The notes under the pieces are model-generated. The model saw nothing but the letters and a program-made list of their open reading frames with translations. It was not told the DNA's origin and did no database searches. Position numbers and translations under genes: made by a program. From the NCBI GenBank assembly GCA_902595625.1, contig CACJQQ010000002.1, forward strand, positions 1-64,000: DNA of 64,000 bases, written 5' to 3'. Shown here piece after piece: positions 1 through 64,000 of this stretch. Each line of letters begins with the position of its first letter. Positions within the stretch are counted from its first letter, which is position 1. The DNA comes from an uncultured Pelagibacteraceae bacterium (GTDB lineage Bacteria > Pseudomonadota > Alphaproteobacteria > Pelagibacterales > Pelagibacteraceae).

Positions 1-661
1 CTATTAAATCTAAAGCTTCTTCGTTAGAATTTATTGATGGGGCAAAACCGCCTTCATCTCCAACATTCGTTAACATTTTTTTAGATTGTAATATTTTTTT
101 TAGATTTTGTATTACAACAAAACATTTTTCTATAGCATCTGTAAAATTTTTAGCAGAGTCTGGTCTGATCATAAATTCTTGAATATTCAAATCATTATCT
201 GCATGAGCTCCACCATTAATAATATTCATTAGTGGTATAGGTAGAGAATAGGATTTACCTAAATTTTTAAAAAGTGATAGTTTTTTTGTGATTGCTGAAC
301 ATTTTGCGTTAGCTAATGAAACTGCCAGTGTAGCATTAGCTCCAAGATTTATTTTATTTTCACTTCCATCTAATTCTAATAAAATTTTATCAATATCTTC
401 TTGATTGTCTGGATTTAAATTCTTAAGTTTGTCAGAAATTTTTTTATTAATATTGTTTACTGCAGTGTTTACACTTTTTCCCAAAAATTTATTCTGATCT
501 TTGTCTCTTAATTCATGTGCCTCAAAAGCGCCTGTGGATGCGCCTGATGGAGAAATTGCAGTAGCTGACGAACCATCATCTAAAAAAATTTCAGCTTCAA
601 CAGTAGGATTTCCCCTGCTATCAAAAACTTGTCGCCCTATAACATTTTTGATTTTTGCCAT
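1..661 (-). CDS. eno: Enolase, N-terminal part (gene runs off the left edge of the window)
   Basis: Reverse-strand reading frame from ATG at 661: MAKIKNVIGRQVFDSRGNPTVEAEIFLDDGSSATAISPSGASTGAFEAHELRDKD..., typical enolase N-terminus; adjacent to kdsA/pyrG. Confidence 0.95.
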   Translation of the reverse strand, partial: MAKIKNVIGRQVFDSRGNPTVEAEIFLDDGSSATAISPSGASTGAFEAHELRDKDQNKFLGKSVNTAVNNINKKISDKLKNLNPDNQEDIDKILLELDGSENKINLGANATLAVSLANAKCSAITKKLSLFKNLGKSYSLPIPLMNIINGGAHADNDLNIQEFMIRPDSAKNFTDAIEKCFVVIQNLKKILQSKKMLTNVGDEGGFAPSINSNEEALDLI

Positions 662-672
662 TCCTTCTTTTT

Positions 673-1493
673 TTATTTAACTAACTTATCTATTTCAGTT
701 AATTTTTTTAATAATGTTTTCACTTCATTTAATGGCACCATATTTGGACCATCTGATGGCGCGTTATCGGGGTCTTCATGTGTTTCCATAAAAATTGCTC
801 CAACACCGACAGCTATAGCTGCGCGAGCTAAATAAGGAACAAACTCTCTTTGACCTCCACTTTTTTCACCCATACCACCTGGTTGTTGAACTGAATGAGT
901 GGCATCAAAAACGATTGGAAAACCAAATCTAGACATGATTGGCAAAGCTCTCATATCTGAAACAAGTGTATTATAACCAAAACTTGCTCCTCTTTCTGTA
1001 ATTAAAATATTCTTGTTTCCAGAGTCTTCAATCTTTTTTATTACGTTAGCCATATCCCATGGCGCCAGAAATTGTCCTTTTTTAACATTTATTATTTTGC
1101 CAGTTTTAGCTGCAGCAATTAATAAATCAGTTTGACGGCAAAGAAACGCTGGGATTTGCAAAACGTCAACATGATCAGCAACAATTGAACATTGTTCTGC
1201 TGTGTGAACATCTGTCAAAATAGGTAAACCAACTTCTTTTCTAATTTTATCAAAAATAGGTAAAGATTTATCAAGTCCCATGCCTCTTTTACCTTTAAGG
1301 CTTGTTCTGTTAGCTTTATCAAAAGAGGTTTTATATATTAAATTAATTCCTAGACTGGTGGTGATTTTTTTTAATTCAGAAGAAATTTTTAAAGCATGCT
1401 CTTCATTTTCTAACTGACACGGTCCAGCAATCAAAGTAAAAGGTTTATCGTTAGCTATTTCAAAATTGGAACATTTTACTTTATGATTTGTCA

Positions 1494-1494
<1 letters not shown>
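673..1494 (-). CDS. kdsA: 3-deoxy-8-phosphooctulonate synthase (Kdo-8-P synthase)
   Basis: 273 aa [38 protein letters not shown] motifs. Confidence 0.96.
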
Positions 1495-3125
<1,631 letters not shown>

Positions 3126-3160
3126 TTATACTCTAAAAATTTTGAATTACAAAGTGTTAA

Positions 3161-3460
3161 TTACTTAGACTGTGGTATTTGTGGAAGGTTTGAATTTTCC
3201 TCTTCTTCCTTTTCAAGAACTGATTGAGTTTCACGAAGTTCATCTCGTGAAATGGCAACTATAGCTATACTGCAAATTATAAATAAGGTAGCTACAATTG
3301 ATGTAAATTTAGTTAAGAAAGTACCAACTGATCTTGCAGACGTGAAATTGTCTTGTGAAACACCTAAGCCCAATGCGCCTCCCTCTGATCTTTGCAATAA
3401 AATTATTATTACTAGGATTATTGCTAAAGCGATATTTACAAAAATGAGTAAATTTTCCAT
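3161..3460 (-). CDS. secG: Preprotein translocase subunit SecG
   Basis: 99 aa, two hydrophobic segments, LLQRSEGGALGLG motif; next to tpiA. Confidence 0.93.
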   Translation of the reverse strand: MENLLIFVNIALAIILVIIILLQRSEGGALGLGVSQDNFTSARSVGTFLTKFTSIVATLFIICSIAIVAISRDELRETQSVLEKEEEENSNLPQIPQSK

Positions 3461-3465
3461 GGTGT

Positions 3466-4209
3466 TTATCTATAGTAATTCTTTATTATATCAATAAATT
3501 TTTTAGAAGTTTTTGATGCTCCTCCTATTAAAAAACCATCTATTTCTTTAATTTCTTTAAACATCTCTATATTGCTACCATCTACTGAACCGCCATAGAG
3601 TACTGCTGGACTAGTTTTTTTAAAAATTCTTTTTAAAACTTTCTTAATATGAATAGTTGTTTTTTTTAATTCATGCGCAGTCGGAATTTTACCTGTTCCG
3701 ATAGACCAAATAGGTTCATAAGCTACAATAATATTATTTCTATTAAATTTTTTTTCTAAAACTTTTGTCAATTGTCTTGTTAAAACACTTAGTGTTTTTT
3801 TATTTTTTTTCTCTATTTTGTTTTCACCTATACAAAAAACTACTTTCAAATTATTATTTAGAGCATACCTGACTTTATCCTTTAGCATTAGATCGGTGTC
3901 ACCCTCTCCTCTGTTGTCTGAATGTCCAACTAAAGTATATTTAGCACCTACGCTCTTTAGCATGTAAGGGCTTATGGCGGCTGTATTAGAAGAGAATTGT
4001 TCTTTCTGATAGCAATTTTGAGAACCTATTAAAATCCTCTTATTTTTAAAATATCTAGAATAGCTTTCAATCAGTGTGTAAGGTGGAGTAATTACTACTC
4101 TGTATTTGTTTCTATTTTTATCTCTAGAGTAGTACGAATTAATTTTATTAAGAATATTAACGGATTTAGGCACACCAAACATTTTCCAATTGCCAATAAA
4201 ATATCTCAT
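3466..4209 (-). CDS. tpiA: Triosephosphate isomerase
   Basis: 247 aa; GNWKM, AYEPIWSIGTGK, YGGSV motifs. Confidence 0.96.
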   Translation of the reverse strand: MRYFIGNWKMFGVPKSVNILNKINSYYSRDKNRNKYRVVITPPYTLIESYSRYFKNKRILIGSQNCYQKEQFSSNTAAISPYMLKSVGAKYTLVGHSDNRGEGDTDLMLKDKVRYALNNNLKVVFCIGENKIEKKNKKTLSVLTRQLTKVLEKKFNRNNIIVAYEPIWSIGTGKIPTAHELKKTTIHIKKVLKRIFKKTSPAVLYGGSVDGSNIEMFKEIKEIDGFLIGGASKTSKKFIDIIKNYYR

Positions 4210-4272
4210 AATTTGCCTTAAATTAAATTTTAATCTATAGGTGTATAATTTTGGACTTAATAAATTAATATT

Positions 4273-5730
4273 ATGGCAACATCAATAGGTAAATTATCAA
4301 AATCTTTTTTTATAAAGCTGCTGGTGGGTATAATTATTCTGCCTTTTGTCTTTTGGGGTATGGGTGACGTGTTTAGGGGCGGAAATCAAAACGTAATCGC
4401 AACTGTAGATTCTAACAAAATTAGCACTCAAGAATTTATTAATTACATAAATCGGTTAAATTTAAGCGAAGAACAGATTAAAAATTTATCAAAGACGGAT
4501 CTGATCGAACAAATTTTATCTGATTATATTGGTAAAAAAGTTATGTCTTTAGAAATTGAAAATCTTGGAATTGTAATAAATGATAATGCTCTAAGAGATA
4601 TTATTAAAAATGATAAATCATTTTTTAAAGATAATAAGTTTTCAAGAACTGAGTATGAAAAATTTTTAATTAAAAGTGGAATTACAGCGCCTCAATTTGA
4701 AGCTAATATTGTTGAGCAAGAAAAAAGAAGGCAGTTTTTAAGTTCTTTGGCTGGAGGAATAGTCATTCCTGAAATTCTAGTTGAGAAAGAATTTAGAAAA
4801 GAAAATCAAACGAAAATAATTCAATATATAGATTTAGAAAAATATCACTCAAAATATAAACCCTCACAAGAAAATATTAAAGAACTTTACGAAAGAAATA
4901 AGAATGTATTTTTTACTGAACTTAAATCAATAAGATACGCAGAAATTAAACCAGAGTTTATCAGTGGAGGTAAAGAGTACAATGAAAATTTTTTTAAACA
5001 ATTAGATAATATTGAAAACAATGTTTTAGACGGACAATCTTTTGAGGAGACAGTGAAAGCAAATAATTTAAAGATTGTAGAATTCAATAAAATTAATGCT
5101 AAAAAAGAAAATGAAGCCAAAAACAAAATAGAAAACTTACCAGATAATCTCTTTAAAAAAATTTATAATATAAAGATACCTCAATCTCCTGAAATTATTA
5201 ATATAGATAGTAAATATTATTTAGCTGAGATTAAAGATGAAGAGAAAAAAAATAGACCGATGAACGATCCTGAAGTTTTAGAAGCACTCAATGCCCAATT
5301 AAGTTTTAAAGAAAAAATTGAAAATAATACATCTTTAGCTAAAGATATAAGTTTAGGCGCTTTTGATGGAGAAAATTATAAAAAATTTGCTGACGATAAT
5401 GGTTTAATTGTTAAAGATTATAAAATCTCTAATTTAAAACAAAACGATATATTTAACGAAGGTTTAATAAAGCGAATTTTTTTAACTAAAGATGGTGACA
5501 TTAATCTTTTAACTAACAATACCCTGACTAAAAGTTTTTTAATATCGACAAAAAAAACTGAATATAAAAAACTAGATAAAAATGGCAATGAATTTGAACA
5601 ATACGAAGCTAAAGCACGCTTAAACTTGATTAACAAAATATATCAATCTTATGACGAAAATGCTAATCAGAAGTATAAAGTTGAAGTTAATCAAAGAACT
5701 GTAGATCGTGTTAAAAATTCGTTTCAATGA
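4273..5730 (+). CDS. SurA N-terminal domain / PpiD-like periplasmic folding factor
   Basis: 485 aa, single N-terminal TM (FFIKLLVGIIILPFVFWGMGDVFRGG), SurA_N-like region; PPIase domain looks divergent. Confidence 0.8.
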   Translation: MATSIGKLSKSFFIKLLVGIIILPFVFWGMGDVFRGGNQNVIATVDSNKISTQEFINYINRLNLSEEQIKNLSKTDLIEQILSDYIGKKVMSLEIENLGIVINDNALRDIIKNDKSFFKDNKFSRTEYEKFLIKSGITAPQFEANIVEQEKRRQFLSSLAGGIVIPEILVEKEFRKENQTKIIQYIDLEKYHSKYKPSQENIKELYERNKNVFFTELKSIRYAEIKPEFISGGKEYNENFFKQLDNIENNVLDGQSFEETVKANNLKIVEFNKINAKKENEAKNKIENLPDNLFKKIYNIKIPQSPEIINIDSKYYLAEIKDEEKKNRPMNDPEVLEALNAQLSFKEKIENNTSLAKDISLGAFDGENYKKFADDNGLIVKDYKISNLKQNDIFNEGLIKRIFLTKDGDINLLTNNTLTKSFLISTKKTEYKKLDKNGNEFEQYEAKARLNLINKIYQSYDENANQKYKVEVNQRTVDRVKNSFQ

Positions 5731-7184
5731 AAATAAACTTAAGTTTTAAAGAATTTAAAAATAATCATTCTAAAAAAAAACATCAAATTTTATTTAGAAC
5801 GAGGTCTTGTAATCAATATCCCAGGGTTGAAAACTTATTTAGATTTCTTCTAGCTGAAAAAAATAGCTTTATTTTTGAGTCAGTTGAAAAAGGAACGATT
5901 AAAGGTCGTTATACTATAATTGGACTTAATCCTGATAAAATCTGGGATATTAATAAGAATATTATTACAATTAATAGCTCAGATAAAAAATCTAAAATCA
6001 AATCTGATCCATTAAAGTATATAAATAAACTAATTAAAGAGTTTAAGATTAAAGTTCCAAATCAATTACCTTCAATGTCCTCGATGCTTGTAGGTTATTT
6101 TTCTTATGATGTAATCCGTTATATAGAAAAAATACCCAACAACTGTAAAGATGATCTTAAAGTGCCTGATGTTAGGTTATCAAGACCTAAAAATTTAATT
6201 ATTTATGATAATGTTAAAAAAAAGATTTTTTATGTAGAAAATGTTTATGCAGATACAAAAATTAAAAATTATGAGGAAGAATATCATGCAATAAATAAAA
6301 GATTTGATTTGTACGAAGATTTTGAGAAAATTAAACTCCCAGAACAATTCACATTTAAACCTAACAAGAATTTAATAAAATCAAATACTTCAAAAGAAAA
6401 ATTCAAATCACTTGTTAAAAAAGCAAAAACATACATAGAAAAAGGAGATATTTTTCAAGTTGTTTTAAGTCAAAGGTTTGAGAGAAAAATCAATAAAGCA
6501 CCTATAGAAATTTACAATCATTTAAGAAAATCTAATCCCTCACCTTTTATGTTTTATTTTAATTATAAAGATTTTAACATTTTAGGCAGCAGTCCAGAAA
6601 TATTGGTAAGACTTAGAGGTGGAGAAGTAACAATTAGACCAATCGCTGGCACTAGACCTAGAGGAAGAAACAGCAAAGAAGATAAAAAATATGAATTAGA
6701 TCTTTTAAAAGATAAAAAAGAATTAGCAGAGCATTTAATGTTATTAGATCTTGGAAGAAATGATGTTGGAAAAGTATCTAAAGTAAATACAGTTAAAGTT
6801 ACTGAAAAGTTTAAAGTTGAGAGATATTCTCATGTAATGCACATAGTTTCTAATGTAGTAGGAAAATTTAATAATAAATTTTCATTATTTGAAACATTAT
6901 TATCAGGCTTTCCAGCGGGCACAGTAAGTGGCGCCCCCAAAATTAGAGCTATGGAAATCATTGATGAATTAGAGAAAAATAAAAGGAAATTATACGCGGG
7001 TGGTATTGGTTATTTCACTCCTAATGGTGAGTTTGACACTTGTATAGCTTTAAGAACAGCTATAATTAAAAATAAGAAATTTTATGTACAGGCTGGTGCT
7101 GGTGTAGTTGCGGATAGTAAACCTGAAAAAGAGTACGCTGAAACGGTGAATAAAGCTAAAGCCTTAATGAAAGCAGTCGATTAA
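5727..7184 (+). CDS. trpE: Anthranilate synthase component I
   Basis: 485 aa; GDIFQVVLSQRF, GSSPEILVR, PIAGTRPRG, GFPAGTVSGAPKIRAME. Confidence 0.96.
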   Translation: MKINLSFKEFKNNHSKKKHQILFRTRSCNQYPRVENLFRFLLAEKNSFIFESVEKGTIKGRYTIIGLNPDKIWDINKNIITINSSDKKSKIKSDPLKYINKLIKEFKIKVPNQLPSMSSMLVGYFSYDVIRYIEKIPNNCKDDLKVPDVRLSRPKNLIIYDNVKKKIFYVENVYADTKIKNYEEEYHAINKRFDLYEDFEKIKLPEQFTFKPNKNLIKSNTSKEKFKSLVKKAKTYIEKGDIFQVVLSQRFERKINKAPIEIYNHLRKSNPSPFMFYFNYKDFNILGSSPEILVRLRGGEVTIRPIAGTRPRGRNSKEDKKYELDLLKDKKELAEHLMLLDLGRNDVGKVSKVNTVKVTEKFKVERYSHVMHIVSNVVGKFNNKFSLFETLLSGFPAGTVSGAPKIRAMEIIDELEKNKRKLYAGGIGYFTPNGEFDTCIALRTAIIKNKKFYVQAGAGVVADSKPEKEYAETVNKAKALMKAVD

Positions 7185-7751
7185 ATGAAAATTTTATTAA
7201 TAGATAACTACGATAGTTTTACTTACAACTTATATCACTATATCTCTAATTTTAAAAAAAATGTTGAGGTAGTTAGGAATGATAAAATTGATGGTAAAGC
7301 AATTATAAGAAAAAAATATAATAAAATTGTTATCTCGCCTGGACCAGGTAATCCAAATCAAGCTGGCAATTGTTTAAAAATTGTAAAAGAAATTCACAAA
7401 AAAATACCTATTCTAGGAGTATGTTTAGGTCATCAAATCATTGGTCAGGTTTTTGGTGGAAAAATAGTGAGAGCTAAGAATTTAATGCATGGAAAAACTA
7501 GTAAAATTAAGCATCAAAAGAAAGGTCTATTTAAGAATATCCAAAATAATTTTGAAGCAACGAGATATCACAGCCTTGTAGTTGATAGTAAAAAATTCCC
7601 AAAAGACTTGATAATTACTGCAGAAACTAAAAATAAGACAATTATGGGGTTGATGCATAAAAAATATAATATTCACGGATTTCAATTTCATCCTGAGAGT
7701 ATAAGTACTAAAGTGGGTATGAAATTAATTAAAAATTTTATCACTAATTAA
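7185..7751 (+). CDS. trpG: Anthranilate synthase component II (glutamine amidotransferase)
   Basis: 188 aa; LLIDNYDSFTYNL, GVCLGHQ, HGFQFHPES. Confidence 0.95.
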   Translation: MKILLIDNYDSFTYNLYHYISNFKKNVEVVRNDKIDGKAIIRKKYNKIVISPGPGNPNQAGNCLKIVKEIHKKIPILGVCLGHQIIGQVFGGKIVRAKNLMHGKTSKIKHQKKGLFKNIQNNFEATRYHSLVVDSKKFPKDLIITAETKNKTIMGLMHKKYNIHGFQFHPESISTKVGMKLIKNFITN

Positions 7752-7752
7752 T

Positions 7753-8748
7753 ATGTCTGATTTAGCAGCTAAATTAAAACAAGGTCAAAATCTTTCTTTT
7801 GAGGAAAGCAAGTCTCTATTTTCAGAGCTAATGGAGGGTAAAAAGGAAGAAAGTCAAATCATTGAAATTCTAGAGGCTTTGATAAAAAAAGGTGAAACAA
7901 AAGATGAATTAGCTGGTGGCATCTTTGTTTTAAGGGATAAAGCAACAAAAGTTTCTGCAGACTCAAATACTATTGATACCTGTGGAACTGGTGGTGACGG
8001 TCAAAATTCCCTAAATATTTCAACAGCCGCTGCAATTGTTTTAGCTAGCATGGGAGTTAAGGTGGCAAAACATGGTAATAAAGCTGTTTCGTCTAACTGT
8101 GGTTCAGCAGATGTATTGGAAGCTTTAAAAATAAACATTAATTTAAAATCAAGTGAAGCAGAGGATAGTATAAAAAATTTTAATTTTGCTTTTATGTTTG
8201 CTCCAAATTATCACTCAGCTATGAAACACGTTGGGCCTGCTAGAAAAAAGATGGGTAAGAAAACTATTTTTAATTTAATTGGTCCTTTAAGTAGTCCAGC
8301 TCAAGTTAAAAGACAAGTGATAGGTGTTTTCGATAAAAAATGGATGAAACCTTTTGCTGAAGCTTTAAAAGAAAATAATGTTGTGCATGCTTATATTGTT
8401 CATAGCGATGATGGAATGGATGAAATTTCACCTTTTGCAAAAACTAATGTTGTGGAATTAAAAGATAGTAAAATAAATGAATTTACAATAAATCCAAAAG
8501 ATCTTGGCATAAATGAAAGTAATAAAGAAAATTTGAAAGGTAAAAATGCAGAATACAATGCAGAAAAAATTATAGATATCTATAAAGGAACTTCTAATGA
8601 GTTCTCCCAATCCGTTGCTTTAAATGCTGCAGCAGGGTTAATTGTTTCGGGGAAAGAGAATGATTTTAAAAATGCTTTTAACAAAGCTACTAAACATCTA
8701 AGTTCTGGTAAAGTTTTTGAGCATTTGACAAAATTACAATCGAAATAA
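7753..8748 (+). CDS. trpD: Anthranilate phosphoribosyltransferase
   Basis: 331 aa; DTCGTGGDG, KHGNKAVSS, FNLIGPLSSP. Confidence 0.96.
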   Translation: MSDLAAKLKQGQNLSFEESKSLFSELMEGKKEESQIIEILEALIKKGETKDELAGGIFVLRDKATKVSADSNTIDTCGTGGDGQNSLNISTAAAIVLASMGVKVAKHGNKAVSSNCGSADVLEALKININLKSSEAEDSIKNFNFAFMFAPNYHSAMKHVGPARKKMGKKTIFNLIGPLSSPAQVKRQVIGVFDKKWMKPFAEALKENNVVHAYIVHSDDGMDEISPFAKTNVVELKDSKINEFTINPKDLGINESNKENLKGKNAEYNAEKIIDIYKGTSNEFSQSVALNAAAGLIVSGKENDFKNAFNKATKHLSSGKVFEHLTKLQSK

Positions 8749-9542
8749 TGACTAATGTTTTAAACAAAATCATCGAAGATAAAAAAGATTCTTTGAAAAG
8801 TATTAAGAAGACAAATTCTTTAGATTCTATTGAAAATACAATTAAATCTTTAAACAACTTCTTAAATTTTAAAGAAGTTATAGCCAATAATAAAAGGGCA
8901 TCGATAATTTCAGAGATAAAAAAAGCAAGCCCTTCTGCAGGAGAATTAGTGAAAGATTTTAATCATTTAAATATTGCAAAAATGTACGTAGATAACGGTG
9001 CTACTTGCCTTTCGGTTTTAACAGAAGAAAAACACTTTCTTGGCAAACTTGATTATATAAGAGATATTAAAAAAAAGTTTAAAATTCCTGTTTTAGCAAA
9101 AGATTTTTTTATTGATCCTTACCAAATCGCTTTATCTAAAAGTTATGGTAGTGATTGTATTTTGATCATAGTTGCTGCTTTAGATGCTAAACTAGCAGAT
9201 GAAATTTATGCTGAAGCAATAAGACATAAACTTTCAGTAATAGTTGAAGTGCACGATAACAAAGAAGCTGAAAATGCTTTAAAATACGAAAATGCTTTAA
9301 TTGGGATTAATAATAGAAATTTAAAAACATTAGACATCTCTATTAATAATACGATTTCTATTTTCGAAACTTTAAAAGAACATAAAGGCCCTATCATTTC
9401 AGAAAGTGGAATTAAGAATGAAAATGATGCTAAATATATTTATGAAAAAACAGGGATTAAAAATTTTCTAATTGGTGAATCACTTTTAAAATCTGACAAT
9501 GCTGCAGAATTATTGAAAAAATTTACTCAAATAATTCAATAA
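8748..9542 (+). CDS. trpC: Indole-3-glycerol phosphate synthase
   Basis: 264 aa; SEIKKASPSAG, LAKDFFIDPYQI, IGINNRNLKT. Confidence 0.96.
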   Translation: MTNVLNKIIEDKKDSLKSIKKTNSLDSIENTIKSLNNFLNFKEVIANNKRASIISEIKKASPSAGELVKDFNHLNIAKMYVDNGATCLSVLTEEKHFLGKLDYIRDIKKKFKIPVLAKDFFIDPYQIALSKSYGSDCILIIVAALDAKLADEIYAEAIRHKLSVIVEVHDNKEAENALKYENALIGINNRNLKTLDISINNTISIFETLKEHKGPIISESGIKNENDAKYIYEKTGIKNFLIGESLLKSDNAAELLKKFTQIIQ

Positions 9543-9575
9543 AATAAGGGCTTATTTCAAGTTGTAATTTAAGTA

Positions 9576-9590
9576 GAACTTTTATAGAAC
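9576..9590 (+). promoter_or_regulatory. Putative alphaproteobacterial-type LexA (SOS) box GAAC-N7-GAAC
   Basis: GAACTTTTATAGAAC, a direct repeat matching the reverse complement of the alphaproteobacterial GTTCN7GTTC consensus, 22 nt before the probable lexA start. Confidence 0.8.
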
Positions 9591-9612
9591 ATAGATGTAC
9601 GAGGTTTGTTCT

Positions 9613-10287
9613 ATGCTTACAAAAAAACAAAAAAACTTACTAATATTCATAAATAAGAAGATTAGATCTTCTGGAATCTCTCCATCATATGAGGAAATGA
9701 AAAATTCACTCAACCTTAAGTCGAAATCAGGAATTCATAGATTAATATCAGCTTTAGAAGAGCGAGGATTTGTAAAAAGATTAGCTCACAAAGCAAGAGC
9801 TTTGGAAGTTGTTAAATTGCCAGAAAATGCAAGTGCTAATGATATTTTTAATTCTTTCACACCAAGTGTTATCAAAGGTGGATTAGATAAAGAAAAAACA
9901 AAATCGACTGATGTGTCTGTTTTAGGAAGTATTGCAGCCGGAACTCCAATCGAGGCAATTCAACAAGAAGTTGATAGAGTAGCTTTGCCTGAAGATTTGC
10001 AGAATAATGGTGAACATTATGGATTAAAAGTTAAAGGTGACTCAATGATTGAAGCTGGTATCAATGATGGTGATACAGTAATTGTTAAGAAAACTTCAAA
10101 TGTAGATAGTGGTCAGATTGCGGTTGTTTTAATTGATGACCAAGAAGCAACTTTAAAAAGAGTTAGAAAAAAAGGAAACACTATTGCTCTTGAAGCTGCA
10201 AATAGAAACTACGGCACAAAAATCTACGCTGCGAATAGAATAAAAATTCAAGGAAAACTGGTTTCTTTATATAGAAACTTTCACTAA
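9613..10287 (+). CDS. lexA: LexA repressor
   Basis: MLTKKQKNLLIFINKKIRSSGISPSYEEMKNSL; cleavage Ala-Gly (SIAAGTP), GDSM Ser, ATLKR Lys. ORF track starts at 9595; start MLTKKQ (9613) preferred by family alignment. Confidence 0.93.
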   Translation: MLTKKQKNLLIFINKKIRSSGISPSYEEMKNSLNLKSKSGIHRLISALEERGFVKRLAHKARALEVVKLPENASANDIFNSFTPSVIKGGLDKEKTKSTDVSVLGSIAAGTPIEAIQQEVDRVALPEDLQNNGEHYGLKVKGDSMIEAGINDGDTVIVKKTSNVDSGQIAVVLIDDQEATLKRVRKKGNTIALEAANRNYGTKIYAANRIKIQGKLVSLYRNFH

Positions 10288-10305
10288 AATAGTCTAATTA
10301 ATAGA

Positions 10306-11694
10306 ATGTCTTTTAATTGTAGGTTTGCGCCCTCTCCTACTGGGCCTCTTCATATTGGTGGTGTTCGAACGGCTTTATTTAATTGGCTGTTAGCTAAGAA
10401 AAATAAAGGTAAATATTTCTTAAGAATTGAAGATACAGATAAAGAAAGATCAAAAGACGAATTTAAAAAACAAATTATTACATCATTATCATGGCTGGGG
10501 ATTGAACATGATGGTGAAGAATATATTCAATCTAAAAACATTAATAAACACGTTGCAGTTGCCGAAGAACTTATTAAAAAAGGTTTTGCTTATGAGTGTT
10601 ATTGCTCAGAAAAAGAAATAAATGAACAAAAAGAAAAGTGTAAAAAACAAGGTATACCGTACGTTTATAATAGAAAGTGGAGAGATGCTAAAGACCTTAA
10701 AATTCCAGATGATGTAAAACCGGTAATTAGATTTAAGAGTAAAATTTCAGGAAACACAATTATAAAAGACTTAGTTCAAGGAGAAAGAAATATCTCTAAT
10801 TCTACAATTGAAGATTTTGTAATATTAAGAAAAGATAAATCACCAACGTATCAATTATCAGCAACAGTTGATGATCATGAGATGAAAATTACTCATGTAA
10901 TAAGAGGTGATGATCATATGATTAATTCTTTTAAACAAAAACAAATTTATGATGCCATGGGTTGGGATGTTCCGAACTTTGCTCACATTCCGTTAATTCA
11001 TAGTGAACAAGGAAAAAAATTATCTAAAAGAGATAATGCATCTACCCTTGAAGATTATGTTAAAATTGGAATTATTTCAGACGCATTAAGGAATTATTTA
11101 TTAAGATTAGGATGGTCTTATAAAGATAAAGAAATTTTTACTAAGCAAGAAAGTATTGATTTATTTGATTTAAGTGGTGTCGGTAAATCACCTTCAAAAC
11201 TTGATATGAATAGGATTTATTCAATAAATGAAACATACATAAAGACAATAGATGAAATAGATCTTTTTAATTTCTTCAAAGAATATGTTTCAAAATACAA
11301 AAAACCTATAGATCAAGCAAAAGAGAGTGTCCTTTTAAAATCAATGGGTTTTTTAAAAAATAAAGCAAAAACCCTAGAGGATATTTGGAATAATGCTCAA
11401 TATATTATTAATGATAAAATTGAAGTTGGCGCAGATGATAAAAAACTAATTGATGATTTATCCAAGAAAGTAATAAATGACTTTATCAATGAATATGGAA
11501 AACTTTCCTCTCTATCTAGAGAAGCTCTAGAGCCTGTAATTAAATCTTTAATAGATAAGCATAAGACTAATTTTAAAGGTGTGGGACAGCCATTGAGAAT
11601 AGCTTTGGTGGGCTCAAGATTTGGACCAGGTCTATATGATGTAATATTATCCTTAGACAAGGCTGAAGTAATAAAAAGACTAAAATCAGTTTAA
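10306..11694 (+). CDS. gltX: Glutamyl-tRNA synthetase
   Basis: 462 aa; RFAPSPTGPLHIGG and KLSKRD class I aaRS motifs. Confidence 0.96.
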   Translation: MSFNCRFAPSPTGPLHIGGVRTALFNWLLAKKNKGKYFLRIEDTDKERSKDEFKKQIITSLSWLGIEHDGEEYIQSKNINKHVAVAEELIKKGFAYECYCSEKEINEQKEKCKKQGIPYVYNRKWRDAKDLKIPDDVKPVIRFKSKISGNTIIKDLVQGERNISNSTIEDFVILRKDKSPTYQLSATVDDHEMKITHVIRGDDHMINSFKQKQIYDAMGWDVPNFAHIPLIHSEQGKKLSKRDNASTLEDYVKIGIISDALRNYLLRLGWSYKDKEIFTKQESIDLFDLSGVGKSPSKLDMNRIYSINETYIKTIDEIDLFNFFKEYVSKYKKPIDQAKESVLLKSMGFLKNKAKTLEDIWNNAQYIINDKIEVGADDKKLIDDLSKKVINDFINEYGKLSSLSREALEPVIKSLIDKHKTNFKGVGQPLRIALVGSRFGPGLYDVILSLDKAEVIKRLKSV

Positions 11695-12462
11695 ATGAAA
11701 GAGGCTGCATCTTTCAGAACGAGAAAAACATCAATTTACGATAAAAAATCAAACACCCCTTTTAAAATAAGTAGGTCAAAATTTTTCAATTTTCTTAGTT
11801 GTAAACGGTGCTTTTATCTAGATCGAGTTAAGGGCCTAAAAGAACCCTCTATGCCTGGTTGGGCTCTAAACGTAGCTGTGGACGAACTATTAAAAAAAGA
11901 ATTTGATCAGTATAGAAAAGAACAAAAACCGCATCCAATTATGATTAAACATAATTTAAATTTTATTCCTTATCAGCACAAAGATTTAGATAAATGGAGA
12001 AACTCTTTAAAAGGTGGAATTTCATACTTAGATGAAAAAACTAATCTTATCATTCATGGAGGAATTGATGATCTTTGGTTTGATTTAAATGAAAAGAAGA
12101 TAGTTGTTGTAGACTATAAAGCTCAATCTTCAACTTACCCTGTTACTGTTTCCTCTTACCTCGATGCTGAATGGCATCTTAGTTATAAATTACAAATGGA
12201 TATATATGTTCATATTTTAAGAAAAATGAATTTTGATGTGTCAGACCGAACTTTTTTTTATGTTTGTAATGGAGAAAAAACAAATGATAAATTTGAAAAC
12301 AAAATAGATTTCAAAACTACATTAATACCGTACCGTGTAGATACATCGTGGATTGAAAAAAAGTTAGTTGAAATGAAAAATGTTTTAAATCTTGAAAAAG
12401 CACCTGAAATTGAAAAAACTTGTGAGAAGTGTGCATATCTAGAAGGTGGAAAAAAATTTTAG
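11695..12462 (+). CDS. PD-(D/E)XK nuclease superfamily protein with two CxxC motifs
   Basis: 255 aa; GGIDDLWFD...KIVVVDYKAQSS (nuclease core), N-terminal CKRC and C-terminal CEKC. Confidence 0.7.
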   Translation: MKEAASFRTRKTSIYDKKSNTPFKISRSKFFNFLSCKRCFYLDRVKGLKEPSMPGWALNVAVDELLKKEFDQYRKEQKPHPIMIKHNLNFIPYQHKDLDKWRNSLKGGISYLDEKTNLIIHGGIDDLWFDLNEKKIVVVDYKAQSSTYPVTVSSYLDAEWHLSYKLQMDIYVHILRKMNFDVSDRTFFYVCNGEKTNDKFENKIDFKTTLIPYRVDTSWIEKKLVEMKNVLNLEKAPEIEKTCEKCAYLEGGKKF

Positions 12463-12466
12463 TTAA

Positions 12467-13141
12467 TTATCTATTATTATTCTCATCATCGTTATTAGAT
12501 GATTGATCATTATTTTCTGATTGAGGTTCTTCCTCAGTAGTTTCTGTCGAAGTTTCCTCTTGAGCTGGTTGCTCTGGTTCTGGCTGAGGTTCTGACTCTG
12601 AATACGTCTCTTCTTGTGCTGGCTCCTCTTGAGGTTCAGGAGTTGGATCTTGTTGAGACTGAGCTCTAGCTATATCAGCAGCACTTTTGGGTGAAGGTTC
12701 TCTTCTCATGAAGAAATATATTCCAGCTGCAATTACTGCAATTGCTCCTAAAATATAAAGAAGAATATTAACCATACTTAATCCTTTTGCTTCTGTTGCT
12801 GCAGTAGTTTCTTCTGTAACTGGTTGAACTTCTTCCTCCTCAGGTTTTGCATCTTGCTCTTGAGCTGGTTCAGCATTTACTTCTTCTTTAGGCTCCTCTT
12901 TTTGAGGCTCAGGCTCTGGTTCAGGTTCTGGTTCAGGCTCTTTTGCTGGCTCCGGTTCTGGTTCAGGCTCCGGTTCTGGTTCAGGCTCTGGTTCTGGTTC
13001 AGGCTCTGGTTCTTTAACTTCTGGAGTAGTTACCTGCGTTTCTGGAGCTTTAGCTACTTCTTCTGGATCCTTAGCTTTTGGGTTAATTACACCTGTAGCT
13101 GCAACTACCACACCAATGATAATTACTGTAATAAGATCCAT
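12467..13141 (-). CDS. Membrane protein with (Glu-Pro)n rod-like repeat and acidic C-terminus, unknown function
   Basis: 224 aa; N-terminal hydrophobic segment, about 20 consecutive EP dipeptides, internal TM MVNILLYILGAIAVIAAGIYFFMRR, E/Q/P-rich tail. Confidence 0.75.
   Translation of the reverse strand: MDLITVIIIGVVVAATGVINPKAKDPEEVAKAPETQVTTPEVKEPEPEPEPEPEPEPEPEPEPEPAKEPEPEPEPEPEPQKEEPKEEVNAEPAQEQDAKPEEEEVQPVTEETTAATEAKGLSMVNILLYILGAIAVIAAGIYFFMRREPSPKSAADIARAQSQQDPTPEPQEEPAQEETYSESEPQPEPEQPAQEETSTETTEEEPQSENNDQSSNNDDENNNR
12903..13014 (-). repeat. Imperfect tandem 6/12-bp repeat encoding (EP)n
   Basis: Repeated ggctctggttca/ggctccggttct units on the + strand (codes for EPEPEP on -). Confidence 0.85.
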
Positions 13142-13255
13142 TTCTAAGTTTTAAACTTAAATTCATAAATTTCACTTACAAACATGGACGAATTGGGTGC
13201 TGTCTGTGAACAAAAAAGCTTAAATAATAAGAGATTTTTTTAGATTTAATTGTTT

Positions 13256-13714
13256 TTACTCTGGTTTGAAAATTAAACAAAGTCCATTATTACAAAATCT
13301 TTTACCCGATTCTTTTGGACCATCATTGAAAACATGTCCATGATGTACGCCACACTTTGCGCAGTGGTACTCTACTCTTTCCATGCCAAAGCTATAATCT
13401 ATTTTTGTTTTAAAAGCCCCAGGTAAAGCTTCCGAAAAAGAGGGCCATCCAGTTCCGCTATCATATTTAGCGGTTGATGCGAATAGTTTATTTCCACAAT
13501 TAGCACAATGATAAAAACCTTTTCTTTTTTCTTTTAATAAATCGCTAGTAAACGGTCTTTCAGTCCCTTCATTAAACATTATATTTTTTTGCTCTTTAGA
13601 TAGGTTTGGATTAATGATTTTTTTAGTAGCAGCTAAAAGAGTTTTGATTGGAAGTAGCAATACTAAAGCCGAAAAACAAAGGATTTTATTAAATTTTCTT
13701 TTACTAAATTTCAC
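13256..13714 (-). CDS. msrB: Peptide-methionine (R)-S-oxide reductase MsrB, exported form
   Basis: 152 aa; signal-like N-term, CANCG...CAKCG zinc ligands, GTGWPSF, RFCNNGLCL. Confidence 0.94.
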   Translation of the reverse strand: MKFSKRKFNKILCFSALVLLLPIKTLLAATKKIINPNLSKEQKNIMFNEGTERPFTSDLLKEKRKGFYHCANCGNKLFASTAKYDSGTGWPSFSEALPGAFKTKIDYSFGMERVEYHCAKCGVHHGHVFNDGPKESGKRFCNNGLCLIFKPE

Positions 13715-13738
13715 AAAATTAGTTTAATATATTAAAAA

Positions 13739-13861
13739 ATGAAAACAATTTTTTTATTTTTTTTAACAATTTATATTGCTTATTATCTATTTAGACCAGT
13801 AACTAAAAAAGAAATAAAAAAGTTTAACGACCCAGATAATTGGTCAAATATGGGGTTTTAA
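13739..13861 (+). CDS. Putative 40-aa single-pass membrane small protein
   Basis: Hand-translated ORF absent from supplied track: MKTIFLFFLTIYIAYYLFRPVTKKEIKKFNDPDNWSNMGF*; hydrophobic N-term followed by basic residues. Confidence 0.45.
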   Translation: MKTIFLFFLTIYIAYYLFRPVTKKEIKKFNDPDNWSNMGF

Positions 13862-14773
13862 AGCATTTAAGTGTTCTATAATACTTTCGGATAAAGCTTG
13901 TAAATCATATCCACCCTCAAGAAAAGATATAACTCTGCCTTTGGAATGTGTATTAGCAATATCGACAATATTTTTTGTGATTTTAAAAAAATCATCTGAC
14001 TCTAAACTAATATTAGCTAAAGGATCTCTTTTATGAGCATCAAAACCTGCAGAGATTAAAATTATCTCTGGTTTAAATTTATCTATAGCTTTGAGAACTT
14101 TTTGATCAAATATTGATATAAATTCTTTACTTGTAGTGCCAGCTTTTAAAGTTGCATTGAAAATATTTCCAACCCCTGTTTCATCTTCGGCTCCTGTTCC
14201 TGGAAATAATGGGAATTCATGAGAGGAGCCATAGGCAACAGATTGATCTTTAAAAAAAATTTCTTGAGTTCCATTACCGTGGTGAACATCAAAATCAATT
14301 ATTGCAACTTTTTTTATTTTGTATTTTTTTTGCAAGTATCTCGCTGTTACTGCAACATTATTGATAAAGCAAAAACCATTAGCCCTTATAGTTTCGGCAT
14401 GATGACCTGGAGGTCTAACGGCACAAAATATTCTCTCATTTTTTTCCATGAGATCCGTTGCTGCAGCAATACCAGCTCCACATGATCTTAGAATAGCATT
14501 TTTACTATTAGGACAAAGCATAGTATCGGCATAAGGTTCTTTCTCTACACCTATTATTCCTTCTTGGGGAATGTTAGAAAAAATTTGCTCTATATGTTGT
14601 TTTGGATGAACCAATGAAATAGTTTCCAAATCAGCCAAAGGTGCTTCTTTAAATTTTACTTTTAAATTTGATGATTTAATTGAATTTATAATACTTTCTA
14701 GTCTTTCTTTTTTTTCAGGATGAGCATGGCCATTAAATTTTTTTAAGCAATCATTATGAGTATAAATAATCAT
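13844..14773 (-). CDS. Histone deacetylase / acetoin utilization (AcuC) family hydrolase
   Basis: 309 aa; RPPGHHAE, DFDVHHGNGTQEIF, SAGFDAHKRDPL. Confidence 0.92.
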   Translation of the reverse strand: MIIYTHNDCLKKFNGHAHPEKKERLESIINSIKSSNLKVKFKEAPLADLETISLVHPKQHIEQIFSNIPQEGIIGVEKEPYADTMLCPNSKNAILRSCGAGIAAATDLMEKNERIFCAVRPPGHHAETIRANGFCFINNVAVTARYLQKKYKIKKVAIIDFDVHHGNGTQEIFFKDQSVAYGSSHEFPLFPGTGAEDETGVGNIFNATLKAGTTSKEFISIFDQKVLKAIDKFKPEIILISAGFDAHKRDPLANISLESDDFFKITKNIVDIANTHSKGRVISFLEGGYDLQALSESIIEHLNALKPHI

Positions 14774-15915
14774 AAATACTTATTAATAGCTTTGGCAGCT
14801 AATATTGAAGATGAAGTATTAGTTTTAAAATTTTCTAAAATCGTCTGAGTTTTTGATATTTGTACATCCATCTTTTTTGGATTATCTAAATAACCAGAAA
14901 CAACTTTAAATATATTTTGTGGATTGCATTTTGATTGAAGTAATTCTGGTATAATTTCTTCTTTAGCAGCAATGTTTATAATATTTGCAAATTTAGTTTT
15001 TACTAACATCTTTATAATCAAAAAATTTATTAAACTCATTTTGTATAAAATTACTGATGGTATTTTTGCGTTAGATATTTCAAGTGATATCGTTCCTGAT
15101 TTAGAAACAGCAAATATTGATTTTTTTAAGATATGATTTTTAATTTTATTATCACTTATTACTTCACAGTTATTTAAATTATTTTTTTTTATATGAGAAA
15201 GAATTAAATCAGAATATTCTTTTGTTGCATGAAAAACGTAAGAAAAATCATTATACTTTTCATTCATGAGTTTAATAAAATTTAAAAGAATTGGTGTTAA
15301 AACTTCTATTTCAGACTTCCGACTCCCCGCAAAAATAGAAACTAACGCTTTGTTCTTTCCCAATAATTGATTAATATCTATTGCGCTTTCAGCCGTTGGC
15401 TCAAGTAAAGGATGACCGACAAAATCATAGCTCATATTTTCTTTTTCAAAATAAGTTTTCTCAAAATTAAATAGTAGAAGGATATGGTCAATAAATTTTT
15501 TAATTTTTTTAACTCTACCCTCTCGCCAAACCCATACTTGGGGAGCTACGTAATGAATGGTTTGTATTTCAGGATTATTTAATTTGATCCTTTCAGCTAC
15601 TCTTAAGGTAAAATCAGGACTGTCGACAGTAAATAATATATCAGGTTTAAAATCTTCTATCGCTCTTATAGTCTCATTAATTTTTTTTTTAATTTTGAAT
15701 ATATTTAAAATTACGCTTGTAAAACCTAGATATGTGATTTCTTTAAGATCGTAAATAGATCTTATGCCCAACTTTTTTAAATTTTCTCCACCGACTGATA
15801 AGTATTCTATATTTGAATTTAATTTTTTTAACTCAGCAATAACTTTTGAGGCAAGTTTATCACCTGATGCTTCTCCGGTTAAAACAAATATTTTCTTCAC
15901 TTTTGTAACCTCCAA
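14770..15915 (-). CDS. lpxB: Lipid-A-disaccharide synthase
   Basis: 381 aa; TGEASGDKLA, YVAPQVWVWREGR, FAGSRKSEIE. Confidence 0.94.
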   Translation of the reverse strand: MEVTKVKKIFVLTGEASGDKLASKVIAELKKLNSNIEYLSVGGENLKKLGIRSIYDLKEITYLGFTSVILNIFKIKKKINETIRAIEDFKPDILFTVDSPDFTLRVAERIKLNNPEIQTIHYVAPQVWVWREGRVKKIKKFIDHILLLFNFEKTYFEKENMSYDFVGHPLLEPTAESAIDINQLLGKNKALVSIFAGSRKSEIEVLTPILLNFIKLMNEKYNDFSYVFHATKEYSDLILSHIKKNNLNNCEVISDNKIKNHILKKSIFAVSKSGTISLEISNAKIPSVILYKMSLINFLIIKMLVKTKFANIINIAAKEEIIPELLQSKCNPQNIFKVVSGYLDNPKKMDVQISKTQTILENFKTNTSSSILAAKAINKYL

Positions 15916-16964
15916 ATGGAACCTTTATCTGTTAAAAGAAAAATTTTTCCAGTTTTTTCTTCAATTTCAATATCTCTTATCCTTCCAATACTTCCTTTAA
16001 ATATAATTTTTTCTTCAAGGAATTCATTATCTTTAAATTTTATTTTTCTTAATGATTGATCTTTGAGTGAAGTTATTAATGCATCACCTTCCCATTCTTT
16101 AAATTCATTTCCTTTATAGATTATCATAGAACTAACTGCGATCGACGGTACCCAATATTTGATTGCTTTAGTAAAGCCAGGCTTCCATTTGGGGCCTATT
16201 TGTGTGCCAGTATAATTAGTTCCACCCCAACCTAGAATTTTCCATCCGTAATTTTCACCAAATTTTGCTTCTCCAAACCAATCTCCACCTTTCGCACCAT
16301 GGTTGGTGAGATAAATTTTATTATCAAAAGGGGATAATGCCATACCCTGAGGGTTTCTTACACCTATTTGATATATCTCCGGCTTCCAATCTTTTTTACC
16401 TTTAAACTTTGGATTGTCTTTAGGAATTTTTCCGTCCAAATGAATTCTAATAATACTTCCAGGATGTTTTGTTGGATCTTGAGCAATCATTCCCTTACCT
16501 CTCTCTCCAACTGTAGCGTAGAGAAGATTATCTTTTATTATTAACCTTGAACCAAAATGATAACCTGAATTAATTGGTGGCTCAGCCCTAAAGATATTCT
16601 TAAAATTTAAAAAATTTTCGTTAAATTTTGCTGAAGCAACTGATGTACTAGAATTTCCATTCTTTAAATTTTCCGAATAGGAAACAAAAACTTGTTCATC
16701 GAAATAAAGTACCTCTAATAAGCCACCTTGTCCGTCTTCTAATATTAGTAAATTATGTTTTATCCTTTTAATTTTTTGATTATTTAAATCCACTAATACT
16801 AAATTACCTGATTTTTCAGTTACTAATACTTTGTTGCTATCAATAAAAGAAAGACTCCATGGACTGTCTAAGCCATTAACAACTTGTTGTAGTTTTGGTT
16901 CAATTGATACAACGTTAAAAACCTGAACGAAAAAAAAGAAAATTGTGAAAATAATTTTTTTCAT
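15897..16964 (-). CDS. PQQ-dependent (soluble) aldose sugar dehydrogenase family protein, exported
   Basis: 355 aa, signal peptide; LDSPWSLSF, YHFGSRL, GVRNPQGMALSP, HGAKGGD. Confidence 0.88.
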   Translation of the reverse strand: MKKIIFTIFFFFVQVFNVVSIEPKLQQVVNGLDSPWSLSFIDSNKVLVTEKSGNLVLVDLNNQKIKRIKHNLLILEDGQGGLLEVLYFDEQVFVSYSENLKNGNSSTSVASAKFNENFLNFKNIFRAEPPINSGYHFGSRLIIKDNLLYATVGERGKGMIAQDPTKHPGSIIRIHLDGKIPKDNPKFKGKKDWKPEIYQIGVRNPQGMALSPFDNKIYLTNHGAKGGDWFGEAKFGENYGWKILGWGGTNYTGTQIGPKWKPGFTKAIKYWVPSIAVSSMIIYKGNEFKEWEGDALITSLKDQSLRKIKFKDNEFLEEKIIFKGSIGRIRDIEIEEKTGKIFLLTDKGSIWRLQK

Positions 16965-17749
16965 TTAACTAAAATAAATATCTTATTTTTATTTGCGAAT
17001 TTGATAGATTTTTTTTTGTCTAAAAAAATATTCTTTTTATGCTTTATAACTATGCCTTTAAGACCAGCAGTTTTACATTGCTTTAATGTACTCAAGCCAA
17101 CAGTTGGGAGATCAACCCTAAAGTCTTGTTTTTTTTTTGGAAATTTTACTAGAACCCCTTTATTAACATTTTTTATTTTTTTAATTTTTTTGAACATTTT
17201 TTGTGTGCCCGCTTGTTTTTCAAGAATAACAAAATTATCTCTGCTTATAGCTGCTTGAATATGATTATATTGATTAGATTTATTTAATACCTTTAACGCA
17301 TTATTTATATCCATTTTATCTTCTTTATTAGGTCGGTATTTAGAATAATTTCCTTTAGATAAATTAAGTTCAGGTGTGTAAAATGATGAGCTAATAGTTT
17401 TAATTTTTTCATTTTTAAAAATATTAATTATTTCTTTTAAAATAGCTGCATCACCTAATTTTGATTTTTTTATAATTCTTGGAAAATAATAAGCCCCCTT
17501 TAAATCTAATTTAATTTTTGAAAAATTAGGTTTTTGAACTTTTCCAGCAAATAATATTTTTTTACAATTATTTTTTTTTAAAATTGAAATAATTTTTCCA
17601 AATTGACCTATTGATACCGAATAAGAATTTTTGTCCTTTTTAAAAAATTTTTTTTTTGTTAGATCAATTATAATATATTTTTTCTTACCTTTAATTTTTC
17701 TGTAAATATATTTTGGGAAGTCTGTTTCTCCAAAAATTAAGCCAATCAT
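16961..17749 (-). CDS. lpxI: UDP-2,3-diacylglucosamine diphosphatase LpxI
   Basis: 262 aa DUF1009-like; AISRDNFVILEKQAGTQ, RVDLPTVGLSTLKQC; sits between lpxB and lpxA. Confidence 0.85.
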   Translation of the reverse strand: MIGLIFGETDFPKYIYRKIKGKKKYIIIDLTKKKFFKKDKNSYSVSIGQFGKIISILKKNNCKKILFAGKVQKPNFSKIKLDLKGAYYFPRIIKKSKLGDAAILKEIINIFKNEKIKTISSSFYTPELNLSKGNYSKYRPNKEDKMDINNALKVLNKSNQYNHIQAAISRDNFVILEKQAGTQKMFKKIKKIKNVNKGVLVKFPKKKQDFRVDLPTVGLSTLKQCKTAGLKGIVIKHKKNIFLDKKKSIKFANKNKIFILVK

Positions 17750-17752
17750 AAT

Positions 17753-18532
17753 TTAATTCTGTGGCGTGCAAATAGGTCTTTTTTTATCTTTTTCAATAAA
17801 TTTTATGACTTCTGAAACTAATTCATTGTCTTTATACTCGCCATTAATTTTAGTTAAATTTTCATGTAAATTTTTTGAGGAGAAGATTTCTTTGTAAGCT
17901 TTATCTAAACCCATAATTTTTTTATTATCATATTTTTTTCTACGTAAACCAATTAAATTTATTCCTTGTAAGTAGTTTCTATTGCCGATTGATAAACCAA
18001 AAGGCGTTACGTCTTTTAGAACACCAGTCATCCCACCTATCATTGCTAGTCTTCCAATTCTCGTAAATTGTTGAACTGCTGAGTTACCACCTATTACAAC
18101 AGAGTCTTCTATAGTAACATGACCACCCAACGGTACGTTATTTGCTATAATAACATTACTTCCAATCGTGCAATCATGTGCTATGTGTGATGAAATCATG
18201 AATAAACAATTGTTTCCTATTGAAGTTTTTGAACCTCCACCTTCAGTTCCCGGGTTTATCGTAACATATTCCCTAATCGTATTATTTTCTCCAATTGATA
18301 AACTGTTTTTTTCATTTTTAAATTTTAAATCTTGGGGCTGTGTTCCAATACTGGCAAATGGAAAAATTTTTGTCCCTTTTCCTATACTTGTATTTCCCTC
18401 TATGTGAACATTTGAAACAAGCTCAACTTCTTCTGATAACAACACATTGGGACCAACATAACAAAATGGACCAATTTTCACGTTTTTGGAAATTTTTGCT
18501 TTTTTATCTATTACACTTGAATTATGTATCAT
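17753..18532 (-). CDS. lpxA: UDP-N-acetylglucosamine acyltransferase
   Basis: Hexapeptide repeats; start MIHNSSVIDKKAKI (18532) preferred to the track start 18562. Confidence 0.93.
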   Translation of the reverse strand: MIHNSSVIDKKAKISKNVKIGPFCYVGPNVLLSEEVELVSNVHIEGNTSIGKGTKIFPFASIGTQPQDLKFKNEKNSLSIGENNTIREYVTINPGTEGGGSKTSIGNNCLFMISSHIAHDCTIGSNVIIANNVPLGGHVTIEDSVVIGGNSAVQQFTRIGRLAMIGGMTGVLKDVTPFGLSIGNRNYLQGINLIGLRRKKYDNKKIMGLDKAYKEIFSSKNLHENLTKINGEYKDNELVSEVIKFIEKDKKRPICTPQN

Positions 18533-18984
18533 TCTTTCCTGTCTACAATAGTTGCTGACCACTCAGCGTCTGCCATTCTTTTTCCATCAACTTTTGCTGT
18601 ACCTTTATATTTCCATACTCTTCCATGAGATCTAATAGCTTGTATTTCCAAATGAAGTTCACAATCGGGAAGAACAGGATTTCTAAATCTTGCTTTATCT
18701 ACACCCATTAAGTAAACCAATTTGTTTGCATATTCTTTAGGATCAATACCATGAGCAGTAAGCGCTGCTGCTGCCTGACCAAACGCTTCAACTATCAATA
18801 CTCCTGGCATAACTGGTTGTCCTGGAAAATGTCCTTGAACATAAAAACCATTTTTTTTTACATACATTATCGCCGTAGCAGATTTTAGATGTACAATATT
18901 AGTCAACTTATCTATTAATAACATTGGTTCTCTATGTGGTAGTAGAGATTCAATTTCTTTTTTATTTAATTCTGTTTTACTCAT
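18529..18984 (-). CDS. fabZ: 3-hydroxyacyl-ACP dehydratase FabZ
   Basis: LLPHREPMLLIDKL, GHFPGQPVMPGVLIVEAFGQ; start MSKTEL (18984) preferred, upstream 20 aa of track ORF overlap lpxD. Confidence 0.94.
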   Translation of the reverse strand: MSKTELNKKEIESLLPHREPMLLIDKLTNIVHLKSATAIMYVKKNGFYVQGHFPGQPVMPGVLIVEAFGQAAAALTAHGIDPKEYANKLVYLMGVDKARFRNPVLPDCELHLEIQAIRSHGRVWKYKGTAKVDGKRMADAEWSATIVDRKE

Positions 18985-19951
18985 TATTTTTTTTATTTTT
19001 TTTAATAAAATCCTTAAACGGAATTGCAGGATAGCCCATAACAACTTGGTTGTTATCTATATCTTTTACAACTCCACTACCTCCACCAATTTTAACATTA
19101 TTTCCTATATTTAGATGCCCAGAAATGCCGGCTTGGCCTCCGATAGAAACATTATCCCCAATTATTGAACTACCAGCAAAACCTACTTGCCCTGCAATCA
19201 TACAATTTGAACCAATTTTTACATTATGAGCTATATGCACTTGATTGTCTAAATAGCTATTGCTTCCAATTATTGTGTCATCAACCGAACCTCTGTCAAT
19301 TGTGCAGCCAGAAGCTATCTCCACATCGTCATTAATAATGACTTGGCCTATATGAGGAATCTTTATATTTTTGTTTTTATTAGGTATAAATCCAAAACCT
19401 TTTTGACCAATTTTACAATTATCTTGCAACACTACTCTATCTCCTATTATTGAATTTTTGATAATAACATTTGAACCAATTATACAATTTTTACCTATTA
19501 CTACATCGTGCTCAATAATTGAATTAGCACCTACAATTGTACCTACACCTAATTTAGCATTTTTGCCAATTAAAACATTATTTCCAAATTTAACCGATTT
19601 AAAGAGATTGTTATTAGCTTTTTTTAAAGTAAGATCGGGGTAATCAATATCTGCAAGTGGGTAGATTTTTTTTAAAACTATAGCTAGTTCAAATAAAACA
19701 TTTTTAACAATTATTGGCTCAACATTACTAGGTAAATCTTTAGCTAAACTTGATGAAGTAATACAGAATGAAGCCTTGGTAGAGGTAGCATGGGTAAAAT
19801 ATTTTTTTGAGTCATAGAAAGTAAGATCATCTTTCTTTGATTTTGCTAGAGTTTTGATTGAAAGTATTTTAATTTTTTGTTTAAATATTTTTTTTGGGAA
19901 TAGTTTATCTATAGTGTAAATTTTTTTTTCAAAAAAAACTTTTTCTTTCAT
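18977..19951 (-). CDS. lpxD: UDP-3-O-(3-hydroxymyristoyl)glucosamine N-acyltransferase
   Basis: 324 aa; GQKGFGFIPN, HIGQVIINDDVEIASGCTIDRGS, HIAHNVKIG. Confidence 0.95.
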   Translation of the reverse strand: MKEKVFFEKKIYTIDKLFPKKIFKQKIKILSIKTLAKSKKDDLTFYDSKKYFTHATSTKASFCITSSSLAKDLPSNVEPIIVKNVLFELAIVLKKIYPLADIDYPDLTLKKANNNLFKSVKFGNNVLIGKNAKLGVGTIVGANSIIEHDVVIGKNCIIGSNVIIKNSIIGDRVVLQDNCKIGQKGFGFIPNKNKNIKIPHIGQVIINDDVEIASGCTIDRGSVDDTIIGSNSYLDNQVHIAHNVKIGSNCMIAGQVGFAGSSIIGDNVSIGGQAGISGHLNIGNNVKIGGGSGVVKDIDNNQVVMGYPAIPFKDFIKKNKKNNE

Positions 19952-19957
19952 TAAACT

Positions 19958-20482
19958 TTAATTTAGTTTAACAGATTTAACTTTATCATTTAATCTTTTA
20001 ATAATATCTTGTGTTATATCTAAATTTTCATCTGCTAAAATTAAGCTTTTTTTATCCATAACATACCTTATTTTCTTTTCTTGCATGTACTCCTTTATAA
20101 CTGGATTTAAATTTTTAAGAAGCTCGTTTCTTGCTTTTGACCTTTGTTTTGCTACGTTATCTAGAAGACTTTTCTTATCCTTTTGTAATTTAATTACTTT
20201 TTTTCTAAGATCTGTAACTTTCTTTTTATATTCGTCTTCTGAAATTAATTTTTTTTGTTCTATTATTTTTTTTTCTTCAGATTGAAGGTTTTTTTCAGCC
20301 TTATTAAGCTGACTTAAACCATTTTCTAATTTGCTTTTAAGATCTTTTTGAGCTTTTTTACCTGCTGTACTCTCATTTAAAATTAATTTAAAATCTAGAT
20401 AAAATGGAAGCTCTGCAGATAAATTTTGATTGTACGCTGTAAGTAAAAAAAGAATTATTAATATTTTTTTAAATTGTTTCAT
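19958..20482 (-). CDS. OmpH/Skp family periplasmic chaperone
   Basis: 174 aa, signal peptide, coiled-coil Lys/Gln-rich; between bamA and lpxD. Confidence 0.85.
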   Translation of the reverse strand: MKQFKKILIILFLLTAYNQNLSAELPFYLDFKLILNESTAGKKAQKDLKSKLENGLSQLNKAEKNLQSEEKKIIEQKKLISEDEYKKKVTDLRKKVIKLQKDKKSLLDNVAKQRSKARNELLKNLNPVIKEYMQEKKIRYVMDKKSLILADENLDITQDIIKRLNDKVKSVKLN

Positions 20483-20489
20483 ATGATTA

Positions 20490-22724
20490 TTAGAAGGTTG
20501 TTCCTAGGTTAAAGTTAAAGCTTTCAGTTTCATCAGAGCTAGCTTTTGAAAGATTCTGAGAGAGTATAAAAGTCATTGGTCCAATTGGAGAGCTCCAACT
20601 TAGAGCTAATCCTGTAGAAGATCTCAATTCGTTACTTTCATTAATGGTGCTATCATAATCTACACCCCAAACATTACCAAAATCCAAAAATACACCAACA
20701 TCCATATTAGTATCTTCTGGTAAGATATTAGGGAGATTTGCCTCAAAATTTACAGCTGATGCGTAGTTCCCTCCTATATGATCTTTGCCATCCATAGGAC
20801 CTACTTTTCCTTTTTGAAATCCACGTAATCTTTTTGTGCTAAGGTTTTTTCTTTTACTAATTCTTACATCTTCATCATCCAACCCATTTATTGCTGTTAC
20901 GTAAAATTTAGTTGCTCCAATAATATTCTCTGACAATGTTTTGTATATGCTTGAAGACAAAGTATTAGAAACGGCTTTTTTATCAGCATAAAAAGGTAAA
21001 GTTTGTTTGAAAGAAGTAATGGCTCCATTGGTAGGCATAAATGCTCGATCTCTAGTGTCGTAAGAAAAACCGTAAGAACCTGATAATTCAGAAAACTCAC
21101 CGCTTTGCTTTTTTAGTCCCGACGACGCTGAGTCAAGTGTTCGCAGATCATCATAGGATGCGGATATACCGAGACTTGTGAATACATTTTTATATTGTTC
21201 AAATTTTGTGTTAACACCAACACCAACCAGTGTATTTTCAAAACCTTGATCAGGCTTATCATTGTTTAAACTAAATAAATTATAACTAATTTGATTACCT
21301 AAAAAATTGTAGTTAGGATCTAAATATTGAATATCACCTGAGAGTGTTTCTTGATCGACTTCTAATTCAAATTTTATTTTTTTTCCTTTACCAAGCCAAT
21401 TATTTTCAGAAATAGAAACACCAAAAGATCCTCCATTTGTTCCGATACCTGCACCAGCACTTATTTCTCCAGTAGGTTTTTCCTCAATATTGATATCAAC
21501 CACTTTTAAATTATTGTCACTTCCACTTGAAACTTTAGATTTTACGTTTTTAAAAATATTTCTTGATCTAATTTTTGCAACAGATTTATCTAATTTAATT
21601 TTTGTAAAAGGATCACCCTCATCTAATAAAAGTTCACCTCTAATTACATCTTCATTAGTAATATTGTTACCAACAATGTTTATTCGCTCTACTAAAACTT
21701 TCTCACCTTCAAAGATATTAAACTTTATCGTAATATTGTCATCATCAAGTATTTCCTCAACGTTATGTTCTACGAATTGTAAATTATTTTTTTCAATTAA
21801 ATCATCAATTGACTCAAGTAATTTTTGAACTTTAAACGGTGAATAATACTCGCCTATATACTTTTTGTAATCTTTGTTTAGCCCAAGAAATAATTTATTA
21901 TCAAAAGTAGGATCTAAATTTGTATCAATTTTCTTAATAATATATCTTTTGCCAGCTTCTATAGAGTAAATTAAATTTACATCTCCTGATTTTAGTATTT
22001 CAGCAGAGTTTGAATTTATCACCACATCATAATAACCAAGTGACTTATAATAATTTTGAAGCAGTCTTAAGTCTAGATCTACTAAATTTTGACTAAATTT
22101 TGTATTTCTTGAAATGAACTTCCAAAATTTTGACTCTTCACTCGCAATTATATCTTTTAATCTTTTATCTTTAATTTTTTTATCACCAATAAATTTAATT
22201 GAGGTAATTCTAGATTCTTTTCCCCTATCTATCTCAATTATTAAATCTATACTTTTGTTGTCAATATTTTTTACACTTGCATCTACTTTAGAGAAATTAA
22301 ATCCAATAGAAGAATAAAGTTTTTTTATAATTTCAAGATCATTTAAAAGATTAGATTTTATAAATGATCTTTTTTCTTTTATTGAAATAATTTTCTTAAT
22401 CTGTTTTTTTATTCTATTATTTTTTTCACCAACTAATATAAGTTGGTTTACTAATGGATATTCTTTTAAGTCAATTTTTAAAACGTTATTTGAAAAACTC
22501 ACATCAACATTTTCAAAAAAGTTAGTTGAATATAGATTTTTCAAAATTTTGTTAATTTCTTTTTCATCAATCGACTTATTTAAATCTATTTCACCATAAA
22601 TTTTTATTGTTTCATCACTAATTCTTTCATTACCATTTATTTTAATTTGCTTAGAAGATTCGTTTGCGTTAGCAAAGGAGTAGGTAATAAACAGAATGAA
22701 TAAAATTTTAATTATGTTTCCCAT
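20490..22724 (-). CDS. bamA: Outer membrane protein assembly factor BamA
   Basis: 744 aa; POTRA domains and C-terminal barrel (KRLRGFQKGKVGP, terminal ...NFNLGTTF). Confidence 0.95.
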   Translation of the reverse strand: MGNIIKILFILFITYSFANANESSKQIKINGNERISDETIKIYGEIDLNKSIDEKEINKILKNLYSTNFFENVDVSFSNNVLKIDLKEYPLVNQLILVGEKNNRIKKQIKKIISIKEKRSFIKSNLLNDLEIIKKLYSSIGFNFSKVDASVKNIDNKSIDLIIEIDRGKESRITSIKFIGDKKIKDKRLKDIIASEESKFWKFISRNTKFSQNLVDLDLRLLQNYYKSLGYYDVVINSNSAEILKSGDVNLIYSIEAGKRYIIKKIDTNLDPTFDNKLFLGLNKDYKKYIGEYYSPFKVQKLLESIDDLIEKNNLQFVEHNVEEILDDDNITIKFNIFEGEKVLVERINIVGNNITNEDVIRGELLLDEGDPFTKIKLDKSVAKIRSRNIFKNVKSKVSSGSDNNLKVVDINIEEKPTGEISAGAGIGTNGGSFGVSISENNWLGKGKKIKFELEVDQETLSGDIQYLDPNYNFLGNQISYNLFSLNNDKPDQGFENTLVGVGVNTKFEQYKNVFTSLGISASYDDLRTLDSASSGLKKQSGEFSELSGSYGFSYDTRDRAFMPTNGAITSFKQTLPFYADKKAVSNTLSSSIYKTLSENIIGATKFYVTAINGLDDEDVRISKRKNLSTKRLRGFQKGKVGPMDGKDHIGGNYASAVNFEANLPNILPEDTNMDVGVFLDFGNVWGVDYDSTINESNELRSSTGLALSWSSPIGPMTFILSQNLSKASSDETESFNFNLGTTF

Positions 22725-23889
22725 AGTAACGCTCGATTTTTTTAATTGTAGTATTTTTTGCCCAAGTGTCTACAATGTTGATTGTATTTAAATTAGACGG
22801 CTTTCTTATAGCATATTTTTTATAATTTTTGTCTTTCAAAATGTCTAAAATGATTTTTTGTATTCCTAAAAAAGGGATCTTTTTTCTTAAAAAATGCTCT
22901 ACCAGCACCTCATTAGCCGAGTTGATAATTATTCCTGTTCCATCATACTCATTAATGTGGTTTGACAGCCTTATGATAGGAAATACTTTTTTATCTACAT
23001 TTTTAAAAGTTAAATTTTTAATTTTAGGATAATTTTTTTTTATTTTTAAAAAATTTTCGATTTTTATATTTCCATCAAATATGGCATTTACTATTGGTAT
23101 GATCATAGTGGGTTCGTGGTAAACAAATTTTTTTAATCCATTTTTAAAATCAATAATTGCATGAACTAGCGACTCAGGATGAATTATAATATCTAATTTT
23201 TGAGTTGGTAAATTAAATAATCTTTGAGCTTCGATTAACTCTAAAATTTTATTCATTAATGTTGCTGAGTCGATTGAAATTTTTTTACCCATTTTCCATT
23301 TTGGATGTTTTAAAGCTTTTTGTGGTCCAATATTTTTTAACTGAGAAAATTTATAATTAAGAAATGGACCGCCAGATGCAGTAAGATAGACTTTATTAAT
23401 GTCTTGAACATTGTGATTTTTTAGAAGGTTCATTATTGAAAAATGCTCGGAGTCTATTGGGATAATTTTAGTTTTGTTTTTTTTTGCTTCTTTATTTATT
23501 AAGTGCCACCCACAGATAATTGCTTCTTTATTTGCAATTAAAATTTTTTTACTTAACTTAATTAAATAAATAGTTGGTTTTAATCCTTTGATACCGGGTA
23601 TCGCAGAGATAGTAATGTCTGATTTCTTTTTTGTCTTAATTTTTTCAAGATTATTAATGACAGTAGTTTTAGTTTTAGGAAATTTTTTTCTAATTTTTTC
23701 ACATATAAGCTCATTATTGATTAAAAAATAGATTGGTTTATAAATTTTTATCTGTCTACAAATCTCTTTATAATTTTTATTTGCTGAAAATATAAAAGGT
23801 GTAAATAATTTTTTTTTTCTATCAATTATTTTTAAAGTATTGCGCCCAATAGAACCTGTTGATCCTAATATTGATATAAATTTTTTCAT
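22708..23889 (-). CDS. dxr: 1-deoxy-D-xylulose 5-phosphate reductoisomerase
   Basis: 393 aa; ILGSTGSIGRNTL, NKEAIICG, PIDSEH, TASGGPF, IDSATLMNK. Confidence 0.95.
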   Translation of the reverse strand: MKKFISILGSTGSIGRNTLKIIDRKKKLFTPFIFSANKNYKEICRQIKIYKPIYFLINNELICEKIRKKFPKTKTTVINNLEKIKTKKKSDITISAIPGIKGLKPTIYLIKLSKKILIANKEAIICGWHLINKEAKKNKTKIIPIDSEHFSIMNLLKNHNVQDINKVYLTASGGPFLNYKFSQLKNIGPQKALKHPKWKMGKKISIDSATLMNKILELIEAQRLFNLPTQKLDIIIHPESLVHAIIDFKNGLKKFVYHEPTMIIPIVNAIFDGNIKIENFLKIKKNYPKIKNLTFKNVDKKVFPIIRLSNHINEYDGTGIIINSANEVLVEHFLRKKIPFLGIQKIILDILKDKNYKKYAIRKPSNLNTINIVDTWAKNTTIKKIERYYGKHN

Positions 23890-24539
23890 TTAATTAATAA
23901 TGAAAGAGTTATCAAGCCCATTGGAATACCAAAAAATATACCATCAAGTCTATCTAAAATACCGCCGTGTCCTGGTAAAAAATTACCAGTATCCTTTAAT
24001 TTAGCTTTTCTTTTCAAAAAAGAGAAAAATAAATCTCCCAATTGACAAGATATCGAGGTTATCAAAGCAACAATTAAAATTTTTAAATTAAATAAGTTCA
24101 TAAAATAGAAAAATAAAAACGAAATCGTTATTAATGTAAGAATTATTGAACCTAATGCTCCTGTATATGTTTTATTTGGACTTATTTTGGTTAATTTAGG
24201 ACCTTTTAATATTTTACCAAAAATGTAGCCACCTAAATCCGATGCGATACATCCTAATAATAAAATAAAAAGTAAATACTTTAATAAAATATTATTTGAG
24301 GAAAAAAGAAAAATTGCAACAAAGGTAAAAACATAACTTACAAAGAAAATATTAATTAAAGTAAAACTTATTTTTTTTTTAATAATTCTTTTTGAAATTT
24401 CTAGAAATTCTAAAACCGATAGCACGCCCAAAACAAGCAAACTATAAGCTAAAAGTATATTAGAAATAAAGATAAAAAAAACTAATAAAAATAATGCTAA
24501 AGAAGTTAAAATTCTTTTCTTTAAATTACTTGAAATCAT
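23886..24539 (-). CDS. cdsA: Phosphatidate cytidylyltransferase
   Basis: 217 aa, multi-TM; SPNKTYTGALGS, GDLFFSFLKRKAKLKDTGNFLPGHGGILDRLDG signature. Confidence 0.93.
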   Translation of the reverse strand: MISSNLKKRILTSLALFLLVFFIFISNILLAYSLLVLGVLSVLEFLEISKRIIKKKISFTLINIFFVSYVFTFVAIFLFSSNNILLKYLLFILLLGCIASDLGGYIFGKILKGPKLTKISPNKTYTGALGSIILTLITISFLFFYFMNLFNLKILIVALITSISCQLGDLFFSFLKRKAKLKDTGNFLPGHGGILDRLDGIFFGIPMGLITLSLLIK

Positions 24540-25204
24540 ATTTTACCGTAGTTCCTATTTATTTTTTTATATTTATTTATTATCTTAAATAAATCTTTTG
24601 GAGTAAAATCTGGCCACAATTTTTTTAAAAAAAATAGCTCGGTATAAGCCAATTGCCAAAGTAGAAAATTACTTAAACGTTGGTAACCTCCAGTTCTAAT
24701 TAAGATATCAGGATTTGGCAAATTTTTTGTGTATAAATTTCTTTCAAAATTTTTGATTGATATATTTTTTTTTGTTTTTTTCAAAGCTTGGATTATTTCA
24801 TTCTTTGAGCCATAATTAATTGCTAAATTTACAACTATTTTCTTATTTTTTTTTGTAAGTTTGGCAGATTTTTTTAATGTAAGTTTAATATCAGATGAAA
24901 ATTTATTTAATTCACCTAAAATATTTATTTTAATTCCCTGCTTTATTATATTTTTTATTTCTTTTGTAAAATAAGTGTTTATTAATTTGAATATATAATT
25001 TTTTTCATTTTTTGGTCTTTCCCAATTTTCAGAGGAAAAAACGTAAAAAGTTATTATTGGTATTTTCGATTTAATTGATGCGCCAACTATTTTTTTTACA
25101 GTTTCTACACCTTTTAAATGTCCGAAGTTTCTTCCTTTACCTCTTTTTTTTCCCCACCTGCCGTTTCCATCCATAATGAAAGCAACATGGCAAAGTTTGT
25201 TCAT
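24536..25204 (-). CDS. uppS: Isoprenyl transferase (undecaprenyl diphosphate synthase family)
   Basis: 222 aa; FIMDGNGRW, FSSENWERP, IRTGGYQRLSNFLLWQLAYTE. Confidence 0.94.
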   Translation of the reverse strand: MNKLCHVAFIMDGNGRWGKKRGKGRNFGHLKGVETVKKIVGASIKSKIPIITFYVFSSENWERPKNEKNYIFKLINTYFTKEIKNIIKQGIKINILGELNKFSSDIKLTLKKSAKLTKKNKKIVVNLAINYGSKNEIIQALKKTKKNISIKNFERNLYTKNLPNPDILIRTGGYQRLSNFLLWQLAYTELFFLKKLWPDFTPKDLFKIINKYKKINRNYGKI

Positions 25205-25761
25205 ATCTGAATGATCTCTTTTTCTTTTTCTGATAAGATTTTTTCTATATTTTCTATACTTGTATCCGTTAGTTTTTGGATCAATTTTTCATAGTTTTTA
25301 CTGTCATCCTCGGAAATAATTTTATCTTTAAGTTTTTTTTTTAGATCTTCGTTTGCTTCTCTCCTGATGTTTCTAATTGCAACTTTCCCTTTTTCGACCA
25401 TATTTTTTAATATTTTAATTAAGTCTTTTCTTCTTTCCTCTGTTAAATCTGGAATTCTTAATCTAATTATTTGTCCGTCTACTTGAGGATTAATTCCTAA
25501 TTCCGACTTTTGAATTGCTCCTTCTATCAAAGTTATATTTGATTTATCCCATACTTGAATAGAAATTAATCTTGCTTCAGGCACACTGATAGTTGCTAAT
25601 TGATCGACTGGCATTAGTTGCCCGTAAACATCAACTTTAATTGTATCAAGCATATTTGTATTAGCTCTACCAGTCCTTAGTGTAGCTATTTCTTTTTTCA
25701 GAGATTGAATACTTTTATCCATCTTAGATGAATAATTTTTCTCATTAAACTCACTGCTCAC
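25201..25761 (-). CDS. frr: Ribosome recycling factor
   Basis: 186 aa; LRTGRANTNMLD, VPEARLISIQVWD. Confidence 0.96.
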   Translation of the reverse strand: MSSEFNEKNYSSKMDKSIQSLKKEIATLRTGRANTNMLDTIKVDVYGQLMPVDQLATISVPEARLISIQVWDKSNITLIEGAIQKSELGINPQVDGQIIRLRIPDLTEERRKDLIKILKNMVEKGKVAIRNIRREANEDLKKKLKDKIISEDDSKNYEKLIQKLTDTSIENIEKILSEKEKEIIQI

Positions 25762-25763
25762 CC

Positions 25764-26627
25764 TTAAACTCCTTCTCCAACTTTATATCGAACAAAATCT
25801 AAAACTTTAAGTTGATTTTCAAATGAGTTTTCCTTAAGGATTTCTGAAACTTTTTTTTTAGGATCCATTATCCATAATTGGTTTAACAATGAGTTATCGT
25901 TTAAAAATTTGGATATTTTTCCTTTTGAAATTTTTTCTGCCATTTCTGCTGGTTTCCCTGAATTTGTGATTTCTGCTTTTATTATTTCTAATTCTTTACT
26001 AACTAAATTTTCATCTATGCCCTCTTTAGCTATGGCCAAAGGGTTTGATGCAGCAATGTGCATAGCCACTTTGTTTCCAATATCTCTATTTTCTTTTGAT
26101 ACGCCATCTAGCTTAACTAAGGAGATAATTTTTCCAATACCTTTCTCAATAGCTGAATGAACATAATAAAAATTAGTACCTTTAGAACAATCAAAAAATT
26201 TAGTTCTTCTGATTGTGATTTTTTCACCAATCTTTGCAATTAAATTTACTAAATTATCTTTTACTGGAGTCCCGTTAAGCATTTTTGCATCAACAAGTTT
26301 ATTAAGATCACCTTTATTAATAAAATTTAGGTCAGATAATTCCTTGCAAAAATTTATGAAGTCTTGATTTTTTGCAACAAAATCTGTTTCACTATTAATC
26401 TCTATTAAAGAAATATTTCCTTCATTTTCTTTTACTAGTGCCAAACCTTCTGATGCAGTTCTACTCATCTTTTTTGAAGCTTTAGCTATTCCTTTTTTTC
26501 TTAAAAACTCAATTGATTTTTCTAGATCTCCATTCGATTCGTCTAAAGCTACTTTACAATCTTTAAAGCCAACTCCAGTCATCTCTCTTAGTTTTTTAAT
26601 ACTATCTAGCAAATCTTTATTTGGCAT
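25764..26627 (-). CDS. tsf: Elongation factor Ts
   Basis: 287 aa; LREMTGVGFKDCKVAL, INSETDFVAKN. Confidence 0.96.
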   Translation of the reverse strand: MPNKDLLDSIKKLREMTGVGFKDCKVALDESNGDLEKSIEFLRKKGIAKASKKMSRTASEGLALVKENEGNISLIEINSETDFVAKNQDFINFCKELSDLNFINKGDLNKLVDAKMLNGTPVKDNLVNLIAKIGEKITIRRTKFFDCSKGTNFYYVHSAIEKGIGKIISLVKLDGVSKENRDIGNKVAMHIAASNPLAIAKEGIDENLVSKELEIIKAEITNSGKPAEMAEKISKGKISKFLNDNSLLNQLWIMDPKKKVSEILKENSFENQLKVLDFVRYKVGEGV

Positions 26628-26644
26628 TTGAATGGTTATTAAGT

Positions 26645-27382
26645 TTATTTTTCTTTTACTTTGGATAATTTTTCTTCTGCTTTGTCAGGCCCTTTGATAT
26701 TTTTCTCTGCGTCTTTAATAGTGCTTTTTAAAAGTTCACAGTATAAATTTATAGATCTTCTTGCGTCATCGTTACCAGGTATTGGAAAATTTATTCCTGT
26801 TGGATCTGAATTAGTATCTAAAACAGCTATAATAGGTATTCCTAACTTTTTGGCTTCAGCTACTGCCAAAGACTCAACATTAGTGTCTATAATAAATATT
26901 AAATCCGGTGTTTTTTTCATTTCTGATATTCCGCCAAGAGATCTTTGAAGTTTTTCTTTTTCCTTACCAAATTTCAATATCTCTTTTTTTGTAAAACCTA
27001 AGTTTTCTTTGGACAGTTGGCTTTCTAATTTTTTTAATCTTTTTATTGAATTTTGTATTGTATTCCAATTTGTAAGCATTCCACCGAGCCATCGATAGTT
27101 TACATAATACTGGCCTGTTTCTTTAGCTAAATCACTAACTTGTTCCGAGGCTTGTTTTTTTGTAGAAACAACTAATAGTTTTCCTCCTGCAGCAATCACT
27201 TTGTGGACTTCCATTAACGCGTTCTTAATAAAATCAACTGTTTGAGTTAAATCTATAATGTGTATAGAATTTTTTTCCCCAAAAATATATTTTTTCATTT
27301 TTGGGTTCCACCTAAGCGTCTTATGACCAAGGTGTACTCCTGCTTCTAGTAATTGTTTTATATCAACTTTTGGTACGTTCAT
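26645..27382 (-). CDS. rpsB: 30S ribosomal protein S2
   Basis: 245 aa; [35 protein letters not shown]. Confidence 0.97.
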
Positions 27383-27389
27383 AATTTTT

Positions 27390-27455
27390 CCGGTTATTCC
27401 ACCACAGTTATTCCAAATTAATGGACCGGTAGGGCAATGCCCTTAAAACTGTGTG
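27390..27455 (-). promoter_or_regulatory. Structured rpsB 5' leader (candidate autoregulatory element)
   Basis: Three complementary helices: 27403-27409/27447-27453, 27431-27435/27439-27443, 27412-27415/27422-27425, plus possible pseudoknot 27425-27429/27390-27394. Confidence 0.6.
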
Positions 27456-27500
27456 CGTAATGTGAAAAGATATATACAATAACTTCAAAAAATCAACAGT

Positions 27501-30500
27501 CTAAACAGTTATTTTTTCGACGTTTTTCATGGCTTTTAAGGCTTTCAAATGGTTAAGATCAAAAAGTCTATTTTCTTTAAGTGAATAAAGAGCTTTTTTG
27601 TTTTTATCTTTAACAACTAAATTTATTTCCGTCTCACCCTTAACAGCCAACAGTTTTTTTACCTCATTCAAGTTATGATTCTCTTTCAGTTCTATAGTTA
27701 CTTTAGAATAAGGCTTGTTAATTACGTCTTCTAGATTAGTGATTTTTTTAACATTAATTCTTTTTTTTGTTGTTTCTCCAATAATTCTATCTTTTTGTAA
27801 AGTTAATACAAAGGACTCTGATTCCTTCAATCTTTCTCGGTTAGTTGTAAGAATTTCAGCAAATAAAAATAATTCAAATTCATTTTCTTTATCGCTTAAC
27901 TTTACTATTGCATATGGGGTGCCTTTTGCGCTTTTCTTTTCTTGAATTGACATAATAGTTCCAGCTACTAACCCTTCATTTACATCACTATCAAAGAATT
28001 GTTTGTAAGAAATTATATTTAGATGATTAAATATTTCATCAAATTCATTTAATGGGTGGTTAGTTAGATAAAAACCTAAAGATTTAAATTCTTCTGAAAG
28101 TAGCTCTTTTTGTGACCAAGGCTTAGATGACAAAAACTCAAATTCTTCTGGATTGTTCTCATCATTATCAAAAAGATTTGTTTGACGATTATCTTTATCA
28201 TCATTTATATTTTTAATCTTTTGTAAAATTTTTGGTATTGAATTTAAAAATTTATTTCTCTCAATATTAAATTCGTCAAAAACTCCTGCTTTAGCTAAAC
28301 CTTCTAATTGAAGCTTGTTTACGTCTTTTGAGCTGATTCTTTTTAAAAAGTTTGTAAAAGAAATAAATTTTCCATTTTTTTCTCGTTCATCTACTATATT
28401 TGATATAGCTTCGTAACCGACATTTTTAATTGCTCCTAATCCATAATAAAGTTTTCCTTCAACAGCTCTAAAATCAGAAAAACATTTGTTTATTGAGGGA
28501 TTAATTATTTTAATATTTAATTTTTTCAACTCCTCAACAAACTCTCTCAATTTAGATGTGTTTGTAAGCTCGGTTGACATAGTGGCTGCAATAAAATCTT
28601 CTTTATGGTATGTTTTAAGGTAAGCTGTTTGATAGGCAATCAAAGCATATGCTGCTGCATGACTTTTGTTAAAACCGTATTGAGCAAAAGGTTCTATCTT
28701 TGTAAAAACAAAATTTGCCACATCTTTTGCAATTCCGTTTTTAATAGCGCCATTAATAAATCGTTCTTTTTGTTTGTCTAACTCAGCTTTTTTCTTTTTG
28801 CCCATTGCCCTTCTTAATATATCTGCTTCTCCTGCAGTAAAACCTGCAAGAGTTTGTGCTATCTGCATTACTTGCTCTTGATAAATAATAATTCCGTAAG
28901 TTGGCTTTAAAATTTCTTTTAAAGTTGGATGAATATAATCTGGCTCTTTGTTTCCATTTTTACAATCATTATAAATAGGAATATTACTCATTGGACCCGG
29001 TCTATACAAAGCCACCAATGCAATTATGTCATCAAACTTATTTGGTTTCATTTGTTTAATTGCTTCTCTCATACCAGTGCTTTCAAGTTGAAATAGTCCA
29101 GTTGTTTCTCCTGTTGAAAGCAGGGAATAGACTTTTTCATCATTATGATTTATTTTGCTTATATCAAGATTTATATTTTTTAATTTTAACCTTTTAACAG
29201 TGTTATCAATAACTGTTAAAGTCTTAAGGCCAAGTAGGTCAAACTTTACTAAGCCTGCATTTTCTGAAGAGTACATGTCATACTGAGTTGATGGCAATAT
29301 AAGATTAGAATTGTGATCAATATACAGTGGAAATTGTTCGGCTAATTTTTCTCCAGCAATAACAACTCCAGCTGCATGTGTAGCCATATTACGATTTAGC
29401 CCTTCTAATTTTAAGGATAATTCTAAAAGTTTTTTAACCTTAATATTATTCTTTACTTCTTCTTTGAACCTAGGTTCTCTATCAATTGACTCTTGTAGTG
29501 TAAGAGGTCTTGAGGGGTCAAAGGGTACCATTTTACAAATTTTATCGACATGACCATATGAAAGTCCTAATACACGACCTACATCTCGCAAGACCATTCT
29601 AGCCTTTAATTTTCCAAAAGTAATTATGTGCGCCACTCCATTTTTATATTTTGATTTTAAGTACTCAAATACCAAATCCCTTTTTTCTTCACAAAAATCT
29701 ATATCAAAGTCTGGCATAGAAATTCTATCTGGATTTAAAAATCTTTCAAAAATTAAATCAAATTCAATTGGATCAAGATCAGTTATATCTAAACAATAGG
29801 CAACTAATGATCCAGCACCTGAACCTCGTCCAGGTCCTACAGGTATTAAATTATTTTTAGCCCATTTAATATAATCAGAAACTATTAAAAAATAGCTAGC
29901 ATAATCCATAGAATTAATAATGTTAATTTCATGTGATAATCTCTCTTCATAAATTTTGATAATCTGTTCTTTTGATTTAATTGTGCTTTTTTTTAGGATA
30001 AAATTGTCAATTCTATTTTCAAGACCTTTTCTTGCAAGCTTTGAAAGTTGCTCTTCGGGTGTATCGTTTTGATTGCTCGCGATAGAAGGTAAAATTGGTT
30101 TTGATTTTTTTGGCTTGAAATTAAATCTTAAATGAAAATTATAATTATTTTCTAAAGACTCAGGTATATCTGAATAAAGATTTTTAATTTCATTTTCTGA
30201 TTTTAAATAATGTTGATTGTTATATTTTAATCTATTTTTATCTTCTATAAAATTTTTTTCTCCTATACAAACTAAAGCATCATGAGCTTCATACATATCC
30301 TGATTCAAGTAAAATACTTCTTGAGTTGCAATTAATGGTATATTAAGTTTTTTTGAAATATTTAGTAAATAATTTTCAAAATTTTTTTCTTGATTTTCAT
30401 CATGTCGTTGAATCTCAATATACATCCTGTCTTTAAAATTATCTTTAAGGGAGTTAAGCAAAATTTCTAAATCTTTAAGTTTATTTTTAAAAAAAAGTTT

Positions 30501-30914
30501 GCCAAAATAATTATTATAATTACCTGTGAGCAAAATTAGATCTTCGCAATTATTTATTATATCTTCTATTGCACAAGCAGGTTCAGATAAATTATTATTC
30601 AAATAGCTTAATGAAGAGAGTTTTGTGAGATTTTTATAACCTTGTTCAGATGTAGCATACAACGTAATTTTTCCGATAACTTTTTGTGCTTTCAAATTAA
30701 TTTGTGTGCCAATTATCGGTTGTGTACCAACTTTAGAGAGCTTTTCAGAAAACTCTAAAGCACCGCATAAATTATAGCTATCTGCTAGACCTAACGATTT
30801 TATTTTATTAACTTTGCAGTAATCAGCAAGCTCATCAATTTTAATCGCACCTTCGCATATAGAGTATTGAGTATGAATTTTTATGTTATTAAAATTTTTG
30901 ACATTTTCAGGCAT
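27501..30914 (-). CDS. dnaE: DNA polymerase III subunit alpha
   Basis: 1137 aa; GPGRGSGAGSLVAYCLDITDLDPI, PDFDIDFCEEKRD, PHP domain N-term. Confidence 0.97.
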   Translation of the reverse strand: MPENVKNFNNIKIHTQYSICEGAIKIDELADYCKVNKIKSLGLADSYNLCGALEFSEKLSKVGTQPIIGTQINLKAQKVIGKITLYATSEQGYKNLTKLSSLSYLNNNLSEPACAIEDIINNCEDLILLTGNYNNYFGKLFFKNKLKDLEILLNSLKDNFKDRMYIEIQRHDENQEKNFENYLLNISKKLNIPLIATQEVFYLNQDMYEAHDALVCIGEKNFIEDKNRLKYNNQHYLKSENEIKNLYSDIPESLENNYNFHLRFNFKPKKSKPILPSIASNQNDTPEEQLSKLARKGLENRIDNFILKKSTIKSKEQIIKIYEERLSHEINIINSMDYASYFLIVSDYIKWAKNNLIPVGPGRGSGAGSLVAYCLDITDLDPIEFDLIFERFLNPDRISMPDFDIDFCEEKRDLVFEYLKSKYKNGVAHIITFGKLKARMVLRDVGRVLGLSYGHVDKICKMVPFDPSRPLTLQESIDREPRFKEEVKNNIKVKKLLELSLKLEGLNRNMATHAAGVVIAGEKLAEQFPLYIDHNSNLILPSTQYDMYSSENAGLVKFDLLGLKTLTVIDNTVKRLKLKNINLDISKINHNDEKVYSLLSTGETTGLFQLESTGMREAIKQMKPNKFDDIIALVALYRPGPMSNIPIYNDCKNGNKEPDYIHPTLKEILKPTYGIIIYQEQVMQIAQTLAGFTAGEADILRRAMGKKKKAELDKQKERFINGAIKNGIAKDVANFVFTKIEPFAQYGFNKSHAAAYALIAYQTAYLKTYHKEDFIAATMSTELTNTSKLREFVEELKKLNIKIINPSINKCFSDFRAVEGKLYYGLGAIKNVGYEAISNIVDEREKNGKFISFTNFLKRISSKDVNKLQLEGLAKAGVFDEFNIERNKFLNSIPKILQKIKNINDDKDNRQTNLFDNDENNPEEFEFLSSKPWSQKELLSEEFKSLGFYLTNHPLNEFDEIFNHLNIISYKQFFDSDVNEGLVAGTIMSIQEKKSAKGTPYAIVKLSDKENEFELFLFAEILTTNRERLKESESFVLTLQKDRIIGETTKKRINVKKITNLEDVINKPYSKVTIELKENHNLNEVKKLLAVKGETEINLVVKDKNKKALYSLKENRLFDLNHLKALKAMKNVEKITV

Positions 30915-31590
30915 TAACTCTTTTTATAATACCATTTGAAATAAACAACTTGTAATCAGCCCTGTTGGCAAGTTCTCTATTATGGGTTGCAAAGATAATA
31001 GTTTTTTTTAATTTTTTTAATTTTAAAAAGTAAGAAAATATTTCTTTAGAATTTTTATAATCAAGATTTCCAGTGGGTTCGTCAGCTAATATTAAATCTG
31101 TTTCTGCAATCAAAGCTCTCGCAATTGCTACTCTTTGCTGTTCTCCACCTGAAAGCTCATTTGGAAAATGATTAGATCTCTCTAAAATTTGAACCGATTT
31201 TAAAATTTTTTTAGCTCTTTCTTCAGCTAATCTCTGATCATTTCCTTTAATAATTAATGGCATCATTACATTTTCGATAGCGGTGAAATCAGTTAATAAA
31301 TTATTGTCTTGAAAAATTATCGAAATATTATTTCTTCTTATTTCATCTTTTTTTTCATCATTAAATTTTCTTGTAGAATTCTCGTTTATTTTAATTTCAC
31401 CTTTTGTTGGTTCATCTAATAATGCTATCAGGTGTAATAAAGAAGATTTTCCTGATCCTGAAGGTCCAACTAAAGCAACTAAATCACCTTTTTTTATTTT
31501 GATATTCAAATCCTCAAAAAGTGTAATATCGCCATCAAAATGTTTATAGGTTTTTTTTAGTTTAATAATTTCTACTAAAATCTTACTCAT
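30907..31590 (-). CDS. lolD: Lipoprotein-releasing ABC transporter ATP-binding protein
   Basis: 227 aa; GPSGSGKSSLLHLIALLDEPT, LSGGEQQRVAIARAL; next to LolC/E permease. Confidence 0.92.
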   Translation of the reverse strand: MSKILVEIIKLKKTYKHFDGDITLFEDLNIKIKKGDLVALVGPSGSGKSSLLHLIALLDEPTKGEIKINENSTRKFNDEKKDEIRRNNISIIFQDNNLLTDFTAIENVMMPLIIKGNDQRLAEERAKKILKSVQILERSNHFPNELSGGEQQRVAIARALIAETDLILADEPTGNLDYKNSKEIFSYFLKLKKLKKTIIFATHNRELANRADYKLFISNGIIKRVNA

Positions 31591-32815
31591 ATTTTAATGC
31601 TCTAAATGTTTTCATTTTTGAAATATTATTTGCAGGAATATAAGACGCTACTGCTGAAACTAATAAAGAAAGAAAGAAAATTATCAATATTGAATTAAAA
31701 TTTATTTCGCTTGGTAATTTTTCTAAAAAATAAATATCGGAAGGAAATATTTCTAAATTAAAAACTGTTGATAAAAATAATCTTAATTTTTCTATATTTA
31801 GTGAAAAAATAATTCCAACTATAATTCCGGTTAATGTGGCAAAAAAACCTATCGAAAAACCAGTTAAAAAAAAAGATTTTTTGATAGAAGAATTATTTAA
31901 ACCTAAAGTCTTTAAAATTGCTATCTCCTTAGTTTTGTTTTTTATTAATATTGTTAATCCTGAAATTATATTAAATGCAGCTACTACAATTATTAAAGTA
32001 AGAATAATAAACATTACATTTCTTTCAACTTTAAGAGCGCTAAAAAAAGATTTATTCAAATCAGCCCAGGAGTAAACATAATAGTTTGGAAAAGATTCTT
32101 GAATTTTAACTTTTAACTCATCAGCTTCCATCGGATCGTCTAAATATATTTCAATATTTTGGTCTGCTGAGTCCTTATCAAAAATTGATAATGCATCTTC
32201 TGTATTCAAAAAAATAACATTTTGATCAAATTCTAAAAACCCAGTACTAAATGTACCAGCTATTTTAAAATTTTCTTGTTTTGGCAAACTTCCAATAGGC
32301 GTGGAAATAAAAGCTGACGACATTAAATTAATTAGATCACCATCTTTTAGATTTAAATTAAATGCAAGTTCCGTTCCTACAAAAACATAATTTTTTTTGA
32401 AATCTTTAATACTGCCACTTGTTATATTTTTTTCTAAAAATTCTTTAATTTTTTTTTCGTTTTTATTTACACCTTTTAGTATTAAACCTTTTGCTTTGTT
32501 GTTGCTTATGACTATTCCCTCACCAGAGTAAGTTTTACTCATACTTATGTTATTGTATTTTTTTTTTAAATCATCAATAAATCTATCTTCAATAACGAAA
32601 CTATTTGGTTGAACAACAACATGGGGATTTAAACCTAAAATTTTTTTTGTTAAATCATTCTTAAAACCATTCATAACTGACATAACAATTATTAAAATTG
32701 CTACCCCAAGCATAATTCCTAAAAAAGAAAAAATAGAAATTATTTTTAAAAAACCCTCTTTTTTTTTAGGCCTAAGATTTCTAGACGAAATTAATCTTTC
32801 TACTTTTGTGAACAA
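31583..32815 (-). CDS. Lipoprotein-releasing ABC transporter permease LolC/LolE family
   Basis: 410 aa; FLGIMLGVAILIIVMSVMNGF, C-terminal three TM FtsX-like domain. Confidence 0.92.
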   Translation of the reverse strand: MFTKVERLISSRNLRPKKKEGFLKIISIFSFLGIMLGVAILIIVMSVMNGFKNDLTKKILGLNPHVVVQPNSFVIEDRFIDDLKKKYNNISMSKTYSGEGIVISNNKAKGLILKGVNKNEKKIKEFLEKNITSGSIKDFKKNYVFVGTELAFNLNLKDGDLINLMSSAFISTPIGSLPKQENFKIAGTFSTGFLEFDQNVIFLNTEDALSIFDKDSADQNIEIYLDDPMEADELKVKIQESFPNYYVYSWADLNKSFFSALKVERNVMFIILTLIIVVAAFNIISGLTILIKNKTKEIAILKTLGLNNSSIKKSFFLTGFSIGFFATLTGIIVGIIFSLNIEKLRLFLSTVFNLEIFPSDIYFLEKLPSEINFNSILIIFFLSLLVSAVASYIPANNISKMKTFRALKYE

Positions 32816-32819
32816 AATA

Positions 32820-34133
32820 TTATTTTTTAAGTTTAGATTTTATATCTTCTAGACTTAACATTTCACTCTCAGAATTCAATTCTTTAAACTCTAATTTATT
32901 TTCTTGAGATTTTGATCCAATAATAATTTGAAAAGGGATGCCTATTAAGTCATGTTTTTTAAATTTATTTGACATATTCTCATCAACATCATCTAACAAT
33001 ACGTCAATATTTTGTTTTTTTAATTCTTGATATATTTTTTCAGCTTTTTTTAAGTTTTCTTTGTTATTTTTGCTTATACTTGGAATGATAACTACTTCAA
33101 ATGGTGAGATTGACTTAGGCCATTTCATAATTCCATTATTGTAATTTGCCTCAATTGCAGCGCCTACAAGTCTAGAAACTCCAATACCATAAGATCCCAT
33201 TTTTACAGAAATTTTCTTCCCACTTTTATCATCAATTAAACAATTCATTGGTTTTGAATATTTATCACCAAAGTAAAAAATATGTCCGACCTCAATTCCT
33301 TTTGTTTTAATCTGATTTTGTTTATCAACTTCAGAATTGAATTTTTTTTCATCAAATTTTTCATCTGTTGCTGCGTAAATATCTGTAAAATCCTTTCTCA
33401 TTTCTGAAAGAGATTCATCGGTAGAATCATATTTATCTAAATTTATCTCAAATATTCTTTTATCTGCAAATATTTGACTCTCGCCAGTTTCTGCTAAAAT
33501 TATAAATTCGTGTGAAAGATCTCCGCCTATAGGACCAGTATCTGCTGCCATTGGTATAGCTTTTAAGCCTAATCTATTAAACGTTTTTAAATAAGAAAAA
33601 AACATTTTGTTATAAGATTTTTTTGCATCATCGTCTGTTAAATCAAATGAGTAAGCATCTTTCATAAAAAATTCTTTGCACCTCATTACACCAAATCTTG
33701 GTCTGATCTCATCTCTAAACTTCCATTGTATATGATAAAGTATTTGCGGAAGTGATTTATATGATTTAACACTTGATCTAAAAACATCTGTAATTAATTC
33801 TTCATTGGTAGGTCCATAAAGCATTTCCCTTCCTTGCCTATCTTTAAATCTTAACATCTCATCACCGTAATCATCATACCTGCCGCTCTCTTTCCAGATT
33901 TCAGCTGATTGTATGGTTGGCATTAGCATCTCTTGAGCTCCAATAGAATTTTGTTCCTCTCTCACTATTTGCTCAATTTTTTTCATTACTTTAAATCCTA
34001 ATGGTAACCAGGAGTAAATGCCTGCTGAAGATTGTCTAATCATTCCTGTTTGTAACATTAATTGATGAGACTTAATTTTAGCCTCTGCAGGTAAATCTTT
34101 AGTTATTGGAATAAATAATTTTGATAGATACAT
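32820..34133 (-). CDS. proS: Prolyl-tRNA synthetase (short, alphaproteobacterial type without insertion domain)
   Basis: 437 aa; GIYSWLPLGFKVMKKIE, GPTNEELIT, RPRFGVMRCKEFFMKDAYSF. Confidence 0.96.
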   Translation of the reverse strand: MYLSKLFIPITKDLPAEAKIKSHQLMLQTGMIRQSSAGIYSWLPLGFKVMKKIEQIVREEQNSIGAQEMLMPTIQSAEIWKESGRYDDYGDEMLRFKDRQGREMLYGPTNEELITDVFRSSVKSYKSLPQILYHIQWKFRDEIRPRFGVMRCKEFFMKDAYSFDLTDDDAKKSYNKMFFSYLKTFNRLGLKAIPMAADTGPIGGDLSHEFIILAETGESQIFADKRIFEINLDKYDSTDESLSEMRKDFTDIYAATDEKFDEKKFNSEVDKQNQIKTKGIEVGHIFYFGDKYSKPMNCLIDDKSGKKISVKMGSYGIGVSRLVGAAIEANYNNGIMKWPKSISPFEVVIIPSISKNNKENLKKAEKIYQELKKQNIDVLLDDVDENMSNKFKKHDLIGIPFQIIIGSKSQENKLEFKELNSESEMLSLEDIKSKLKK

Positions 34134-34134
34134 T

Positions 34135-34389
34135 TTATTGTAAATATTTTCTTAAATTTAACAAATCAAATTCAACTAGATAATATATTACAATAAAAAT
34201 TATTGAAGTAATTATCGTAGTAATTAAAAATTTTTTAGCTATTTTGGGATTATTAGGTGCTCCAGGATCGACTCCTTCTATCCTTTCTTTAAATTTTTCT
34301 TTATTTGATTGAATTCCAACGGGCAATACTGCAAAAAAAATTATCCACCATATTAATACATAAACTATAATTGAACCGGTTATACCCAC
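34135..34389 (-). CDS. DUF1467 family small membrane protein
   Basis: 84 aa, two TM; WWIIFFAVLPVGI, DPGAPNNP; between proS and rnj. Confidence 0.8.
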   Translation of the reverse strand: MGITGSIIVYVLIWWIIFFAVLPVGIQSNKEKFKERIEGVDPGAPNNPKIAKKFLITTIITSIIFIVIYYLVEFDLLNLRKYLQ

Positions 34390-36050
34390 TAGATTCTCAC
34401 TATATTTATATTTGTAAAAGGTTTTTTCCCAGTTTTTTCTCTAATGATTCTTCTGCAATTTTGTTTAATGGTCTCAATTAAATTTTTTTGTTGATTTTTA
34501 TTGTCTAAAGAAAAAGTTCTACAAATGTTAAAAATTTCGTCTTCCATATCAAAAATAAAATGCTCAGAGTTTTCTTTTTCCGGAATGCCTCTGAATGAAA
34601 TAATTGGTTTTTTTATTTTTCCGTTATTAGATACTAAAAGCGTAATTTCCAAGTATCCATTTATTGATAAATTTTTTCTATCTTTAATTGATTGAGCATC
34701 TGTTTCAACGTTGACACTTCCGTCTAAATAAACTCTTCCCGATGGTGCTTTATCAACTACTTTAGGAGCATCTCCAGGTAAAAGTTTAATTATATCTCCA
34801 TTTTCAATTAATAATGTTTTTGGAACTTGCATTTCTTTTGCAAAATTCACATGCTCTTGCATATGTCTGTGCTCACCATGTACCGGGATAACGCTTTTTG
34901 GTTTTACCCATTTGTACATATCTTTTAAATCATCTCTATTTGGATGACCGGATACATGTACAAAAGCATTTTCCTCACTTATAATTTCAATATTATTTCT
35001 GACTATTTGATTTTGTAAGTTGTAAAGTTTTTTTTCATTTCCTGGAATTATTTTTGAAGAAAAAATCACACAATCTCCATCCTCTAAAAAAACTTCTGGG
35101 TGAGAGCCATTAACAATTCTGTTCATTGCTCCCATTGGTTCTCCTTGACTGCCAGTTGCTAGATAAAGAATTTTATTTTTTTTAACTTTTTTCGCTTCCC
35201 TTGGTTCAATTGGATCAATTAATCCTTTTAAATAACCACACTTTTTAGCAGCTTTAAATATTCTATGCATTGACCTGCCCACCAAACAAATAGCTCTCCC
35301 TGTTTTTTTAGCACAATAAAATATTGACTCCATTCGAGCCACGTTTGAAGCAAATGAAGTAACTAAAATTCTTTTTGTTTTTAATTCCATGATACGTAAT
35401 AAGCTATCTCTTACGTCGGACTCTGATCCTGCTCTTCCAGGGCTGAAAATATTGGTTGAGTCACATATCATTGCTGAAACACCTTCATCACCAATTTTTT
35501 TTAGTTTATCTTCGTCAATTTTATTTCCAATTAATGGGTTCGGATCTATTTTCCAATCTCCTGTATGTAAAATTGTTCCCAAAGGCGTTTTAATACTTAA
35601 TCCATTTGGCTCTAAAATTGAATGAGTAAGAGTTACAAAATCTATTTCAAAGTCCCCTAGTTTAATTTTACTATTTAATGGAACAATTTTTAAAAAAGAA
35701 GAAATATCAATTTTTTTTTCTTTGAATTTTTCAGTTATTAAGGCTGCAGTAAAAGGTGTAGCATACAACTTACATTTTAAATCAGGCCAAATATGCGCTA
35801 CTGCACCGATATGGTCTTCATGAGCATGTGTTAAAACGATACCTAACAGATCATTTTTTTTATCAATTATAAAACCCGGGTCAGGCATAATTAAATCAAT
35901 ACCTGGAATAGAGTCGTCTGCAAAGGTCACACCTAAATCAACGATAATCCATTTTTGATTGTCCTCTTTACCGTATGCATAAAGATTCATATTCATGCCT
36001 ATTTCTCCTGACCCACCTAAAGGACAAAAAAGTAATTCTTCTCTACTCAT
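34389..36050 (-). CDS. rnj: Ribonuclease J
   Basis: 553 aa; metallo-beta-lactamase THAHEDHIGA, HTGDWKIDP, beta-CASP HVSGHP, PVHGEHRH. Confidence 0.93.
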   Translation of the reverse strand: MSREELLFCPLGGSGEIGMNMNLYAYGKEDNQKWIIVDLGVTFADDSIPGIDLIMPDPGFIIDKKNDLLGIVLTHAHEDHIGAVAHIWPDLKCKLYATPFTAALITEKFKEKKIDISSFLKIVPLNSKIKLGDFEIDFVTLTHSILEPNGLSIKTPLGTILHTGDWKIDPNPLIGNKIDEDKLKKIGDEGVSAMICDSTNIFSPGRAGSESDVRDSLLRIMELKTKRILVTSFASNVARMESIFYCAKKTGRAICLVGRSMHRIFKAAKKCGYLKGLIDPIEPREAKKVKKNKILYLATGSQGEPMGAMNRIVNGSHPEVFLEDGDCVIFSSKIIPGNEKKLYNLQNQIVRNNIEIISEENAFVHVSGHPNRDDLKDMYKWVKPKSVIPVHGEHRHMQEHVNFAKEMQVPKTLLIENGDIIKLLPGDAPKVVDKAPSGRVYLDGSVNVETDAQSIKDRKNLSINGYLEITLLVSNNGKIKKPIISFRGIPEKENSEHFIFDMEDEIFNICRTFSLDNKNQQKNLIETIKQNCRRIIREKTGKKPFTNINIVRI

Positions 36051-36793
36051 ATTAATTCTTTATAAACATTTGCTATACCATTTATAGTAATATTTTGATC
36101 AACTGTAGCATTCTTTTTAATAATTTTTTTAAAAAAATTTGCATAACCACCTGTTAATATTACTTTAAAATTTTTTTTATTTTTTGAAATTATTTTGTTG
36201 ATAATATTATTTATTAAACCTTCATATCCCCAAACAAATCCTGCGTTTAATGCTTCTTTAGTATTTTTTCCAAATTTTTTTTGTTTAAAACTCAAATTAA
36301 TTAATGGAAGTAATGCAGTAGCTTTGTTTAAATTATTAATAGAAAGTTTTACACCCGGCGCGATCACGCCGCCCTCATATATACCATTTTTGATAACGTC
36401 AAATGTCGTTGCTGTACCAAAATCTATTACTAGGCAGTTTTTAAATTTTTTTACACCTATTGCATTTGCAATTCGATCTGAACCTAACTGTTTTTTATTT
36501 TTAATATTTATTTTTATTATCTTATTCAAATTTAAATTTTTTAACTCTAAAACTTTATATTTTTTTAACTTCAAACTCTTTTTGATATTTATTAGTACTT
36601 TTGGTACAACACTTGAAAATAAAAATATTGGATTAATATCTTTGTTATATTTTTTTCTAATAATATTTTTTATTAGATCGCCTCTTAGCATCTTAAAAGT
36701 TTCAAAATTATAAGATCTTAAAATTTTAAAGCTATTATTTAAAATACATATTTTTGTTGAGGTGTTGCCTATGTCACCAATTAAATATTTCAT
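36047..36793 (-). CDS. coaX: Type III pantothenate kinase
   Basis: 248 aa; DIGNTSTKI, GSDRIANAIG, VIDFGTATTFDV. Confidence 0.93.
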   Translation of the reverse strand: MKYLIGDIGNTSTKICILNNSFKILRSYNFETFKMLRGDLIKNIIRKKYNKDINPIFLFSSVVPKVLINIKKSLKLKKYKVLELKNLNLNKIIKINIKNKKQLGSDRIANAIGVKKFKNCLVIDFGTATTFDVIKNGIYEGGVIAPGVKLSINNLNKATALLPLINLSFKQKKFGKNTKEALNAGFVWGYEGLINNIINKIISKNKKNFKVILTGGYANFFKKIIKKNATVDQNITINGIANVYKELI

Positions 36794-37359
36794 AATTTTT
36801 TAATGAATTTTTTTAACTCCGAAAAAGAATTTCGATTGACTTTAAGTAAAAATTTTTCATAAATTTTTTTAATCATAATAAATAGTTTTTTATTATCTAT
36901 ATTTTTTTTTGTAATATGTTTCAAAGAAGTAGAGGAAAAACTACTATTTTTTGGTTCTAAATTAGTATTTATTCCTATTCCTATTATTAAAAATTTTTTT
37001 TCTGTATTAATAACAGTTTCTTGCAAAATTCCACAAATCTTTTTTCCTTCAAATAGTAAGTCATTTGGCCATTTAATTTTTATCTTTCTGGAAAACTTTT
37101 TAACGAGAACACTTTTTAATATATATGCATTTAAAACTGCAAATTTTTTAAAATCTAGTTTAGTTTTATTCATGCTAAAGAAAATGGTTATAAATAGGTT
37201 TCCTTTTTTAGAAATCCATTTTTTTCCCATCGTCCCTCTTCCTTTAGTTTGCTTCTCAGATAAGATAATTGTCGGCTTAATATTTTTTTTCTTAATTAGT
37301 AAATGAGCTATATCATTTGTGCTTTTAACACTTTTAAATTTAATTGATCTTAATTTCAT
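36790..37359 (-). CDS. birA: Biotin-[acetyl-CoA-carboxylase] ligase
   Basis: 189 aa; STNDIA, EKQTKGRGTMGKKWISKKGNLF, KWPNDLLFEGKKICGIL. Confidence 0.92.
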   Translation of the reverse strand: MKLRSIKFKSVKSTNDIAHLLIKKKNIKPTIILSEKQTKGRGTMGKKWISKKGNLFITIFFSMNKTKLDFKKFAVLNAYILKSVLVKKFSRKIKIKWPNDLLFEGKKICGILQETVINTEKKFLIIGIGINTNLEPKNSSFSSTSLKHITKKNIDNKKLFIMIKKIYEKFLLKVNRNSFSELKKFIKKL

Positions 37360-38774
37360 TAATTCAAAAATAATGTATCTACAACATTATTTAAAATTGA
37401 AGGATATAAGAAGAAAGTTAATAATATGCTACAGCTTATAAAAATTGATAATTGTGCAAATTTATTTTTTGTTACATCAAAACTTATAACGCTGTCATCA
37501 AAATAAATAGTCTTGATTATTTTTAAATAATAAAAAGCAGATATTACTGTAGTCAGCAATCCTATTATCGCTAAAGCATACATCTTTTGTTCAACCACAG
37601 CAGTAAAAACATAAAATTTGGCAAAAAACCCTCCAAGTGGTGGAATGCCGGCTAAAGAAAATAAGATTACTAAAAATGAAATAGCTAACATTGGATGTTT
37701 TTTTGAAATGCCTGATAAGTCAGAAATATTTTCTTTGTACTCGCCATCTTTTTTTAACAAATACAAACATGAAAAAGCCCCTATATTCATTACAACATAA
37801 ATAGAAATATAAACTATTGCACTTTCATAACCGGGGATCACACCTGTTGCTAAGCCTGCTAAAGCGTATCCAATGTGTCCTATTGAACTATAAGCTAATA
37901 ATCTCTTAACATTTTTTTGCCCAATTGCAGCGACTGCGCCTAAAATCATCGAAGCTATAGATATAAAAATAATTATTGTTTGCCACTCCATTAATATTTT
38001 TGAAAAAGGAATAAGCATAAACTTTATAAAAACAGCTAGTCCGGCAACTTTTGGAACTACTGCAAAATAACTTGTTATTGATGTTGGCGCTCCTTGATAC
38101 ACATCAGGTGTCCACATATGAAAAGGAACGGCTGAAACTTTAAATGCAAGCCCAACCAAAATAAATACCATTGCGAATACTGCGCCGGTATTTTCTTTTC
38201 CTAATTCGTTTGAAATTAAATCAAAATTAGTTGATCCAGTAAATCCATAAAGTAAAGAACAACCGTAAAGTAATAAACCTGATGATAAAGCGCTTAAAAC
38301 AAAATATTTTATACCTGACTCGGACGACTTTAAATTGTCTCTATCAATTGAAGCTAAAATATATAGTGATAATGATTGTAGCTCTAAACCCAAATAAAAT
38401 AAAATTATATCATTAGAACTTACCATGAAGAACATTCCTAAAATTGAGAGCAATATTATTATTGGATACTCAAATTTTGCCAATTTATTATCTAAAATAA
38501 AATTTTTTGATGAATTAAGTACAAATAAGCTTGAGATAAGTATCAATATTTTAAAAAAATTTGAAAAAGCATCTCGTGTGAAACTTTCTAAAAATATTTT
38601 TTCTTCATTATTTGAACCATTTAAAATTATCGTTACCGTCAATAAAATTATTAATGAAGTTAGGTTGAAGATTAAATTAAAACTATTTTTTATGAATACC
38701 CCGAGCATCAAGATAGAAAATATTGATAATGTTAAAAAGATTTCTGGAAGTAGTATATTTAAATTATTTATCAT
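37359..38774 (-). CDS. nuoN: NADH-quinone oxidoreductase subunit N
   Basis: 471 aa multi-TM; VPFHMWTPDVYQGAPTSITSYFAVVPK. Confidence 0.96.
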   Translation of the reverse strand: MINNLNILLPEIFLTLSIFSILMLGVFIKNSFNLIFNLTSLIILLTVTIILNGSNNEEKIFLESFTRDAFSNFFKILILISSLFVLNSSKNFILDNKLAKFEYPIIILLSILGMFFMVSSNDIILFYLGLELQSLSLYILASIDRDNLKSSESGIKYFVLSALSSGLLLYGCSLLYGFTGSTNFDLISNELGKENTGAVFAMVFILVGLAFKVSAVPFHMWTPDVYQGAPTSITSYFAVVPKVAGLAVFIKFMLIPFSKILMEWQTIIIFISIASMILGAVAAIGQKNVKRLLAYSSIGHIGYALAGLATGVIPGYESAIVYISIYVVMNIGAFSCLYLLKKDGEYKENISDLSGISKKHPMLAISFLVILFSLAGIPPLGGFFAKFYVFTAVVEQKMYALAIIGLLTTVISAFYYLKIIKTIYFDDSVISFDVTKNKFAQLSIFISCSILLTFFLYPSILNNVVDTLFLN

Positions 38775-38775
38775 A

Positions 38776-40263
38776 TTAATTTAAACCCTCTTTTTGAACA
38801 GCTATTTCATAGTTATTTATTAAATTGTCTACTGAAACATTTAAAGTTTCCATTAACGGAACCGGATAAAAACCAAAAAAAATAACGAGAAAAGCTAATA
38901 TACCTAACATGATGATCTCTGATTTATTTACATCTTTTAAATTTTTAATTTGATCGTTTTTTGTTTCACCAAAAATAACTCTCTTTGTGAGCCAAAGCAT
39001 ATATGCAGCTCCTAAAATAACTCCAAATGTGGCTAACATTGCAACTAAATAATTCTTCTGGAAGGTTCCTGTTAAAACTAAAAACTCACCTAAAAAGCCA
39101 GACGTTCCTGGAAGGCCCAATCCAGCTAAAGCAAAAACTATAAACAAAAAAGAATATTTTGGTAAATAATTTACTAATCCGCCGTAGGTACTTATCATTC
39201 TGGAATGCAATCTATCATAAACAACTCCCACGCAAAGGAAGAGAGCTGCTGAAATCAATCCATGACTTATCATCTGAAAAACACTCCCTTCAATTCCTTG
39301 TTTGGTAAATGTAAATATTCCAAGAGTTACATAACCCATATGGGCAACTGATGAATATGCAATTAATTTTTTCATATCTTCTTGCATTAAAGCCACTAAA
39401 GAAGTGTAAATAATAGCAATAATACTTAATGTAAAAATTAATGGTGTAAAAAATTCTGAGGCTAGTGGAAACATAGGTAAAGAAAATCTCAAAAAGCCAT
39501 ATCCAGCCATTTTTAAAAGTATTGCAGCTAGTATTACAGATCCAGCTGTAGGCGCTTCAACATGTGCATCAGGTAACCAAGTGTGAACCGGCCACATAGG
39601 CATTTTCACAGCAAAAGAACTGAAAAAAGCTAACCATAATAAGTTTTGATACTCTTTAGGTATTTTAATTTGGTAAATTTGAGTGACATCAGTTGTTCCT
39701 GTTATCCAATAGATTGCAATAATGGCAACAAGCATCAAAACTGATCCCAATAGAGTAAATAGAAAAAATTTAAAAGCTGAGTACACTCTTCTTGGTCCGC
39801 CCCAAATCCCTATGATTAAAAACATTGGGATTAACCCAGCCTCAAAAAATAAATAAAATACGACTAGATCTAATGAGCAAAAAACTCCAATCATGAACGT
39901 TTCTAATATCAAAATCGCTATTAAAAACTCTTTAACTCTATCTTTAACACTATTTATGCATGAGATGATACAAATAGGAGTTATTAATGTTGTAAGGACT
40001 ATAAAAAGGATTGAGATTCCGTCTATGCCGAGTTTAAACTTAATAAAATCATTAATCCAAGATTGTTCCTCTAAAAATTGAAAATCTGCTGATGTATAAT
40101 CCATTGAATACCAGACAAATAAAGACAAAATAAATGTTGCTAAACTACTAAATAAAGAAATGTAAATTGCGCTATTATTGTTTTTTTGCCCTCTGGATAT
40201 GAAGATAAAGAGAGAACTTACTAATGGTAAAAATATAAGAGTAGATAAAATAGGAAAATCCAT
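38776..40263 (-). CDS. nuoM: NADH-quinone oxidoreductase subunit M
   Basis: 495 aa multi-TM; PMWPVHTWLPDAHVEAPTAGSVILAAILLKMAGYG. Confidence 0.96.
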   Translation of the reverse strand: MDFPILSTLIFLPLVSSLFIFISRGQKNNNSAIYISLFSSLATFILSLFVWYSMDYTSADFQFLEEQSWINDFIKFKLGIDGISILFIVLTTLITPICIISCINSVKDRVKEFLIAILILETFMIGVFCSLDLVVFYLFFEAGLIPMFLIIGIWGGPRRVYSAFKFFLFTLLGSVLMLVAIIAIYWITGTTDVTQIYQIKIPKEYQNLLWLAFFSSFAVKMPMWPVHTWLPDAHVEAPTAGSVILAAILLKMAGYGFLRFSLPMFPLASEFFTPLIFTLSIIAIIYTSLVALMQEDMKKLIAYSSVAHMGYVTLGIFTFTKQGIEGSVFQMISHGLISAALFLCVGVVYDRLHSRMISTYGGLVNYLPKYSFLFIVFALAGLGLPGTSGFLGEFLVLTGTFQKNYLVAMLATFGVILGAAYMLWLTKRVIFGETKNDQIKNLKDVNKSEIIMLGILAFLVIFFGFYPVPLMETLNVSVDNLINNYEIAVQKEGLN

Positions 40264-40267
40264 TTTT

Positions 40268-42175
40268 TTAATTTAAAATCAAATAAGTAAGTAGAATTGA
40301 TAAACCTATCAACATTACAAAAGCATAATCATATATAAATCCTGTTTGAAAAATACCTGCTTTGTCGGAAAGTTTTTTTATTAATTTTGAAATACCGTCA
40401 GGGCCAAATCTATCTATAAAACCTAAGTCACCTTTTTTCCAAAAAAAAGAGCCAATTTTCTTAGCAGGTTTCACAAATAACAATTCGTATAGTTCATCTA
40501 TATACCATTTATTAAGTAAAAAATTATAAAGTGGTAAATTAGTATTTTTAAATTCCTCTAGAATTTTAGTATTAGAAATAAAATAGTAATATGAGATCGG
40601 TATAGAAATTACTACTAATACTGGTGTTAAAATTAAAAACCATATAGGGATCGGATCATGTTTTATTTCATTTAGAAAAAATATTGATGACTGCCAGAAT
40701 TCAATACTGTGATGACCAATAAATGTCGTTTTAAAAAAGTAACCAGCAAAAATTGCACCAATAGCTAACAATAATAAAGGACCTAACATAACAAAAGGAG
40801 ACTCATGAGTCTCATTTATTGGTACTTTCAAATTATTGTATGGACCGTGAAATGTTTTAAAAAATAATCTCCAAGAATAAATTGAAGTTAAAAATGCCGT
40901 AAAAATTCCAATTGTTGCCGCATAGTTCCCTAAGGAAGAATTTTTTAAATAAGCAAATTCAATAATTGCATCTTTAGAGTAAAAACCAGATAAAAATGGA
41001 AATCCGGTTAACGCCAAAGTTCCTATCAACATAAAAACATAGGTATAAGGAAGTTTTTTTCTCACCCCACCCATATTCCTTATATCTTGTTCATCTTTGA
41101 ACGCATGAATTACAGATCCAGAACCTAGAAATAATAAAGCTTTAAAAAAAGCGTGAGTGAATAAATGGAACATTGCTACATGATAAGCACCTACACCTGC
41201 AGCAAAAAACATGTAACCTAATTGGCTACAAGTTGAGTAAGCAACTATTTTTTTGATATCATTCTGAACAAGAGCAACTGATGCTGCAAAAATTGCAGTA
41301 ATCATTCCAACTATTGTAACTAGGTTCAAAGCAGTTTGAGAATATTCAAACAGCGGAGAACATCTCACAACTAAAAACACACCGGCTGTCACCATTGTAG
41401 CTGCATGAATAAGTGCTGAGACTGGTGTGGGCCCTTCCATGGCATCTGGTAACCAAGTATGTAATAAAAATTGGGCTGACTTACCCATCGCTCCAATAAA
41501 TAAAAATAAACAAATCAATGTGATTAAAGTTGTCTCAAAACCAAAGAATACCAATTTTTTTTCAATAAATTGTGGAGCTAATTCAAAAACTTCTTGAAAA
41601 TTTATCGTACCGAAATAAAAAAATATTAGAAAAATTCCAATCGCTAAACCAAAATCACCTACCCTGTTTACGATAAAAGCTTTTATTGCTGCGTTATTTG
41701 CGCTCTCTTTTTTATACCAAAAACCAATTAACAGATAAGAACATAGCCCTACTCCCTCCCAGCCAAAGAATAATTGAAGAAAGTTATCTGACACAACGAG
41801 AACTAACATTGAAAATGTAAATAGTGATAAGTAAGACATAAATCTTGGTTTGTGCGGATCATGGCTCATGTAGCCAATGGAATAAATATGTACCAATGCT
41901 GAAACAAAAGTGACAACTACTAGCATCACTGAACTTAAAGGATCAATATTTATTGACCAATTAGCTACAAAATTTCCTGAGCTGATCCATTCAAATATTT
42001 TAAAATTTCCGTATGTATTACTTTGAATTCCATTCCAAAACAAAATTATTGAAAACACAGCTGAAATACTTACGAATAAGCTCGTGGTAATTTCAGAAAA
42101 ATATTTAATTAATGATTTACCTAAAAAGCCAAGTATAGATCCAACTAGGGGTAAAAAAATTACAGCGTACTCCAT
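40268..42175 (-). CDS. nuoL: NADH-quinone oxidoreductase subunit L
   Basis: 635 aa; GWEGVGLCSYLLIGFW, HTWLPDAMEGPTPVSALIHAATMVTAGVF. Confidence 0.97.
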   Translation of the reverse strand: MEYAVIFLPLVGSILGFLGKSLIKYFSEITTSLFVSISAVFSIILFWNGIQSNTYGNFKIFEWISSGNFVANWSINIDPLSSVMLVVVTFVSALVHIYSIGYMSHDPHKPRFMSYLSLFTFSMLVLVVSDNFLQLFFGWEGVGLCSYLLIGFWYKKESANNAAIKAFIVNRVGDFGLAIGIFLIFFYFGTINFQEVFELAPQFIEKKLVFFGFETTLITLICLFLFIGAMGKSAQFLLHTWLPDAMEGPTPVSALIHAATMVTAGVFLVVRCSPLFEYSQTALNLVTIVGMITAIFAASVALVQNDIKKIVAYSTCSQLGYMFFAAGVGAYHVAMFHLFTHAFFKALLFLGSGSVIHAFKDEQDIRNMGGVRKKLPYTYVFMLIGTLALTGFPFLSGFYSKDAIIEFAYLKNSSLGNYAATIGIFTAFLTSIYSWRLFFKTFHGPYNNLKVPINETHESPFVMLGPLLLLAIGAIFAGYFFKTTFIGHHSIEFWQSSIFFLNEIKHDPIPIWFLILTPVLVVISIPISYYYFISNTKILEEFKNTNLPLYNFLLNKWYIDELYELLFVKPAKKIGSFFWKKGDLGFIDRFGPDGISKLIKKLSDKAGIFQTGFIYDYAFVMLIGLSILLTYLILN

Positions 42176-42490
42176 TTATCCTTTCATTCCATGAATATCT
42201 TCAACTCTTATTGAGCCTCTGTTTCTGTAATAAATAACAATTATTGCTAATCCTATTGCTGCTTCTGCTGCGGCCACTGTCAAAATTAACATTGTGAATA
42301 TTTGTCCAACTATATCTCCAGAAAAAATTGAGAATGATATTAAATTTATGTTCACTGATAACAATATTAATTCAATAGACATTAATATTACTATTACGTT
42401 TTTTCTATTTAAAAAAATGCCAATGACACCTAAAAAGAATATTATTGCACCTAGAGATAAATAATGACCTAGTCCAATCTCAATCATCAA
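42176..42490 (-). CDS. nuoK: NADH-quinone oxidoreductase subunit K
   Basis: 104 aa; [26 protein letters not shown]. Confidence 0.95.
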
Positions 42491-43106
42491 TTTTTACTCC
42501 TTTATTACTCTCTACATTTCTTAGTTCAATTGACGATGATGGATTTCTAGAAATTTGATTAAAATAGCTTTGTTTTTTTACTCCTTTTCTTTGTCTAAAC
42601 GTTAAAAGTATAGCTCCTATCATTGATAATAAAAGTATAATTCCAGCTAATTGAAAATATAAAATGTAATCAGTGTACATGACTAAACCTAACTGATGTG
42701 TGTTTGAAATATTGGATATATTTAAAGTGCTGCTTGACATTAGATCATCTTTGTATTTCCAACCACCAACTACCACTAATAGCTCTAAAAGTATTAAAAC
42801 ACTGACTATTAATCCTATTGGAATATGAGTTGATTTTTTTCCAATAAACCATGATTGTTTCTGTTCAGCTACGTTAAGCATCATTACTACAAATAAAAAT
42901 AAAACTGCTACAGCTCCAACATAGACAATTAAAATAATCATACCTAAAAATTCAGCACCAACCATTATGAAAAGACATCCAACTGATATAAAATCTAAGA
43001 TTAAAAAAAACACAGAATTAACGGTGCTTCTTGATGTGATTACCATTAAAGAAGAAAAAATTGCTATAACAGAAAAAAAATAAAAAAATACGGAATGAGC
43101 TAACAT
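42480..43106 (-). CDS. nuoJ: NADH-quinone oxidoreductase subunit J
   Basis: 208 aa; [25 protein letters not shown]. Confidence 0.95.
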
Positions 43107-43592
43107 TTATCTATAAGGTTTATCTAGCTTAATATTCTTAGCCAAAACTGACTCCCATCTATCGCCGTTGTCTAATAGTTTTTCTTTATTGTAATAAAGC
43201 TCTTCTCTTGTTTCTGTTGCAAATTCAAAATTAGGTCCTTGAACTATAGCTTCAACGGGACATGACTCTTGACATAAACCGCAATAAATACATTTCAACA
43301 TATCGATATCGTATCTTGTTGTCTTCCTGCTACCATCTGCTCTTTCAGCTGACTCGATTGTTATAGCTTGGGCAGGACAAACTGCTTCACAAAGTTTGCA
43401 GGCTATACATCTTTCTTCGCCATTAGGATATCTTCTTAAAGCATGCTCTCCTCTCATACGAGGGCTTATTGGGCCTTTTTCAAAAGGATAATTTACAGTT
43501 TTGGATTTTTTAAACATTTCTTTAATGGCCATTAACAATCCTTTGATAAACTCAACTAAAAAAATAGTTTTAAAAATTCTGCTTAGAGTCAT
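43107..43592 (-). CDS. nuoI: NADH-quinone oxidoreductase subunit I
   Basis: 161 aa; two 4Fe-4S motifs [30 protein letters not shown]. Confidence 0.97.
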
Positions 43593-44599
43593 TAAAAATT
43601 TCCTTTTGGTAATTTATCAAAATAAAATAAAAAACTTGCAGTTAATACCAAATATATTAAAGAAAACGGAAGAAATATTTTCCATCCTAGTCTCATCAAT
43701 TGATCATATCTGTATCTTGGTACTATTGCCTTTATCAAAGCAAATAATAAAAATAAAAATAAAATTTTTAAAATCATCCAGATTGGAGCTGGTATCATAT
43801 TAATTGGATAAATATCTATAATTGGCAACCAACCGCCTAAGAAAAGTATTGAACCCATTGCACACATTAAAAGTATGTTTGCATATTCACCAAGCCAAAA
43901 CATAGCATACATCATTCCAGAATATTCAGTTTGATATCCAGCCACTAACTCGGCTTCGGCTTCTGGTAAATCAAAAGGAGGTCTATTAGTCTCTGCTAAT
44001 GCAGAAATAAAAAAAATCACGAACATTGGAAAAAGAGGAATTACGTACCATAATTCTTTTTGTGCCAACACAATGTCTTTCAAGTTCAACGATCCAACGC
44101 ACAATAAAACATTAATAATTATTATTCCGATAGAAACTTCGTAAGAGACCATTTGAGCTGCAGACCTAATAGCGCCTAAAAATGGATATTTAGAATTTGA
44201 CGCCCATCCACCCATTATAATGCCATAGACACCTAAAGAAGAAACAGCAAATAAATATAATATGCCGACATTAATATCAGACAATACTAATTCTTCACTC
44301 ATAGGAATAACCGCCCAAGCAACTAAAGCTAAAGTCATCGTTACAATGGGAGCAAGTATAAATACGGCTTTATTGGCACTAGCTGGAATAATTATTTCTT
44401 TGAAAATATATTTTAAAGCATCAGCTAATGTTTGAAGTAAACCAAATGGGCCAACAACATTTGGTCCTTTTCTTTTTTGCACTAAACCCCATACCCTTCT
44501 ATCCAACCATACAATCATGGCCACTGAAACTAGTATTGGTACTAATAAAAATAAAATCTTATAAACTTCGCTTCCTAAAATTTGTAAATACTCCATCAT
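43592..44599 (-). CDS. nuoH: NADH-quinone oxidoreductase subunit H
   Basis: 335 aa; [37 protein letters not shown]. Confidence 0.97.
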
Positions 44600-46653
44600 A
44601 TATTATTTGTTCCATCTTTTTTAATTTTTTGACGAATTTGACGACACTCACTCATTGTTTTTGATGAGCGTGAAATAGAGTTTGTGTAGTAATAGTCAAG
44701 TTCTCTCACAGAAATCTTCTCATTGAAAAAACTTGTTTCAATATTATTTGTTTTAATTGCTGATTTTTTTGGCAGTTCGTTTATACCTGAAAAATTTGGA
44801 GCAGTTTCTAAAACTTCTTTTCTTAGCTCATCAAAATTAACTTTGTAATCTTTAGAACCTAATTTTTTAATAATTTGGTTGAATATTTTCCAATCTTCTA
44901 AAGCCTCCCCGATTGGATAAGATGCCTTTTTACATTCTTGTATTCTTCCTTCAAGATTTTCATACAAACCATTTTGTTCAGTATATGTTGCGCTTGGTAA
45001 AATTAAATCTGCGATTTCTGCACCTCTGTCTCCATGGCTTCCTTGATAAACAATAAATTCATCATTTTTTTGAAATTCTAAATTGTCAGAACCTAATAAA
45101 TATAAAAGTTTGAATTTTCTATTTTTCAAATCATCAAAAAATGATGAAGATTTTTCTTTTTTATCTTGTAAAATTTTTAAATCTAAAAGACCTACTGTTG
45201 ATGCATTTTGTACAAGTATATTTAATCCATTCCAGTTTTCATTAATTAAATTATTTTTAATTAAAAATCTTTTAAATTCTTCAAATATATATTCTCCGCT
45301 CTTAAGCTCTAAAGCCGACTCTCCAATAATGATTATTGGTTTTTTTGCTAATAAAAGTTTTTTAGAAAAGTCATGTTCTTTATTTACAATTTTTTTAATA
45401 TCTTCAGTACTATCACCAATTATTTCATATTCATAAGTTAAGTCGCCTGGATTTCCTATTGAGAAGATCGGGATTTTTTTTTGTACAAATGTTTTTCTTA
45501 TTCTAGCGTTTAAAATTGATGCTTCATGTCTTGGGTTGGTTCCAACTAGTAAAATTAAGTCTGTATCTTCAATTCCTGCTATAGAAGAATTAAAAATATA
45601 GTTCATTTTTTCATCTTGGTTTATGTAAAAATTTTTTTCTCTAAATTCCAGATTTTTACTTTTTAATGTTTTAAAGAATTTCTTGAAGCTCAGAGCATTT
45701 TCCATATTGATCATATCGCCAATATGCCCAGCTATTTCATTTGGTTGAACTGAATGTATTTTATCAACTAAAAGATTTATAGCTTCATCCCAAGTGGATT
45801 TTTGTAATTTATTATTTTTTTTTATATACGGAACATCTAGTCTTTGTTTTAATAATCCATCACAAGAATATCTTGTTTTGTCGGATATCCACTCTTCATT
45901 AATTTCATTATTTAATCTTGGTAAAATTCTTTTCACTTCCCAATTGTAAGTATCAACTCTTATGTTTGAACCCACTGCATCCATCACATCTACACTCTCT
46001 GTTTTTTTAAGCTCCCATGGTCTTGCTTCAAAAGCATAAGGTTTAGATGTAAGTGCTCCCACCGGACACAAATCAATAACATTAGCAGACAACTCTGACT
46101 CCATGGATTTTTCTAAGTAAGTCGTGATTTCCATATTTTCACCTCTTCCAATAGCCCCTATTTCTGGAACTCCGGCAACTTCTGTCGCAAATCTCACACA
46201 TCTTGTACAATGAATGCATCTTGTCATTTGGGTCTTAATCAAAGGTCCCATATATTTTTCTTTTACATCTCTCTTATTTTCGACAAATCTTGATTTATCT
46301 ACTCCGTAATACAGAGATTGGTCTTGTAAATCACACTCTCCACCTTGATCGCACACAGGGCAATCTAGTGGATGATTAGCTAATAAAAATTCCATGACTC
46401 CTTTTCTGGCTTTTTCCACTAAAGTAGTATTTGTTTTTATATTCATTCCTTCTGCAGCTGGCATAGCGCAAGATGCGATTGGTTTAGGTGATTTTTCTAA
46501 TTCAACTAAACACATTCTGCAATTTCCAGCTATTGATAGTTTTTCATGATAGCAAAATCTTGGTATCTCAACATCTGCAAGCTCGCATGCTTGAAGGACT
46601 GTCATTCCTTTTTCAAACTCAATCTCTTTTCCATTTATTGTTATCTTAGGCAT
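44596..46653 (-). CDS. nuoG: NADH-quinone oxidoreductase subunit G
   Basis: 685 aa; 2Fe-2[35 protein letters not shown]. Confidence 0.96.
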
Positions 46654-47977
46654 TTTTATTCTCCAATAAATGTTGATCGACTAAATAAGGATTATTCAAT
46701 TTTTTCTTAATTAAAGGCTCTTCTCTACAACGGCTTTCCACTTCTTTCCTAAAATGTCTTAACAAACCCTGAACTGGCCAGGCTGATCCTTCGCCAAAAG
46801 CACAAATAGTATGACCTTCAATTTGTTTTGTTACATCAGATAGCAAATCTATGTCACTGAAAGTTGCTTTTCTTTTAACTACTCTATCTAAAATTCTCCA
46901 CATCCAACCTGATCCTTCTCTGCATGGAGTACATTGACCACAACTTTCATGTTTATAGAACCTGGCAATTCTAGCCATGCACTCAACAATATCCTGGTCT
47001 TTATTAATAACCACTATTCCAGCAGTACCTAATCCACTTTTATTCTCAATCAAAGAGTCAAAATCCATTGTTAACGTATCGCAAACTTTTTTTGGTAATA
47101 AAGGCATAGATGAACCGCCTGGTATAACTGCTTGAAGATTATCCCAACCTCCAACTACTCCTCCAGCATGTTTTTCTATTAAATCTTTCAGAGGAATCCC
47201 CATTTCCTCCTCAACATTACATGGAGCATTTACGTTTCCCGAGATACAAAATATTTTAGTCCCAGTATTTTTTGGTCTACCTATTGAAGCAAACCACTTA
47301 CCACCTCTTCTTAAAATTGTTGGTACAACAGCAACAGTTTCTACATTATTAACTATTGTAGGGCACCCATACAAACCAACTAATGCTGGAAAAGGTGGTT
47401 TTAGTCTTGGTTGACCTTTATTACCTTCAATGCTTTCCAACAAAGCAGTTTCCTCACCACAAATATATGCTCCTGCTCCATAATGAATATGGATGTCAAA
47501 ATCCCATCCAGACCCACAGGCATTTTTCCCTAAAAAATTTTTGGCATATGCTTGATCAATGGCTTCTTGTAGTCGCTTACCTTCATTAAGATATTCTCCT
47601 CGAATGTATATATAGCAAACATGAGCGTTAACTGTGTAACCAGCAATTAAACATCCTTCTATTAATTTTTGAGGCTCAAATCTTAAAATATCTCTATCCT
47701 TACATGTTCCAGGTTCAGACTCGTCTGCGTTAATTACTAAATAGTGTGGTCGTGAACCAACTTCTTTTGGGGCAAATGACCATTTTAAACCAGTTGAAAA
47801 ACCTGCGCCACCTCTACCTCTTAGTTCAGAAGTTTTTACTTCGTTAATTATCCATTCACGGCCTTTATTGATTAAATTTTTAGTATCTTTCCAATCATCA
47901 CGTTTTAATGAATTTTCAATATCCCAACCAAATTCATTATAAAGATTTTTAAATATTCTATTTTCTTTTTTAAGCAT
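46646..47977 (-). CDS. nuoF: NADH-quinone oxidoreductase subunit F
   Basis: [44 protein letters not shown]; start MLKKENR (47977) preferred to the track start 47989. Confidence 0.95.
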
Positions 47978-48575
47978 GTTTTCCCCCATTGCTAATTAAA
48001 ATTTTTTCCGGAGAAGTATTTTTTCTCCCACGATATGAGCCAGGTTTTAAAGGTTTATCGTTTATTAAAGATATGAGAATTTCTTTTGTACTTTTTTCAT
48101 CTAAGTCTTCATAGTAATCATCGTTTATTTGGACCATAGGGGCACTGACACAAGCTCCAAGACACTCAACCTCCATCCAAGAACAATTACCTTTTTTTGA
48201 AATTTCGTTTTCATTTTGAGAAATATTTTCTTTACATAATTTTACTATTTTATCAGCGCCTCTAAGCAAACAAGGTGTTGTTGTGCATACTTGTATAAAA
48301 TGTTTCCCTACAGGCGCAAGGTTGTACATTGTATAAAAAGTGGCAACTTCATAGACTGATATGTAAGGCATAGCTAGATAGTTTGCTATGAACTTCATTG
48401 CTGCCAAAGGAATCCAATTACCATTTTGTCTTTGAGCTAAATAAAGTAAAGGCATCACCGCACTTTTTTTATTTTTTTCAGGATATCTTTTTAAAATTTC
48501 CTCAGCTTTTTTTAAATTTTCATCTGAAAATTTAAATTCTTTTGGTTGGTTGTCATGTACTTTTTTTACGCTCAT
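47970..48575 (-). CDS. nuoE: NADH-quinone oxidoreductase subunit E
   Basis: 201 aa; [25 protein letters not shown]. Confidence 0.95.
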
Positions 48576-49747
48576 CTATCTACCTCTCCAAAAACTATAT
48601 CTAATGAACCAAGCACAGCAGGTACGTCAGCCAACATGTGACCGCGAATAAGGTAATCCATTGCTTGCAAGTGGGAAAATCCTGGAGCTCTTATTTTACA
48701 TCTGTAAGGTTTATTGCTTCCGTCAGATATTAGATAAACGCCAAACTCCCCTTTAGGTGCTTCTACTGCCGTATAAACATCTCCCTTAGGAACTCTATAC
48801 CCTTCAGTAAATAATTTAAAATGGTGAATTAGCGCCTCCATAGATTGTTTAATGTCATCTCTATTAGGAGGAGAAATTTTGTTATTAATAGATATAACTG
48901 GACCTTTCGGTAATCTCTCAATACATTGAAGTATGATTTTTACACTCTCTCTCATTTCCTCTATTCTACAAAGATATCTATCGTAACAGTCGCCATTTTT
49001 TCCAACTGGAATTTTAAAGTCTAAATCTTTATAAATTTCATAAGGTTGCGATCTTCTCAGATCCCATGGAACACCGGAACCTCTCAACATTACACCAGAA
49101 AAACTATGATCAAGTGCCTCCTGCTTTGAAACAATACCTATTTCAACATTACGTTGTTTAAAAATACGATTATCAGTTAGTAAGCCTTCTAGATCATCAA
49201 TTATTTTTGGGAAAGACTTACAAAACTTTTCAATATCTTCTACAAGTTTCATTGGTATATCTTTGTGAACTCCTCCAGTTCTAAAATAATTTGCATGCAA
49301 TCTTGAACCGGATGCTCTTTCATAAAAAGTCATTAATGTTTCTCTTTCTTCAAAGCCCCATAAAGATGGAGTTAAAGCCCCTACATCTAAGGCTTGTGTG
49401 GTTACATTTAAAATATGACTTAGAATTCTTCCAATTTCACAAAATATTACCCTTATGTATTTAGCTCTTATAGGTACTTCCACATTCAGCAATTTTTCGG
49501 CTGCCAAAGCAAAGGCGTGTTCTTGATTCATAGGTGCTACATAATCTAATCTGTCAAAATAAGGTAAAGCTTGGGTATAAGTTTTTTGCTCTATTAATTT
49601 TTCTGTTCCTCGATGAAGAAGACCTATATGTGGGTCAGCTTTCTCAACAATTTCTCCATCTAATTCCAAAATTAATCTCAATACGCCGTGTGCTGCAGGA
49701 TGCTGCGGTCCAAAATTAAGACTTAATGATTTAGTTTTTTTTACCAT
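48572..49747 (-). CDS. nuoD: NADH-quinone oxidoreductase subunit D
   Basis: 391 aa; [22 protein letters not shown], terminal IVFGEVDR. Confidence 0.97.
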
Positions 49748-50345
49748 CTTTTTCCATGTTTTTTATTTCTTTAATATAATTTGTTCCCTCCCAAGGGCTT
49801 TCGAAATCGAAATTTCTATAATTTTGCTCAAGCTTAACTGGCTCATAAATAACTTTTTTTTCTTTCTCGCTGTATCTAACTTCATTAAAGCCGGTTAAAG
49901 GAAAATCTTTTCTCAAAGGATGTCCTTTGAATCCATAATCAGTCAAAATTCTCCTTAGATCAGGATGGTTTTTAAATTTAATTCCGTACATATCAAAAAC
50001 TTCTCTTTCCATCCAATTAGCTGACGGAAAAATTTTAGTTAAAGAATTTATTGTTTGATTAATTTGAAATTTGATTAAAACTTTAATTCTTAAATTATGC
50101 TCATGAGACAAAAAGAGATAAACTAATTCAAATCTTTTTTCGTTTTCTGGATAGTCTACCCCAGCAATATCAATAAGTTGTTTAAACCTACAGTTTTCAT
50201 TTGATTTTAAAAATTGAACTACATCAATTAAATCACTTTCATCAATCTCAATGAGCAATTCTTCATTTTCAATAGATGAGTTTTTTATTTTACTTGAGAG
50301 CTCTGAATTAATTAATTTTTCAATTTTTTGAAGATTTAAAATCAT
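49731..50345 (-). CDS. nuoC: NADH-quinone oxidoreductase subunit C
   Basis: 204 aa; [41 protein letters not shown]. Confidence 0.96.
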
Positions 50346-50346
50346 T

Positions 50347-50904
50347 TTATCTTTTTAAAGAACCTTCTCTTCTTATTTTTTTTTGAAGTTGTAAAATCCC
50401 ATATAACAAAGCTTCAGCTGATGGTGGGCAGCCTGGAATGTAAATATCTACTGGTACAATTTTATCACAACCTCTCACAACTGAATAAGAGTAGTGATAA
50501 TATCCTCCTCCATTAGCACAGCTTCCCATTGATACAACATACCTTGGTTCTGGCATTTGATCATAAACTTTTCTAAGAGCTGGAGCCATTTTATTTGTTA
50601 AAGTTCCTGCTACAATCATCACATCAGATTGCCTCGGTGAAGCTCGTGGTGCAGCACCAAATCTCTCAAGATCATATCTTGGCATCGAAGTTTGCATCAT
50701 TTCTACAGCGCAACATGCAAGTCCAAATGTCATCCAATGTAAAGACCCTGTCCTAGCCCAATTAATTAAATTATCGCTTGAAGTAGTTATAAATCCTTTT
50801 TCTGCGAAATCTTTTGCTAAATCTTTAAATTCTTCTGGAATTTGTTTTTGTTTATCGGAATTTAAATTCATTTTTATTCCCATTCTAACGCCCCTTTTTT
50901 CCAC
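50347..50904 (-). CDS. nuoB: NADH-quinone oxidoreductase subunit B (start may be 50868 or 50883)
   Basis: [46 protein letters not shown]. Confidence 0.96.
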
Positions 50905-51242
50905 TCATATATAAATCCGATAGTCAAAACCCCTAAAAAAAACATCATCGACCAAAAACCTGTTGGACCTATTCCTCCTAAAGATATTGCCCAAGGAAAA
51001 AGGAAAGCAATCTCTAAATCAAAAATAATGAAGAGAATAGCAACTAAATAAAATCTTACATCAAATTCCATTCTCGAGTCATCAAATGCCTCGAAACCAC
51101 ATTCGTATGCTGATAACTTTTCTGGATCTGGGTTAGAGGGAGAAGCTAAATAATTAGCAACAATAAAACCTATGCTTAAAAATAAAGCTATAAATAAAAA
51201 TATTATTATAGATAAATATTCAGATAAAAAATTATAAATCAT
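50874..51242 (-). CDS. nuoA: NADH-quinone oxidoreductase subunit A
   Basis: 122 aa; [39 protein letters not shown]. Confidence 0.96.
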
Positions 51243-51408
51243 GTTTTTTTTATTAATACCTACCTCAATACCGTAGTTTGAGGATTCTTATATTAACAAT
51301 AACTCTTTATAACATTTTACATGTAAGAGTACAGGACAGAAGGAAGCATTTTTGTTGATTAAATAATAATGATTTCAAACTTTTTAGATGAAAACGATTA
51401 TCAACTAG

Positions 51409-51486
51409 TGGCGGGAGTGACGGGACTCGAACCCGCGACCTCCTGCGTGACAGGCAGGCGCTCTAACCAAGCTGAGCTACACCCCC
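51409..51486 (-). tRNA. tRNA-Asp (GTC), CCA encoded
   Basis: Reverse complement GGGGGTGTAGCTCAGCTTGGTTAGAGCGCCTGCCTGTCACGCAGGAGGTCGCGGGTTCGAACCCGTCACTCCCGCCA; anticodon loop CTGTCAC. Confidence 0.96.
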
Positions 51487-51494
51487 TTACTTAA

Positions 51495-51570
51495 TGGTGG
51501 GCGGTAAAGGACTCGAACCTATGACCCTCTCGGTGTAAACGAGATGCTCTACCAACTGAGCTAACCGCCC
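51495..51570 (-). tRNA. tRNA-Val (TAC), CCA encoded
   Basis: Reverse complement GGGCGGTTAGCTCAGTTGGTAGAGCATCTCGTTTACACCGAGAGGGTCATAGGTTCGAGTCCTTTACCGCCCACCA; loop TTTACAC. Confidence 0.96.
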
Positions 51571-51669
51571 TATTAAATAAAACCGAGATATACAATAAAA
51601 AATTTATAAAGTAAAAAAGTATTTAATTTGTAGTGTAATTTATATAAATACCAGTATTATTGATATTAA

Positions 51670-52194
51670 ATGATTTTATCTTGTAATTCATGTGGTAAAA
51701 AATTTGTAGTTCCGGATAGTGCTATAACAGCCTCTGGAAGAACGGTTCAATGTGGATCTTGTGGCAATAAATGGAAGCAATTTCCTATTAATGAAATTAA
51801 AAAAACACAGGCAGTTACAAGCGCTCAAAATAAAGTTTCAAAGGTTAAAAATTATCAACAAAAAGTAAACAAACCAAAAAAAATCAAAAGGACTGGTATA
51901 AAAAAAACCAGAGAAATAAATTTATATTCTCCAGAATATTTGGCTAAAAAACACGGGATCAAGCTAAATAATGAAGACGATAAAAAAGCTTTATCTAAAG
52001 GTAAAATATCTTTTGGGTTTTACAATTCTTTATTGTTATTTTTAGTGATAATTATAATTTTATCTAGAGGTCTTTATTTTTTCCAAGACTTTGTTGTTCA
52101 AAAATTTCCATTCACAGAATTTTATATAGATTATTTTTTTGAGAGTATAAAAAATATGTTTGAGATATGGAAAAATCTTATTTCTAATTATTAG
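51670..52194 (+). CDS. MJ0042-type zinc-ribbon domain membrane protein
   Basis: 174 aa; MILSCNSCGKKFVVPDSAITASGRTVQCGSCGNKWKQ, one TM near C-terminus. Confidence 0.85.
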   Translation: MILSCNSCGKKFVVPDSAITASGRTVQCGSCGNKWKQFPINEIKKTQAVTSAQNKVSKVKNYQQKVNKPKKIKRTGIKKTREINLYSPEYLAKKHGIKLNNEDDKKALSKGKISFGFYNSLLLFLVIIIILSRGLYFFQDFVVQKFPFTEFYIDYFFESIKNMFEIWKNLISNY

Positions 52195-54736
52195 TCTCTA
52201 AATCTTTAATATTAACAAAATTTTCAGATAAATTTAAATTATTTTTTTTAATATCATCAAAAAAATTCCAAGCTAGAACTAATATTGTATTTTTTTTATT
52301 TTTTATTTTCGATTTATCTTTAATAGGAATGTTAACTCCTGGTATAAATTTATTGTGTTTTAGTTTATTGTCTTCAACAATAAAATCGATTTCTTTTGAA
52401 ATTCCAAAAAAATTCAAGGCTGTTGTTGCTTTAGCGGGTGCGCCAAAGCCAATAATTGGATTGTTCTGCTCTTTAAGTTTTTTAATTTTAGCTAAAACAT
52501 TCTCTTTAATTTTATAAACTTTTTCTCCAAATCTTTGATAAGTTTTAAAATCTTTTATTCCAAATTTTTCCTCCTCTTTAAGCATTTTAGTAACGCTAGA
52601 CTCAATTTTAAATCTTTTGTCTTTTTTAATATAAACTCTTATAGACCCCCCATGTGTATTCACTCGTTCACATCTAAAGATTTTTGCATCAAATTGATTA
52701 AAAAAATAAACCAAAGATGTTAATGACCAATAATTGTAGTGTTCATGATAGATATTATCAAAAGTCAAATCCTTAAGAGTATTCATTAAATATTGAACTT
52801 CTATTATTATTGTGCCTTTTTTACTTAATAGACTTAGCATGCATTCGGCCATTTCCTTAAGTTTGTCTGAGTGAGCAAAAACGTTAGATGCTAAAATCAA
52901 ATCTGCATTTTTTTTTATCTTTTTAATATTTTTTTTCTCTAAAAAACCATTAAAGGTTTTAACTTTATTCTTATTTGCTAATCTTGCTAAATTTTTTGCC
53001 GGTTCTATTCCTAATACTTTTTTAAAACCTAAATCTAAAAAAGGTTTTAATGCAATACCATCATTACTCCCAATATCAATGATGTATGATTTTTTTTTAT
53101 TTAGTTTTAATTCTTTGGAATATTTTTTCGCAGCTTCAACAAAGTGATTTCTAAAAATTTTTGAAGTTGAAGATGTATAAAGATAATTTGAAAACATTTT
53201 TTTAGGATCAACTGCTACGGATAGTTGGCAATTGTGACAATTTTCACAGTAATTTACTTCGAGTGGATATAGGTCGCATTTTTCATTTTTTTTATTGATC
53301 AGATTATTTGCTAATGGTTGATATCCTAATGATACGACTCTTTTAAGATTATTATTACCACAAGATCGACATTCAAATTTATAACATTTTAATAATAAAT
53401 TTTTTTCTTTTTCGTCTACAAATAAATGTCTTATGGTATGAGTGATTCCGTAGTTTTCATGATCTCTTTCGCCTCTAACTAAATTTAAAAAAGTTGTATC
53501 TTTTGCAAATACCATTGTATGGGCTACATTAGGTTTAATGATTGATAATTGTCCTGCGTTTACTACTTGAGTAATTTTAGGTGCGTTGGGATTAATAATA
53601 TCTTGAAAAATTTCTATAATTTGTCCTTTTGTAAATAAACATTTTTGCTCTTGTTGAGGGTGGTAATGATTAGCTCTAATGGTTCCTTTTTTTGACTCTA
53701 TCATTCCAATTAAATTGATAGGCTCGGTTAACTCATGATTGCTAATCACTCCTCTTTCATCAATAAATAAATTTTCTCCATCTTTTACATGTTCTAAATC
53801 TTTAATTAATTTTTGCTTGGACCACTTTTGAATCATTTCTTTTATGTTTTGATCTAAATTATATAAAAACTCGAAACCAGAATTTAGTAGTTTTTTATTT
53901 GATAAAGAGAAACCCAAGTTAGGAACTTCATCATTGGTCTCTTTAAGTGAAATTTTTGGATTATGTTTTTTGCAAATTTCTGCTACTTCTTTTACTGTTA
54001 AGGTGTCTTTTGTCAAATTAAATGTTTCAGACTTAATATCATTTTTTTCTTCCATAAATTTAAAACACCTAGCTACATCTATTAAAGGAACAAGACTTTT
54101 TATCTGTCTTCCACCAGCAAACAATTTCAAGGTTCCATTTTGTGAGGCTATTTTTGAAAATAAATTTGGCATAATATCAATTCTCATTGAGTCAGTTGAA
54201 TATCCATAAACAGAACCAAGTCTTAAGATTACATAATTTTTCCCAGATTTTTTCAGTTGGTCTTCATTTACTGCCTTGGAAGAAGAATAAGATAAAACTG
54301 GTTTTGTTTTTTCGTTCTCTTTAATATCTAATTTTACTTCTTCTATACCCTCGTAAACTACATGAGTAGATGGAAAAATAATTTTACATTTGTTGCTAAT
54401 TGCATCTAAAATATTTTGGGTACCCTTTTCTCCTACTTCTTTAATTTTTTCATCTTGAACTGCTGATGACTCACTTTTTGTTCTAGGTACTTGTGTAACA
54501 CCTGCTAAATGATGCACAACATCAGCATCCTTAAAATATTTATTAATTAAGTTTTTATCCAATATATCTCCCTGAATAAAATCCATATTCCAATTTCTTA
54601 TTTGGTTGACTCTTTCTGAGATAAATCTGTTATCAATAACAATAATCTGATGGTGCCAGCTGACACCCGAATAAAGCTTACACAGCTCTGTACCAATATA
54701 TCCCAAACCACCTGTTATAATTATTTTTTTTTTCAT
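52184..54736 (-). CDS. Three-domain fusion: NAD-dependent sugar epimerase/dehydratase (SDR) + cupin + SAM-dependent sugar C-methyltransferase
   Basis: 850 aa; GGLGYIGTEL and YSSSK (SDR), RANHYHPQQEQKCLFTKGQ (cupin), CRSCGN..., IIDIGSNDGIALKPF, GFGAPAKATTAL (methyltransferase with Zn-binding N-domain and C-terminal domain). Confidence 0.85.
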   Translation of the reverse strand: MKKKIIITGGLGYIGTELCKLYSGVSWHHQIIVIDNRFISERVNQIRNWNMDFIQGDILDKNLINKYFKDADVVHHLAGVTQVPRTKSESSAVQDEKIKEVGEKGTQNILDAISNKCKIIFPSTHVVYEGIEEVKLDIKENEKTKPVLSYSSSKAVNEDQLKKSGKNYVILRLGSVYGYSTDSMRIDIMPNLFSKIASQNGTLKLFAGGRQIKSLVPLIDVARCFKFMEEKNDIKSETFNLTKDTLTVKEVAEICKKHNPKISLKETNDEVPNLGFSLSNKKLLNSGFEFLYNLDQNIKEMIQKWSKQKLIKDLEHVKDGENLFIDERGVISNHELTEPINLIGMIESKKGTIRANHYHPQQEQKCLFTKGQIIEIFQDIINPNAPKITQVVNAGQLSIIKPNVAHTMVFAKDTTFLNLVRGERDHENYGITHTIRHLFVDEKEKNLLLKCYKFECRSCGNNNLKRVVSLGYQPLANNLINKKNEKCDLYPLEVNYCENCHNCQLSVAVDPKKMFSNYLYTSSTSKIFRNHFVEAAKKYSKELKLNKKKSYIIDIGSNDGIALKPFLDLGFKKVLGIEPAKNLARLANKNKVKTFNGFLEKKNIKKIKKNADLILASNVFAHSDKLKEMAECMLSLLSKKGTIIIEVQYLMNTLKDLTFDNIYHEHYNYWSLTSLVYFFNQFDAKIFRCERVNTHGGSIRVYIKKDKRFKIESSVTKMLKEEEKFGIKDFKTYQRFGEKVYKIKENVLAKIKKLKEQNNPIIGFGAPAKATTALNFFGISKEIDFIVEDNKLKHNKFIPGVNIPIKDKSKIKNKKNTILVLAWNFFDDIKKNNLNLSENFVNIKDLETNN

Positions 54737-54789
54737 AGAAAAATTAATTAATATTTACTTATATTATATTTTATTATAACTCAAATAAC

Positions 54790-55680
54790 ATGAATATATA
54801 TGACTGCTTCATGTATTTTGATGAAGACCTTCTTTTAGACATAAGGCTGAATTCTTTAGATAAATTTGTAAAAAAATTTGTAATCACTGAAGCGACTTAT
54901 ACCCACAATGGTAAGAAGAAAAAATTAAATTTTGACATTAATAAATTTCAAAAATTTAAAGATAAAATCACTTATATCATTGTAGAAAATCAACCCCAAA
55001 ACGTTCTTAAAATAGATGATACGGACACAAAAGAAAAAGAGGGAGAAAAACTTATTTTAAATGGTATGGCTAGAGATTATTTTCAGAGAGAAAATTTATC
55101 TAGAGGATTAAATAATGTTACCGATGAAGACTTAATTTTAATAAGTGATCTTGATGAAATTCCTAATTTAGAAAATTTAAGTTTTGAAAATGTAAATAAT
55201 AAAATAATTATTTTTGAGCAAAAAATATTATATTATAAATTAAATTTACTTTATGATAAATTTCTTTGGCACGGGACTAGAGCTATCAAAAAAAAGAATT
55301 TTTTATCTCCTCAGTGGTTAAGAAACATTAAAGCAAAAAAGTATCCAAAATGGAGATTGGATACTCTCTTTTCCAAAAAAAAATACTCTAATGTTGCTTT
55401 TGTTAAAAATGGAGGATGGCATTTTACATGCTTAAAAACACCTGAGCAGCTTGAAAAAAAATTATTAAATTATGCGCATCACTACGAATTTCAAGAAAGT
55501 GGTCTAAAATTAGAAGACATAAAAAAATTTATATCAGAAAAAAGAATTGTGTATGACTATAATATTGATCAAAAAAAATATAAGTGGTCAGGCCAGTCAA
55601 CATTAAAAAAATTAGAAAATAATTTTTTACCCAGTTATATTTCCAATAATTTAAATAAATTTACTGATTGGCTGGAATAA
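54790..55680 (+). CDS. Glycosyltransferase family 17-like (N-acetylglucosaminyltransferase-like) protein
   Basis: 296 aa; NIYDCFMYFDEDLLLDIRLNSL, FVITEATYTHNGKKK, ISDLDEIPN, GGWHFTCL. Confidence 0.82.
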   Translation: MNIYDCFMYFDEDLLLDIRLNSLDKFVKKFVITEATYTHNGKKKKLNFDINKFQKFKDKITYIIVENQPQNVLKIDDTDTKEKEGEKLILNGMARDYFQRENLSRGLNNVTDEDLILISDLDEIPNLENLSFENVNNKIIIFEQKILYYKLNLLYDKFLWHGTRAIKKKNFLSPQWLRNIKAKKYPKWRLDTLFSKKKYSNVAFVKNGGWHFTCLKTPEQLEKKLLNYAHHYEFQESGLKLEDIKKFISEKRIVYDYNIDQKKYKWSGQSTLKKLENNFLPSYISNNLNKFTDWLE

Positions 55681-55690
55681 TTTACTAAGT

Positions 55691-58075
55691 TTAATGGGTA
55701 CTTAATTCTTTTTTTAATTTTTCTTTTTTCGATATTTGATCTACATCTACCCACTCAACGCTTTTTAAAGGTTTTGTTAATGCTACCTTTAAAACCTCAT
55801 CTACATTTTTAACTGGTATTATTTCTATTGAATCTAATACTGTTTTTGGGACTTCTATCAAATCTTTTTTATTTTCTAAAGGAATTAAAACTTTTTTAAT
55901 CCCTGCTCTGTGAGCTGCTAATAATTTTTCTTTCAGTCCGCCTATAGGGAGTACAAGTCCTCTTAAAGTTATTTCCCCAGTCATTGCTACATCTTTATTA
56001 ACCGGTATTTCTGTTATAGCAGAAATTATTGAAGTAACCATTCCTACACCTGCAGAAGGGCCATCTTTAGGTGTTGCGCCTTCCGGAACATGTATGTGAA
56101 AATCTTTCTTATCAAAAATTGGAGGAATAATTCCAAAATCTAAACTTTTTGATCTAATGTAAGATTTTGCAGCTTTTACGGACTCTTGCATAACGTCACC
56201 TAGTTTACCAGTAATTTGCATTTTACCTTTACCAGGCATTACTGCTGACTCTATTTTTAAAATTTCTCCCCCAACTTCGGTCCAAGCCAATCCTGTAACT
56301 ACACCGACTCTATTTTCTTCCTCTATTTCACCATAATTAAATTTTTGAACACCAAGCAAATCTTTTAAATCTTTTTCATTAATTGGATTGTTTACTTTTT
56401 CATTGTTATCAATTTTTTTTACTAATTTTCTTGCGACTTTTGAAATTTCTCTTTCAAGATTTCTAACGCCAGACTCTCTAGTATAGTGTCTAATAATTTT
56501 TCTATTAATATTTTCATCAATAGACCATTCGTCTTTTTTTAATCCATTATTTTTACTTTGATTTGGTATCAAATATTTTTGCGAAATATTTACCTTTTCA
56601 TCCTCTGTATAACCTGACAATCTAATTACTTCCATTCGGTCAAGTAAGGGTGGTAAAATGTTTAAAGTATTTGCTGTAGTAACAAACATAACATCGGAAA
56701 GATCGTAATCGACCTCCAAATAGTGATCATTGAATTCTTTGTTTTGCTCTGGATCTAATGCTTCTAATAAAGCTGAGGATGGGTCTCCTCGATAATCATT
56801 TCCTACCTTGTCTATTTCATCTAATAAAAAAAGAGGATTTTTAGTTCCAGCTTTTTTCATCATTTGAATTATTTTTCCCGGTAAAGAACCAATATAAGTT
56901 CTTCTATGTCCTCTTATTTCTGCTTCATCTCTTATGCCTCCCAACGATATCCTTATAAACTTTCTATTCGTTGCTTTAGCTATTGATTTACCTAATGATG
57001 TTTTTCCAACTCCCGGAGGGCCAACTAAGCAAAGAATTGGTCCTTTCATTTTTTGTATTCTTTTTTGAACAGCTAAAAATTCTATTATTCTTTCTTTTAC
57101 CTTATCAAGCCCATAATGATCTTCATCTAAAATCTTTTGAGCATTTTTTAAATCAGTATTAATTTTAGATTTGTTGGACCAAGGAAGTTCTGTCATCCAA
57201 TCTAAATAATTTCTAACAACCGTAGCTTCAGCTGACATTGGGCTCATAGATTTGAGTTTTTTTAACTCTGACAAACATTTTTCTTTTGCTAGCTTAGGCA
57301 TCTTTGCATCGTTAATAGCTTTAAACAATGATGTGTGCTCATCTTTTCCTTCATCAATTTCACCTAATTCTTTTTGTATGGCTTTAAGTTGTTCGTTCAA
57401 ATAATATTCCCGTTGAGTTTTTTCCATTTGATTTTTAACTCTTCCACGAATTTTCTTTTCTACTGATAGTACGCTTGTTTCCTTCTCTATTAATTGATGA
57501 ATTTTTTCCAGTCTCTTTTTAAGATCAAGAATTTCAAGTAATTCTTGTTTTTCAAATATTTGGATATTTAAATTTGAAGATATATTGTTAGCTATTTGAG
57601 AAGGATCTTTTAAACTTCGTAAATTATTTGACCCATCGTTCAAATCTTTTTTGCTCAAAATTTGTAATCTGTCAAATTTTTTTATTAAACCCGTAGCTAA
57701 AGTCTCTAAATCTTTGGAAAAATTTATATCCTCAGCAACTTCTACTTCGCAAGTTAAATAATTGTTATCACTATCTTCGTGTTTTAAGATTTTGACTCTT
57801 TTTTCACCCTCCACTAAAACTTTAACAGTTCCGTCAGGTAGTTTTAATAATTGTAATACTTTACTTAAACAACCGTATTGGTATAGATCTTTTCCAGTAG
57901 GATCATCTATTTCAGAATTTTTTTGAGTTACTAAAACTATAGATTTGTCAGTTTTCATAACCTCTTGAAGGGCTTTAATAGATTTATCCCTCCCAACGAA
58001 TAATGGCACCACCATCGATGGGAATATTACTATGTCTCTAAGTGGTAATAGTGGTTTTAAATAAGATGCTTTCAT
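55691..58075 (-). CDS. lon: ATP-dependent protease La (Lon)
   Basis: 794 aa; [19 protein letters not shown], protease Ser PKDGPSAG. Confidence 0.97.
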
Positions 58076-58125
58076 TAATGCTTAATATGGCTATTAAATT
58101 GATAATTTCAAGAAACAAATGAATA

Positions 58126-59379
58126 TTAGGCTACTGATGTTGATGATTTTTTGCCGTATGTTACAATAGGTTCTGAATTACCTTTTACAGCAGCGCTATC
58201 AACTGTAACTTTTATCACATCTTCCATATCTGGCAGTTCAAACATTGTTTTAAGCAAAATATTTTCAAGAATGGATCTTAAACCTCTTGCTCCTGTTTTT
58301 TTAGATATAGCTTTTTTTGCTATTTCCAAAATAGCGTCATCATTAAACTCTAGCTCTACTTCTTCAAATTCAAATAATCTCTGATATTGTTTTATAAGAG
58401 AATTTTTAGGTTCTTTTAAAATTTTTACTAAAGATTTTTCATCAAGATCGTCTAATGTTGCTATTATAGGCATTCTTCCAATAAACTCAGGGATAAGTCC
58501 ATATTTAATCAAATCTTCCGGTTCAAGCATTTTCATAATCTCTGAAAGAGGTTGTTCTTTATAGTTTTTCACTTTTGCTCCAAAGCCGATGGAGCTCCCT
58601 TTGCCTCTGCTGTCAATTAATTTATCTAATCCTGCAAAAGCTCCTCCGCAGATAAATAAAATATTCGTTGTATCTACTTGTAAAAATTCTTGCTGCGGAT
58701 GTTTTCTTCCACCTTGAGGAGGCACGCTTGCAACTGTTCCTTCCATTATTTTTAATAGTGCTTGTTGTACTCCCTCACCAGAAACATCTCTTGTAATTGA
58801 GGGGTTTTCTGATTTTCTACTTATTTTGTCAACTTCATCTATGTAGACAATTCCTCTTTGTGCTTTTTCAACATTATAATCTGCTGCTTGTAAAAGTTTT
58901 AAGATAATGTTCTCTACATCTTCTCCGACGTAACCTGCTTCTGTTAAAGTTGTAGCATCAGCCATTGTAAATGGAACATCTAAAATTCTTGCTAAAGTTT
59001 GTGCAAGTAATGTTTTTCCGCAGCCTGTTGGCCCGACTAAAAGTATGTTTGATTTCGATAATTCAATATCTTTATTATTTTTAGTTTCATGATTTAATCT
59101 TTTATAGTGATTGTGGACTGCAACTGATAATATCTCTTTAGCAAATTTTTGCCCTATTACATAATCATCCAATACATTGCATATTTCTTTTGGAGAAGGT
59201 ACTCCGTCTTGATGTTTTACAAGTGAGCTTTTATTCTCCTCTTTAATAATATCCATACAAAGCTCAACACACTCGTCACAAATAAACACTGTTGGTCCAG
59301 CTATAAGTTTTCTTACTTCATGTTGGCTTTTTCCGCAGAAAGAACAATATAAAATATTTTTGTTATTTTTTTCAGTCAT
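58126..59379 (-). CDS. clpX: ATP-dependent Clp protease ATP-binding subunit ClpX
   Basis: 417 aa; [18 protein letters not shown]...[25 protein letters not shown]. Confidence 0.97.
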
Positions 59380-59458
59380 ATCGAATCAATATACTTAATA
59401 TAAATCTACGTTAAATGCTTAGCAAGTTGAAGTTGTAAAAAAAGCTAGATATTGTGTT

Positions 59459-60085
59459 TTATTTTCTCTTCTCCACAACAGAGTCTATTAATCCGAATTT
59501 TTTTGCTTCTTCTGCTGTCATGAAGTTATCTCTTTCTAAAGCATCAGAAATTTCATCGACTGATTTACCAGTGTGCTTAGAGTAAATTTTGTTTAGTCTT
59601 TCTTTTAAGGAAAGAATTTCTTTTGCGTGAATCTGGATATCAGTTGCTTGACCTTGAAATCCTGCTGAGGGCTGATGAACCATTATTCTAGAGTTTGGAA
59701 GAGAGTATCTTTTTCCTTTTTCTCCAGCGGCTAAAAGAAATGAACCCATAGAAGAGGCTTGACCAATACAAAGAGTAGAAACAGGAGAATTAATATATTG
59801 CATTGTGTCATAAATACCTAAACCTGCTGTTACTAATCCACCTGGACTATTTATATAAAAGTTTATTTCTTTTTTTGGATTTTCTGATTCCAAGAATAAT
59901 AATTGTGCTGTCACTAAAGATGCTACTGCGTCATTAACTGGACCTACTAAAAAAACTATTCTTTCTTTCAGTAATCTAGAATAAATATCATACGCCCTTT
60001 CTCCTTTGCTTGTTTGTTCAACAACCATTGGTATTAGGCTATTCATTTTTTCTTCAAATTCGCGACTCATATTTGGTTTATACAA
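59459..60085 (-). CDS. clpP: ATP-dependent Clp protease proteolytic subunit
   Basis: 208 aa; [53 protein letters not shown]. Confidence 0.97.
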
Positions 60086-60092
60086 CTATTGG

Positions 60093-61463
60093 TTACTTTT
60101 TACTAATTTTTTTTGATTTAGACTTATTTTTTACAGGAGATGTGGTTCTAGATTTTTCATTATCTATATTTGGTTTATTAAATTCAGCAATTATTTTTTC
60201 AGCTTCTTTTGTATTAATTTCTTTGGATGTGAGATTGATTTTTGATTTAATTAATTCAATTATTTTTTCCTCATACAATGAACCTTTTAAACTTTGAGAG
60301 GCGCTGGGGTTTTTTTGATAATATTCAAGAACCATTTTTTCTTGACCAGGCATACCTTTAATTTGCTTTTGTATCTCATTTCTCACCTCATCATCAGACA
60401 CTTTAAGTTTATTTTTTTCACCGTATTCATTCAACAGTAAACCTAGCTTAATTCTTGATTTAGCTAATTTTTCATTATTTGACTTATGTTTTTCTTTATC
60501 CTCCGGTTTAAGATTTTGTGTCATTATTGAAATTTCTTGATCAATTAAATTTTGAGGTAATTCAACTTGATGATTTTTTTCAATCTGATCTAAAATTTCT
60601 TTTTTTGTTATTGAATTCAATGCTTGAGAGTATTGACCTGAAAGTTGTTTCTCAATTAAAGATTTTAGATCTTTGATATCTTTTGCTCCCATTAATTTAG
60701 CAAATTCATCATCAATTTTACTAGCTTTAGGTTTTTTTACATTTAAAATTTTACATTCAAATTTAGTTTTTTTGTTTGCAAGTTCTTTTTTGGGGTGATT
60801 AGCAGGAAGCGTAGCATCAACTATTTTTGCATCATTTTTTTTTACACCAACTAGCTGGTCGTCAAAACCTTTTAAAAAAAGATCTTTTCCTAATTCTATC
60901 TGTACACCTTTTCCCTCACTTCCTTCGAATTTATCACCATCAACTGTAGCTGAATAATCAAAAGTAACTTGATCTCCAATTGTAGCTTTTTCATTTTCTT
61001 TTTTATCATCAAATTGTTTATTTTGATTTGCAATTTCTTTTAGTTTTTCCTCAATAATTTTATCTTCAATTTTTACTTTAAAACTTGTTGCTTTGAATTT
61101 ATCAAAACTTTTCAAAACTACACTCGGTAAACAATCAATTTGCAGTTCATAATTAAGATCTTTTCCTTCTGCAAACTGTTTCAAATCAATTTTTGGTTGA
61201 CCAGCAACTTTCAATTTTTTTTCATCTATAGCTTTTGTGGTAGTTTCTCTTAAAATCTTATCTACTACCTCTCCGTATATAGATTTTCCAAATTGACTTT
61301 TAATTACTTCTGCGGGAACTTTTCCTGGTCTGAAACCTTTTAAAGCTACTTCTTTTTGAAGTTCTTTAAGTCTCTCGTTCATTTTTGTCTGAATGTTTTT
61401 TTTATCAACTATTACAGATAAAATTGTTCTAAGTCCTTTTTTTGATTTTACTTCTACTTTCAT
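60093..61463 (-). CDS. tig: Trigger factor
   Basis: 456 aa; KGFRPGKVPAEVIKSQFG; FKBP-like region; Lys/Ser-rich tail; adjacent to clpP/clpX. Confidence 0.95.
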   Translation of the reverse strand: MKVEVKSKKGLRTILSVIVDKKNIQTKMNERLKELQKEVALKGFRPGKVPAEVIKSQFGKSIYGEVVDKILRETTTKAIDEKKLKVAGQPKIDLKQFAEGKDLNYELQIDCLPSVVLKSFDKFKATSFKVKIEDKIIEEKLKEIANQNKQFDDKKENEKATIGDQVTFDYSATVDGDKFEGSEGKGVQIELGKDLFLKGFDDQLVGVKKNDAKIVDATLPANHPKKELANKKTKFECKILNVKKPKASKIDDEFAKLMGAKDIKDLKSLIEKQLSGQYSQALNSITKKEILDQIEKNHQVELPQNLIDQEISIMTQNLKPEDKEKHKSNNEKLAKSRIKLGLLLNEYGEKNKLKVSDDEVRNEIQKQIKGMPGQEKMVLEYYQKNPSASQSLKGSLYEEKIIELIKSKINLTSKEINTKEAEKIIAEFNKPNIDNEKSRTTSPVKNKSKSKKISKK

Positions 61464-61470
61464 AATATTT

Positions 61471-61555
61471 TGGTGGGCAAGAAGAGACTCGAACTCTTAA
61501 GCCTTGCGGCACTGGTTTCTAAGACCAGCGCGTATACCAATTCCGCCACTTGCCC
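61471..61555 (-). tRNA. tRNA-Leu (TAG), CCA encoded
   Basis: Reverse complement GGGCAAGTGGCGGAATTGGTATACGCGCTGGTCTTAGAAACCAGTGCCGCAAGGCTTAAGAGTTCGAGTCTCTTCTTGCCCACCA; loop CTTAGAA, long variable arm. Confidence 0.96.
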
Positions 61556-61584
61556 AATTAATAATTGTTGTTTTATATAACAAT

Positions 61585-62646
61585 TTAATTTTTAGTTAAA
61601 CGATAAAGTCTAGAATAAATTATTAAATAAATAAATAATAAGATGAAAAACCAATACCTACTTAACTGAGTATCATTTAACACATACAACCCAGGAGTAA
61701 TGAGAACCAAATACAAAAAATTTAAAATAATTGAATTTAGATAATTGCCTTTATTTTTTCCGTACGCTCTTGAAATTTTGTAAAAACTTAACATATGAAG
61801 ATGTTGATCGTCTGGATAAATAGGAGATTTTTTTTGAATTAATTTTCTAAAAAATGAAAAAAATACTTCAAAAAAAAGGTAAAATAAAAGTGTGCAAAAG
61901 AAAAACGATGAAATCTTTGGATTTAAATTGTTGGTAATTATTGTGTTAAGTCCAGTCAAAGCTCCCATAAGATAAGCTCCGCTATCACCTAAAAAAATTT
62001 TAGCGTTTGGAAAATTGAACAACAAAAATGATAAAAGAATTATTATTTGAGAAATAAGCAAGATTGAAAATTCTAAATTTTGATTATTTATATTTATATA
62101 GGTTAATATAATATTTATAATAATTAGATTTATTGTTAACAAACCGTTAAAGCCGTCAATTAAATTAGCTCCGTTAATTACAAATAAAAAACATAATAAT
62201 GTAAATATTGAAGAAAACAAATGGCTGGACATAAAAGAGTTTAAGAATGGAATATCAATATTGAAAATTTTTATCGGTAAGTAATATATTATAATAAAAA
62301 GTAGAAACACCATCAGCAACAATCTTTTTAATGGTTTTATGTTAATTCTTAAATCATCTAAAAAACCTACTAAAAAAACTGAGTAACTTATTAAGATATA
62401 ATTATATAAAACTTCTGCATACAATAAGTAATAAATATAAAAAAAAATACTTAAAGAAATAATAGCAGCTATTCCTCCGCTTCGGGTAACTGGAATATCA
62501 TGGAAAGCTTGAGGTTTAGAAAAATCTTTATCAAGTAAAGCACCACCTCTTACTCTATCTGAATATTTACTTACAAGTAAAAAAATAAAAAAACTTATTA
62601 AAGCAAAAATAGACAAAAAACTTGCTTCAATTGACTCTGTGCCCAT
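61585..62646 (-). CDS. MraY/WecA-family glycosyl-1-phosphate transferase
   Basis: Multi-TM; FLDDLRINIKPLKR, NGANLIDGFNGL, LGDSGAYLMGAL, PIYPDDQHLHML; start MGTESIEAS (62646) preferred to the track start 62691. Confidence 0.85.
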   Translation of the reverse strand: MGTESIEASFLSIFALISFFIFLLVSKYSDRVRGGALLDKDFSKPQAFHDIPVTRSGGIAAIISLSIFFYIYYLLYAEVLYNYILISYSVFLVGFLDDLRINIKPLKRLLLMVFLLFIIIYYLPIKIFNIDIPFLNSFMSSHLFSSIFTLLCFLFVINGANLIDGFNGLLTINLIIINIILTYININNQNLEFSILLISQIIILLSFLLFNFPNAKIFLGDSGAYLMGALTGLNTIITNNLNPKISSFFFCTLLFYLFFEVFFSFFRKLIQKKSPIYPDDQHLHMLSFYKISRAYGKNKGNYLNSIILNFLYLVLITPGLYVLNDTQLSRYWFFILLFIYLIIYSRLYRLTKN

Positions 62647-62653
62647 TTGTTTT

Positions 62654-63532
62654 TTATCCTTTGTTATTTGTTTTAAATATATAAATTCCAATAAGTATTA
62701 CAACTAATGATACTATTACTTTCCAAGTAATTATTTCGTCCATTAGAAAATAACCAAAAAATATTCCAAAAATTGGTATTAAATATGCTACCTGAGTTTG
62801 AAAAACCAATCCATTAACAGTTAAAATTCTAAATCTAATTAGCCAAGCCAATCCTGTTGCGACGACTCCTAAATACACTAATGAAAGAGTCGAAGCTAAA
62901 GTTGGAGAAGACTCCCACGGAGTTTCAATTATTAAGGAAAATGGAAGAAGAAAAATAACTGACCATAAAGTCGTGGATGTTGTAACATTTTCATTTTTTT
63001 TATTTTTTAATTTTAAAGTTAATAAGCCTCCAATACAGTAAAATGTTGACCCTAAAATAGTGATCAATGCATAAATATAATTTTCACTATTAATAATTAT
63101 TTTATCAAAAAACAATAATATTATCCCACTAAAACCAATTAAAACACCTAATGATTTTAAATAAGATAGTTTTTCATCTTTCGTAAAAAAATGTGCAAGT
63201 ATTGATCCACTTAAAGGAGTCGTGCTCATTAATATTGCTGCAAGGTAACTATTAATTTTCGCAGTACCTATAGCAATTAAAACGAAAGGTATTACAATAT
63301 TACAAAGTCCGATTAAAGCATACCAGCTCCAATTTTTACTAAAAGCCTCAATCTTTATTCCGGAGATTTTACAAAGAATTAATAAAGGGATACTCGCAAA
63401 AATAACTCTCACTAAAGCAAGTGTAATCGGGTCATAAGAATATGTAGCTATCTTTATATTAAAAAATGACGATCCCCAAATAACAGCTAATAAGATTAAT
63501 AATGATAAATCAAAGGTATTTGCCTCTCTCAT
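62654..63532 (-). CDS. EamA/DMT family permease
   Basis: 292 aa, about 10 TM; WGSSFFNIKIA, two EamA repeats. Confidence 0.9.
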   Translation of the reverse strand: MREANTFDLSLLILLAVIWGSSFFNIKIATYSYDPITLALVRVIFASIPLLILCKISGIKIEAFSKNWSWYALIGLCNIVIPFVLIAIGTAKINSYLAAILMSTTPLSGSILAHFFTKDEKLSYLKSLGVLIGFSGIILLFFDKIIINSENYIYALITILGSTFYCIGGLLTLKLKNKKNENVTTSTTLWSVIFLLPFSLIIETPWESSPTLASTLSLVYLGVVATGLAWLIRFRILTVNGLVFQTQVAYLIPIFGIFFGYFLMDEIITWKVIVSLVVILIGIYIFKTNNKG

Positions 63533-63650
63533 TGTAAGCCCAAGATGTGGATATGTGATAAATGCATAGCTGATATATATATTTAATTATACTATAAAAA
63601 ACATCCTTATATATGTTCGCGAAGATTAAACATAATTTTAAAGGAGCAAA

Positions 63651-64000
63651 ATGAGTTCAAAAGATGTTTTAAAGCTTATAAAAGACAAACAAGTTGAATT
63701 TGTGGACTTAAGATTTACTGACCCTAAAGGGAAACTTCAACATTTAACTATGGACTCAACTATTGTTGATGAGGATATGCTTAATAATGGAGTATTTTTT
63801 GATGGCTCCTCAATAGCTGGGTGGAAAGCAATAAACGAGTCAGACATGATTTTAAAACCTGACTTAGAAAGACCGATAATTGATCCTTTTAATTCTCATA
63901 CAACATTAAATATTTTTTGTGATATTTTAGATGCTGTTAAAAAAGATCCTTATGAAAGAGACCCAAGGGGAACAGCAAAAAAAGCTGAGGCTTATCTAAA
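63651..64000 (+). CDS. glnA: Glutamine synthetase (type I), N-terminal part, runs off right edge
   Basis: ATG at 63651 after AAAGGAG: MSSKDVLKLIKDKQVEFVDLRFTDPKGKLQHLTMDSTIVDEDMLNNGVFFDGSSIAGWKAINESDMIL... Confidence 0.96.
   Translation, partial: MSSKDVLKLIKDKQVEFVDLRFTDPKGKLQHLTMDSTIVDEDMLNNGVFFDGSSIAGWKAINESDMILKPDLERPIIDPFNSHTTLNIFCDILDAVKKDPYERDPRGTAKKAEAYL

Follow-up and report, generated by a model that had tools for sequence, protein, structure and literature searches.

The rpsB leader of a SAR11 bacterium is a copy of the known rpsB motif, with a pseudoknot that covaries across Proteobacteria

What is the RNA that lies between dnaE and rpsB-tsf in this SAR11 genome, and what might it do for the genes that follow? 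Within the window, by which we mean the whole stretch of 64,000 nucleotides that was analysed, dnaE ends at 27501 on the minus strand and rpsB starts at 27382. The host belongs to SAR11, its closest S2 proteins being those of Pelagibacteraceae single-cell genomes, at 92% identity or less. An original prediction had placed at this site a structured leader with several helices, a pseudoknot and a direct repeat, and a direct check found all of its strings and coordinates to be correct on the minus strand. The features, as they now stand, are collected in Table 1.

Table 1. Coordinates of the leader, its helices and the genes it precedes
Feature	Position	Strand	Remarks
Leader	27380-27457	-	CGC-A-CACAGTT-TTA-AGGGC-ATT-GCCCT-A-CCGGT-CCA-TTAATT-TGG-AAT-AACTGTG-GTG-GAATA-ACCGG-AAAAATT-ATG
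P1, 5′ strand	27447..27457	-	CGC-A-CACAGTT, A27454 bulged; partner 27400-27409
P1, 3′ strand	27400..27409	-	AACTGTG-GTG; partner 27447..27457
P2 hairpin	27431..27443	-	AGGGC-ATT-GCCCT; AGGGC 27439-27443, GCCCT 27431-27435
P3 hairpin	27413..27424	-	CCA-TTAATT-TGG; 3 bp, double changes in all 3 pairs
Pseudoknot, 5′ strand (J2-3)	27425..27429	-	CCGGT; invariant in SAR11; predicted by 3′ strand type across Proteobacteria
Pseudoknot, 3′ strand	27390..27394	-	ACCGG, 7 nt before ATG; invariant in SAR11
rpsB, ribosomal protein uS2 (regulated gene)	26645..27382	-	PF00318, E 1.3e-88; ATG 27380-27382
tsf, EF-Ts	25764..26627	-	PF00889, E 3.1e-60; 17 nt past rpsB stop

Downstream of the leader, the genes for S2, EF-Ts and ribosome recycling factor follow in this order, and tsf is probably co-transcribed with rpsB. 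The frr gene comes directly after tsf, 2 bases apart (25201-26627), and pyrH, which often lies between tsf and frr in other bacteria, is absent there. On the other side, a TATATA(T) box situated about 20 nt upstream of P1 (27460-27500) recurs, by eye, in the close relatives of the window. It is plausible as a -10 element, in which case the mRNA would start near P1; a scan of 27370-27620 for consensus sigma-70 promoters and terminators found none and did not pick up the TATATA box.

The fold, as comparison shows it, is a three-way junction in which P2 and P3 are closed by P1; a pseudoknot joins the junction strand CCGGU to ACCGG, immediately 3′ of P1. Beyond the bulged A27454, P1 grows outward via CGC/GUG (27455-27457 with 27400-27402); the middle pair of this extension is poorly supported, being broken in 7 of 87 leaders. 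Computed without the pseudoknot, the fold energy was -21.1 kcal/mol versus -15.1 in shuffled sequences (z -1.93), a modest extra stability. The convincing support for the structure is comparative and does not come from folding energy.

Eighty SAR11 leaders were picked by their S2 protein alone, without regard to RNA structure, and the element was present in all 80 loci. On an alignment made by MAFFT only, hence unfitted to the structure, 49 double-changed cells were counted for the named structure, versus 13 in shuffles, and the covariation score was 0.114 versus 0.065 (reached in 0 of 500 shuffles), with lower values in all slid registers. On the structure-fitted alignment of 87 distinct leaders, which leans toward the structure, 94.3% of cells were paired, 13 pairs had double changes, and the score rose to 0.238, versus 0.104 when shuffled (0/500) and 0.077 at most when slid. 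Changes on both sides were seen in 5 of the 10 pairs of P1 (also on the MAFFT-only alignment), in all 5 pairs of P2, whose base pair nearest to the junction is A-U or G-C in a 37:37 ratio, and in 3/3 pairs of P3; the numbers refer to sequences and should not be taken as independent events. The A bulged in P1, at alignment position 4, is invariant. P1, P2 and P3 are helices supported by covariation within SAR11.

Compensatory changes across SAR11, on which the original prediction had hung its own refutation, are therefore present, and two of its helices stand as drawn, CACAGTT 27447-27453 with AACTGTG 27403-27409 (P1) and AGGGC-ATT-GCCCT (P2). Its third hairpin, TCCA 27422-27425 with TGGA 27412-27415, is real but one pair too long. 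Base 27425 had been used twice, in this hairpin and in CCGGT/ACCGG, and the alignments of relatives assign it to the latter: the pseudoknot U and its partner A do not vary, the base that follows the P3 3′ strand does, and the adjoining hairpin pair is often broken, so that P3 has 3 bp, CCA/TGG, and the pseudoknot 5. The 9-bp direct repeat TGGAATAAC (27393-27401 and 27407-27415), also listed as a feature, did not hold up. Not one of the 64 distinct SAR11 leaders examined has it twice, and 36 out of 5000 shuffles of this leader contained a 9-nt repeat. We do not accept it as a site for protein or RNA, since it is not conserved, and regard it as incidental.

In SAR11, both pseudoknot strands are identical in all 87 leaders. 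Without variation the pairing is not proved by SAR11 alone, and the question was therefore put to leaders from across the phylum. To locate the 3′ strand, we used its place behind the GGNGG block, together with its leading A. Of the distinct leaders compared, 148 from Alphaproteobacteria had ACCGG there and 26 from Gammaproteobacteria had ACCCC, which leaves 6 with ACCCG, ACCGA or ATCGG. All 148 leaders with ACCGG contained CCGGU, versus 1 of the 32 others, and all 26 with ACCCC contained GGGGU, versus 11 of the 154 others. Four leaders had ACCCG; one of them carried the exact complement CGGGU, and three UGGGU, with one G-U pair. The single ACCGA leader had UCGGU as its 5′ strand, and the single ATCGG leader had no exact 5-nt complement, CCGA giving a 4-bp match. 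In Gammaproteobacteria, where the 3′ strand is ACCCC or ACCCG, the 5′ strands match save for the G-U variants. We conclude that the predicted pseudoknot, which had been proposed to reach toward the initiation region and both strands of which are present here, covaries across Proteobacteria, as CCGGU/ACCGG in Alphaproteobacteria and as GGGGU/ACCCC in most gammaproteobacterial leaders examined.

This architecture is already known, and a claim of novelty for it is unsupported. What lies here is the SAR11 version of the rpsB motif (RF01815 in Rfam), which Meyer et al. 2009 (PMC2704228) found in Cand. Pelagibacter ubique between dnaE and rpsB, with stems P1, P2 and P3 and a pseudoknot between J2-3 and a 3′ extension. 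The junction predicted here agrees stem for stem with it. SAR11 host, dnaE-rpsB intergenic position, P1/P2/P3 junction and J2-3 pseudoknot with a 3′ extension after P1 are all shared with the description in that paper, which differs in giving 3 and 2 bp for P2 and P3 of Cand. P. ubique, versus 5 and 3 bp here. The leader lies directly upstream of the S2 ORF (26645-27382, PF00318), and its CCGGT (27425-27429) and ACCGG (27390-27394) form the J2-3/3′-extension pair that covaries between classes.

An Rfam search matched RF01815 to the full length of the leader, the GUGG.GGA.UAACCGG block included, with 30.1 bits and an E value of 1.5e-4. This is below the gathering cutoff of 40 bits, which is a threshold set by the curators and not a biological feature. 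All 121 genomes scored, G000 and 120 relatives, stayed below it. A genome with an rpsB start at 873284 and a leader at 873211-873286 scored 33.3 bits, also below the cutoff; judging from its coordinates, it is almost certainly HTCC1062, the strain in which the motif was discovered. Since the apparent founding genome itself falls short, a score below the cutoff does not exclude membership of RF01815, and the missing annotation in the window is a threshold effect, not a sign of novelty. The t44 RNA, or E. coli rpsB-tsf operator (RF00127), is alike in preceding rpsB and in carrying GUGGAGG..UAAC and a pseudoknot strand after P1. It differs in its pseudoknot letters, GGGGU/ACCCC, and in its Shine-Dalgarno sequence (SD), placed downstream of the pseudoknot, with 14-25 nt from pseudoknot to AUG in Gammaproteobacteria versus 4-10 in SAR11. 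With E values of up to 10 allowed, RF00127 did not match the leader in the window.

Prevalence within the order Pelagibacterales is quoted from a covariance model, R2, in which P3 is treated as 3 bp. It matched 132 of 148 genomes; of the 16 without a match, 3 had a divergent yet recognisable leader, and the assemblies of the other 13 gave no hit for rpsB. In the class, RF01815 matched 161 of 241 genomes, 65 of them above its cutoff. Among loci found by the Rfam model alone, rpsB followed in all 60 (30 SAR11, 30 from the class). In the divergent Pelagibacterales L204, L205 and L206, the leaders (about 1424-1503) read ACCGGAGAA..ATG, and an SD-like GGAG overlaps the 3′ strand of the pseudoknot.

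The region between the pseudoknot and the start codon sets SAR11 apart. An SD-like AGG, GGA or GAG is found there in 47 of 50 leaders from other Alphaproteobacteria and 30 of 30 from Gammaproteobacteria, with median spacings to AUG of 17 and 18 nt respectively. In SAR11, 99 of 100 leaders have no downstream SD, and 4-10 nt (median 8) separate the pseudoknot from the AUG, so that its 3′ strand occupies the position of the SD. The main text of Meyer et al. 2009 (PMC2704228) contains no mention of Shine-Dalgarno sequences. In 3 divergent members of the order, the bases after ACCGG extend it to ACCGGAG, so that an SD overlaps the pseudoknot; the relative L202 retains AAGGA downstream. Together, the ACCGGAG members and L202 suggest that SD loss took place within the order. 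It may simply track a genome-wide trend, as SDs are hardly used in this SAR11 genome: AGGA, GGAG or GAGG at -20 to -4 precedes 9 of 55 window genes, versus 6.5 expected in shuffles (ORFs of at least 150 aa, start taken as the first ATG). The view that SD loss is peculiar to rpsB is weakened by this scant use.

What, then, would the leader do? In E. coli, excess uS2, aided by bS1, represses rpsB-tsf via the 5′UTR, an autoregulation established by experiment (review, PMC10931766). Experimental evidence for uS2 autoregulation was found for E. coli only, and for SAR11 bacteria we met with no study that tests either binding by uS2 or regulation. By analogy, uS2 autoregulation of rpsB-tsf is the likely function here. 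Our main reading, to which we give a probability of about 0.75, is that the leader is a cis-acting RNA of the rpsB-tsf mRNA, in which a uS2-stabilised pseudoknot fold would bar the 30S subunit and so bring about self-repression. Free uS2 in excess of ribosomes would bind and stabilise the pseudoknotted fold, the bound fold would deny the 30S subunit access to the start site, and uS2 would thereby repress its own translation and, through coupling, that of tsf. With a pseudoknot strand at the SD position, direct competition with initiation would be the simplest step in SAR11, and such occlusion is plausible from the layout of the leader. A more specific proposal, tentative and in our view somewhat short of an even bet, is that most Pelagibacterales lost the SD 3′ of the pseudoknot, that ACCGG plus A or GA became the ribosome-entry site, and that the leader could either form the uS2-stabilised pseudoknot or bind the 30S subunit, but not both.

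Simple occlusion may nevertheless not be the mechanism, since the E. coli operator reportedly leaves out the SD and start codon, and its action depends on a distant bulge and on bS1 (PMC10931766). The leader could accordingly be a uS2-responsive operator that works without occlusion by the pseudoknot, the ribosome-binding site being outside it and uS2 with bS1 blocking a later step of initiation or altering mRNA stability. These E. coli data, and the conservation of the bulged A of P1 in SAR11 as well, speak for such an operator, but in SAR11 4-10 nt lie between the end of the pseudoknot strand and the AUG, which puts this strand inside the 30S footprint, and we consider such an operator unlikely.

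A conserved fold might also chiefly help initiation or mRNA stability, for instance as a bS1-dependent standby site or enhancer in an SD-poor genome, instead of sensing uS2. Scant SD use in the window and a leader devoid of a separate SD would fit; yet the fold is the same in front of rpsB throughout Alpha- and Gammaproteobacteria, which do have SDs, and autoregulation has been demonstrated in E. coli (PMC10931766), which leaves this improbable. As for the helices being chance complementarity in an intergenic region, the z of just -1.93 for the fold without pseudoknot speaks for it, but covariation in three helices within SAR11 refutes it, pseudoknot covariation across classes and the published motif also stand against it, and its probability is practically negligible.

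The published regulatory RNA is hereby confirmed outside Pelagibacter, in another genus of SAR11, with stronger comparative support, in particular for the pseudoknot, and SAR11 copies of the rpsB motif are shown to be lost at the Rfam cutoff. If the fused pseudoknot and ribosome-entry site is functional, SAR11 would present a minimal form of S2 control and offer a handle on the mechanism of repression. Mutual exclusion of the uS2-stabilised pseudoknot and the 30S subunit, if true, would be a more direct switch than that of E. coli.
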